Origin: Oscillospiraceae bacterium
GTDB taxonomy: Bacteria > Bacillota > Clostridia > Oscillospirales > Oscillospiraceae
NCBI GenBank assembly: GCA_015067525.1
Contig: SVMH01000018.1
Span: 1-38,549 of the forward strand
DNA: 38,549 nt
Reading direction: 5' to 3'
Shown here piece after piece: positions 1 through 38,549 of the stretch (its first letter is position 1; the number at the start of each line of letters is the position of its first letter). Below the pieces are notes generated by a model. That model had not been told where the DNA came from and did no database searches. It saw only the letters and a list, made by a program, of their open reading frames with translations. The position numbers were made by a program, and so were the translations under genes.

Positions 1-167
1 GCAAGGTGTCCTTCGGTGCTGAGAAGCTGTACGAGAACTATACCGCTCTGGTCGGCGCCATCATCAAGGCCAAGCCCGCCGCTGCCAAGGGCCAGTATAT
101 CAAGTCCTGCGTGGCCGCTTCCACCATGGGCCCCGGCGTGAAGCTGAACGCCAACAAGCAGATCTGA
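1..167 (+). CDS. rplA: 50S ribosomal protein L1, C-terminal fragment
   Basis: The gene is cut by the window edge. The reading frame starts at base 3 and gives about 54 residues ending in [13 protein letters not shown] and a TGA stop at 165-167. The alanine/lysine-rich stretch followed by STMGPGVKL is the characteristic C-terminus of bacterial L1, which binds 23S rRNA in the L1 stalk and represses its own operon. It is the last gene of an rplK-rplA unit. The next genes have their own strong promoter 40 bp downstream, and no clear terminator lies between. Identification rests on the tail motif plus its position immediately upstream of the L10 leader and rplJ. Confidence 0.93.
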
Positions 168-206
168 GTTTCTGCAAAAAAGTTTCCCAATCTGTATATC
201 TGAGGG

Positions 207-235
207 TTGACAAGCTGTTGACCTTTCGATATAAT
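207..235 (+). promoter_or_regulatory. Sigma-A promoter of rplJ-rplL
   Basis: A perfect -35 TTGACA (207-212) and a perfect -10 TATAAT (230-235) are separated by 17 bp. Transcription would start near 242, so the L10 leader RNA begins almost at the first base. A second TTGAC overlaps at 218-222 but has no matching -10. This is the closest match to consensus in the window. Confidence 0.9.
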
Positions 236-249
236 ACCAGATGCGTTCC

Positions 250-355
250 AAAGACAGCAGGTGGCGCAAGCCATAAATCCTGCCGAGGATGGCTAATCGT
301 TTATGATTGCTTACACCATCCTTATGTCTTTGCGACATAAGGATGGTTTTCTTTT
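250..355 (+). promoter_or_regulatory. Ribosomal protein L10 leader (autoregulatory RNA)
   Basis: Between the promoter and rplJ lies the pattern AGCAGGTGGC...CCTGCCGAGG, which matches the known L10 leader of Firmicutes. The CAGG/CCTG pairing and the GCCGAGG loop strand are visible at about 257-289. It is followed directly by an intrinsic terminator (316-355). In the established model, excess L10(L12)4 complex binds the leader and promotes termination before rplJ. The pieces and their order are seen; the regulatory role is inferred from the family. Confidence 0.85.
316..355 (+). terminator. Attenuator hairpin of the L10 leader
   Basis: A 13-bp perfect stem, CCATCCTTATGTC (316-328) with its complement (334-346), closes a 5-nt loop and runs into a T-rich tract (347-355). 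It sits after the L10 leader and before the rplJ ribosome binding site, so it terminates or allows rplJ-rplL transcription. Confidence 0.88.
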
Positions 356-394
356 TGAACGCACCTACAATTCTACCGGAGGTGAAAACAAAGA

Positions 395-919
395 ATGCCC
401 AACGCAAAAGTTCTGTCTGAGAAGCAGGCAATCGTGGCCGGTCTGACCGAGAAGGTCCAGGCTGCCGCTGCCGGTGTCATCGTGGACTACAAGGGTATTA
501 CTGTCGCTGAGGATACTGCTCTGCGTGCTGAGTGCCGTCAGAACAACATCGAGTACGCTGTTGTGAAGAACACCCTGCTGCGCTTTGCTTTCCACAACGT
601 CGGTATGACCGAGCTGGACGAGCAGCTCAACGGTACCACGTCCCTGGCCATCTGCGCTGACGATCCCGTGGCTCCCGCCCGCGTCATCGCTGAGTTCGCC
701 AAGAAGCTCAACGGCAAGTTCGAGATCAAGGGCGGTTTCATGGACGGCAAGGTCGTCTCCATGGAGACTGTCAATGCTCTGGCTTCCATCCCCGCTCTGC
801 CCGTGCTGCAGGCTCAGGTTCTGGGTACCATGCTGGCTCCCATTTCCGCTCTGGCTTGCGTCCTGAAGCAGATCGCCGAGAAGAACGGTGCTCCCGCCGA
901 GGAGGCCGCTGCCGAGTAA
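395..919 (+). CDS. rplJ: 50S ribosomal protein L10
   Basis: This 174-residue protein forms the base of the L7/L12 stalk on the large subunit. The N-terminus MPNAKVLSEKQAIVAGLTEK and the segment VVDYKGITVAEDTALR are typical of L10. The C-terminal helix that carries L7/L12 dimers ends in an alanine/glutamate tail. The start is fixed by GGAGGT 12 bases upstream. Length agrees with family members (165-180 residues). It is transcribed from the 207-235 promoter through the L10 leader attenuator and is followed after 83 bases by rplL, its partner in the stalk. Confidence 0.97.
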   Translation: MPNAKVLSEKQAIVAGLTEKVQAAAAGVIVDYKGITVAEDTALRAECRQNNIEYAVVKNTLLRFAFHNVGMTELDEQLNGTTSLAICADDPVAPARVIAEFAKKLNGKFEIKGGFMDGKVVSMETVNALASIPALPVLQAQVLGTMLAPISALACVLKQIAEKNGAPAEEAAAE

Positions 920-1002
920 GTTCGGCAACCAACCCCTACGGACGAGCGTCGTCCGGATCAACAAGATCTAAAATTACTATCTTAAATTAGGAGGCTATTA
1001 CA

Positions 1003-1374
1003 ATGTCTGAGAAGATTACTGCTATGATCGAAGAAATCAAGGGCCTGACCGTTCTGGAGCTGTCCGAGCTGGTCCACGCTCTGGAAGAAGTGTTCGGCGT
1101 TTCCGCCGCTGCCATGGCTGCTCCCGCTGCCGGCGCTGCTGCTCCCGCTGCTGAGGAGAAGACCGACTTTGACGTGGTCCTGACCGGCTTCGATGCCGCT
1201 GCCAAGATCAAGGTCATCAAGGTCGTCCGCGAGGTCATGGGTCTGGGTCTGGCCGAGGCCAAGGCTGCCGTTGAGGGCGTGCCCACCACCATGAAGGAAG
1301 CCCTGTCCAAGGAGGACGCTGAGGCTCTGAAGAAGCAGGTCGAGGAAGTCGGCGGCAAGGTCGAGCTGAAGTAA
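1003..1374 (+). CDS. rplL: 50S ribosomal protein L7/L12
   Basis: This 123-residue stalk protein recruits translation factors. Residues 1-35 form the dimerization helices, about 36-52 an alanine/proline-rich hinge, and the rest the globular factor-binding domain with [28 protein letters not shown] and the ending GGKVELK. The ribosome binding site AGGAGGC lies just upstream of the ATG. It forms an operon with rplJ and ends in a strong terminator 20 bases later. rpoB, which commonly follows rplL in bacteria, is not present here. Confidence 0.98.
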
Positions 1375-1391
1375 GTGATTCTTCAACTGAT

Positions 1392-1430
1392 AAAAAAGAT
1401 GTGGTTCGCAAGAACCACATCTTTTTTTGT
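1392..1430 (+). terminator. rho-independent terminator of rplJ-rplL
   Basis: The stem AGATGTGGTTC (1397-1407) pairs with GAACCACATCT (1412-1422) around a GCAA tetraloop, followed by seven T residues. The A-run in front makes it work partly in reverse, but no minus-strand gene ends here. Confidence 0.93.
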
Positions 1431-1465
1431 TTTGCCGCTTGGCGGCGAAACTCTGCGAGGCACGC

Positions 1466-1494
1466 TTGTTCAAAGAGACGCTATGTGATAAAAT
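1466..1494 (+). promoter_or_regulatory. Possible promoter of the XRE regulator
   Basis: TTGTTC (1466-1471), 17 bp, TAAAAT (1489-1494). Each hexamer matches four or five consensus positions. It would give a leader of about 100 bases before the regulator gene at 1599. The rest of the 1431-1598 gap shows no convincing gene. Confidence 0.45.
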
Positions 1495-1598
1495 AAACCC
1501 AATGTCACCTTTTGTTGCGCGGATGTAAAGAATGTGCGGTGGCAAAATAGGCGCGGACGGTTTACCATGAAGCCATCTCATCGCAAGGAGGAAGTGCA

Positions 1599-2231
1599 AT
1601 GAATCTTTCCGAAAAGCTGCTGGCTTTGCGCAAGGCCCGCACCATGTCGCAGGAGGAACTGGCTGAGCGTCTGGACGTGTCCCGTCAGGCGATCTCCCGC
1701 TGGGAGCAGGGCACGGCCATGCCGGACGCCGCCAATCTTCTGCAGCTGAGCCGCCTGTTCGGCGTCAGTGTGGACTATCTTCTCAACGACGAATACCAAA
1801 GCGACAACGACCTGCCCAAGGTGCAGGAGGTGCGTCGCGACCAGATGGGCACCATCATGACCTATCTGGTGGCGCTGGAGGTGATGATCCTGCTGATGCA
1901 GTTCATGACCTTTGTGATTTTGCAAAGCCCCTTTTTCGGCGTGATGAGCGTCATCCCCTTTGTGGCGGTCATCGGCGGCTTTGAGTACGCCCACCGCAGA
2001 CAGGGCGCGCAGAACACGGAGAAGACCAAGGCCTTCCGCATGAAGTTTTACAAAATTTCGGCGTGGCTGGGTCTCTATTTCCCCGTCCGGTTTGTTGTTA
2101 GCGTGGCGGTCCGGCTGTGGCCGCGGCCTTTCTCCGCGCTGGCGTTGGAATGCGTGATCGCGGTGCTGTACCTGTGCGCCGTGATGCTGGTGCATCTGGC
2201 TTTGGATAAAAGCAGTTTGAAAACATCGTGA
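1599..2231 (+). CDS. Membrane-anchored XRE-family transcriptional regulator
   Basis: This 210-residue protein has an N-terminal helix-turn-helix (about residues 1-60: LRKARTMSQEELAERLDVSRQAISRWEQG...ANLLQLSRLFGVSVDYLL). A C-terminal half follows with about four hydrophobic segments (roughly 90-120, 125-140, 155-175, 180-205). This layout is common in Firmicutes regulators that may sense membrane or envelope state, but the ligand and targets are not visible. AAGGAGG precedes the ATG. It stands alone between the rplL terminator and a bidirectional terminator at 2234-2266, and faces the cupin gene tail to tail. The HTH is certain; the function is not. Confidence 0.85.
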   Translation: MNLSEKLLALRKARTMSQEELAERLDVSRQAISRWEQGTAMPDAANLLQLSRLFGVSVDYLLNDEYQSDNDLPKVQEVRRDQMGTIMTYLVALEVMILLMQFMTFVILQSPFFGVMSVIPFVAVIGGFEYAHRRQGAQNTEKTKAFRMKFYKISAWLGLYFPVRFVVSVAVRLWPRPFSALALECVIAVLYLCAVMLVHLALDKSSLKTS

Positions 2232-2266
2232 AAAAATACCCGCTCCTGAATGGAGCGGGTATTTTT
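2231..2266. terminator. Bidirectional terminator between the XRE gene and the dnaG operon
   Basis: A 13-bp stem, AAATACCCGCTCC (2234-2246) with GGAGCGGGTATTT (2252-2264), is flanked by A-runs on the left and T-runs on the right. It can end both the plus-strand regulator (stop 2231) and the minus-strand cupin gene (stop 2274). Confidence 0.93.
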
Positions 2267-2273
2267 CGTCATT

Positions 2274-2603
2274 TTATCGATTGGGGATAATACCCAGCAG
2301 GCGCAGATCCTCCGTGCCGGTGTTGACGATGCTGTGGCCCGCAAACTGGGGGCAGTACTGCACCATGCCGGCGCTGACGGGATAGACCTGATCGCCATCG
2401 TAGCAGGTGCCGCAGCCGGAGAGGACGTAGATGACCTCATAGCTGTCCTCGTGGGTGTGGTAACCGATGGAGGCGCCCACAGGCAGGGTGATCTGGGCCA
2501 CCTTGCCCATCTCGTCGGCGTGCATACGGACAAGGGCCTCGCCCTCGCCGCCCTTGAAGTGGGCCATGGGCTTGGGATCCATGTTGAAAATATCAAGCAG
2601 CAT
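2274..2603 (-). CDS. Small cupin-domain protein
   Basis: This 109-residue protein is a single cupin barrel. The conserved metal site is visible: H49, H51 and E56 in GYHTHEDSYEVIYVLSG, and H90 in the second motif (FAGHSIVNTG). Small cupins of this kind bind a divalent metal and act as isomerases, oxygenases or sensors; the substrate cannot be told. AAGAGGAGA precedes the ATG. It is the third gene of a dnaG-rpoD-cupin unit, 12 bases after the rpoD stop, so it is probably co-transcribed with the housekeeping sigma factor. Confidence 0.85.
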   Translation of the reverse strand: MLLDIFNMDPKPMAHFKGGEGEALVRMHADEMGKVAQITLPVGASIGYHTHEDSYEVIYVLSGCGTCYDGDQVYPVSAGMVQYCPQFAGHSIVNTGTEDLRLLGIIPNR

Positions 2604-2615
2604 ATCTGTCTCCTC

Positions 2616-4140
<1,525 letters not shown>

Positions 4141-4148
<8 letters not shown>

Positions 4149-5925
4149 TTCGCTTTCCTCCGTAACCCTTTTTTTCTTTGAATTTATCCATGGCTGCCGC
4201 CAGCGGGTCGATCCCGGCGGCGCCAAGCCGTTTGTCGCGTTCTTCGCGGATGATACGTATGTAGTCCGTCAGGGCCTGCTGGGCGCCTGCGGTGGACTCC
4301 GGTTTTTGCAGCAGCGTGGTCAGGTGGCTCATCTCGTCGGCAGTCAGCTCGCCGCTCAAAAAGGCGATGGAGCCGCTGACGCCGTTTTGCCGGCGCTGCC
4401 ACAGCTGTGTGTAGATTTTGCCCAGCAGGGGCGAGGAGAAGTCCGACTCCTGCAGCGGCGACAGGCTGGGGAACACGCTCTCATCCCGCAGCAGCAGCCG
4501 CAGCACGCCCTCCTCCGCCATAGCCGAGCGGAGATTGTCGTAGCGGATGGCGCGGCTGGATGGCTGCGCCGTCACGGCCGGATTCAGCTCCCGCCGTTCC
4601 CGCGCCTTGCGCTCCTTGGCCACGCGGCGCTTGAAGGCGCGCTGGACTTCGAGGCGCATGGCTTCGGGCGTGAGCTTGGCCAGCTCCGCGGCGCGGACGG
4701 TGTAGACCTCCCGCTCCACCGCGTTTTCAAGACCCGACAGCACCTCGCTGATCTCCGCGGCGTAGGCGATGCGGGCCTGATCGTCGCTGAGGTCGTACTT
4801 ACCGGCCACCTGCGCCATGCGGAACTCAATGCCGTTCTCGCTGCCGGTGAGGAGCCGCTCAAAGGCGTCGGGGCCTTGATATTTGATGAAATCGTCGGCG
4901 TCCTGCTTGACGGCTTCACCATCCACCATGCGGCGGGGCAGGCGCAGGACTTTCACGGAAAATTCGGAGTTTTTCAACATCTCCAGCGCGCGCTGTGTGG
5001 CCAGCTGACCGGCGTTGTCATTGTCGTAGCACAGCACCAGTTCCTTGGTGTAGCGGCTCAAAAGCCGGGTCTGCTCCACCGTGAGGGCGGTGCCCATGGA
5101 GGCCACGGCGTTGTCAAAGCCCGCCTGATGCAGCGTCACCACGTCCAGGTTTCCCTCGCACAGGATGATGTTGGGCCGCTTGGTCTTTTTGGCCAGATTC
5201 AAACCGTACAGCACGCGGCGCTTACTGTATACCGGCGTTTCGGTGGTGTTCATGTACTTGGGCTCGGACTTGTCGATAACGCGGCTGCCAAAGCCCACCA
5301 CATCGCCCCGCACGTCGATGACGGGGAGCATGAGGCGGTTGCGGAACTTGTCGTAAAGGCCGCCGTTTTTATTTTTCACCACAAGGCCGGCGCTGATGAG
5401 CTCTGCCTTGGTGTAGCCCTTGGCGGTCATGGCCCGCAGGAGACTGTCCCAGCTGTCGGGCGAGGCGCCCATGCCGAAGTTGACGGCCACCTTGCGGGAG
5501 ATCTTGCGGCGGTCCAGATAGTCCTGCACGGCCTTGCCCTCGGGGGACTGCAGCACCTGATAATAGTACCGCGCGGCGTCCTTGTTCAATGCCAGCAGGC
5601 GGGCGCGCAGCTTGTCCATGCCGTCCCGATCGTCCTCGGGGACAGGGAGGTTGGCCCGCTGGGCCAGATGCCGCACGGCGTCGGGGTAGGAGAGGTTTTC
5701 GATCTCCATGATGAAGTTGATGACGCCGCCGCCCTTCTTGCAGCCGAAGCAGTGGTAGATCTGCTTGTCCGGCGACACGGAGAAGGAGCCTGTCTTTTCG
5801 TTGTGGAAGGGGCACAGGCCGAAGAGATTGCTGCCCTTGCGCTGCAGCGCCACATAGCTGCTCACCACGTCCACAATGTCGCTTCTGGCGATGAGCTCAT
5901 CTAAAAAATGCTGGGGAAACGCCAT
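4141..5925 (-). CDS. dnaG: DNA primase
   Basis: This 594-residue primase makes RNA primers at the replication fork. The N-terminal CHC2 zinc finger has C38, H41, C59 and C62 ([10 protein letters not shown]...[12 protein letters not shown]). The catalytic core contains the TOPRIM motifs ([17 protein letters not shown], then [12 protein letters not shown]). The C-terminal DnaB-interacting region is followed by a lysine-rich tail. AAAGGAGGGG precedes the ATG. It is the first gene of the macromolecular-synthesis unit, and its last codons overlap the rpoD start. Length matches Firmicutes DnaG (about 600 residues). Confidence 0.97.
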
Positions 5926-5977
5926 TTTGTGCCCCTCCTTTCGGTAAAAATAGACCGCCTAAAAACGGTGACATATC

Positions 5978-5986
5978 AATATACCA
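5978..5986 (-). promoter_or_regulatory. Possible extended -10 promoter of dnaG-rpoD
   Basis: On the minus strand an extended -10, TGGTATATT, lies about 55 bases before the dnaG start, in the only AT-rich stretch of the gap. No good -35 at the right spacing is visible, so the call is tentative. Confidence 0.35.
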
Positions 5987-6025
5987 AAAAATTTCGCAAA
6001 ATCCTCTTTTTTTGCGGGAAATTTC

Positions 6026-6063
6026 AAAAAAATTTTCCCCGCGTTTGCAAAACGCGGGGAAAA
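6026..6063 (-). terminator. Terminator of the prdX-like gene
   Basis: On the minus strand a 14-bp stem (6033-6046 with 6050-6063; CCCCGCGTTT core) has a 3-nt loop and is followed by seven T residues (6026-6032). It lies eight bases after the stop codon at 6071. Confidence 0.9.
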
Positions 6064-6070
6064 GAGGGGA

Positions 6071-6607
6071 TTACAGTTCCACGATCACGGGCTCGTGGCC
6101 GGTGTGCTTGAGGAAGACTTCCAGCACGTCGGCGGTTTTCAGTTTCACCGAGGAGGTGTTGCGGCAGGGGTGGCAGCCGAAATACTCACTCTCGATCACC
6201 TGCCGGTCGATGGCCAGAGTCACGCGGTGGGCAGGATCGTTCATCAGGGAGAGAATGCTGGCAGAGCCGGGCTGCACGCCGAGAAGCTCGGTCATATCCT
6301 CGGCGGTGGCAAAGCTCAGGCGGGACGAGCCGATCTGCTTGGAGAAATCCTTGGTCAAAAACGGCTTGTCACCGGGCATGCAGAGGAGGTAAAAGGCGCT
6401 GCGGTTGCGGGGAGTCAGCACCAGATTCTTGCAGATATCCACGCCCAGCACCGCGCCGATGGCTACGCAGTCGTCCATGGTGGCGGCCTCGTCGTGATCC
6501 ACGCGGGTGTAGGGGATGTGGAGCTGATCCAGCAGGGCGTAGGTCTGCTGCTCCACGGTGCAGCGCTCATCGGTGGGCGCACCGGTAAAAACGGGGGAAA
6601 TGGTCAT
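6071..6607 (-). CDS. YbaK/PrdX-type aminoacyl-tRNA deacylase
   Basis: This 178-residue single-domain YbaK/ProRS-editing protein is likely a trans-acting editor that removes wrong amino acids (classically Ala or Cys) from tRNA-Pro. Family features include DHDEAATMDDC, the conserved lysine in VDICKNLVL, the RSAFYLLCMPGDKP strand, and the GSASILSLMND and FGCHPCRNTSSV segments near the C-terminus. The start is the internal ATG with AGAAAGG about 10 bases upstream; an upstream ATG would add 52 low-quality residues encoded by palindromic intergenic DNA. It lies downstream of murC on the same strand but is separated by a terminator and hairpin-rich DNA. The exact tRNA substrate is inferred from PrdX relatives. 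Confidence 0.85.
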   Translation of the reverse strand: MTISPVFTGAPTDERCTVEQQTYALLDQLHIPYTRVDHDEAATMDDCVAIGAVLGVDICKNLVLTPRNRSAFYLLCMPGDKPFLTKDFSKQIGSSRLSFATAEDMTELLGVQPGSASILSLMNDPAHRVTLAIDRQVIESEYFGCHPCRNTSSVKLKTADVLEVFLKHTGHEPVIVEL

Positions 6608-6767
6608 AACGCAATACCTTTCTTGTGTAAACAGCGTCGCAGACTTCGGCGGCTTGCCGCCGAATAAAGTCTGATTTGTTTTCCGAAGCGACATGTGCGC
6701 GCCGGAAAACACTTCTCGGCTTGCCAGTGTGCGAGCATAGCGAGTGCATGCAGCAAGCCGCAAAAAC
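6608..6767. repeat. Hairpin-rich intergenic segment between murC and the prdX-like gene
   Basis: There is no gene here. Three inverted repeats follow one another. The first is CAGACTT + CGGCGGC (6640-6653) with GCCGCCG...AAGTCTG (6656-6673, four-base bulge). The second is TTTTCCG...CGGAAAA (about 6679-6709). The third is CGGCTTGC (about 6717-6724) with GCAAGCCG (about 6753-6760). They look like decayed intergenic repeat elements rather than a single terminator. Some resemblance to Oscillospiraceae intergenic repeats is suspected but not proven. Confidence 0.55.
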
Positions 6768-6793
6768 TCAAAAATAAGCTTGCTTATTTTTGA
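6761..6793 (-). terminator. Probable terminator overlapping the murC stop
   Basis: A perfect 12-bp inverted repeat, TCAAAAATAAGC (6768-6779) with GCTTATTTTTGA (6782-6793), surrounds the murC stop codon. On the minus strand it is followed by GTTTTTG. The stem is A/T rich, so efficiency is uncertain. Confidence 0.6.
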
Positions 6794-8169
6794 AGCGAAA
6801 CTAAGTTTTCGCCGGCTTTCACAATATCACCGGCACCGACGGTGAGGATCAGGTCGCCGGGACGGGCGATCTTGGCCAGTTCCTCGGTGACTTCCGCCAG
6901 CGTGGCGCAGTAGATGCTGCCGGGGATCTTTGCCACCAGATCGCGGCTGGAAATGCCCAGATCGTTGCGCTCACGGGCAGCGTAGATCTCCGCCACGATG
7001 GTCACATCGGGCAGCTGCAGCTCCTGGACGAACTCGTCAAACAGGGCATGGGTGCGGGTGTAGGTGTGGGGCTGGAAGGCGCAGATGATGCGCTCATAGG
7101 GAAGGCCCTTCACCGTGGTGAGGAGGGCGTGGAGCTCACCGGGATGGTGGGCGTAGTCGTCATAGACCTCGGCGCCGTTGAAAGCGCCCTTATGCTCAAA
7201 GCGGCGGCCGGCACCGGTGAAGGAGCCCAGACCGCGGCTGACGGCACCGCCGGGGATGTGCAGCACATAGGCGGCGGAGGCGGCGGCCAGCGCGTTGAGG
7301 ATGTTGTGGCGTCCGGCTACCTGCAGCTCGGCGTGGGAATACTCCTCGCCGTCCACCAGAATATCAAAGCTGGGGAAGCCGTCATGGAAGGCCACATTTG
7401 CCGCGGTGCAGCGGGCAGGAGCGTTGATGCCGAAGGTGAACACCTCGCGGCCAAGTCCGCGGACGGAGTCCATAGCACCCTCGTCATCGGCGTTGACGAT
7501 GATGTGGCCATTCTCCGGCACAAGGGAGGCGAACTTGCGGAAGGAGCTTTCCACATCCTCCAGATCTTTGAAGAAGTCCAGATGGTCGGCCTCCACATTG
7601 AGGATGACGGCCACGGTGGGGAAGAAGCTGTGGAAGGAGTTGCAGTACTCGCAGGATTCGAGAATGATGGTGTCACCCTCACCCACGCGGTAGCCGGCGC
7701 CCAGCAGAGGCAGCGTGCCGCCGATCATCACCGTGGGGTCGGCCTGTGCGGCCATGAAGATATGGGTGGCCATGGAAGTGGTGGTGGTTTTGCCGTGGGT
7801 GCCGGAGATGCACAGGGCATTCTCGTACTGGCGCATGATGGCGCCCCACGCCTCGGCCCGCTCATAGACGGGGATGCCCCGGGCAATGGCGCCGGCGATC
7901 TCCTGATTCTCGTTGCGGATGGCGGCGGTGCGCACCACCAGATCGCAGTTACGCAGGTTTTCGGCGCTGTGGCCGATGTCCACATGGATGCCGAGGCTGC
8001 GCAGGTGCTGCACCGTGGGGCTGTCGTTCATATCAGAGCCCTGCACGATGAGGCCCATGCCCCGCAGGACTTCGGCCAGCGGGCACATGCTGACGCCGCC
8101 GATGCCGGCCAGATGCACGCGCACGCCGGGCTTCATATATTCGTGAATATCCACCTTGGAAAGGGACAT
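6784..8169 (-). CDS. murC: UDP-N-acetylmuramate--L-alanine ligase
   Basis: This 461-residue cytoplasmic ligase adds L-Ala to UDP-MurNAc in peptidoglycan synthesis. The N-terminal Rossmann motif is HLAGIGGVSMCPLAEVLRGMG (residues 19-39), with GSDM after it. The ATP-binding P-loop is GTHGKTTT (123-130). The central domain contains VEADHLDFF, and the C-terminal Mur ligase domain contains DDYAHHPGEL and FQPHTYTRT. GGAGGAG precedes the ATG. Length matches MurC (about 455-470). It is transcribed divergently from cca from an overlapping promoter. It is not part of a dcw cluster here. Confidence 0.97.
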   Translation of the reverse strand: MSLSKVDIHEYMKPGVRVHLAGIGGVSMCPLAEVLRGMGLIVQGSDMNDSPTVQHLRSLGIHVDIGHSAENLRNCDLVVRTAAIRNENQEIAGAIARGIPVYERAEAWGAIMRQYENALCISGTHGKTTTTSMATHIFMAAQADPTVMIGGTLPLLGAGYRVGEGDTIILESCEYCNSFHSFFPTVAVILNVEADHLDFFKDLEDVESSFRKFASLVPENGHIIVNADDEGAMDSVRGLGREVFTFGINAPARCTAANVAFHDGFPSFDILVDGEEYSHAELQVAGRHNILNALAAASAAYVLHIPGGAVSRGLGSFTGAGRRFEHKGAFNGAEVYDDYAHHPGELHALLTTVKGLPYERIICAFQPHTYTRTHALFDEFVQELQLPDVTIVAEIYAARERNDLGISSRDLVAKIPGSIYCATLAEVTEELAKIARPGDLILTVGAGDIVKAGENLVSLQK

Positions 8170-8193
8170 AAACTCTCCTCCTCAAAAGCAGGT

Positions 8194-8222
8194 TTGCATT
8201 TTTTTACATGATAGATTATAAT
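8194..8222 (+). promoter_or_regulatory. Promoter of cca, overlapping the murC promoter
   Basis: Plus-strand TTGCAT (8194-8199), 17 bp, TATAAT (8217-8222). The -10 is part of the palindrome ATTATAAT (8215-8222), so the same bases serve the opposite strand. Confidence 0.65.
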
Positions 8223-8243
8223 ACGAATTCAGCAGAAGTGCAA
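8215..8243 (-). promoter_or_regulatory. Promoter of murC, overlapping the cca promoter
   Basis: Minus-strand TTGCAC (8238-8243), 17 bp, TATAAT (8215-8220). Start-to-start distance to cca is 102 bp. The two polymerases would share one melted -10 region. Confidence 0.65.
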
Positions 8244-8271
8244 CCGAAAAAGCGGGAAGGGAGGCGAAGGG

Positions 8272-9585
8272 ATGTTTGCACAGGAAGCAAAACAGGTGCT
8301 TTCCGCGCTGGAAGCGGCAGGCCATCAGGCGTATCTGGTGGGCGGCTGCGTGCGCGATCTCCTGCGCGGCGTGGCGCCCCATGACATCGACATCACCACC
8401 TCCGCCCGGCCCGAAGAAGTGCTCTCGCTCTTTGATGGCTTTGCCATCCCCACAGGGCTGCAGCACGGCACCGTGACGGTGCGCGAGGGCGGCGAGAGCT
8501 TTGAGGTGACCACCTTCCGTGCCGACGGGGCGTACACCGACCACCGCCGCCCCGACAGCGTGACCTTTTCCCACTCGCTGGAGGAGGACCTGCGGCGGCG
8601 TGACTTCACCGTCAACGCCATGGCCATGGACCTCAGGGGAACTGTGTACGATTTCCACGGCGGCGCAGACGACCTGCGCGCGGGCATCATCCGCTGTGTG
8701 GGGGAGCCGGCGGTGCGCTTTGAAGAGGACGCCCTGCGCATCCTGCGGGGCCTCCGCTTTGCCTCCGTGCTGGGCTTTGCCATCGAAGAGGAGACGGCAT
8801 TGGCCATGGCGCGCTGCGCCCCTCTTTTGGGATATATCGCGCACGAGCGCATCTGCGAGGAGATGACCAATCTCCTCATGGGTGACGGCGCGGCGGAGAT
8901 CCTGGTGCGATATCCCCGGATTTTCGGCGTGTTTCTGCCGGAGATCCTGCCCTGTGTGGGCTTTGATCAGCGGAATTACCACCATCTCTACGATGTATGG
9001 GAGCACACCGCCCGCGCCGTGGGCAACGCGCCCAAGGACGCGCTGCTGCGCTGGACCATGCTGCTGCACGATCTGGGCAAGCCCGCCTGCTTCAGCGTGG
9101 GCGAGGATGGTGTGGGCCACTTCTACGGCCACGACGAACTGGGCGCGCGGATGGCCGCGGACATTGCGCGGCGGCTGCGGTTCGATAAAAAGACGGCAGC
9201 GCGCTTAGAACTGCTCATCGAGCGGCACATGCGGCAGATCGAGCCCACGGAAAAGGCGGTGGGCCGCGTGCTGCGGCAGATCGGCGAGGAGGCCTTCCGG
9301 CAGCTTTTGGCCGTGAAGCGCGCCGACGCCTCGGCCTGCCATCCCAATTACGCGTGGCAGACGCAGACGCTGGACGCGGTGGAGGCGGTGCTGGACGGCC
9401 TGCTGGCGCAGGACGCCTGCTTCACGCTGCGCGACCTGGCGGTGGACGGACGGGACATGATGGCTCTCGGCCTGCGGGGACGGGAGATCGGTGAGGCGCT
9501 GGACGCCTTATTGACGCGCGTGGCGGAGGGCGAGCTGCCCAACGAGAAAGCGGCGCTGCTGGAATGGGTGCGGGCGAGGAAATGA
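8272..9585 (+). CDS. cca: CCA tRNA nucleotidyltransferase with HD domain
   Basis: This 437-residue enzyme adds or repairs the 3' CCA end of tRNA. The nucleotidyltransferase head has GHQAYLVGGCVRDLLRG (residues 17-33) and the catalytic pair D38/D40 in HDIDITT. The RRDFTVNAMAMD motif follows, then the RNA-binding segment with EDALRILRGLRFA. An HD phosphohydrolase-type domain follows in the second half (WTMLLHDLGKPACF, HDELGARMA). AAGGGAGG lies seven bases before the ATG. It is a single-gene unit, divergent from murC, and ends at a REP-like repeat and a bidirectional terminator. Confidence 0.96.
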   Translation: MFAQEAKQVLSALEAAGHQAYLVGGCVRDLLRGVAPHDIDITTSARPEEVLSLFDGFAIPTGLQHGTVTVREGGESFEVTTFRADGAYTDHRRPDSVTFSHSLEEDLRRRDFTVNAMAMDLRGTVYDFHGGADDLRAGIIRCVGEPAVRFEEDALRILRGLRFASVLGFAIEEETALAMARCAPLLGYIAHERICEEMTNLLMGDGAAEILVRYPRIFGVFLPEILPCVGFDQRNYHHLYDVWEHTARAVGNAPKDALLRWTMLLHDLGKPACFSVGEDGVGHFYGHDELGARMAADIARRLRFDKKTAARLELLIERHMRQIEPTEKAVGRVLRQIGEEAFRQLLAVKRADASACHPNYAWQTQTLDAVEAVLDGLLAQDACFTLRDLAVDGRDMMALGLRGREIGEALDALLTRVAEGELPNEKAALLEWVRARK

Positions 9586-9600
9586 CCGCGTGATGGACAA

Positions 9601-9655
9601 TCCCTCCGTCATTTGCTGCGCAAATGCCACCTCCCTTTGCACAAGGGAGGCAAAG
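9601..9655 (+). repeat. Two-hairpin REP-like element R1
   Basis: TCCCTCCGT is followed by hairpin 1 (CATTTGC-TGC-GCAAATG, 9610-9626) and hairpin 2 (CCTCCCTT-5-AAGGGAGG, 9630-9650), then CAAAG. It has the same architecture as the elements at 12321, 16157, 19726 and 30724. Confidence 0.8.
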
Positions 9656-9666
9656 TGGAACGACAT

Positions 9667-9703
9667 AAAAAAACCGTGAGCGGTGTGCTCACGGTTTTTT
9701 TGT
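9667..9703. terminator. Bidirectional terminator between cca and the DMT exporter gene
   Basis: A 15-bp stem (9667-9681 with 9687-9701; ACCGTGAGC core) is framed by seven A and seven T residues. The minus-strand exporter stop codon (9689-9691) lies inside the stem. Confidence 0.93.
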
Positions 9704-10579
9704 CAGCTTTTGTTTGATGATGGCCACGATATCCACTTCCATCAGCACCAGAGAGAGCATCATCAGCGCCGCACCGATGTAGCCCCGCAGGCCCAGCACC
9801 TCATGGGCAAAGAAGTAGGCCACCATGGCGGAGAAGAGAGGCTCGAGGGTAAAGATGAGGCCCACATGGCTGGCGGTGGTGTATTGCTGCTGCACGGCCT
9901 GAATGACGAAAGCGATGCCGGTGCAGAACACGGCCAGAAACAGCGCCGCGCCCCAGGTCTTGCCGTCGGCGGGCAGGTGAGGCTGCTCCAGCGTCAGGGT
10001 AAGGATCAGCATGATGACGCCCACCACGCCCAGCTGCAAAACGCCCAGCTGCAGGGGATCCACCTCACTGTCGCGCACGGCGCGGTCGGTCAGCAGCAGA
10101 TCCACGGCGTAGAAAAAGGCGGTGCCCATGCAGATGATATCGCCCAGCGCAGGACGGAAGGTCTCATTGAGGGTCATGAGGCCCAGACCCACGGTGCAGA
10201 TGACGAGGGCCAGCGCGAAACGGCGGGAGGGCAGCTTGCGTAGCACTACCAGTTCCAGAAGCGGCGTGAAGATCACCGGCAGGGCGCAGATGAAGCCGGC
10301 GTTGGAGATGGAGGTGTGCATAATGCCGTAGACATAGCAGCCGTAGACCATCACGAGGGATGCGCCGATCAGCAGGGCGTAGCGCCATGTTTTTCGGGAG
10401 ATACGGCGCAGTTTCCGGCAATACACCGTGCCCAGCACCGCGAAGGCCACCAGAAAGCGGAAGGCGTTCAGGCACAAAGGCGGCATGGTCTCCAGACACA
10501 GGTCGGTGAGGAAATAGGACGCGCCCCAGAAGGCGGTGACCATCACCAGCAGAAGGTCTGCTTTGCGCTGTTTGTTCAT
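9689..10579 (-). CDS. EamA/DMT-family transporter
   Basis: This 296-residue inner-membrane protein has about ten hydrophobic helices arranged as two EamA repeats. Repeat 1 includes WGASYFLTDLCLETMPPLCLNAFRF and repeat 2 includes FTLEPLFSAMVAYFFAHEVLG, the classic end-of-repeat motif. Such proteins export amino acids or other small metabolites; the substrate is unknown. The internal ATG is chosen because GGGAGGTGAGG sits just upstream; a longer start adds 16 residues without a ribosome site. It is a single-gene unit ending at the shared terminator with cca. Confidence 0.88.
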   Translation of the reverse strand: MNKQRKADLLLVMVTAFWGASYFLTDLCLETMPPLCLNAFRFLVAFAVLGTVYCRKLRRISRKTWRYALLIGASLVMVYGCYVYGIMHTSISNAGFICALPVIFTPLLELVVLRKLPSRRFALALVICTVGLGLMTLNETFRPALGDIICMGTAFFYAVDLLLTDRAVRDSEVDPLQLGVLQLGVVGVIMLILTLTLEQPHLPADGKTWGAALFLAVFCTGIAFVIQAVQQQYTTASHVGLIFTLEPLFSAMVAYFFAHEVLGLRGYIGAALMMLSLVLMEVDIVAIIKQKLTKKP

Positions 10580-10637
10580 GTTCCTCACCTCCCATCGCTG
10601 GAGGCAGTATAACACATTTTTTCCCAAAAGGGAACGG

Positions 10638-11705
10638 TTATTTCCAAAGTCGGATCAGTCCGGCGTCGTGCAGCTGCTTGGTGAACAGCAGCAGGATGGG
10701 AAAGAGCACCATGCCCGCCACGCCCAGCGTGCAAAAGCCCACATACATGGCGCCCAGCGCCGCCAGCGGCGGCAGGCCCGCCTGCGCGGCCATGATTTTG
10801 GGCTCCATGATGCTGCGCACCAGCGAGATGGAGGCGTACAGCGCCGCCAGAGCGATGCCCCGGGGCACCTGCCCCGTGATGCAGCTGAGAACGGTCCACG
10901 GCAGCAGCACCGTGCCGGTGCCGAAGACGGGCAGGGCGTCGATGAGGGCGATGAGCACGGACAGCAGCAGCGCGTAGGGCTGGCGCAGCAGCAAAAATCC
11001 CAGCAGGAGCTGCATAAAGGTGATGGCGATGAGCGTCAGCTCGGAGCGCAGCCACTTGCCCAGGGTGGTGAAAAGATTGGCCTTCACGCCCCGCGCCGTG
11101 TCCAGCGCTTCGCCGCTCAACTGCCGGCGGAAGAAGGCCATGATGGCCGGATAGCTGCCGGCGGTGAAGAACACGGCCAGCGCCGTGGTGGCGCAGAAGA
11201 GGAAGGCCTGGGGCAGCTTGCCCAGCGCCTCGGTGACAAAGCTGAGGCAGCGTGCGGAGAAGGATTGCAGCACCGCGGGCAGCTGCACCGAGAGGGAATC
11301 CAGCAGCTGCTCCAGCCACACGCGCACCGCCGCGGGGCAGGCGGCGCAGAAGGTGTTGAACCGCACCTCCAGCTCCTCCAGCAGCTCCGGCAGCGCCGTC
11401 AGCTGGCCGGGCAGGGTGGTCAGCAGCTCCACCGCCTGCCCCAAAAGCTGCTCCAAAAGGAGCCACACCGCGGCTGACAGCGCGCCCAGCAGCGTCAGCG
11501 TCAGCACCGCGGCGGTGAAGGAGCGGCGAAAGCGCATTTTCCGGCGGCAGAAGTCGATGGCCGGCTCTGCCAGCGCGGCGAGGCCCAGCGCAATGAGGAA
11601 GGGCAGCAGCCACAGCAGCAGATACCGCACCGCCAGATAAAAAAGGGCCAGCCACACGGCGATATAGGCCGTGCGGACAAGGAAGATTTTCTGTTGCCGG
11701 TACAT
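10638..11705 (-). CDS. AI-2E family / YtvI-like membrane protein
   Basis: This 355-residue membrane protein of the AI-2 exporter (PF01594) superfamily has N-terminal helices at about residues 8-50, a central amphipathic region with many leucines (about 65-175), and C-terminal helices. The signatures are the VLIALIDALPVFGTGTVLLPW motif and the ending VLFPILLLFTKQLHDAGLIRLW. Length resembles the sporulation integral membrane protein YtvI, so a sporulation role is possible but not shown. GGAGGT precedes the ATG. A much longer in-frame opening upstream is antisense to the next gene and was discarded. It is divergent from the ACT regulator gene. Confidence 0.82.
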   Translation of the reverse strand: MYRQQKIFLVRTAYIAVWLALFYLAVRYLLLWLLPFLIALGLAALAEPAIDFCRRKMRFRRSFTAAVLTLTLLGALSAAVWLLLEQLLGQAVELLTTLPGQLTALPELLEELEVRFNTFCAACPAAVRVWLEQLLDSLSVQLPAVLQSFSARCLSFVTEALGKLPQAFLFCATTALAVFFTAGSYPAIMAFFRRQLSGEALDTARGVKANLFTTLGKWLRSELTLIAITFMQLLLGFLLLRQPYALLLSVLIALIDALPVFGTGTVLLPWTVLSCITGQVPRGIALAALYASISLVRSIMEPKIMAAQAGLPPLAALGAMYVGFCTLGVAGMVLFPILLLFTKQLHDAGLIRLWK

Positions 11706-11731
11706 GCAGACCTCCTTTTGGGAAAAAGCGG

Positions 11732-11760
11732 TTGTATTTTTCGGTGGTGTGTGGTACGAT
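11732..11760 (+). promoter_or_regulatory. Promoter of the PheB-like ACT regulator
   Basis: TTGTAT (11732-11737), 17 bp, TACGAT (11755-11760). The inverted repeat at 11766-11781 lies at the predicted start site. Confidence 0.5.
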
Positions 11761-11765
11761 ATACA

Positions 11766-11781
11766 TACAAATGTATTTGTA
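11766..11781. promoter_or_regulatory. Palindromic operator candidate TACAAA-TGTA-TTTGTA
   Basis: Six-base perfect arms surround a four-base centre, placed just after the -10 of the ACT regulator gene and between two divergent genes. A repressor here would block the regulator gene. The neighbouring PheB-like protein carries its own helix-turn-helix-like stretch and is a plausible binder (inference). Confidence 0.45.
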
Positions 11782-11804
11782 CTACGGACGAACAGGAGAA
11801 CGCC

Positions 11805-12242
11805 ATGAATAAGCGCAAGTATTACATCGTCTCGGCCGAGGCGCTGCCGGAGATCTTTATCAAGGTGGCGGAGGCCAAGCGGATGCTGCAGGTGGGCGAA
11901 GCCGCCACCGTGGGCGAGGCGGCCCGCAAGACCGGCATCAGCCGCAGCGCCTTTTATAAGTACAAGGATGCGGTGCAGCCCTTTCAGGACATGAAGGCCG
12001 GCCACATCATCACTTTCTACGCCCTTTTGAAGGACAACCCCGGTGTGCTGAGCAGCTACCTGTCTATTTTTGCCAATTCCGGCGCAAATATACTGACCAT
12101 CAACCAGACCATCCCCACCAACGGCTGCGCCGGTGTCACCATCAGCGCTGAGACCAGCGAGATGAGCGAGGATCTGGACGCCATGATCGCCCGCGTGGGC
12201 TCGGCCGAAGGCGTGCTGAAGTTTGAGATCCTGGCGGGATAA
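11805..12242 (+). CDS. UPF0735/PheB-like ACT-domain regulator
   Basis: This 145-residue protein resembles PheB/UPF0735. It has an N-terminal segment YYIVSAEALPEIFIKVAEAKRML and a helix-turn-helix-like part GEAARKTGISRSAFYKYKDAV (about 38-58). A C-terminal ACT domain follows (about 70-145: LKDNPGVLSSYLSIFANSGANILTINQ). ACT domains bind amino acids, and PheB is linked to phenylalanine metabolism in Bacillus; here no aromatic biosynthesis gene is near. AGGAG lies six bases before the ATG; an upstream in-frame start lacks a ribosome site and lies across the promoter. It ends in a strong terminator. Confidence 0.85.
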   Translation: MNKRKYYIVSAEALPEIFIKVAEAKRMLQVGEAATVGEAARKTGISRSAFYKYKDAVQPFQDMKAGHIITFYALLKDNPGVLSSYLSIFANSGANILTINQTIPTNGCAGVTISAETSEMSEDLDAMIARVGSAEGVLKFEILAG

Positions 12243-12269
12243 CCAGTATATGCGGTGAAGAAACAACAC

Positions 12270-12310
12270 ATCCCCGGGAGAGTGCTTCTCCCGGGGATAT
12301 TTGCGTTTTT
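12270..12310 (+). terminator. Terminator of the ACT regulator gene
   Basis: A 12-bp stem, ATCCCCGGGAGA (12270-12281) with TCTCCCGGGGAT (12287-12298), is followed by a broken T tract (ATTTGCGTTTTT). Confidence 0.82.
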
Positions 12311-12320
12311 GGGGTTCAAA

Positions 12321-12364
12321 GGCTCCCTCTGATGAGGGCGCTGTCGGCGCAGCCGACTGCGGGT
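12321..12364 (-). repeat. Two-hairpin REP-like element R2 (inverted)
   Basis: Read on the minus strand it is CCCGCA + hairpin 1 (GTCGGC-3-GCCGAC, 12343-12357) + hairpin 2 (around 12323-12339) ending in GAGGGAGCC. The layout is the same as the other four copies but in opposite orientation. It is followed on the plus strand by a 20-bp imperfect direct repeat (12373-12392 and 12392-12411; TGAATTG-CCT---GGGCA). Confidence 0.65.
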
Positions 12365-12477
12365 AGTCGTGATGAATTGCCCTTGTGGGCATGAATTGAC
12401 CTACGGGCACATGGTGAGGTGCACCGTTCTACTTTCCCCATATTCGCCATACACTTGCCCCAAAGGGGGCGAGGGAT

Positions 12478-12984
12478 ATGGAGGGGAAAGGGGCGCGGTA
12501 TGTCATCGGCTACTGCGTGACGGTGCTGGTGGCCATTTTGCTGCGGTGCCTGTACACCGACATGGGCGGCGTGGTGCTGGGGGTGCTGGTGCCCGTCAGC
12601 GGCAGCGCGTGGGAGCAGGGAAAGCTGTGCTTCTGGCCGTATCTGGCGGGAGCGCTGCTCATCTGGCGGCTGGGTGACGGCACGGACAGCCGCGGCGGCC
12701 ACTGCGCGCTGCTGATGGCCATGCCGCTGAGCCTGACGGCTCTGTGTGCCGTGCTGGGCGTCACGTCCTACCGCACGGTGCTGGCGCTGTGGCTGGTGGT
12801 GCTGGCGGCGGGGGTGGCGTTGTACGCGCTGGTGCTGCGGCGGCGGATGTGGGGCGGAGAGGTGCTGTGGTACACGCTGGCCATCTGTCTGGGTATCGCT
12901 TACCTTCTGCTGACGGCCATGCCGCCCCAAACGGGGATCTTTCTTGACCCCACAGGGGTGCCGACCATGGCGATCCCGGTATGA
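12478..12984 (+). CDS. DUF6512 family membrane protein
   Basis: This 168-residue protein has five or so hydrophobic segments. The motif VPVSGSAWEQGKLCFWPYL (about residues 38-56) corresponds to the P-[VI]-x-x-S-x-WE-x-x-K-[LM]-x-F-x-P pattern of the DUF6512 family, whose function is unknown. The ATG is preceded by AAAGGGGGCGAGG. No promoter is obvious. The gene lies between a REP-like element and a bidirectional terminator and converges on the CPBP protease gene. The family call rests on one motif plus the membrane layout. Confidence 0.65.
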   Translation: MEGKGARYVIGYCVTVLVAILLRCLYTDMGGVVLGVLVPVSGSAWEQGKLCFWPYLAGALLIWRLGDGTDSRGGHCALLMAMPLSLTALCAVLGVTSYRTVLALWLVVLAAGVALYALVLRRRMWGGEVLWYTLAICLGIAYLLLTAMPPQTGIFLDPTGVPTMAIPV

Positions 12985-13020
12985 AAAAGCACCGTATTCC
13001 CACGGGAATACGGTGCTTTT
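12985..13020. terminator. Bidirectional terminator between DUF6512 and the CPBP protease gene
   Basis: A 17-bp stem (12985-13001 with 13004-13020; GCACCGTATTCCC core) has flanking AAAA and TTTT. It starts immediately after the DUF6512 stop and lies eight bases from the minus-strand stop at 13028. Confidence 0.92.
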
Positions 13021-13027
13021 AATCATT

Positions 13028-13801
13028 TTATGATGCTTTTTTCCACAGCCACCATGCGTAGCTGCCGGAGATGAGGATGATAAGCGCGGCGCTGCAGCTT
13101 TGCACCAGCGCGTCGGAGGCGCGGCCGAAGAGCTGCTCCACCAGTGCGGTGAAGGGGCCGTGCTGCGCGGCAAAGGGGCTGGTGAAGTTGACAAACATGT
13201 GGCTGAGGATACAGGGCCACAGGCTGCCGCCCCGATAGACGATGACGGTATAGAGAAAGCCGATGACAACGGCGTAGCACACCTGCAGCAGCACGCCCAG
13301 CACATCGGAGGTGTTGGCGAGGTTGACGATGTGCCCCGCGCCGAAGGTGACGGCCGAGACGATGACGGCGCTGCGCAGCCCGTCCCTGGCCATGGCGCGG
13401 AACAAAAAGCCGCGGAAGATCAGCTCCTCCATGTAGCCGGCCACGGCGATGTGGATGGCCATCAGCAGTGTGACGGCGAAAGGCGCCGTGCAGGCAAGGC
13501 CGTTTTTCAGGTTGACGCAGGACATCAGCACCAGCGGCAAAAACCACAGATAGGCGGGCAGCTGGCCCCGGAAGCGGCACAGGCCGTACTTTTCGGCAAG
13601 GCCGTGGCGCAGGATCCACACCGTGGCCGCGGCGGCCAGCACCAGCACGCAGACCACCGGCACCAGCATCTGGCCGGCGGTTTTGTGTTCCAGATCGTCC
13701 AGCCCGCCGCACGCGCGCAGGGCGATGTTCATGCCCACCACGTAGATTCCGATCCACACCAGAGCGAAGGCCAGCTCGCTTTTATCGTAGAGCCGTTTCA
13801 T
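13028..13801 (-). CDS. CPBP (CAAX-like) intramembrane glutamic protease
   Basis: This 257-residue protein has about seven hydrophobic helices. The catalytic motifs of the CPBP/Abi family are present: EELIFRG (EExxxR) at about residue 124, FGAGHIVNL (FxxxH) at about 152, and a third helix with SHMFVNF. Members are membrane proteases related to CAAX prenyl endopeptidases; bacterial substrates are mostly unknown and some confer bacteriocin self-immunity. Its ATG overlaps the queH TGA (ATGA), showing translational coupling. It is the last gene of the four-gene minus operon starting at 16063. Confidence 0.9.
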   Translation of the reverse strand: MKRLYDKSELAFALVWIGIYVVGMNIALRACGGLDDLEHKTAGQMLVPVVCVLVLAAAATVWILRHGLAEKYGLCRFRGQLPAYLWFLPLVLMSCVNLKNGLACTAPFAVTLLMAIHIAVAGYMEELIFRGFLFRAMARDGLRSAVIVSAVTFGAGHIVNLANTSDVLGVLLQVCYAVVIGFLYTVIVYRGGSLWPCILSHMFVNFTSPFAAQHGPFTALVEQLFGRASDALVQSCSAALIILISGSYAWWLWKKAS

Positions 13802-14367
13802 AGGTGCTTTTCCGCTTCCTGCAGGTCCTTCCGGATCTGCTTTTGGTAGCGGTCCTCCTCGCTGAAGACGCAGCCGCAGTATTTCTGCATGTAAAAGCCC
13901 CGCTCGCGGGCCTCGGCCTGTCCGGCGCGAAAGCCGGGGCGGAAATCGCGGTAGAGGAACTGCACACCGTGGCGCGCGGCGGCTTCCTCTGCCACGGCGC
14001 GCATCAGCTCGTGGTTCTGGTAGGGGCTGACAAAGAGGGTGGAGGTGAAGGAGGCGAAGCCGTGCTCAGCGGCGTACTGCGCCACCCGGTCAAGGCGCAT
14101 TTCATAGCACTTGCCGCAGCGGTGGTCGATATCGTCTGCCACGGCGCGGACAAAGTCGCGCAGGCCGTAGTCCTCCAGCACAATAAGCTCCATACCGATG
14201 GTGGGGGCGTAGGCCATCAGCGTGTCGCGCCGGGCCTTGTACTCCTGATAGGGGTGGATGTTGGGGTTATACCACAGGCCCACCGGCTCGATACCCTCGG
14301 CGCGGAGGGTCTGGATGCAGCTGACCGAGCAGGGGGCGCAGCAGCAATGCAGTAATGTTTTCTCCAT
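13798..14367 (-). CDS. queH: Epoxyqueuosine reductase QueH
   Basis: This 189-residue protein has the QueH (DUF208) signatures. HCCCAPCS lies at residues 7-14. YNPNIHPYQEY lies at about 33-43. DHRCGKCYEMRL is near the middle, and YMQKYCGCVFSEEDR is near the end. The cysteine clusters bind iron-sulfur and a second metal. The enzyme reduces epoxyqueuosine to queuosine in the tRNA wobble base and is the non-orthologous replacement of QueG. The upstream gene stop abuts its ATG (TAAATG) and AAGGAG lies in the upstream gene end. The neighbouring ferredoxin-like protein could supply electrons (inference). Confidence 0.94.
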   Translation of the reverse strand: MEKTLLHCCCAPCSVSCIQTLRAEGIEPVGLWYNPNIHPYQEYKARRDTLMAYAPTIGMELIVLEDYGLRDFVRAVADDIDHRCGKCYEMRLDRVAQYAAEHGFASFTSTLFVSPYQNHELMRAVAEEAAARHGVQFLYRDFRPGFRAGQAEARERGFYMQKYCGCVFSEEDRYQKQIRKDLQEAEKHL

Positions 14368-15549
14368 TTATTTCTCCTTCTTGTGGAAAAGGCGCAGGAT
14401 ATTGAATTTTTCCTTCTTGATATTCTCCTTTTTCCGGCCCACCGGCAGGGGAGAGGGCAGCAAGAACTTTTCGCGCACCTGCTGGAAGCTCTGGCGGGAG
14501 AAAGCGTCAAAGAAGGCGGTGCGCTCCTCGCCTGCGGCGGCGGGGGCGAGGAGGGAGGCGTTGCCGGCCACGGCTTCGCTGAGGGGACGCTTCTCCTTTT
14601 TCAGCGGCAGGGTGTCAAACATATGGGCGCCCTTGGCGGAGTTGACCAGCAGAAGGGAGATACCGCGCTTTTGCTCGTCGGGGGCGAAGTCCTTGGGAAG
14701 GCCGCGGTACTGGCCCAGACTCAGATCGCCCACCCGGTCACAGCTCATGTAGGGGCAGGTGTGGCAGCTGGGGCGCAGGAAGAGGCGCCGGCGCAGGCCA
14801 TAGCCCAGCTCGGATTTGGGCAGAGGGGCGTCGTAGGCGCTGCCGCCTTCAAATTCCACGCGGAAGCGGCGGTCCTTCTCACCCTCCAGCTTGGCGCAGA
14901 AGCTGACGGAGAGGGGCTTTTTCTGCTTGATGTAGGTCATGGAGCGCACCAGATGCTCCCACACGCCGGGGGAGGGGGCGCCGCCGCAGAGAATATCCAC
15001 CGTCAGCAGCTTTTCCGGATGCTCACCCAGATAGCGGTAGAGCCCATCCACCTGACAGGGGGTGCCGGTGAAGAGGACGCGGCGGCCGCGCTCGAGACAG
15101 TGGCGCACCAGACGGTAGCTGTCGCCTATGTCGCTTTGCACCAGCTTGGGGCCCCGCAGGCGGTGGATGTCGGATTTGGACTGGATGGCGATGTGGCGCA
15201 CGCGGAGCTGCTCATCCATAGCGGCGCCGAACACCACGCCGCCGTCATCGAGAATGAACTCGGCCAGCAGGGAGAACACGCCGCCGGCGCCGGACAGGCG
15301 CCGCGTCTCCTCGTCGCTGTTCCACACGGCAAAGGCGGTGGGCTCGGGACGGGGCTCGCGCTGTTTGAGCACGGGGCAGATGTGGGTGCAGTGGCCGCAC
15401 TGGATGCAGGCGTCCGTCACCGTGGGGCGCAGAAAGCCCTCCCGATCCGGCAGCATATGGATGGCGCCTTTGGGGCAACCGTTGGCACAGGCGCTGCAGC
15501 CGGTGCAAAGGCTTTTTTCGGCCAGTTGGGGCGCGGTATTTTCCAGCAT
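14368..15549 (-). CDS. FrhB-like F420H2 dehydrogenase beta-family protein with 2[4Fe-4S] ferredoxin
   Basis: This 393-residue protein has an N-terminal two-cluster ferredoxin (CTGCSACANGCP at about 15-26 and CIQCGHCTHICP at about 48-59). It is followed by the FrhB/FdhB N- and C-terminal domains (LSGAGGVFSLLAEFIL, GTPCQVDGL, PSCHTCPYMSCDRVGDLSLG). Family members transfer electrons from reduced F420 or ferredoxin; in Firmicutes many stand alone and their partner is unknown. AAAGGTGG precedes the ATG. Its stop codon abuts queH, so it may be the electron donor for QueH. That pairing is inference. Confidence 0.85.
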   Translation of the reverse strand: MLENTAPQLAEKSLCTGCSACANGCPKGAIHMLPDREGFLRPTVTDACIQCGHCTHICPVLKQREPRPEPTAFAVWNSDEETRRLSGAGGVFSLLAEFILDDGGVVFGAAMDEQLRVRHIAIQSKSDIHRLRGPKLVQSDIGDSYRLVRHCLERGRRVLFTGTPCQVDGLYRYLGEHPEKLLTVDILCGGAPSPGVWEHLVRSMTYIKQKKPLSVSFCAKLEGEKDRRFRVEFEGGSAYDAPLPKSELGYGLRRRLFLRPSCHTCPYMSCDRVGDLSLGQYRGLPKDFAPDEQKRGISLLLVNSAKGAHMFDTLPLKKEKRPLSEAVAGNASLLAPAAAGEERTAFFDAFSRQSFQQVREKFLLPSPLPVGRKKENIKKEKFNILRLFHKKEK

Positions 15550-15574
15550 AAGAAGGCCACCTTTCGTGGGATTT

Positions 15575-16063
15575 TTAAAGTTGCGCGGAGTTGTGGTTTC
15601 TGATCTGGGCCATAAAAGGCTTGACGCCGTAGAAAGTGCGGAATAAAAGAATCGTTTGGCGGTCAGTTACCACGCGGATGAGCCCGCCGTTTTCAATCGT
15701 GTCGGTCACCTCGTCATAGCGGAAGCTTCTTGACCGGCCCAAAGGATTCGTATAGGTGAAGTGGTTGGAATCGTAGGTAATTTTTGTGAAAGAACTCACC
15801 GTGACAGGCAGAACAAGCAGAAAACAGCCGCCCAGCAGCAGCGGCGCGACAGGATAGCTGCATCCGATGTAGCGGCAAATTTGGGGGAATGCGGCCAAAA
15901 GCAATGTGGTCAGCAGGAGAATGGCGCTGCCTGTCACAAAGCACCGCCGCAGCGTTTTGTCGAAATAGACGGTATGCGTCTGTGCGGACTTTCGCTGTTC
16001 CTCGGCTTCTGTGAGGTGCAGCTGCTCTGTGAGGGATTCTCCACGGGGCGGGAAAAGCATCAT
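15575..16063 (-). CDS. Two-helix membrane protein with a PH-like C-terminal domain
   Basis: This 162-residue protein has two hydrophobic helices at about residues 47-66 and 72-95. A soluble part follows with the beta-rich pattern FTYTNPLGRSRSFRYDEVTDTIENGGLIRVVTD, reminiscent of bacterial PH or YcxB-like domains. No family is recognised with certainty and no function can be given. Two adjacent ATGs exist (16063 and 16060); AGCGAGGT lies 11-12 bases before the first. It is the first gene of the operon, with an excellent promoter 40 bases upstream. Confidence 0.65.
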   Translation of the reverse strand: MMLFPPRGESLTEQLHLTEAEEQRKSAQTHTVYFDKTLRRCFVTGSAILLLTTLLLAAFPQICRYIGCSYPVAPLLLGGCFLLVLPVTVSSFTKITYDSNHFTYTNPLGRSRSFRYDEVTDTIENGGLIRVVTDRQTILLFRTFYGVKPFMAQIRNHNSAQL

Positions 16064-16101
16064 GGCGGCGACTACCTCGCTTTCGGCTTGGAATATTTGT
16101 T

Positions 16102-16130
16102 ATTATACCACTCCCGGGCGCGGATGGCAA
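16102..16130 (-). promoter_or_regulatory. Promoter of the queH operon
   Basis: Minus-strand TTGCCA (16125-16130), 17 bp, TATAAT (16102-16107), with an extended TG (TGGTATAAT). This would give a leader of about 30 bases before the ATG at 16063. Confidence 0.85.
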
Positions 16131-16156
16131 GACGGGGAGGATCTGTGGAAATCCGC

Positions 16157-16206
16157 GCCCCTCATCCGCCCCTTCGGGACACCTTCCCCCAAAGGGGAAG
16201 GCAAAG
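16157..16206 (+). repeat. Two-hairpin REP-like element R3
   Basis: GCCCCTCATCC is followed by a short hairpin 1 (CCC-TTC-GGG region, about 16168-16178) and hairpin 2 (CCTTCCCC-4-GGGGAAGG, about 16182-16201), then CAAAG. It lies between the two-component terminator and the queH operon promoter. Confidence 0.75.
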
Positions 16207-16217
16207 AGGAAGGGATG

Positions 16218-16248
16218 AAAAAGCGGCAGGCTGTGTGGCCTGCCGCTT
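16218..16248 (-). terminator. Terminator of the two-component operon
   Basis: Minus-strand stem AAGCGGCAGGC (16238-16248 read in reverse, pairing with 16221-16231) with a six-base loop, followed by TTTTT (16218-16222). It lies six bases after the kinase stop. Confidence 0.9.
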
Positions 16249-16253
16249 GGGGG

Positions 16254-17738
16254 TTATTCGTTTGCGTTCTCCCGGCACACACCGAAGGTGAGCTGGGCCT
16301 TGAAGAGGTCGCCGTCCACATGGATGGCGAAGGTGCCCTGCTGCAGCTCGGTGAGGCTGGCGGCGATGCTGAGGCCTAAGCCGCTGCCCTCGGTAGAGCG
16401 GGAACTGTCGCCGCGGACAAAGCGCTCGGTCAGCTCCTCGCCGGAGACGGTGATGGGATAGAGGGAGATGTTCTTGAGGCTCAGATTGGCCCGCCCGTCG
16501 GCTACGTCCGCCGTCAGGTAGACGCGGGTGCCGGGCATGGCGTATTTGCAGACGTTGCCCATCAGGTTATCCAGCACCCGCCAGAGAAGCTGGCCGTCGG
16601 CCACGATGTGGGGATTACCCTCGGCGGGGGTAAAGACGGTCTGGAGATGTTTCTCGCCCAGCCGCTGCTCATACTCGGCGCACACCTGCGTCAAAAGCAC
16701 GTTCAGGTCGACCGGTGCCAGATTGACGGAGATGTTGCCGGTGGCGGCCTTGCTGGCCTCTACCAAGTCCTCCGTCAGCTTGCGCAGGCGCTGGGCCTGC
16801 CGCTCCAGCACGGCGATGTACTCCAGCGCCGTGGGGTCGGTGATGTCGGTCTTGCTGAGGAGATCCACGTAGTTGACGATGGAAGTCAGGGGCGTTTTGA
16901 TGTCGTGGGACACGTTGGTGATGAGCTCCGTCTTCAGCCGCTCGGACTGCATGTGGGCGTCCACCGCCTTCTGCAGGCCGGACTGGATGGAGTTGAGATG
17001 GTCGGCGTGATCCTGAATGGCGGGCAGGGGGCAGGAGACGGACACCTGACGGGAGAAGTCGCCCTGCGCCAGCGCTTCGCCGGCCTGCATCAGCTTGCGG
17101 ATGTCCAAAATCACGTACAGCACCAGCAGGATCACCACCAGACGCACGAGCATCCAGATGACCACGATGCTCATGGGGGACCGCATGGCCAGAAACAGCA
17201 GGTCCACCGCCGACAGCACCAGCAAAATGGCCAGCGCACTCCACACCAGCGGGATGGACAGCAGCACGCGGCCCACTCCCTTGAGAAAGCCGCCCACATG
17301 GCGCTGCAGCAGCTGCCACAGGCGATAGAGGATGGTGTTGGTCCAGAGGGTTTTGGCCTTATACCGCGCCGCCAGAGACGGCACCAGCAGCGCGGCCATG
17401 GCGATGAGCACGATCTTGCACAAAAATGCCGTTTCGGCGTCCCACGCCTCGGTGCCTACCATGAACACAAACAAGCCGGCGCACAGGTAGAGATCCAGCG
17501 GGATGCGGTCCAGCCACGTCAGGTGCAGGCCCTCGTGGCCCTCCCAGTAGCCGGCGGAGCGCAGCTGGAAGGAGAAGCAGGGGATGAACACCACCACGCA
17601 GGCCACGTTGATGACCATGGCCAGAAACTCGGCGTAATACCAGGCGGAGAAGAAACTCATGAAGAACACGATGGCCGCGCCGGTCATGCCGATGGCGGTG
17701 ATGACCTTGGCCCAGAGCTTGTTAAGGTGCTTTTTCAT
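16254..17738 (-). CDS. Membrane sensor histidine kinase
   Basis: This 494-residue kinase has four N-terminal hydrophobic helices (about 13-33, 37-58, 80-97, 104-121) and two more (about 165-185, 189-211). A HAMP-like linker and the HisKA helix follow, with phospho-acceptor H278 in NVSHDIKTPLTSIVNYVDLL. The catalytic ATPase domain shows the N box (DNLMGNVCKY at about 390) and G box (GSGLGLS, 451-457). There is no large extracellular sensor domain, so it probably senses the membrane itself or a partner protein. Its ATG overlaps the response-regulator TGA (ATGA). The stimulus is unknown; no transporter target lies next to it. Confidence 0.93.
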   Translation of the reverse strand: MKKHLNKLWAKVITAIGMTGAAIVFFMSFFSAWYYAEFLAMVINVACVVVFIPCFSFQLRSAGYWEGHEGLHLTWLDRIPLDLYLCAGLFVFMVGTEAWDAETAFLCKIVLIAMAALLVPSLAARYKAKTLWTNTILYRLWQLLQRHVGGFLKGVGRVLLSIPLVWSALAILLVLSAVDLLFLAMRSPMSIVVIWMLVRLVVILLVLYVILDIRKLMQAGEALAQGDFSRQVSVSCPLPAIQDHADHLNSIQSGLQKAVDAHMQSERLKTELITNVSHDIKTPLTSIVNYVDLLSKTDITDPTALEYIAVLERQAQRLRKLTEDLVEASKAATGNISVNLAPVDLNVLLTQVCAEYEQRLGEKHLQTVFTPAEGNPHIVADGQLLWRVLDNLMGNVCKYAMPGTRVYLTADVADGRANLSLKNISLYPITVSGEELTERFVRGDSSRSTEGSGLGLSIAASLTELQQGTFAIHVDGDLFKAQLTFGVCRENANE

Positions 17739-18427
17739 CGCGTCTCGCCCTCCATTTTGTAGCCCTTGCCCCAGACCACCTTGAGATAGCGGGGCTCGGC
17801 GGGGTTGATCTCGATCTTTTCGCGGATGTGGCGCACATGGACGGCCACGGGATTGTCGGCGGCGGGGGCCTCATGCCAGACACGGCGGTAGATCTCCTGC
17901 GGAGAGTAGACCTTGCCGGCGTTGAGCATCAAAAGGCGGAGGATGTCGTATTCAATGGGGGTCAGATTCACCCGCTCGCCGTCCACCGTCACGGTTTTGG
18001 CGTCGTCATCCAGCGAGATGCCGCCCACGGTGACGGTGCTGGGCTGCACGGTGCCGCCGCCCAGCGTCAGATAGCGCCGCAGCTGGGACTTGACCCGGGC
18101 CAGCAGCTCCACGGGGTTGAAGGGCTTGGTGACATAGTCGTCAGCGCCCAGATTGAGGCCTAAGATCTTGTCCGTGTCCTCGCTTTTGGCGGTGAGGAGG
18201 ATAACGGGCAGGTTGTGGTTTGCCCGCAGTTCCGTCAGACACGTGATGCCGTCCATCACGGGCATCATCACGTCCAGCAGCGCCAGATGGATGTCCTCGC
18301 GCTCCACAATGTTCAGCGCTTCGCGGCCGTTGTGGGCGGGGAAGACGCGGTAGCCCTCGGCGGTGAGATAGATGGTGAGAGCCGAGACGATATCTTTTTC
18401 GTCGTCGCAGACAAGGATGTTGTACAT
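17735..18427 (-). CDS. OmpR-family response regulator
   Basis: This 230-residue protein has a receiver domain (D9, phospho-acceptor D52 in LLDVMMPVMDG, T79, K101) and a C-terminal winged helix (about 130-228: LTPIEYDILRLLMLNAGKVYSPQEIYRRVW, AVHVRHIREKIEINPAEPRYLKVVWGKGYKME). The ATG at 18427 has AGGAG eight bases upstream. Extending the frame further would enter the repeat element at 18468. It is cotranscribed with the kinase. No good promoter is visible in the 40 bases before the repeat, so the promoter may lie inside the element. Confidence 0.94.
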   Translation of the reverse strand: MYNILVCDDEKDIVSALTIYLTAEGYRVFPAHNGREALNIVEREDIHLALLDVMMPVMDGITCLTELRANHNLPVILLTAKSEDTDKILGLNLGADDYVTKPFNPVELLARVKSQLRRYLTLGGGTVQPSTVTVGGISLDDDAKTVTVDGERVNLTPIEYDILRLLMLNAGKVYSPQEIYRRVWHEAPAADNPVAVHVRHIREKIEINPAEPRYLKVVWGKGYKMEGETR

Positions 18428-18467
18428 AAGAAACACTCCTGTGAAAAGAATCGATGATGTATTTACT

Positions 18468-18977
18468 GCCTCCGGCGGGCACTTTTTGTCAAGAGCGACA
18501 AAAAGTACCAAAAAACGCCCTTTGAAACCAATGGTTTCAAAACTTCCTTTGCGCGAAGTACAGCTCAACTTGCGCTATATGTTACCGCGCGGAAATCGGC
18601 GTGCGGAAACTTCCTCTAAATGTTGCATGGTCTTACGCATCCCCCTCGCTCGTCCGCTTACCCGTTCAAAATGTAGGAGACACCGCTTCTACATTTCAGA
18701 GCGGGGCGGCAGCAAAAAGAGAAGCAGGGACAATACCTGATTTGCACCAAAAACGCTGTTGTAACAAAACGCGCGGTAGGGAGAAAAACATTCTGCCCAA
18801 ACTGCCCCGTGCAAGGATCCATGACACCCCAAAAATACGAGCCAAAGGCGATGGATTTTTGGCTGGTGGAATGCATGCGAGCGCGAAGCGCGTAGCTGGT
18901 CAAGGAAACATTGGTTCCTTGCGGCGTTTCTTTGGTGACTTTCTTTCGCTGGTGAAAGAAAGTCACCCTGCGGAGCA
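18468..18977. mobile_element. Long structured non-coding repeat, copy 1
   Basis: This fills most of the 600-bp gap between the response regulator and the DUF1287 gene. It is homologous to 30248-30676. Terminal hairpins lie at 18481-18506 (ACTTTTTGTC with GACAAAAAGT) and 18934-18967 (14-bp stem). Inner hairpins are TTTGAAACC/GGTTTCAAA (about 18521-18541) and CAAGGAA/TTCCTTG (about 18901-18921). Both ends carry related inverted sequences (ACCAAAxAAACGCC next to the hairpin; a CGGAG-CA type tip). The core 18598-18672 is 74/75 identical to the other copy. Relative to copy 2 it has an 80-bp extra block (18818-18897). Short open frames in it are not conserved. It looks like a non-autonomous element or structured RNA gene; no transposase is near. 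Confidence 0.75.
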
Positions 18978-19002
18978 AATGAGTATATGGAGGCTTTGGT
19001 GG

Positions 19003-19017
19003 AAGGGAGCCAAAGGG
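19003..19017 (+). repeat. Remnant of a REP-like element
   Basis: AAGGGAGCCAAAGG matches the right arm and tail of hairpin 2 of R5 (30760-30773). It lies about 25 bases past the end of the long repeat copy 1, just as R5 follows copy 2. Confidence 0.5.
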
Positions 19018-19029
19018 GGGACGTCTTAT

Positions 19030-19692
19030 TTACCCCACCCAGCGGAAGTGACCGGTCACTTCCATGCGGTGCATCTGGTTGCGCTCCACCGCGTCCTCGA
19101 TGGGATTGCCGTGGTGGATGATGAAGGGGATGCCGTCGCGGTTGCGGCGGTCGGAACAGATGGCGATGTGGTCGCGATCGCCGAAAATGACGATGTCGCC
19201 GCCCTGCCAGTCCTCGGGATTCTCCAGCGAGCAGGTGAGTACCTGCGCGTGGCGGCGGAAGAAGGTGTCCAGCGTGCTGACGCGGCGGAAGTCGATGTTG
19301 CCGTCGGGCGTGGGGATGAAGGGATAGGCGTCGCGGTTTTCCTGAATGTCCGCGTCCACCAGATCCTTGAGCTCATACCCTGCCGAGCGGAAGGCCTGCC
19401 AGATCACGTCGGTGCACACGCCCAGTCCGTCGTCGGGATAGCCGCCGGCGTAGTACTTGCTGGCGTAGTGGGGGTCGGTGGCGATATAGGCCCGGGCGCC
19501 CCAGACCAGATCCTGATCGTCCGCCAGACCGTCGCCGTCGGCGTCAAACTCGCTGTGCACTTCTGTGATGCCCAGTTCCTCGGCGGTGTAGTACCGCTGG
19601 GGCAAAAAGGGGATCAGGGCGGCGATCAGCAGCGCGGGGATCACCAGCAGCCACCAGCGGCGGCGTTTTTTGGGGGCGGTGTAGCGTTTCAT
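19030..19692 (-). CDS. DUF1287 domain protein, membrane-anchored
   Basis: This 220-residue protein has an N-terminal basic stretch (KRYTAPKKRRR) and one hydrophobic helix (about 14-32), so the rest is probably outside the membrane. The DUF1287 domain carries GVCTDVIWQAFRSAGYELKDLV with a likely catalytic cysteine, DWQGGDIVIF, DHIAICSD and IIHHGNP, an NlpC/P60-like Cys-His arrangement. A calcium-type loop DADGDGLADDQD lies at about residue 50. The ATG with AAAGGA upstream is chosen over a longer frame. R4 lies in the leader. Activity (amidase or peptidase on the wall) is inferred from the fold, not shown. Confidence 0.82.
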   Translation of the reverse strand: MKRYTAPKKRRRWWLLVIPALLIAALIPFLPQRYYTAEELGITEVHSEFDADGDGLADDQDLVWGARAYIATDPHYASKYYAGGYPDDGLGVCTDVIWQAFRSAGYELKDLVDADIQENRDAYPFIPTPDGNIDFRRVSTLDTFFRRHAQVLTCSLENPEDWQGGDIVIFGDRDHIAICSDRRNRDGIPFIIHHGNPIEDAVERNQMHRMEVTGHFRWVG

Positions 19693-19725
19693 GGGAAATC
19701 CTTTCTTTGGGAGGGACCGATGTCG

Positions 19726-19776
19726 GTCCCTCATCCGCCCCGCAAAGCGGGGCACCTTCCCCCAGAGGGGGAAGGC
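19726..19776 (+). repeat. Two-hairpin REP-like element R4
   Basis: GTCCCTCATCC is followed by hairpin 1 (GCCCCGC-3-GCGGGGC, about 19737-19753) and hairpin 2 (CCTTCCCCC-2-GGGGGAAGG region, about 19755-19775). A further perfect palindrome GGGACCGA-TG-TCGGTCCC (19713-19730) overlaps its left end. It lies in the leader of the DUF1287 gene. Confidence 0.75.
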
Positions 19777-19791
19777 GTTGGCGATACGTTT

Positions 19792-19800
19792 ATTATAACA
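19792..19800 (-). promoter_or_regulatory. Extended -10 promoter of the DUF1287 gene
   Basis: Minus-strand TGTTATAAT (TG plus TATAAT at 19792-19797), without a good -35. Transcription would begin near 19785 and run through R4 before the start codon. Confidence 0.5.
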
Positions 19801-19809
19801 CGATATAAC

Positions 19810-21072
19810 TCAGAACGGAAGAGCCGTGCCGTCCTTGCGGCGGCGCAGTTCGGCGGCGCTGACGCGGTGCTCGATGGGCTTCCACTCCACCTTCTGGAAG
19901 AGGGCCGAGATGGCAATGGGAATATACGTGGCCATAAAGAGGGGGAAGGTGAAGGCATAGAGTACCTTTTTCCACGCCGAGGTGCCGATGGCGCGCCACT
20001 CACTGGCGGTAGTGATGGCGCCCACCACGAAGAGGGTACCGTACACGCCCAGCAGCAGTTCACCCAGACTCCACAGCGCGGTCTGCACGCTGCCGCCGCC
20101 CATGAGACCCAGTACGATACTGCTGAGGTTACAGACAATGCTGACGGCGGAAAGGAAGAAGGCGGGCATGATGTTCATGGACATGTCAAAGCAGGACCAG
20201 CTGCCACGGAAGATGCCCTGAATCAGGTCGCGTCCATAGTGCTGAAAGACCTGGATATAGCCTTTGGCCCAGCGCTGGCGCTGCCGCCAGGACTGGCGGA
20301 AGGTGGTGGGCTGCTCGTCATAGAGCACGGCGTCGGGGCAGAAGGCCACCTTGCGGCCGCGGGTGATCTGGTGGATGGAGAACTCGATATCCTCCGTCAG
20401 CAGATGGAAGGGCCAGGGGCCGATCTCCTGCAGCACCTTGCGGCTGAAGAGGAAGCCGGTACCGCTGACGGCGCAGCTGGTGCCCAGCAGGTGGCGGGCA
20501 TGGTTGAGGTAGCGGCTCTCCCGCAGAAACCACAGGGCGTAGCCGGCGCTGATCCAGTTGTCACCGTAGTTCTTGCTGTTGCGGTAGCTGGTGATGATGT
20601 CGTGGCCGTCGGAGAAGGTCTCGTTCATGCGCTGGATGTAGTCGGGGGCGAGGATGTTGTCGGCGTCAAAGACGAAGTAGCCGTCAAAGCCGTCGGGATA
20701 GTCGCGGTCTAAGTAGTGCAGCAGCGTCTGCAGCGCGTAGCCCTTGCCCACCTGCTCGCGATTGGAGCGCTCGTAGCAAACCGCGCCGGCGCAGCGGGCA
20801 ATGAGGGCGGTGTCATCGGTGCAGTTGTCCGCCAACACGAAGACGGACACAAGGCTCTGGTCGTAGGTCTGGGAGCGGATGCTGGCGATGAGATCACCGA
20901 TGACGGCTGCCTCGTTGCGGGCGCAGATCAGCACGGCGTAGCGGTTGGCCTTGGGCGCGGCGTGGGGCCTGTCCTTTTTCAGCCACGGTACGGGGATGTA
21001 GAAAAACTGATAGGCGTAGCAGACGACAAATAAAACGCTGACGGCAAAGTTGATCCAGCGCAGAGTTTCCAT
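19810..21072 (-). CDS. GT2-family processive-type glycosyltransferase
   Basis: This 420-residue membrane protein has an N-terminal helix (about 5-28) and a GT-A domain with ARNEAAVIGDLIASIRSQTY, a DxD motif in FVFDADNI, TED (LLTEDIEFSIHQ), and QRQRWAKG (the Q-x-x-RW motif of cellulose/hyaluronan synthases). Three or four C-terminal helices follow. It therefore builds or modifies a beta-linked surface polysaccharide or glycolipid; the product is unknown. AGAAAGGA precedes the ATG. A promoter with a perfect 27-bp palindrome lies upstream, so it is probably under a dedicated repressor not encoded here. Confidence 0.9.
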   Translation of the reverse strand: METLRWINFAVSVLFVVCYAYQFFYIPVPWLKKDRPHAAPKANRYAVLICARNEAAVIGDLIASIRSQTYDQSLVSVFVLADNCTDDTALIARCAGAVCYERSNREQVGKGYALQTLLHYLDRDYPDGFDGYFVFDADNILAPDYIQRMNETFSDGHDIITSYRNSKNYGDNWISAGYALWFLRESRYLNHARHLLGTSCAVSGTGFLFSRKVLQEIGPWPFHLLTEDIEFSIHQITRGRKVAFCPDAVLYDEQPTTFRQSWRQRQRWAKGYIQVFQHYGRDLIQGIFRGSWSCFDMSMNIMPAFFLSAVSIVCNLSSIVLGLMGGGSVQTALWSLGELLLGVYGTLFVVGAITTASEWRAIGTSAWKKVLYAFTFPLFMATYIPIAISALFQKVEWKPIEHRVSAAELRRRKDGTALPF

Positions 21073-21118
21073 GACGGTTTTCCTTTCTCCCTGAAAGGGC
21101 AGGGGACTGTTGTGTATC

Positions 21119-21145
21119 AAGTGTACTAACTGTATTAGTACACTT
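21119..21145. promoter_or_regulatory. Perfect 27-bp operator before the glycosyltransferase gene
   Basis: Arms AAGTGTACTAA (21119-21129) and TTAGTACACTT (21135-21145) surround CTGTA. It sits directly downstream of the minus-strand -10 and covers the predicted start site. The size and symmetry fit a TetR- or GntR-type dimeric repressor. Confidence 0.75.
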
Positions 21146-21174
21146 ACGTTAACATAAGCAGGGGCGCGTGTCAA
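21146..21174 (-). promoter_or_regulatory. Promoter of the glycosyltransferase gene
   Basis: Minus-strand TTGACA (21169-21174, perfect), 17 bp, TAACGT (21146-21151, weak -10). The palindromic operator abuts the -10. The rest of the 21073-21359 gap shows A/T-rich DNA but no further gene. Confidence 0.6.
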
Positions 21175-21359
21175 GCATTTTGCCGCTGCCCCTTTGCAGC
21201 ATGAGTATAGAAAAAATTCCCTTAAGAAAAAAGAGGGGGAAAGTTTAAGATTTGTTGAAGACGAAATGCCGTGCACTGTCCGTTTTTTGGGACGGAACTC
21301 TTGGTAAGATGGGTACAACAAGAGAAGGAACCGCCGTATGAACGGAAAGGAGCGCAAAT

Positions 21360-21584
21360 ATGAACAAGTTTTTTGATTATCTGGAAATGGACCTGCCGGA
21401 CTGCGTGATCCGCGAGCTGCTGCACTACATCCGCCGCTTTGCCGCGGCCTTCGGCTCCGACATGCCGGTGGAGGGCAAAATGGGCAAATACGCCTTCTGC
21501 GCCAGCGCGCAGCACAGCGGCTCCGTGCGGGTGCACTGGGTGCAGGTAGGCCGGGAGCGCATCGCGGTGGATGCCACCATTTAA
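21360..21584 (+). CDS. Small protein of unknown function (74 residues)
   Basis: The ATG is preceded by a good ribosome site (GGAAAGGAG, eight bases away). The protein has an amphipathic N-terminal half (FFDYLEMDLPDCVIRELLHYIRRFAAAFG) and a C-terminal half with alternating polar/hydrophobic residues (SGSVRVHWVQVGRERIAVDATI) that looks beta-stranded. No family is recognised. Codon use resembles neighbouring genes. It lies between the divergent glycosyltransferase gene and the cardiolipin synthase promoter. It is likely real but unassigned. Confidence 0.6.
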   Translation: MNKFFDYLEMDLPDCVIRELLHYIRRFAAAFGSDMPVEGKMGKYAFCASAQHSGSVRVHWVQVGRERIAVDATI

Positions 21585-21606
21585 CGCTCTCTGTTGCGGC
21601 TGCGGC

Positions 21607-21635
21607 TTGACAAAGGCGGGATTTGTGCATAAAAT
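21607..21635 (+). promoter_or_regulatory. Promoter of cardiolipin synthase
   Basis: TTGACA (21607-21612), 17 bp, TAAAAT (21630-21635), with TG upstream of the -10. The start site falls near 21642, about 100 bases before the cls ATG. Confidence 0.8.
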
Positions 21636-21662
21636 ACCCTGTAAAGGAACACAGTATGGCGC

Positions 21663-21727
21663 GATGCCGTATCAAAAACATCTGAAGATGCAGGCATCCG
21701 GAACAGCGGATGCCTGCGTGTATTTTT
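21663..21727 (+). promoter_or_regulatory. Attenuator-like leader of cls
   Basis: A terminator-shaped hairpin, GCAGGCATCCG (21690-21700) with CGGATGCCTGC (21707-21717), is followed by GTGTATTTTT (to 21727). It lies between the promoter and the gene. GATGCC at 21663-21668 can pair with GGCATC at 21693-21698 instead, an alternative fold that would break the terminator. A nine-codon open frame (21656-21685, MARCRIKNI) covers the first segment. Confidence 0.6.
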
Positions 21728-21744
21728 CCGGGAAAGGACACAGC

Positions 21745-23319
21745 ATGAACCAGCCTTACACCGTCAGCCGAACGGAAAAACTGAAAAAGAAGGGCCGCAA
21801 GGGCCTGTTCCGGCTGCTGTTCAGCCGCACGGGTCTGGTGGCCGTGGTGCTGCTTTTGAACATCGCCCTTCTCACGGCGGTGGTGCTGCGCTTCCGGGAG
21901 TATATCCTGCAGTACGTGGGAATCGCCACGGCGCTGAGCGTGGTGCTGATGATGGTGCTCATCAGCAGCCGGGCCAATGCGTCGGTAAAGGTGACGTGGC
22001 TGGTGATCTTCACGGTGCTGCCGGTGTTCGGTCTGGTGCTGTATATCTACACCCAGAGCGATTTGGGACACCGCGCCCTGCGCGACCGCATCCATGAGCT
22101 GATCAAAAAGACCCGCGGTAAGCTGTCCCAGACGGACGCGCAGGGAAAGCTGCAGCTGGCCGACGCCGGTGCAGGCGGTCTGAGCCGCTATCTCTGGCGC
22201 TGCGGCCATCCCACCTATGAAAACTGCGACGTGACCTATTTCCCCAGCGGCGAGGAGAAGTTCGCCGCCATGCTTCAGGAGCTGGAAAAGGCCCGCAGCT
22301 TCATCTTCATGGAGTATTTCATTCTGGAAAAGGGTGAAATGTGGGACACGGTGCTGGACATTCTGGAGCGCAAGGCCCGCGAGGGCGTGGACGTGCGCGT
22401 CATGTATGACGGCACCTGTGAGGTGGCGCTGGTACCCCGGGGCTACGCCCGGGAGCTGGAAAAGCGGGGCTTGAAGGCCAAGGCCTTCGCGCCGCTGATG
22501 CCCTTCCTCTCCACCCACTACAACTATCGCGACCACCGCAAGATTCTGGTCATCGACGGACAGGTGGCCTTTACCGGCGGCATCAATCTGGCCGACGAGT
22601 ATATCAACCGCGTGGACCGCTTCGGCCACTGGAAGGACACGGCCATCATGGTGCGGGGCGAGGCGGTGAAAAGCTTTACCCGCATGTTTTTGCAGATGTG
22701 GAGCATGGAGGGCAAAACGGCGGAGTTCGACCGCTTTTTGTCCGTGCCCGTCGATCCGCCCCGGGGCGGCCGGGGCTACGTGATCCCCTACGGCGACTGC
22801 CCGCTGGACGATGACATGATCGGCGAGCGGGTGTATATGGACATCCTCAACCGCGCGCAGAAGTATGTCCACATCTTTACCCCCTACCTCATCATCGACG
22901 GCGAGATGGAGGCGGCGCTGAAATTTGCCGCCGAGCGGGGCGTGGATGTGACGCTGATCCTGCCCGGCACGCCGGATAAGAAGGTGCCCTACGCCCTGGC
23001 CAAGACCCATTATCCCTCGCTTCTGGATTCGGGCGTGAAGATCTACGAGTATGTGCCCGGCTTCGTCCATGCCAAGAGCTTTGTCTGCGACGATATCGAG
23101 GGCGTGGTGGGCACCATCAACCTCGATTACCGCAGCCTTTACCACCACTTTGAGTGCGCGGCCTATCTCTATGATGTCAAGTGTATCGGCGATATGGAAG
23201 CGGATTTTCAGGCCACACTGAAAAAGTGCCGCCGCGTGACGCGCCAGACGCTGAAGAAGGAGAAGTGGACGCGCCGCTTCACCGGCTTTGTGCTCAAGGC
23301 CCTGGCACCGCTGCTGTAA
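21745..23319 (+). CDS. cls: Cardiolipin synthase
   Basis: This 524-residue membrane enzyme joins two phosphatidylglycerol molecules into cardiolipin. Two N-terminal helices (about 28-47 and 52-70, plus one near 80-100) precede two phospholipase D domains. The HKD motifs are HRKILVIDGQVAFTGGINLADEY (first) and HAKSFVCDDIEGVVGTINLDYRS (second). GGAAAGGA precedes the ATG; an upstream in-frame start would run through the leader hairpin. Length fits ClsA-type enzymes (480-530). The plus-strand unit ends at the strong terminator shared with the WYL gene. Confidence 0.95.
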   Translation: MNQPYTVSRTEKLKKKGRKGLFRLLFSRTGLVAVVLLLNIALLTAVVLRFREYILQYVGIATALSVVLMMVLISSRANASVKVTWLVIFTVLPVFGLVLYIYTQSDLGHRALRDRIHELIKKTRGKLSQTDAQGKLQLADAGAGGLSRYLWRCGHPTYENCDVTYFPSGEEKFAAMLQELEKARSFIFMEYFILEKGEMWDTVLDILERKAREGVDVRVMYDGTCEVALVPRGYARELEKRGLKAKAFAPLMPFLSTHYNYRDHRKILVIDGQVAFTGGINLADEYINRVDRFGHWKDTAIMVRGEAVKSFTRMFLQMWSMEGKTAEFDRFLSVPVDPPRGGRGYVIPYGDCPLDDDMIGERVYMDILNRAQKYVHIFTPYLIIDGEMEAALKFAAERGVDVTLILPGTPDKKVPYALAKTHYPSLLDSGVKIYEYVPGFVHAKSFVCDDIEGVVGTINLDYRSLYHHFECAAYLYDVKCIGDMEADFQATLKKCRRVTRQTLKKEKWTRRFTGFVLKALAPLL

Positions 23320-23378
23320 TTACTTTTGAAGCCAACGGCTATCACGGCGCGCCGGGTCGTCGCGCCCTACACAAATAC

Positions 23379-23418
23379 AAAAAAGAGGACTTTTCCTGTG
23401 GGAAAAGTCCTCTTTTTT
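23379..23418. terminator. Bidirectional terminator between cls and the WYL regulator gene
   Basis: An 18-bp stem (23379-23396 with 23401-23418; AGAGGACTTTTCC core) has a TGTG loop and A/T flanks on both sides. The minus-strand stop codon overlaps its edge. Confidence 0.95.
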
Positions 23419-24385
23419 ATTCGTATTGCGAGAGTGTATCGCGGCACCATGCCTTGAAATCCTCCACCGCCGTCTGGGGGGCGAGGAGCTTTACCTGCGC
23501 GCCGAACTGGAAGAGCCAGCCGTAGAAGGTGGGGCCACTCTCCACCTCTGCCGAGACCTCGATGCAGCCGCCGTCCACCGCGCGCATATGGGCGTCGGCG
23601 CCGAAGCGGTCGATGGCGATGTTGAGAAGCTTTTCGTCCATGCGCAGCGTGACGCGGGTGCTCTCGCCGTTATACATATCAAAGGTGGTGCGGGTGTACG
23701 TGCCCAGATCGAAGCCCTCCGGCAGCGCGCCGCGCTGCTCGTCCAGCACGGTCAGGTTACTGATGCGGTCTACCCGGTAGTGGCGGTAGTCACGGATGGC
23801 GGCGTCGTAGGCCACAAGGTAATAGTATCGGTCCACGCACAGAGCCACCGGATCGGTGACGTACACGGCGCCGCTGCGGCGGTAGGCCTTCTGGCCGTCC
23901 ACCGTCCAGTCGAAGTAGCGGAAGGAGATCTTCTTGTTCTCGTTGATGGCGGTGTTGATGCCGTCCACCGCGTAGTAGAGGGTCTCGTTGACGGTGCGCA
24001 GGCGGTTCATCACGTACACCTGCCGCCTGAGCTGCCGTGCGCCGTAGCGGCTGGTGAGCTGCTCTAATTTGGCGATGAGCTCCATGCTCTTACTCTTGGT
24101 GAGGAAGGGGGAGGCCTGCACTACGTCGATCAGCAGCTTCAGCTCCGGCAGCTGGAAATCCCGCTCGCCCAGAAAATAGCCGAAGTTTTTGGCCTTGACG
24201 GTCTGGATATCCATGCCGAACAGGCGCAAAAGCTCGATGTCGTCGTAGATGCTTTTGCGCTCGGCGCTGATGTCGTAAGACGCGAGGTAGGCGATCATCT
24301 CCTGCAGCGTTTTGGGATGCTGCTCGTCCGTCTCCTGCTGGAAAAAACGGGCCAGATATAAGAGCTTCAGCTTCTTGTTGGCCAT
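23417..24385 (-). CDS. WYL-domain transcriptional regulator
   Basis: This 322-residue protein has an N-terminal winged helix (about 3-65: KLKLLYLARFFQQETDEQHPKTLQEMIAYLASYDISAERKSIYDDIELLRLFGMDI). A WYL domain follows (about 140-220: ISFRYFDW, VYVTDPVALCVDRYYYLVAYD, RHYRVDRISNL) and then the WCX extension (about 235-320). WYL proteins bind nucleotides or nucleic acid and often control stress, metabolism or defence genes; no defence locus is adjacent here. AAGGAGGGAG precedes the ATG. A promoter is present at 24415-24443. Confidence 0.92.
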   Translation of the reverse strand: MANKKLKLLYLARFFQQETDEQHPKTLQEMIAYLASYDISAERKSIYDDIELLRLFGMDIQTVKAKNFGYFLGERDFQLPELKLLIDVVQASPFLTKSKSMELIAKLEQLTSRYGARQLRRQVYVMNRLRTVNETLYYAVDGINTAINENKKISFRYFDWTVDGQKAYRRSGAVYVTDPVALCVDRYYYLVAYDAAIRDYRHYRVDRISNLTVLDEQRGALPEGFDLGTYTRTTFDMYNGESTRVTLRMDEKLLNIAIDRFGADAHMRAVDGGCIEVSAEVESGPTFYGWLFQFGAQVKLLAPQTAVEDFKAWCRDTLSQYE

Positions 24386-24414
24386 GGCGCTCCCTCCTTC
24401 GTGAAGATAGTTCC

Positions 24415-24443
24415 ATGATACCACAAAACCCGCCCGTTGGGAA
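24415..24443 (-). promoter_or_regulatory. Promoter of the WYL regulator gene
   Basis: Minus-strand TTCCCA (24438-24443), 17 bp, TATCAT (24415-24420), with TG just upstream (TGGTATCAT). It lies in the 66-base gap after the lipoprotein gene. Confidence 0.65.
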
Positions 24444-24451
24444 GAATTTTG

Positions 24452-25279
24452 TCAGCTTTTCCCCGCCGCCTGCCGCAGCAGTTGGCACTCGTGGTCGGTG
24501 AGATCGGTGAGCGTCAGCGCGTCGGACAGGGGCGAGAGGCCCAGCGAAATGTCGCAGTCGATGCGCCCCGCGGCGGTGAAGGGCACGGCGGAGCTGAGGG
24601 CACAGCCGGCCTCCGCCCCATCCGCGCAGGCCAGAAATACGCCGCGCAGACCGGCAAGACCCGTCTGGCCGGTGTCAGCGTGGGCGCTGCGGCTGCCGGT
24701 CATGACGGCGCGGCACACCAGCACGGGTGCGTCGGGCGCGGCGGCGGGGAGGGTCGCCTGCTGTGCGGCGCGGCGGACGGTCTGCAGCAGCTCATCGGTG
24801 GAGATGGTCACGGAGGTGACGGCGTCGGCGGGACGCAGCTCATCCGCCGTTTTTCCCACGCAGTGCGCCGCCACTGCGTCCGCCTGCCGGTACCACTCAG
24901 CGCCCAGTTGGGAGGCCTTGTGCATGCCGTAAGCGTCCCCCAGCGTGCGCTTGGAGGGGAAGACGGTGCCGTCAAACAGCAGCAGCGTGCCGGCCGTGTC
25001 AAAGGGGACGCGGGCGCTGATGCCGTCCACGGTGCACGCGCGGATGACGCCGCCGCCATCCACCACCACGGCGGCTGCCGTCATCTCGGTGCGGGCGTAG
25101 CCGGGGAAGGCTTCGGTGGCGTGCATGCTCTGGGAGAGACTGGCCGTGACGGCAAGGCCCAGATAGAAGCGTTCCTCCACCGGCGCCGGCGCCATGACCT
25201 CCACGGCGGGAGGCGGCGCTTCCGGCGCGGCGCAGCCGGTGAGAGAGAGGATGAGGAGAAGAAGCGGCAGACGTTTCAC
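24452..25279 (-). CDS. Putative lipoprotein of unknown function
   Basis: This 275-residue protein has a lipobox LSLTGC (modified cysteine C16) after a short signal peptide. It probably sits on the outer face of the membrane. After a proline-rich linker it shows the strand AAAVVVDGGGVIRACTVDGI. The block SKRTLGDAYGMHKASQLGAEWYRQADAV...CVGKTADEL follows, a pattern familiar from uncharacterised Firmicutes exported proteins. No enzymatic motif is visible. The start is GTG with AAAAGGAGG eight bases upstream, and it overlaps the DUF1622 TGA (GTGA), so the two genes are coupled. Confidence 0.75.
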   Translation of the reverse strand: MKRLPLLLLILSLTGCAAPEAPPPAVEVMAPAPVEERFYLGLAVTASLSQSMHATEAFPGYARTEMTAAAVVVDGGGVIRACTVDGISARVPFDTAGTLLLFDGTVFPSKRTLGDAYGMHKASQLGAEWYRQADAVAAHCVGKTADELRPADAVTSVTISTDELLQTVRRAAQQATLPAAAPDAPVLVCRAVMTGSRSAHADTGQTGLAGLRGVFLACADGAEAGCALSSAVPFTAAGRIDCDISLGLSPLSDALTLTDLTDHECQLLRQAAGKS

Positions 25280-25605
25280 GGTTTGGCCTCCTTTTCATAG
25301 TGGTGCATTTCCCAGTGGATGAGGCCGGAGAGCACCGCTCGCAGCAAAATGATGATGCCCAGCGTCAAAAGCTCGTGCAGCTCGCGGATGAGCACGGTTT
25401 TCAAGATCTCGGCGGCCATTTTGAACTCCAGACTCAACGCCAGCCCCGCCGCAAGGCGGAATTGCACATCGCCTACGCGGCCGGTCAGCAGCAAACGCAG
25501 CCAGCGGACAAAGGCCGCCGCCACCGACACCGCCACCACCGCCGCGCCCATCAGCTCGCAGACGGGGATGAGCAGGCGCAGGAGCTGTTCCAGCAGATTT
25601 TCCAC
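25276..25605 (-). CDS. DUF1622 family membrane protein
   Basis: This 109-residue protein has three hydrophobic helices (about 8-30, 50-68, 76-94). The segment FRLAAGLALSLEFKMAAEILKTVLIRELHELLTLGIIILLRAVLSGLIHWEM is the DUF1622 hallmark. Function unknown. The start is GTG with AGAGGTGAT upstream. That ribosome site lies inside the right arm of a 12-bp inverted repeat (25614-25645), so translation or transcription may be regulated there. It is coupled to the following lipoprotein gene by a four-base overlap. Confidence 0.85.
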   Translation of the reverse strand: MENLLEQLLRLLIPVCELMGAAVVAVSVAAAFVRWLRLLLTGRVGDVQFRLAAGLALSLEFKMAAEILKTVLIRELHELLTLGIIILLRAVLSGLIHWEMHHYEKEAKP

Positions 25606-25608
25606 AAA

Positions 25609-25645
25609 AAATCACCTCTTTTGGGAGAGGATACCCAAAAGAGGT
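25609..25645 (-). terminator. Terminator-like hairpin that also hides the DUF1622 ribosome site
   Basis: Minus-strand arms ACCTCTTTTGGG (25634-25645) and CCCAAAAGAGGT (25614-25625) are perfect over 12 bp with an eight-base loop. They are followed by GATTTTTTG. The second arm contains the AAGAGGTG ribosome site of the DUF1622 gene. Confidence 0.75.
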
Positions 25646-25665
25646 GGCGGATAAACCAAAGATGT

Positions 25666-26613
25666 TCAGTTTTGGCGTTCTACCTGCAGCGCCGTCTGCA
25701 GGGGATAGGTCACCACCGCGACAGCGTCCAAGTTTTCGCGGTGCATGTCCACGGCGGTGAGGGAGCGGTTTGCGGCGGTGGCGTAATAATAGACGCCGCC
25801 ATCGGTGCAGCAGGAGGAATAGAGGGTCTCCTCGTAGTCATCGCCGCCCAGATGGCAGCAGCCGCGGGTCTGGGCAACAATATCGAGGATGCGGAAAAAG
25901 CGGCTGACGGTCTCCGCTTCCGTCTCTCCCGGCAGAGCGTGGCGGGCGGTGAAGGCGGCGCGGACGAAGCGGGAGGCGGAGTCCAGTCCGCCGGGCAGGC
26001 CGCGGCTGCCGAGTCCACGGGAGAAGACAGGGAATGCGGGGTCTTCCGGGGTGAGGGCGTGGTACTGCTGGAGATTTTCGCGGTGGAAGGGGAAGGGCGG
26101 CTCGTTGGTGAGGACGCGGGTGTCGTTCTCGTAAATTTGCAGGCCGTCGGCGGTGGACTCCACCACCAGCGCGCCGGTTTTGTCGGCCATGAGCCAATGG
26201 AGCGGCGAGGCGGGCAGGTGAGGGGCGAAGCTCTCATCCCAAACGTTTACCGTTTCCAGCGCGGCGCGGGCTTGCGCCAATGTGGAGCAGCGGCTCAGGA
26301 GCCACGGGATCAGCTCAAAGGATGCGATGTTGGCCTTGCCCGCGCGGCAGGGGTGATAGACGCAGCTTTGGGGGAAGTTGAGACCGGCCATGCTCAGGCC
26401 GCGCTCGTTGGTGGCCTCGTAGTAGAGGGGGAAGCCCGCGGCCACGTGGGCCATGCCGATCATGGCGTAGTGGCGGGGCAGCTGCTCGCCGCAGCGGAAG
26501 GAAAAGGGATAGCGGCGGGGCGTGACGGCCACGGATTCGCCGTAGGAGCACTCCAAGTCCAGATTGCGGCCGAAGCAGTGGGTGAAGCCTGAGAAGGAAA
26601 CAGCGGTACACAT
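25666..26613 (-). CDS. Choloylglycine hydrolase family protein (bile salt hydrolase / penicillin V acylase type)
   Basis: This 315-residue Ntn-hydrolase has its catalytic cysteine at position 2 (MCTAVSF). Conserved residues match bile salt hydrolases: R16 and D19 (GRNLDLE), N79 (AGLNFP), N170 (LTNEP) and the GLPGGLDSASRFVRAAF motif with arginines at 215/218. The start is the ATG immediately before C2 with AGAGGTGAT upstream; a longer frame adds three residues. Bile salt hydrolases deconjugate taurine/glycine bile acids, but some relatives cleave penicillin V or acyl-homoserine lactones, so the substrate is not settled. Confidence 0.88.
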   Translation of the reverse strand: MCTAVSFSGFTHCFGRNLDLECSYGESVAVTPRRYPFSFRCGEQLPRHYAMIGMAHVAAGFPLYYEATNERGLSMAGLNFPQSCVYHPCRAGKANIASFELIPWLLSRCSTLAQARAALETVNVWDESFAPHLPASPLHWLMADKTGALVVESTADGLQIYENDTRVLTNEPPFPFHRENLQQYHALTPEDPAFPVFSRGLGSRGLPGGLDSASRFVRAAFTARHALPGETEAETVSRFFRILDIVAQTRGCCHLGGDDYEETLYSSCCTDGGVYYYATAANRSLTAVDMHRENLDAVAVVTYPLQTALQVERQN

Positions 26614-26664
26614 AAAAATCACCTCTTGGGGGCAGTTTGGTCAGCTTGTGACAGATTATGCGGC

Positions 26665-26693
26665 AGAGTAGCACAACAAAAGGGAAAAAGCAA
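26665..26693 (-). promoter_or_regulatory. Promoter of the choloylglycine hydrolase gene
   Basis: Minus-strand TTGCTT (26688-26693), 17 bp, TACTCT (26665-26670) with a TG one base upstream (TGCTACTCT). Confidence 0.5.
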
Positions 26694-26746
26694 GGAGAAA
26701 AGGCGATATTTTACAGTTCCGTCACATTTCACCGTTCCGTCGGCGG

Positions 26747-26776
26747 TTGACGGCAAGGGCGGTTTTATAGTATAAT
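26747..26776 (+). promoter_or_regulatory. Promoter of the methyltransferase-ECF unit
   Basis: TTGACG (26747-26752), 18 bp, TATAAT (26771-26776). Two direct copies of GTTCCGTC 18 bases apart (starting near 26716 and 26734) lie just upstream of the -35 and could be an activator or repressor site. Confidence 0.75.
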
Positions 26777-26807
26777 ACATTGATTTATTATGCGGAGGTA
26801 TACCCTT

Positions 26808-27671
26808 ATGTGGATCGCGGACGGTTGGAGAGATTATGAGCTGATTGATTGCGGCAGCGGAGAGAAGCTGGAGCGCTGGGGCGACCAGATCCTGGTGCGT
26901 CCCGACCCGCAGGCCATCTGGGAGTCAGAGCGCACCCATCGCGGCTGGCGCACCGCCAACGCCCGCTACAGCCGCAGCAACACCGGCGGCGGCCATTGGG
27001 ACAAGAAGAAGCTGCCGGAGAGCTGGCCCATCGCCTACAAGGAGCTGAAGTTCCAGGTCAAGCCCATGAACTTCAAGCACACCGGTCTTTTCCCCGAGCA
27101 GGCGGCCAACTGGGATTTTGCCATGGACAAGATCCGCAATGCCGGCCGTGAGATCCGCGTTTTGAACCTGTTCGCCTACACCGGCGGCGCCACGGTGGCC
27201 TGCGCGGCGGCCGGCGCCAGCGTGTGCCATGTGGACGCGGCCAAGGGCATGGTGGCCTGGGCCAAGGAGAACGCCAAGTGCTCCGGCCTCGCCGAGGCCC
27301 CCATCCGCTGGATCGTGGACGACTGCGCCAAGTTTGTCGAGCGCGAGATCCGCCGCGGCAAGACCTACGACGCCATCATCATGGACCCGCCCTCCTACGG
27401 ACGCGGCCCCGGCGGCGAGGTGTGGAAGCTGGAGGAGAATCTCTTCCCCTTCGTGAAGCTGTGCGCTCAGGTTTTGAGCGACAAGCCCCTCTTTGTGATC
27501 ATCAACTCCTACACCACCGGCCTTGCCCCCTCGGTACTGGGTTACATTCTGCATATGCTGGTGGCAAGCAAATACGGCGGCAAGGTCAGCTGGGACGAGC
27601 TGGGCCTGCCGTGCACCGAGTCCGGTATGGCGCTGCCCTGCGGCGCAACGGGCCGGTGGATGAGTGAATAA
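26808..27671 (+). CDS. Class I SAM-dependent methyltransferase (RlmI/RlmK-like)
   Basis: This 287-residue protein has the SAM-binding motif I VLNLFAYTGGATVACAAAGA (about residues 111-130), the acidic VDAAKGMVAWAKENAK, and motif IV DPPSYGRG (about 190-197), the layout of 23S rRNA cytosine or guanine methyltransferases. The N-terminal half contains GLFPEQAANWDF, seen in the same family. The position modified cannot be told. The ATG with GGAGG nine bases upstream is chosen; an ATG 18 bases earlier has no ribosome site and falls at the start of the transcript. It is followed after 21 bases by ecfA1. Confidence 0.87.
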   Translation: MWIADGWRDYELIDCGSGEKLERWGDQILVRPDPQAIWESERTHRGWRTANARYSRSNTGGGHWDKKKLPESWPIAYKELKFQVKPMNFKHTGLFPEQAANWDFAMDKIRNAGREIRVLNLFAYTGGATVACAAAGASVCHVDAAKGMVAWAKENAKCSGLAEAPIRWIVDDCAKFVEREIRRGKTYDAIIMDPPSYGRGPGGEVWKLEENLFPFVKLCAQVLSDKPLFVIINSYTTGLAPSVLGYILHMLVASKYGGKVSWDELGLPCTESGMALPCGATGRWMSE

Positions 27672-27692
27672 GGAAAGAAAGCGATAATCGAT

Positions 27693-28553
27693 ATGGCAAC
27701 GATGCTGGAAACAAAAAATCTGACGTTCTACTATCCGGCGGAGGAGGGCCGCGAGGCCACCGCCGCGCTGCGGGAAGTGACGCTGGCCATCCAAAAGGGC
27801 AGCTTTACGGTGGTGCTGGGCCACAACGGCTCGGGCAAGTCCACGCTGGCCAAGCATATGAATGCGGTGGTGCTGCCCTCCAGCGGCAAGGTCTATGTGG
27901 ACGGCATGGACACCTGCGACGAACAGCTCCTGCTGGAGATCCGGCGGCGGGTGGGCATGGTGTTCCAGAACCCGGACAACCAGATCGTGGCCAACGTGGT
28001 GGAAGAGGATGTGGCCTTCGCGCCGGAGAATCTGGGCGTACCCAGTAAGGAGATCCGGCAGCGGGTGGATGATGCCCTGGCCGCCGTGGGTATGAGCGAG
28101 TTTGTGCGCCATGCGCCCCATCTCCTCTCCGGCGGACAGAAGCAGCGCGTGGCCATCGCCGGCGTCATCGCCATGGAGCCGGAGTGCATCGTGCTGGATG
28201 AGGCTACCGCCATGCTGGACCCCGCCGGCCGGCGCGAGGTGCTTGCGGCGGTGCAGCGGCTCAATCGGGAGCGGGGCATCACCGTGGTGCTCATCACCCA
28301 CCATATGAACGAAGCCGAAAACGCCGACCGTGTCATCGTGATGGATCACGGCCGCGTGGCCATGGACGGCACGCCCCGTCAGGTGTTCGCCCGGGTGGCG
28401 GAGCTGAAGGAGCTGGGCCTTGCCGCGCCCCACACCGTGGAGCTGCTGGCCGCACTCAACGAGAGCGGCATGCTGCTGCCGCTGGAGGCTGTGACGGTGG
28501 AGGAATGTGCTGACGCCATCTTCCACGCCTTTGCCGCAGACGAGAAGGAGTAA
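27693..28553 (+). CDS. ecfA1: ECF transporter ATPase EcfA1
   Basis: This 286-residue ABC ATPase of the energy-coupling factor module powers vitamin or metal uptake with substrate-binding S subunits encoded elsewhere. Walker A is GHNGSGKST (43-51), the Q-loop is MVFQNPDNQIVANVVEEDVAF, the signature is LLSGGQKQR, and Walker B is CIVLDEATAMLDP. The switch histidine is in LITHH. Two in-frame ATGs lie nine bases apart (27693 and 27702) and neither has an ideal ribosome site. It is followed after six bases by ecfA2. Confidence 0.94.
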   Translation: MATMLETKNLTFYYPAEEGREATAALREVTLAIQKGSFTVVLGHNGSGKSTLAKHMNAVVLPSSGKVYVDGMDTCDEQLLLEIRRRVGMVFQNPDNQIVANVVEEDVAFAPENLGVPSKEIRQRVDDALAAVGMSEFVRHAPHLLSGGQKQRVAIAGVIAMEPECIVLDEATAMLDPAGRREVLAAVQRLNRERGITVVLITHHMNEAENADRVIVMDHGRVAMDGTPRQVFARVAELKELGLAAPHTVELLAALNESGMLLPLEAVTVEECADAIFHAFAADEKE

Positions 28554-28559
28554 GAAGCA

Positions 28560-29426
28560 TTGGAACCGATCATTCGTGTCAAAAATCTGACCCATACCTA
28601 CAGCGCCGGTACGCCCTTTGAGCGCAGCGCTGTGGCGGGGATGGAGCTTGAGGTGATGCCGGGCGAGTTTCTGGGCATCATCGGCCACACCGGCTCGGGC
28701 AAGTCCACGCTGATCCAGCACCTCAACGGCCTTTTGAAGCCCACCGACGGCCAAATTCTGCTGGACGGAACGGACATCTGGGAAAAGCCCAAGGAGATCC
28801 GCCGGGTGCGTTTTCAGGTGGGTCTGGTGTTCCAATATCCGGAGTACCAGCTGTTTGAAGAGACGGTCTATAAGGACATCGCCTTTGGCCCGGGCAACAT
28901 GGGCCTTCCCAAAGAGGAGATCGACCGGCGGGTGCGTCAGGCGGCCGCCTTCGTGGGCCTGAGCGAGGACATGCTGGACAAGTCCCCCTTTGAGCTCTCC
29001 GGCGGACAGAAGCGCCGCGTGGCCATTGCCGGCGTCATCGCCATGGAGCCCGAGGTGCTGATCCTCGACGAGCCCACCGCCGGCCTTGACCCCGCGGGAC
29101 GGGAGAAGATCCTTGCCCAGATCCGCGCCTACCACAAGGAAAAGGGCACCACCGTCATTCTGGTGAGCCACTCCATGGAGGAGATCGCCCAGAACGTGGA
29201 CCGCATCGTGGTGCTCAAGGGCGGCAAGCGGTATATGGACGGCACGCCCCGTGAAGTGTTCGCCCGCGCCGAGGAGCTGGAGGCCGTGGGACTGGACGTG
29301 CCGCAGGTGACGCGCGTGGCCATGGCCCTGCGCCGCCGCGGACTTCCCATCGACACCGCCGTTTACACGGTGGAGGAACTGAAAAGTGCGCTGCTGCGCC
29401 TGAAAGGGGGCACGGCACATGCTTAA
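28560..29426 (+). CDS. ecfA2: ECF transporter ATPase EcfA2
   Basis: This 288-residue partner ATPase has Walker A GHTGSGKSTL, Q-loop LVFQYPEYQLFEETVYKDIAFGP, signature LSGGQKRR, Walker B LILDEPTAGLDP and switch LVSHSMEE. The start codon is TTG with AAGGAG nine bases upstream; no ATG is close. Its last codons overlap the ecfT ATG by eight bases, indicating coupled translation of the A2 and T subunits. Confidence 0.95.
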   Translation: MEPIIRVKNLTHTYSAGTPFERSAVAGMELEVMPGEFLGIIGHTGSGKSTLIQHLNGLLKPTDGQILLDGTDIWEKPKEIRRVRFQVGLVFQYPEYQLFEETVYKDIAFGPGNMGLPKEEIDRRVRQAAAFVGLSEDMLDKSPFELSGGQKRRVAIAGVIAMEPEVLILDEPTAGLDPAGREKILAQIRAYHKEKGTTVILVSHSMEEIAQNVDRIVVLKGGKRYMDGTPREVFARAEELEAVGLDVPQVTRVAMALRRRGLPIDTAVYTVEELKSALLRLKGGTAHA

Positions 29427-30225
29427 GGATATTACGCTGGGCCAGTATTTCCCCGGAAATACGCTGGTGCACCGTCTGGACCCCCGCACCAAGCTGTTGT
29501 GCGTGGTGCTCTATATCGTGGCGCTGTTCAGCGCCAAGGGCATCGTGGGCTATGCCATCATGGCGTTGGCGCTGGCGGTGAGCATCTATGTGTCCCGCGT
29601 GAAGCTCAAATCGCTGACGAAGGGCCTGAAGCCCATTTATATCATCCTCGTCTTTACGGCGCTGATGAACCTCTTTTTCAACGAAGGCACGCCCGTTGCC
29701 GACGTGTGGCTGCTGCGCAGCATCACGTGGGAGGGTCTGGAGCGCGCCGTGTTCATGGTGCTGCGCATCGTGATGCTCATTATGGGCACCTTCCTTGTGA
29801 CCTACACCACCAGCCCCATCAGCCTGACTGACGGACTGGAGAGCTTGCTTTCGCCCTTGAAGAAGCTGCGTTTGCCGGTGCATGAGCTGGCCATGATGAT
29901 GTCCATCGCGCTGCGGTTCATCCCCACCCTCATTGAGGAGACGGACAAGATCATGTCGGCCCAGAAGGCGAGAGGCGCCGACTTTGACTCGGGCAATCTC
30001 CTGCAGAAGGCCAAGGCGCTGGTGCCCATTCTGGTGCCCCTCTTTATCAGCGCCTTCCGCCGCGCCGACGAGCTGGCCACGGCCATGGAGTGCCGGTGCT
30101 ATCACGGCGGCGAGGGCCGCACCAAGCTGCACGTGCTGCGCTACAAGCCCTGCGATTTTGCGGTGATGGCCGGCTTTGCCGCGCTGTGCGCCGTGGTGAT
30201 CGTGCTGCGAGGCGTGGGCGTGTGA
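29419..30225 (+). CDS. ecfT: ECF transporter transmembrane subunit EcfT
   Basis: This 268-residue membrane subunit links S components to EcfA1/A2. It has several helices in the first half and C-terminal coupling helices with the ARG motif (QKARGADFDSG) and a second motif CRCYHGGEGRT where many relatives have ARG. HRLDPRTKLLCVV at the N-terminus is typical. In many Firmicutes truA follows ecfT directly; here a 585-bp non-coding stretch with a repeat copy intervenes. Confidence 0.94.
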   Translation: MLKDITLGQYFPGNTLVHRLDPRTKLLCVVLYIVALFSAKGIVGYAIMALALAVSIYVSRVKLKSLTKGLKPIYIILVFTALMNLFFNEGTPVADVWLLRSITWEGLERAVFMVLRIVMLIMGTFLVTYTTSPISLTDGLESLLSPLKKLRLPVHELAMMMSIALRFIPTLIEETDKIMSAQKARGADFDSGNLLQKAKALVPILVPLFISAFRRADELATAMECRCYHGGEGRTKLHVLRYKPCDFAVMAGFAALCAVVIVLRGVGV

Positions 30226-30247
30226 GGTGGCGGGAAGACGCGTTTGT

Positions 30248-30676
30248 TGCCTCCGGCGGCATACTTTTGTCAAGAGCAACAAAAGTATGCAAAAACGCCC
30301 TTTGAAACCCATGGTTTCAAAACTTCCTTTGCACGGAGTACAGCTCAACTTGCGCAACTCATAACCGCGCGAAAATTGGCGTGCGGAAACTTCCTCTAAA
30401 TGTTGCATGGCCTTACGCATCCCCCTCGCTCGTCCGCTTACCCGTTCAAAATATAGAAGCATCAGCTCCTACATTTCTGAGTGGTGCGGCAGCGAAAAGA
30501 GAAGTAGGCACAATACCTGATTTGCACCAAAAACGATTTTTCTTACACAGCGCGCGGTAGGGACTAAAACAATTTGCCCAAAGTGGCCTGTGCAAGGAGG
30601 TCAAGGAACCATCGGTTCCTTGCGGCGTTTCTTTGGTAACTTTCTTTCGCTGGTGAAAGAAAGTTACTCGTCGAAG
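30248..30676. mobile_element. Long structured non-coding repeat, copy 2
   Basis: This fills most of the 30226-30810 gap. It is homologous to copy 1 (18468-18977) along its whole length except for an 80-bp block missing here. Left terminal hairpin: 30259-30270 with 30279-30290 (12 bp, GCATACTTTTGT). Inner hairpin: TTTGAAACC/GGTTTCAAA (about 30301-30321). Right inner hairpin: CAAGGAACC/GGTTCCTTG (about 30602-30622). Right terminal hairpin: 30636-30648 with 30655-30667. The core 30378-30452 differs at one base of 75. The stems stay paired although their sequences differ between copies. Confidence 0.75.
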
Positions 30677-30723
30677 ACAGGACAAGATGGCAGTATAGCA
30701 GGGAGATGGTCCTGTACGGGAAA

Positions 30724-30772
30724 CCCCTCAGTCAGCTTTGCTGACAGCTCCCTTTACACAAGGGAGCCAAAG
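30724..30772 (+). repeat. Two-hairpin REP-like element R5
   Basis: CCCCTCA is followed by hairpin 1 (GTCAGC-3-GCTGAC, 30731-30745) and hairpin 2 (GCTCCCTT-5-AAGGGAGC, 30747-30767), then CAAAGG. It lies about 45 bases after the long repeat copy 2 and just before truA. Confidence 0.82.
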
Positions 30773-30810
30773 GAGTAGTTTTATTTGATTTAAGAAAGGT
30801 GGTGGGCGAG

Positions 30811-31566
30811 ATGCGAAACATTGCCCTGATTCTGATGTACAACGGCTCGGCCTACCACGGCTGGCAGGTGCAGAAAACGGAAGTGACGGTGGCCGAAACG
30901 CTGGAGCGGGGCCTTTCCATGGTGTGCGGCGAGAAGATCAAGGTTGTGGGCTGCGGCCGCACCGACGCCGGCGTCCACGCCGAGCACTATGTGGCCAATT
31001 TCCGCACCTCCTCCCGCATCCCTGTGGACCGCATCCCCTTTGCCGTCAACACCCACATTCCCGAGGACATCGTGGTGAAGGCGGCTTACGAGGTGGCCGA
31101 CGACTTCAACGCCATCGGCTCTTGCATCCGCAAGGAGTATACCTACCGCATCTACAATTCCCGCATCAAAAACCCCTTCTACGTCAACCGCGCCTATTTC
31201 TACCCCAAGCGGCTGGACGAGGCGGTGATGGACCGTGCCGCCCGCATGTTTGAGGGCACCCACGATTTTGCCGCCGTGCGCTCGGTGGGCACCAACGTGA
31301 AAAGCACGGTGCGCACCATCCACTACTGCCATGTGGAGCGGCGGGGCGAGCTGCTGGAATTGAAGGTATGCGCCAACGGCTTTTTGTATAATATGGTACG
31401 GGCCATCACCGGCACGGTGCTCTATGCCGCCGAAGGCAAGCTGACGCCGGAGGATATTCCGGTGATCCTGGACTCCGGCAACCGGACGCTGGCGGGCCCC
31501 ACGGTGCCGCCGGGAGGACTGTATCTGACCCGCGTGTGGTATGAGGATGAACGGCTCAATGGATAA
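30811..31566 (+). CDS. truA: tRNA pseudouridine(38-40) synthase
   Basis: This 251-residue enzyme isomerises uridines 38-40 in the anticodon arm. The catalytic aspartate is D52 in GCGRTDAGVHAEHY. Other signatures are RNIALILMYNGSAYHGWQ at the start, CIRKEYTYRIYN, GTHDFAAVRSVG, and the C-terminal NGFLYNMVRAITGT. The ATG with AAAGGTGG eight bases before it is chosen over an upstream GTG. Length fits TruA (245-265). It starts a plus-strand run truA - DUF5711 - CvpA - ClpE-like with tight spacing. Confidence 0.96.
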   Translation: MRNIALILMYNGSAYHGWQVQKTEVTVAETLERGLSMVCGEKIKVVGCGRTDAGVHAEHYVANFRTSSRIPVDRIPFAVNTHIPEDIVVKAAYEVADDFNAIGSCIRKEYTYRIYNSRIKNPFYVNRAYFYPKRLDEAVMDRAARMFEGTHDFAAVRSVGTNVKSTVRTIHYCHVERRGELLELKVCANGFLYNMVRAITGTVLYAAEGKLTPEDIPVILDSGNRTLAGPTVPPGGLYLTRVWYEDERLNG

Positions 31567-32746
31567 GAAAATGGAATTTACCCGGGGCAATCCGCAGGAG
31601 GAGGCCCCCAAGAGAATTGAAAAGAAGAGTAAGCGCCGCATCCTGCCGCTGCTGGGCGTGGTGCTGGGCGTTTTGCTGATCGTGCTGGCCGCCGTGCTGT
31701 GGGATTCCACCGCCTTTGACGGGCTGCGCCGCGCGGTGATCTACGCCTCGGCGGAGAAGGACGAGACGGGCTGCGCCAAGCTCTACACCTACGCCGCGGA
31801 GAAGGACGGGTGCTATGCCTCCCTTGGCGGCAGTCTGGTGCAGGCCACGGCCCGCCGCATCCTGCTGCTGGGTGAGGACGGTCAGGCCCGCTACAATGCC
31901 GACGTGAAGTTCACCCGCAGCGCCGTGGTATCCAACGGCCAGCTGGCGGCGGTGTACGACATCGGCGGCACCGACATCCACCTGCTCAACAGCAAGGGTC
32001 TGGTGCGCCGTCTGACGGCGGAGGGCGAGATCCTCTCGTGCACCCTCAACGAAAAGGGCGCGCTGGCGGTGACCATCAACAAAAGCGGCTACAAGGCCGC
32101 CGTGGTGGTCTATAACGAAAAGGGCGAGAAGGCCTTTGCCTTCCACTCCTCCGACCGGTTTTTGATGACGGCCGCCGTGTCCCGCGACGGCAAGACCATG
32201 GCGGCGGTGACGCTGGGTCAGAACGAGGGCGTGTTTGCCAGCAATCTGGTGCTCTACGCGCTGAACAGCACCGAGCCGCTGACGGACAGCCTTCTGACCG
32301 GCAGCGCCGTGTACGAGCTGACCGCCATGGGCAAGCGCTGGTGCGCCGTGGGTGAGGACGGGCTCCATATCCTCACCGCGGACGGGGAAAAGGCCGCTTT
32401 TTACGATTTTGAAGGCAGCTATCTGCGCCGCTGCACGCTGGAGGGCGACGGCTTTGCCGCCGCGCTGCTGGGCCGCTACAAGTCCGGCACGCAGGCCCGT
32501 CTGGTGACAGTGGATGACGAGGGCGTGCTTCTGGCCGCCGCGGACGTGGAGAAGGAAGTGCTGAGCCTGTCCGCCGCCGGCAAGTATGTGGCGGTGCTCT
32601 ACAGCGACGAGCTGGTGATTTACGACAAAAATCTGGAAGTCTGCGCCCGTCTGGAGGACATGAGTGCCGCCAAGCAGGTGCTGATGCGCGCTGACGGCAG
32701 CGCGGTGCTGGTGGGCGCGGATTCCGCCAGTCTGTATTTACCCTAA
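31559..32746 (+). CDS. DUF5711-like membrane-anchored beta-propeller protein
   Basis: This protein of about 395 residues has a charged N-terminus, one transmembrane helix (about 29-50: ILPLLGVVLGVLLIVLAAVL), and a long extracytoplasmic part. The latter consists of repeated short beta blades (AVVSNGQLAAVYDIGGTDIHLLNSKG, AAVSRDGKTMAAVTLG, SLSAAGKYVAVLYSDELVIYDKN), like WD40/PQQ propellers. This matches DUF5711 proteins of clostridia, of unknown function. Several ATGs are possible (31541, 31547, 31559, 31571); 31559 overlaps the truA stop by eight bases and is the best compromise. Confidence 0.7.
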   Translation: MDKKMEFTRGNPQEEAPKRIEKKSKRRILPLLGVVLGVLLIVLAAVLWDSTAFDGLRRAVIYASAEKDETGCAKLYTYAAEKDGCYASLGGSLVQATARRILLLGEDGQARYNADVKFTRSAVVSNGQLAAVYDIGGTDIHLLNSKGLVRRLTAEGEILSCTLNEKGALAVTINKSGYKAAVVVYNEKGEKAFAFHSSDRFLMTAAVSRDGKTMAAVTLGQNEGVFASNLVLYALNSTEPLTDSLLTGSAVYELTAMGKRWCAVGEDGLHILTADGEKAAFYDFEGSYLRRCTLEGDGFAAALLGRYKSGTQARLVTVDDEGVLLAAADVEKEVLSLSAAGKYVAVLYSDELVIYDKNLEVCARLEDMSAAKQVLMRADGSAVLVGADSASLYLP

Positions 32747-32761
32747 AAGGAGGGGAAACGT

Positions 32762-33403
32762 ATGATGCTCGCAGATATCGTGATCGCGGCGGTGCTGGTG
32801 CTGGCGGTGATCATCGGCGCGTGGAAGGGTCTGGTGAAGAGCCTTGCCGGCGTGGTGATCGTGGTGGCGGCCTTTATCGGCGCATCCTTTGTGGCCAATG
32901 CCTTTGCCGAGCCCGTGGCCGACTGGCTGGGGCCGGTGATCGAGGAGAATATTCTCGACAAGCTGGCGGCGGAGGACACCACCGACGCCGAGACCATGCT
33001 TTCGGCCTTCCATTTCCGCGGCGAGAGCCTGCAGCAGATGGTGGACGAGGTGATGGGCAAGGTGAAGGAGACGGGAATGGATCTCCTGAGCGCCGTGACG
33101 GACAGCGTGGCACAGTCCGTGGCCTATGCCGCCGTATATCTGGTGGCGTTTCTGGCGCTGCTGCTGGTGCTGTGGCTTTTGATGAAGCCGGTGCATCTGC
33201 TGGTGAAGCTGCCGGGCCTGCGGACGGTCAACGCGCTGGGCGGCGGCGCATTGGGCCTTGTGTGGGGTGCGCTGCTGGTGTTCTTCGCCGTGTGGCTGAT
33301 GCAGCGGTTTGACTGGTACATCACCGCCGACATGGTGGCAAACTCCACGCTGCTGCACTTCTTCGCCACCAACAGCCCCATCAGTCTCATTACGTCTTTG
33401 TAA
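32762..33403 (+). CDS. CvpA family membrane protein
   Basis: This 213-residue protein has the CvpA start MMLADIVIAAVLVLAVIIGAWKGLVKSLAG. There are helices at about 5-22, 27-47, 120-142 and 158-178 and an amphipathic middle part. CvpA proteins are inner-membrane proteins linked to colicin V production, purF and envelope tolerance; the mechanism is not settled. AGGAGG eight bases upstream fixes the start. It lies 15 bases after the DUF5711 gene and 48 bases before the ClpE-like gene. Confidence 0.85.
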   Translation: MMLADIVIAAVLVLAVIIGAWKGLVKSLAGVVIVVAAFIGASFVANAFAEPVADWLGPVIEENILDKLAAEDTTDAETMLSAFHFRGESLQQMVDEVMGKVKETGMDLLSAVTDSVAQSVAYAAVYLVAFLALLLVLWLLMKPVHLLVKLPGLRTVNALGGGALGLVWGALLVFFAVWLMQRFDWYITADMVANSTLLHFFATNSPISLITSL

Positions 33404-33451
33404 ATTCGCCGGACTTCCGGCATATCCATATACCCATAACGGAGGGAAACC

Positions 33452-35767
<2,316 letters not shown>

Positions 35768-35780
35768 GAGGAGAGAGGGT

Positions 35781-35993
35781 ATGAACCTTTTTCGCAAAGA
35801 TATCGAGCCCCGCTGCGCCTACTGTGAAAAGGGCAGCCAGTTCAGCGACACGGAAGTGGCATGCGTCAAGCGGGGCATCGTGCCGGCGGAGCACCACTGC
35901 GGCGCTTTCCGCTACGATCCCCTCAAGCGGGTGCCGCCCCGCCCCGTGAAGCTGGAGCAGAATAAGCTGAAGAAGGAAGATTTTTCCCTGTGA
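35781..35993 (+). CDS. Small zinc-ribbon-like protein (70 residues)
   Basis: This is a 70-residue protein with four cysteines (C12, C15, C28, C40) in CAYCEKG...ACVKRG...HHCGAFRYDPLKR, an arrangement that can bind one zinc or iron. The C-terminal third is basic. Similar small clostridial proteins are annotated only as hypothetical. GAGGAGAGAGG precedes the ATG. It lies 13 bases after the ClpE-like gene and 13 bases before the EFR1 gene, so it is almost certainly translated from the same transcript. Confidence 0.75.
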   Translation: MNLFRKDIEPRCAYCEKGSQFSDTEVACVKRGIVPAEHHCGAFRYDPLKRVPPRPVKLEQNKLKKEDFSL

Positions 35994-36006
35994 GGAGGGG
36001 CGAACT

Positions 36007-36834
36007 ATGCGCGTAAGAAACATCTGGGCGGTGTATTTCAGCGCCACCGGTACCACCGAAAAGACGGTGAGAACCGTTGCCGCCGCCGCGGCGGAGGTAT
36101 TGGACGCGCCGTGGCAGGCCGTCAGCTTTACCCTGCCCCAAGAGCGGCAGGAGAAGCTGCAGTTCTGCACCGGTGATCTGGTGTTTGTGGCCACGCCGGT
36201 GTACGCCGGCCGCGTGCCCAATGTGCTGCTGCCCTTTTTGACGGAGAATGTCATCGGCAACGGCGCACTGGCCGTGCCCGTGGTGCTGTACGGCAACCGC
36301 AATTATGACGATGCGCTCATGGAGCTGCGCAACATCCTGCAGGCCAATCATTTTGCCTGCGTGGCGGGCGCCGCCTTCGTGGGGGAGCACGCCTTCTCCC
36401 GCGTGCTGGCCGCCGGCCGGCCCGACGCCGAGGACTGCGCGCTGATTGAGGGCTTCGGCGAGGCGGTGGGCCGCAAGGTGCGGCGGCTGGAGCACACGCC
36501 GGAAACCGCAGTGGCGGTGGGCGGCTGCGATCCTATCCGCCCCTACTACAAGCCCCGGGACCGCCAGGGCAACTTCATCAATATCCTGAAGGTCAAGCCC
36601 GTGACGGACATGGACAAGTGCAGCGGCTGCGGTCTGTGCGCTGAAAAATGCCCCATGGGGTCGATTTCCGCCCACAACGTGGCGGAGGTGGCCGGCATCT
36701 GCATCAAGTGCTGCGCCTGCGTCAAGGGCTGCCCCACGGGGGCCAAATACTTCACCGACGAGGGCTACCTCTACCACCAGCACGAGCTGGAGGAGATGTA
36801 TGCCCGCCGCGGGGAAGTGGAGATGTTTTTGTAA
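36007..36834 (+). CDS. EFR1 family ferredoxin (flavodoxin-fold plus 2[4Fe-4S])
   Basis: This 275-residue protein has an N-terminal flavodoxin-like domain (VYFSATGTTEKTVRTVA, FVATPVYAGRVPNVLLPFL, VVLYGNRNYDDALMELRNIL). The C-terminal part carries two ferredoxin motifs (CSGCGLCAEKCP and CIKCCACVKGCP), the EFR1 layout. Such proteins shuttle electrons in anaerobes; the partner is unknown. GGAGGGGCG precedes the ATG. The stop TAA overlaps the ATG of the broken transposase (TAATG). Confidence 0.9.
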   Translation: MRVRNIWAVYFSATGTTEKTVRTVAAAAAEVLDAPWQAVSFTLPQERQEKLQFCTGDLVFVATPVYAGRVPNVLLPFLTENVIGNGALAVPVVLYGNRNYDDALMELRNILQANHFACVAGAAFVGEHAFSRVLAAGRPDAEDCALIEGFGEAVGRKVRRLEHTPETAVAVGGCDPIRPYYKPRDRQGNFINILKVKPVTDMDKCSGCGLCAEKCPMGSISAHNVAEVAGICIKCCACVKGCPTGAKYFTDEGYLYHQHELEEMYARRGEVEMFL

Positions 36835-37321
36835 TGGATGTTTTGCCGAAGCGCAAGTCGCCGCGGCTGGCGGATTGGGACTATTCCTCATCGGGTGCGT
36901 ATTTCGTGACGGTGTGTACCCGGGGAAAGGAAAGGCTCCTTGGAACGGTCGTAGGGGGCGGCGTTTGGTGCAGTTGACAGCACGTGGAAAGGCTGCACAG
37001 GGTATTCTGCTGCAAATGGAGGAGTACAAAACGGTAAAGGTGGAAAAGACAGCCATTATGCCCAACCATATCCACCTGCTCCTGTTCGTGAGGGAAGGTG
37101 AGTGTGCCGGTTCGTCGCAAGCGCCGAACCCTACGAATGCGGCTGTTCCGCTGTTTGTGTCTTTGTTCAAACGTAAATGTAATCGAATTTGCGGCGAAAA
37201 CATCTGGCAGCGCTCTTATCATGACCACATCGTCCGTGACGAGGCCGATTATCAGCGCATTTGGGAATATATCGACACCAATCCTGCCAAATGGCGGGAA
37301 GACTGCTTTTACAGCGAATGA
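36834..37321 (+). pseudogene. REP-associated tyrosine transposase (Y1/IS200-like), frameshifted
   Basis: Frame one (from 36834) gives the typical RAYT start with RLADWDYSSSGAYFVTVCTRGKERLLG and stops at 36977. A second frame continues with LTARGKAAQGILLQMEEYKTVKVEKTAIMPNHIHLLLF, the HUH motif (HIH), and the ending IWQRSYHDHIVRDEADYQRIWEYIDTNPAKW, which holds the catalytic tyrosine region. Joining them needs a one-base shift near the GGGGG at 36947-36951. RAYTs process REP palindromes; the REP-like elements in this window are possible substrates. It is likely inactive unless frameshifting occurs. Confidence 0.8.
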
Positions 37322-37323
37322 AA

Positions 37324-37355
37324 AAAACCACCCCGATATGGGGTGGTTTTTGTTC
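37324..37355. terminator. Bidirectional terminator after the transposase remnant
   Basis: An 11-bp stem, AAAACCACCCC (37324-37334) with GGGGTGGTTTT (37340-37350), is framed by A- and T-runs. It ends the plus-strand run and also the minus-strand microprotein gene (stop 37358). Confidence 0.9.
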
Positions 37356-37357
37356 TT

Positions 37358-37444
37358 TTACCGGTGGCTGATCCAGAGCACGGCGAAGATGATCAGCAGG
37401 ATGAAACCTGCCGAAAGGAACAGGGGAAGAACCGAAAAGGCCAT
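37358..37444 (-). CDS. 28-residue single-helix membrane microprotein
   Basis: This small frame reads MAFSVLPLFLSAGFILLIIF then AVLWISHR. One hydrophobic helix covers nearly the whole length and the C-terminus carries a histidine/arginine tail. AAGGAGG lies eight bases before the ATG and overlaps the stop of the upstream HAD gene (TAAGGAGG), and a terminator follows directly. This gene-like arrangement argues that it is translated. No family is recognised; small membrane proteins of this size often bind larger membrane complexes (inference). Confidence 0.65.
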   Translation of the reverse strand: MAFSVLPLFLSAGFILLIIFAVLWISHR

Positions 37445-37456
37445 ATCGCGTCCTCC

Positions 37457-38140
37457 TTATACAATATCATACAGTTCCCGCAGGTCGCGGATCTCGTAGT
37501 CCACGGTCACATCGTCGGGTCGGGCCTCGCCCTTCAGGTTGTACCAGCAAGCCGGCAGCCCGGCGTTGTTGGCGCCCTTGATGTCGCTGGAGAGGCTGTC
37601 GCCGATGACGAGGCAGTTATCCTTCGTGATGCCGTCGATGCGCTCGAAGACATAGTCGAAATATGCCTTGCTGGGTTTGGCGGCGCCGGCCTCCTCGGAG
37701 ATGAAGGCGGCGGTGATGTAGGGCGCGATGGCGCTGGCGGCGAGACGGGCGCGCTGCACCGAGGCCACGGCGTTGGTGACGATGTACAGCTTGTGGGTGC
37801 GGCTCAGCGTCTCCACCACCTCCAGCGCGTGGGGCAGGAGGGCGGTGCTGCTGCCAAGACCTGCGAGCTGGATGCGGTTGCACTCGGCGGGGTCGGCGTC
37901 CACGCCCATGGCGGCGCAGAAGCGGCGGAACCGCTCCACCACCAGAAACTCCTTGGTTACCTCACCGCGGTCCAACTGATGCCACAGGGGGCGGTTGATG
38001 GATTCGTAGAACTCGTACAGCTCCTCGGTATAGGTCAGGCCGCAATATTCGCACGTTTGGGCAAAGGCGTTGTGGTTGGCGGCTTCAAAGTCGAAGAGGG
38101 TATTGTCGGCGTCAAACAGCAGGTACTGGTAACGGCTCAT
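37457..38140 (-). CDS. HAD-family YjjG-type pyrimidine nucleotidase
   Basis: This 227-residue HAD phosphatase has motif I LFDADNTLFDF (nucleophile D and D+2), a helical C1 cap (NHNAFAQTCEYCGLTYTEELYEFYESINRPLWHQLDRGEV), motif II IVTNA, motif III lysine in AAKPSKAYFDYVFERI, and motif IV VIGDSLSSDIKGANNAGL. This matches YjjG, which dephosphorylates pyrimidine nucleotides including damaged ones. The ATG at 38140 has AAGGAGG about ten bases upstream; a longer frame runs through the promoter. It is followed by the 28-residue protein. Confidence 0.88.
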   Translation of the reverse strand: MSRYQYLLFDADNTLFDFEAANHNAFAQTCEYCGLTYTEELYEFYESINRPLWHQLDRGEVTKEFLVVERFRRFCAAMGVDADPAECNRIQLAGLGSSTALLPHALEVVETLSRTHKLYIVTNAVASVQRARLAASAIAPYITAAFISEEAGAAKPSKAYFDYVFERIDGITKDNCLVIGDSLSSDIKGANNAGLPACWYNLKGEARPDDVTVDYEIRDLRELYDIV

Positions 38141-38171
38141 GGGCGAGGGCCTCCTTATATATATTATATAT

Positions 38172-38200
38172 AGTATAGCATAAACGACAAAGCGGTGCAA
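38172..38200 (-). promoter_or_regulatory. Promoter of the YjjG-like gene
   Basis: Minus-strand TTGCAC (38195-38200), 17 bp, TATACT (38172-38177), with TG before the -10 (TGCTATACT). The A/T-rich stretch after it (38155-38172) forms the leader. Confidence 0.8.
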
Positions 38201-38297
38201 CATGGTGCAGGTGGCACAAGCAGCGCAGGGCGATCAGCGGTGGTTTTGACAGCTATCACAAATACTTAAAAAGGAGAAAGTTTTTGAAAAAAGAGGG

Positions 38298-38326
38298 TTG
38301 ACAAAACGGGGGTGTCATGGTATTCT
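38298..38326 (+). promoter_or_regulatory. rRNA operon promoter P1
   Basis: TTGACA (38298-38303), 17 bp, TATTCT (38321-38326), TG-extended. An A/T-rich stretch (about 38262-38294) upstream resembles an UP element. Confidence 0.8.
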
Positions 38327-38390
38327 ATCAAAGCTGTCTGCGAGAACGGACGGCGGGTCCAAAAAAATCGACAACTTTTGAAAAAAGGTG

Positions 38391-38419
38391 TTGACAAGAG
38401 CGGAAAGTTGTGGTAGCAT
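38391..38419 (+). promoter_or_regulatory. rRNA operon promoter P2
   Basis: TTGACA (38391-38396), 17 bp, TAGCAT (38414-38419), TG-extended, 93 bp downstream of P1. The preceding stretch CTTTTGAAAAAAGGTG repeats that before P1 (TTTTTGAAAAAAGAGGG). Confidence 0.8.
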
Positions 38420-38426
38420 AGAACTG

Positions 38427-38549
38427 TTCCGCGAATGGGACGTGTACCTTGTAAATTAAACAATGAACGAAACGAAAAGCACCAGACGGGAGCACAGAAA
38501 TGTGCGACTAGAAGCTTGCGCGAAGTACCGGGTTTAGTCAATTACCGGG
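38427..38549 (+). other. Start of the rRNA operon leader (16S expected beyond the window)
   Basis: The tail after P2 contains ACCTTGTAAATTAAACAATG and a GCACA-GAAA-TGTGC hairpin, as in precursor leaders of clostridial rRNA operons. The 16S gene itself is not in the window, so this is an inference from tandem promoters plus leader style. Confidence 0.65.

Follow-up and report, generated by a model that had tools for sequence, protein, structure and literature searches.

Bacterial MITEs are short, non-coding elements with terminal inverted repeats, which occur in many copies and carry no transposase gene of their own. This definition is taken in part from passages of PMC3116915, in which a REPIN is described as an inverted pair of REP sequences. 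The GTAG- and CGTC-tagged REPs and the TIR repeats of TIRYT elements are characterized, in the sections of PMC3733652 that were available, as palindromic, intergenic and often arranged as head-to-head dimers; some of them sit inside other palindromes, and the CGTC class is without a dedicated transposase. In the available text of that paper the strings 'firmicutes' and 'clostridi' have 0 occurrences. Palindromic structured-RNA candidates from human microbiomes form a further group. According to the relevant passages of PMC8040213 their motifs occur on both strands, 230 of the 250 were predicted to be possible terminators, and the remaining 20 are maybe REPs or something else. A search of the literature by title, with subscription journals and preprints outside its coverage, returned no title that describes the element family analysed here.

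Anatomy of the two copies

The window is the whole stretch of 38,549 nt that was analysed (contig SVMH01000018.1), from an Oscillospiraceae bacterium whose draft genome consists of 1.97 Mb in 87 contigs. An initial annotation of this DNA had described two long repeats with the same order of hairpins, and they matched as it stated: copy 1 (18468-18977) and copy 2 (30248-30676) are 88% identical over 260 nt, 81% over 59 nt and 90% over 78 nt, and the left part of the element gave E 3.4e-114 in a search of its own genome. The near-invariant core of 75 nt was likewise found, with T/C at 18631 as the sole difference between the copies; the three minus-strand codon differences that the same annotation had placed in this core are at odds with a single one. 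Its observations on the stems could be read back from the sequence. The left terminal stem is built of different bases in the two copies (GCACTTTTTGTC.. and CATACTTTTGTC..) and the right terminal stem shows a G-C to A-T change (GGTGAC..GTCACC versus GGTAAC..GTTACT), pairing being kept in both. The inner stem AAATATAG/CTACATTT of copy 2 has an A.C mismatch on the plus strand, which is G.U on the minus strand. Two features were not in that annotation, namely an 80-nt repeat inside copy 1 and the inverted-dimer nature of the elements. Copy 1 is longer than copy 2 because of this separate repeat (18818-18897).

The element of approximately 430 nt consists of two inverted half-units of about 215 nt, each with three hairpins (H0, H1 and H2) and a core. 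Read inward, a half-unit contains the mini-hairpin H0, H1, AAAAACGCC or similar, H2, ACTTCCT or similar, the core and (A)TGTAG. The stem of H0 is 3 in the own genome and longer in some other genomes, and its loop is often TCC or TNCG. Taken on the outward strand, the sequence of the short H0 is C(GGA)G or C(GAA)G, a very stable type of loop in DNA, which provides a lead. The features of both copies are as follows; where no strand is given, none was assigned.

18462-18983, plus strand: element copy 1, a probable inverted dimer made of two half-units, with an inserted 80-nt module (end-model matches at 18462-18556, plus, and 18886-18983, minus; alignment with other copies)
18468-18476: H0 left, copy 1, mini-hairpin GCC-TCC-GGC (stem letters covary between ends: GCC/GGC, GTC/GAC, TGC/GCA)
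18479-18508: H1 left, copy 1, loop AAGAGC (sequence and covariation)
18521-18541: H2 left, copy 1, TTTGAAACC-AAT-GGTTTCAAA (sequence and covariation)
18598-18672: left half-unit core, copy 1, the near-invariant core of the initial annotation (1 difference from copy 2; resembles the core region of a single unit on a phage contig)
18669-18696: probable dimer centre, copy 1, AAATGTAG ... CTACATTT, half-units joined tail to tail (alignment with single units)
18818-18897, plus strand: inserted 80-nt module, a separate hairpin repeat (missing from the other nine aligned copies; present elsewhere in the genome and in relatives)
18901-18921: H2 right, copy 1, one stem mismatch (sequence and alignment)
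18934-18967: H1 right, copy 1, GGTGACTTTCTTTC-GCTGGT-GAAAGAAAGTCACC (sequence and alignment)
18969-18977: H0 right, copy 1, TGC-GGA-GCA (sequence and end alignment)
30243-30684, plus strand: element copy 2, a probable inverted dimer in the cbiQ-truA gap (end-model matches at 30243-30336, plus, and 30587-30684, minus)
30249-30257: H0 left, copy 2 (sequence and end alignment)
30259-30290: H1 left, copy 2, innermost pair C.A (sequence and covariation)
30301-30321: H2 left, copy 2 (sequence and covariation)
30378-30452: left half-unit core, copy 2 (comparison with the core of copy 1)
30449-30476: probable dimer centre, copy 2, AAATATAG ... CTACATTT (sequence and single-unit alignment)
30602-30622: H2 right, copy 2 (sequence and covariation)
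30635-30668: H1 right, copy 2, GGTAACTTTCTTTC..GAAAGAAAGTTACT (sequence and covariation)
30670-30678: H0 right, copy 2, GTC-GAA-GAC (sequence and end alignment)

The two-unit structure was examined across the family. Among 80 ends, 29 facing pairs were found that span 384-602 nt, the limit for a facing pair having been set for the analysis at 1000 nt. Left and right ends align as inverted repeats. The halves of the element align lengthwise with single units that occur on phage contigs and in genome G021. When the left and right cores of five of the six own-genome elements (C78 was left out) were compared with the core of one phage unit, z values of 4.5 to 9.6 were obtained. For seven elements of other genomes the result was mixed (z -0.5 to 11.4), several of them having one half with a clear match and the other with none. 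Within one element the left and right cores matched each other significantly in 5 of 12 cases (C53, C16, G008b, G007 and G029; z 3.7 to 12.0), and the direct match was not significant in the other 7, which include both window copies and C63. As single units resemble each half and the cores match them, an inverted dimer is the best interpretation of the element. By the same alignments, the core of the initial annotation is best read as that of the left half, and the AAATGTAG/CTACATTT stem as the probable dimer junction.

Two other features of the window may be mentioned here. By eye, a repeat of the GGCTCCC..GGGAGCTG..CTGAGGG type adjoins copy 2 (30714-30775), an apparent remnant of it adjoins copy 1 (19000-19020), and the same type adjoins half-units on phage contigs. 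Positions 230-361 contain an ordinary ribosomal protein L10 leader (RF00557).

Distribution and gene context

The initial annotation would have been refuted by an absence of further copies, and such copies were found in the genome, the genus and the family with a covariance model (R1) of the element's end, built from 16 ends. The own genome gave 14 end-model matches and contains six complete or near-complete copies. Counting the own genome, ends were present in 23 of 32 genomes of the genus and in 32 of 81 genomes sampled across the family. The genus genome G008, assembled in two contigs, has 41 matches (45 at a looser limit), and one genome of the family has at least 51. The source genus also includes Vescimonas fastidiosa, and a match lies in genome G019 (record NZ_AP023416.1). 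In a class-wide search with stricter filters, in which 14 candidates per genome were scored, matches at E 1e-5 were obtained in 2 of 291 genomes, of which one is the own genome and the second also belongs to this family. A pattern scan of named genomes yielded 22 stretches, all in assemblies labelled Oscillospiraceae, Ruminococcaceae, Eubacteriales, Clostridiales or Clostridia, and searches of plasmid and phage records returned three records that each cover 13-15% of the query. Over the genomes sampled, their occurrence is a feature at the level of the family.

With genes taken from crude ORF calls, 41 of the 44 elements are intergenic. For the 38 that could be classed by gap type with the same calls, the gap is tandem in 22 cases, convergent in 11 and divergent in 5; copy 1 is among the six unclassed elements, and copy 2 was filed as divergent though cbiQ and truA run in tandem.

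Probable insertion sites and presence on phage contigs

Copy 1 is flanked by a DUF1287 gene and a response regulator gene. These genes are separated by about 600 nt here, compared with some 26-30 nt in the 3 relatives that had both genes in the fetched stretch, from 17 fetched loci of which one is the own genome. Copy 2 lies in a cbiQ-truA gap of 576 nt. In 23 of 28 relatives (one of them judged from a partial alignment) this gap is at most 41 nt, and in the other five it holds 134-484 nt of other material, so that it accepts insertions of several kinds. The end model found nothing below E 0.1 at 27 of the 28 cbiQ-truA loci of relatives, and one weak match (E 0.006, 18 bits) at the remaining locus, L214; strong matches at this site were confined to the own genome. 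Since both window copies occupy gaps that are short in relatives, both look like insertions specific to this lineage. A convincing target-site duplication was not seen when the outer flanks of the 29 pairs and the empty sites were inspected by eye; a possible one of 7 nt, GTAAATA, lies beside copy 1. At the cbiQ-truA site of genome G024 a different repeat is present (L202, 1272-1501), which is built on AAGTGAAGTT-like motifs.

Single half-units were also found on phage contigs, at L270 2688, L273 7991 and L274 3730 and 5731. Some of them lie beside a capsid gene and are followed by (TTAACTG)n-like heptad tails. L270 and L274 carry a capsid gene, L270 also a portal gene, and L273 has a frame equal in length to the L270/L274 capsid frame. 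The presence of half-units on contigs with capsid genes implies that phages can carry them. The right-end pattern gave no match in the viral contigs.

DNA palindrome or structured RNA

According to the initial annotation the stems stay paired despite sequence change, and a larger set strongly confirmed this. Over 84 ends, the paired cells amounted to 94.7% and 483 cells were double-changed, a number reached by 0 of 500 shuffles and compared with 35-83 in slid controls, in an alignment that was itself fitted to the structure. A MAFFT alignment of 16 ends gave 94.0% paired and 73 double-changed cells (0 of 500 shuffles). Mismatches were counted without the model in the 268 hairpins of 134 ends, which have 2921 Watson-Crick pairs and 19 internal mismatches (1 G.T, 9 A.C and 9 other); this count is biased to good pairing, as weak matches were left out of it. 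It comprised 80 of the 84 ends of the first set (three weak matches and one end with the 80-nt module were omitted) and 54 of 82 in the second (25 under 27 bits, two cut by a contig end and one duplicate were omitted).

An RNA read from one strand is expected to tolerate G-U pairs on that strand, the comparison here being made without an RNA control. The near absence of wobble pairs, together with the inverted symmetry, points to DNA, the stems being more probably DNA palindromes than the fold of an RNA made from one strand. If anything, the outward strand would be favoured, as A.C exceeds G.T by 9:1, the numbers being small. It should be noted that template switching inside perfect palindromes could produce the same covariation without selection on the structure.

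The strong covariation and the conserved core would also suit a structured non-coding RNA, trans-acting or cis-regulatory, that is made from the element, with the repeats as paralogous genes. As RNA the whole of copy 2 folds with z -5.3; however, folding as DNA gives an equally exceptional value (z -5.9), hardly any wobble pairs are present on either strand and both ends are the same structure inverted. Furthermore, the two copies face the same way in the window whereas their neighbouring genes run oppositely, an Rfam scan of the window at the gathering score matched only the L10 leader elsewhere and not the element, and a scan for one promoter type gave no promoter-like match in 18300-19100 around copy 1. 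An RNA gene is therefore unlikely. The initial annotation had left the choice between a structured RNA and a cruciform-dependent element; the near-perfect Watson-Crick arms, the inverted ends, the insertion-like sites and the lack of an Rfam match strengthen the latter part and make the former less favoured.

In agreement with the initial annotation, the element does not appear to be coding, and this now follows from other evidence: the half-units share no reading frame. The distance from H2 to the core, modulo 3, is 0, 1 and 2 in 8, 14 and 9 cases (31 measurable of 36 half-units). Of the 36 half-units, 11 have a frame that stays open over 210 nt outward and 17 have one inward. Counting against this, the mean longest open stretch exceeds that of base shuffles (58.8 versus 47.7 and 61.3 versus 51.4 codons). 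A coding element was rejected because no frame is common to the half-units.

Search for a mobilizing enzyme

The window contains a gene like that of a REP-associated tyrosine transposase (RAYT) at 36834-37321 (NF047646, E 1.8e-15, 57 bits, under the curated cut-off of 80). Judged by a motif in ORF 36648-36977, its N-terminal part presumably lies in another frame. With two inverted hairpin units the element has a REPIN-like architecture, and it could be a REPIN proper that is mobilized by a RAYT or IS200 enzyme, for which the window gene would be an example. Next to this gene, however, no end of the element was detected. Around 37 loci with genes of the Y1/RAYT family the end model gave no match below E 0.1 (best E 0.14). 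Matches to NF047646, some of which are IS200-like and not RAYT, occur in 8 of 23 genomes with ends versus 7 of 9 without (Spearman -0.25, p 0.16), and copy number was not positively correlated with Y1 or RAYT matches. In addition, three of the four most element-rich genomes of the genus (G015, G007 and G005, which are drafts) have neither a Y1 nor an NF047646 match. A RAYT or IS200 mover is not supported by these loci or by the copy numbers, and a REPIN proper is accordingly quite improbable.

Other candidates were considered. The one wide pair of facing half-units that was followed, in G021, spans 4.8 kb (L124, 170-4969) and by eye encloses hydrogenase/NADH-like genes; it was rejected as an autonomous copy. 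In three viral contigs a frame of 396 aa lies next to ends, and it was rejected likewise because it is a phage capsid protein in both contigs that were scanned, L270 and L274. Inspection by eye of the matches in G008 and G096 brought up no autonomous transposon that shares the ends.

A role at operon ends as an insulator, or as a terminator of transcription in both directions, that is kept by selection would fit the location outside genes, the few divergent gaps and the 4 terminator-like sites around copy 1 (shuffle mean 1.1). It is very improbable, as copy 2 splits cbiQ and truA, which are closely spaced in 23 of 28 relatives, a T run follows H2 only past a GGGCG spacer, unlike in a canonical intrinsic terminator, and an inverted dimer with a conserved core would be superfluous for termination.

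Nested repeats

The 80-nt module of copy 1 recurs at other places of the own genome (C27 and C71) and in relatives (G024, G010 and G036). In other elements (C78, G024 and G010) it lies in or beside H1, near the tip. Layering of palindromes was observed in genome G008, where half H1 arms are found outside H0, and in genome G096, of another genus, which has a two-hairpin repeat in the loop of H2 (L145, about 7190-7260). Hairpin tips thus look like favoured landing sites in a handful of cases judged by eye, with no count against chance. Copies of the module were also seen at loci L021, L022, L025, L026, L032, L040 and L051, and in L022, L025 and L032 a tRNA T-arm-like GGTTCRAYCC precedes it.

Discussion

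The element occurs in multiple copies, is built as an inverted dimer, has covarying near-perfect palindromes, occupies sites that are empty in relatives and is present on phage contigs. The most probable reading, to which we assign a probability of roughly 0.7, is a mobile DNA element of the non-autonomous kind, comparable to a bacterial MITE or to an oversized REPIN and with unusually elaborate ends. In such a mobile element the three hairpins of each end would fold when the DNA is single-stranded, as on the lagging strand, or extruded as a cruciform. An enzyme acting in trans might then bind the folded ends and cut them, after which the element would be pasted into intergenic DNA. The arms would stay complementary because the hairpin is the recognized feature; template switching within the palindrome, by which one arm is copied anew from the other, is a possible second cause. 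More speculatively, and with considerable doubt, the elements may form a family-wide class of mobile inverted dimers in which a fold of three consecutive DNA hairpins is recognized instead of a sequence, which are moved by an enzyme of a new class, and whose hairpin tips are preferred landing sites for other palindromic repeats.

Covarying palindromes are often taken as evidence for structured RNA, and in this family the same signal comes from apparent mobile DNA; the scarcity of wobble pairs may separate the two. The family offers a system for asking how the end of a transposon can be defined by its fold and not by its sequence, and what lets such elements persist in a single family of gut bacteria.

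Compared with the microbiome palindromic candidates of 38-132 bp (PMC8040213, by the descriptions in the passages available), the element of about 430 nt is larger. With the MITEs it shares its small size (under approximately 600 nt in the 29 facing pairs), the terminal inverted repeats, the many copies and the absence of a coding frame and of an own transposase gene. Unlike in MITEs, its ends are three covarying hairpins, and neither a parent insertion sequence, among the loci covered, nor a convincing target duplication was found. The tagged REPs, as described in the sections available of PMC3733652, are likewise palindromic, intergenic, dimeric and nested, and the lack of a dedicated transposase is as in the CGTC class; unlike the element, they have a single stem, of 8-9 bp in the CGTC class and of 5-13 bp in the GTAG class, and lack a core. 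Like the REPIN of the passages of PMC3116915, the element is a non-coding, intergenic, inverted pair of hairpin units that is dispersed as one, with single units occurring too. Unlike the REPIN, it has three hairpins per half and a conserved core, a GTAG tag only near its dimer centre and not at a hairpin foot, and no RAYT link that could be found. It was not filed as a REPIN because its unit of about 215 nt with three stems departs from a REP of about 20-40 bp with a GTAG-like tag, and because the association with a RAYT fails. The element is probably an elaborate form among the non-autonomous palindromic mobile repeats, and its working would be REPIN-like.
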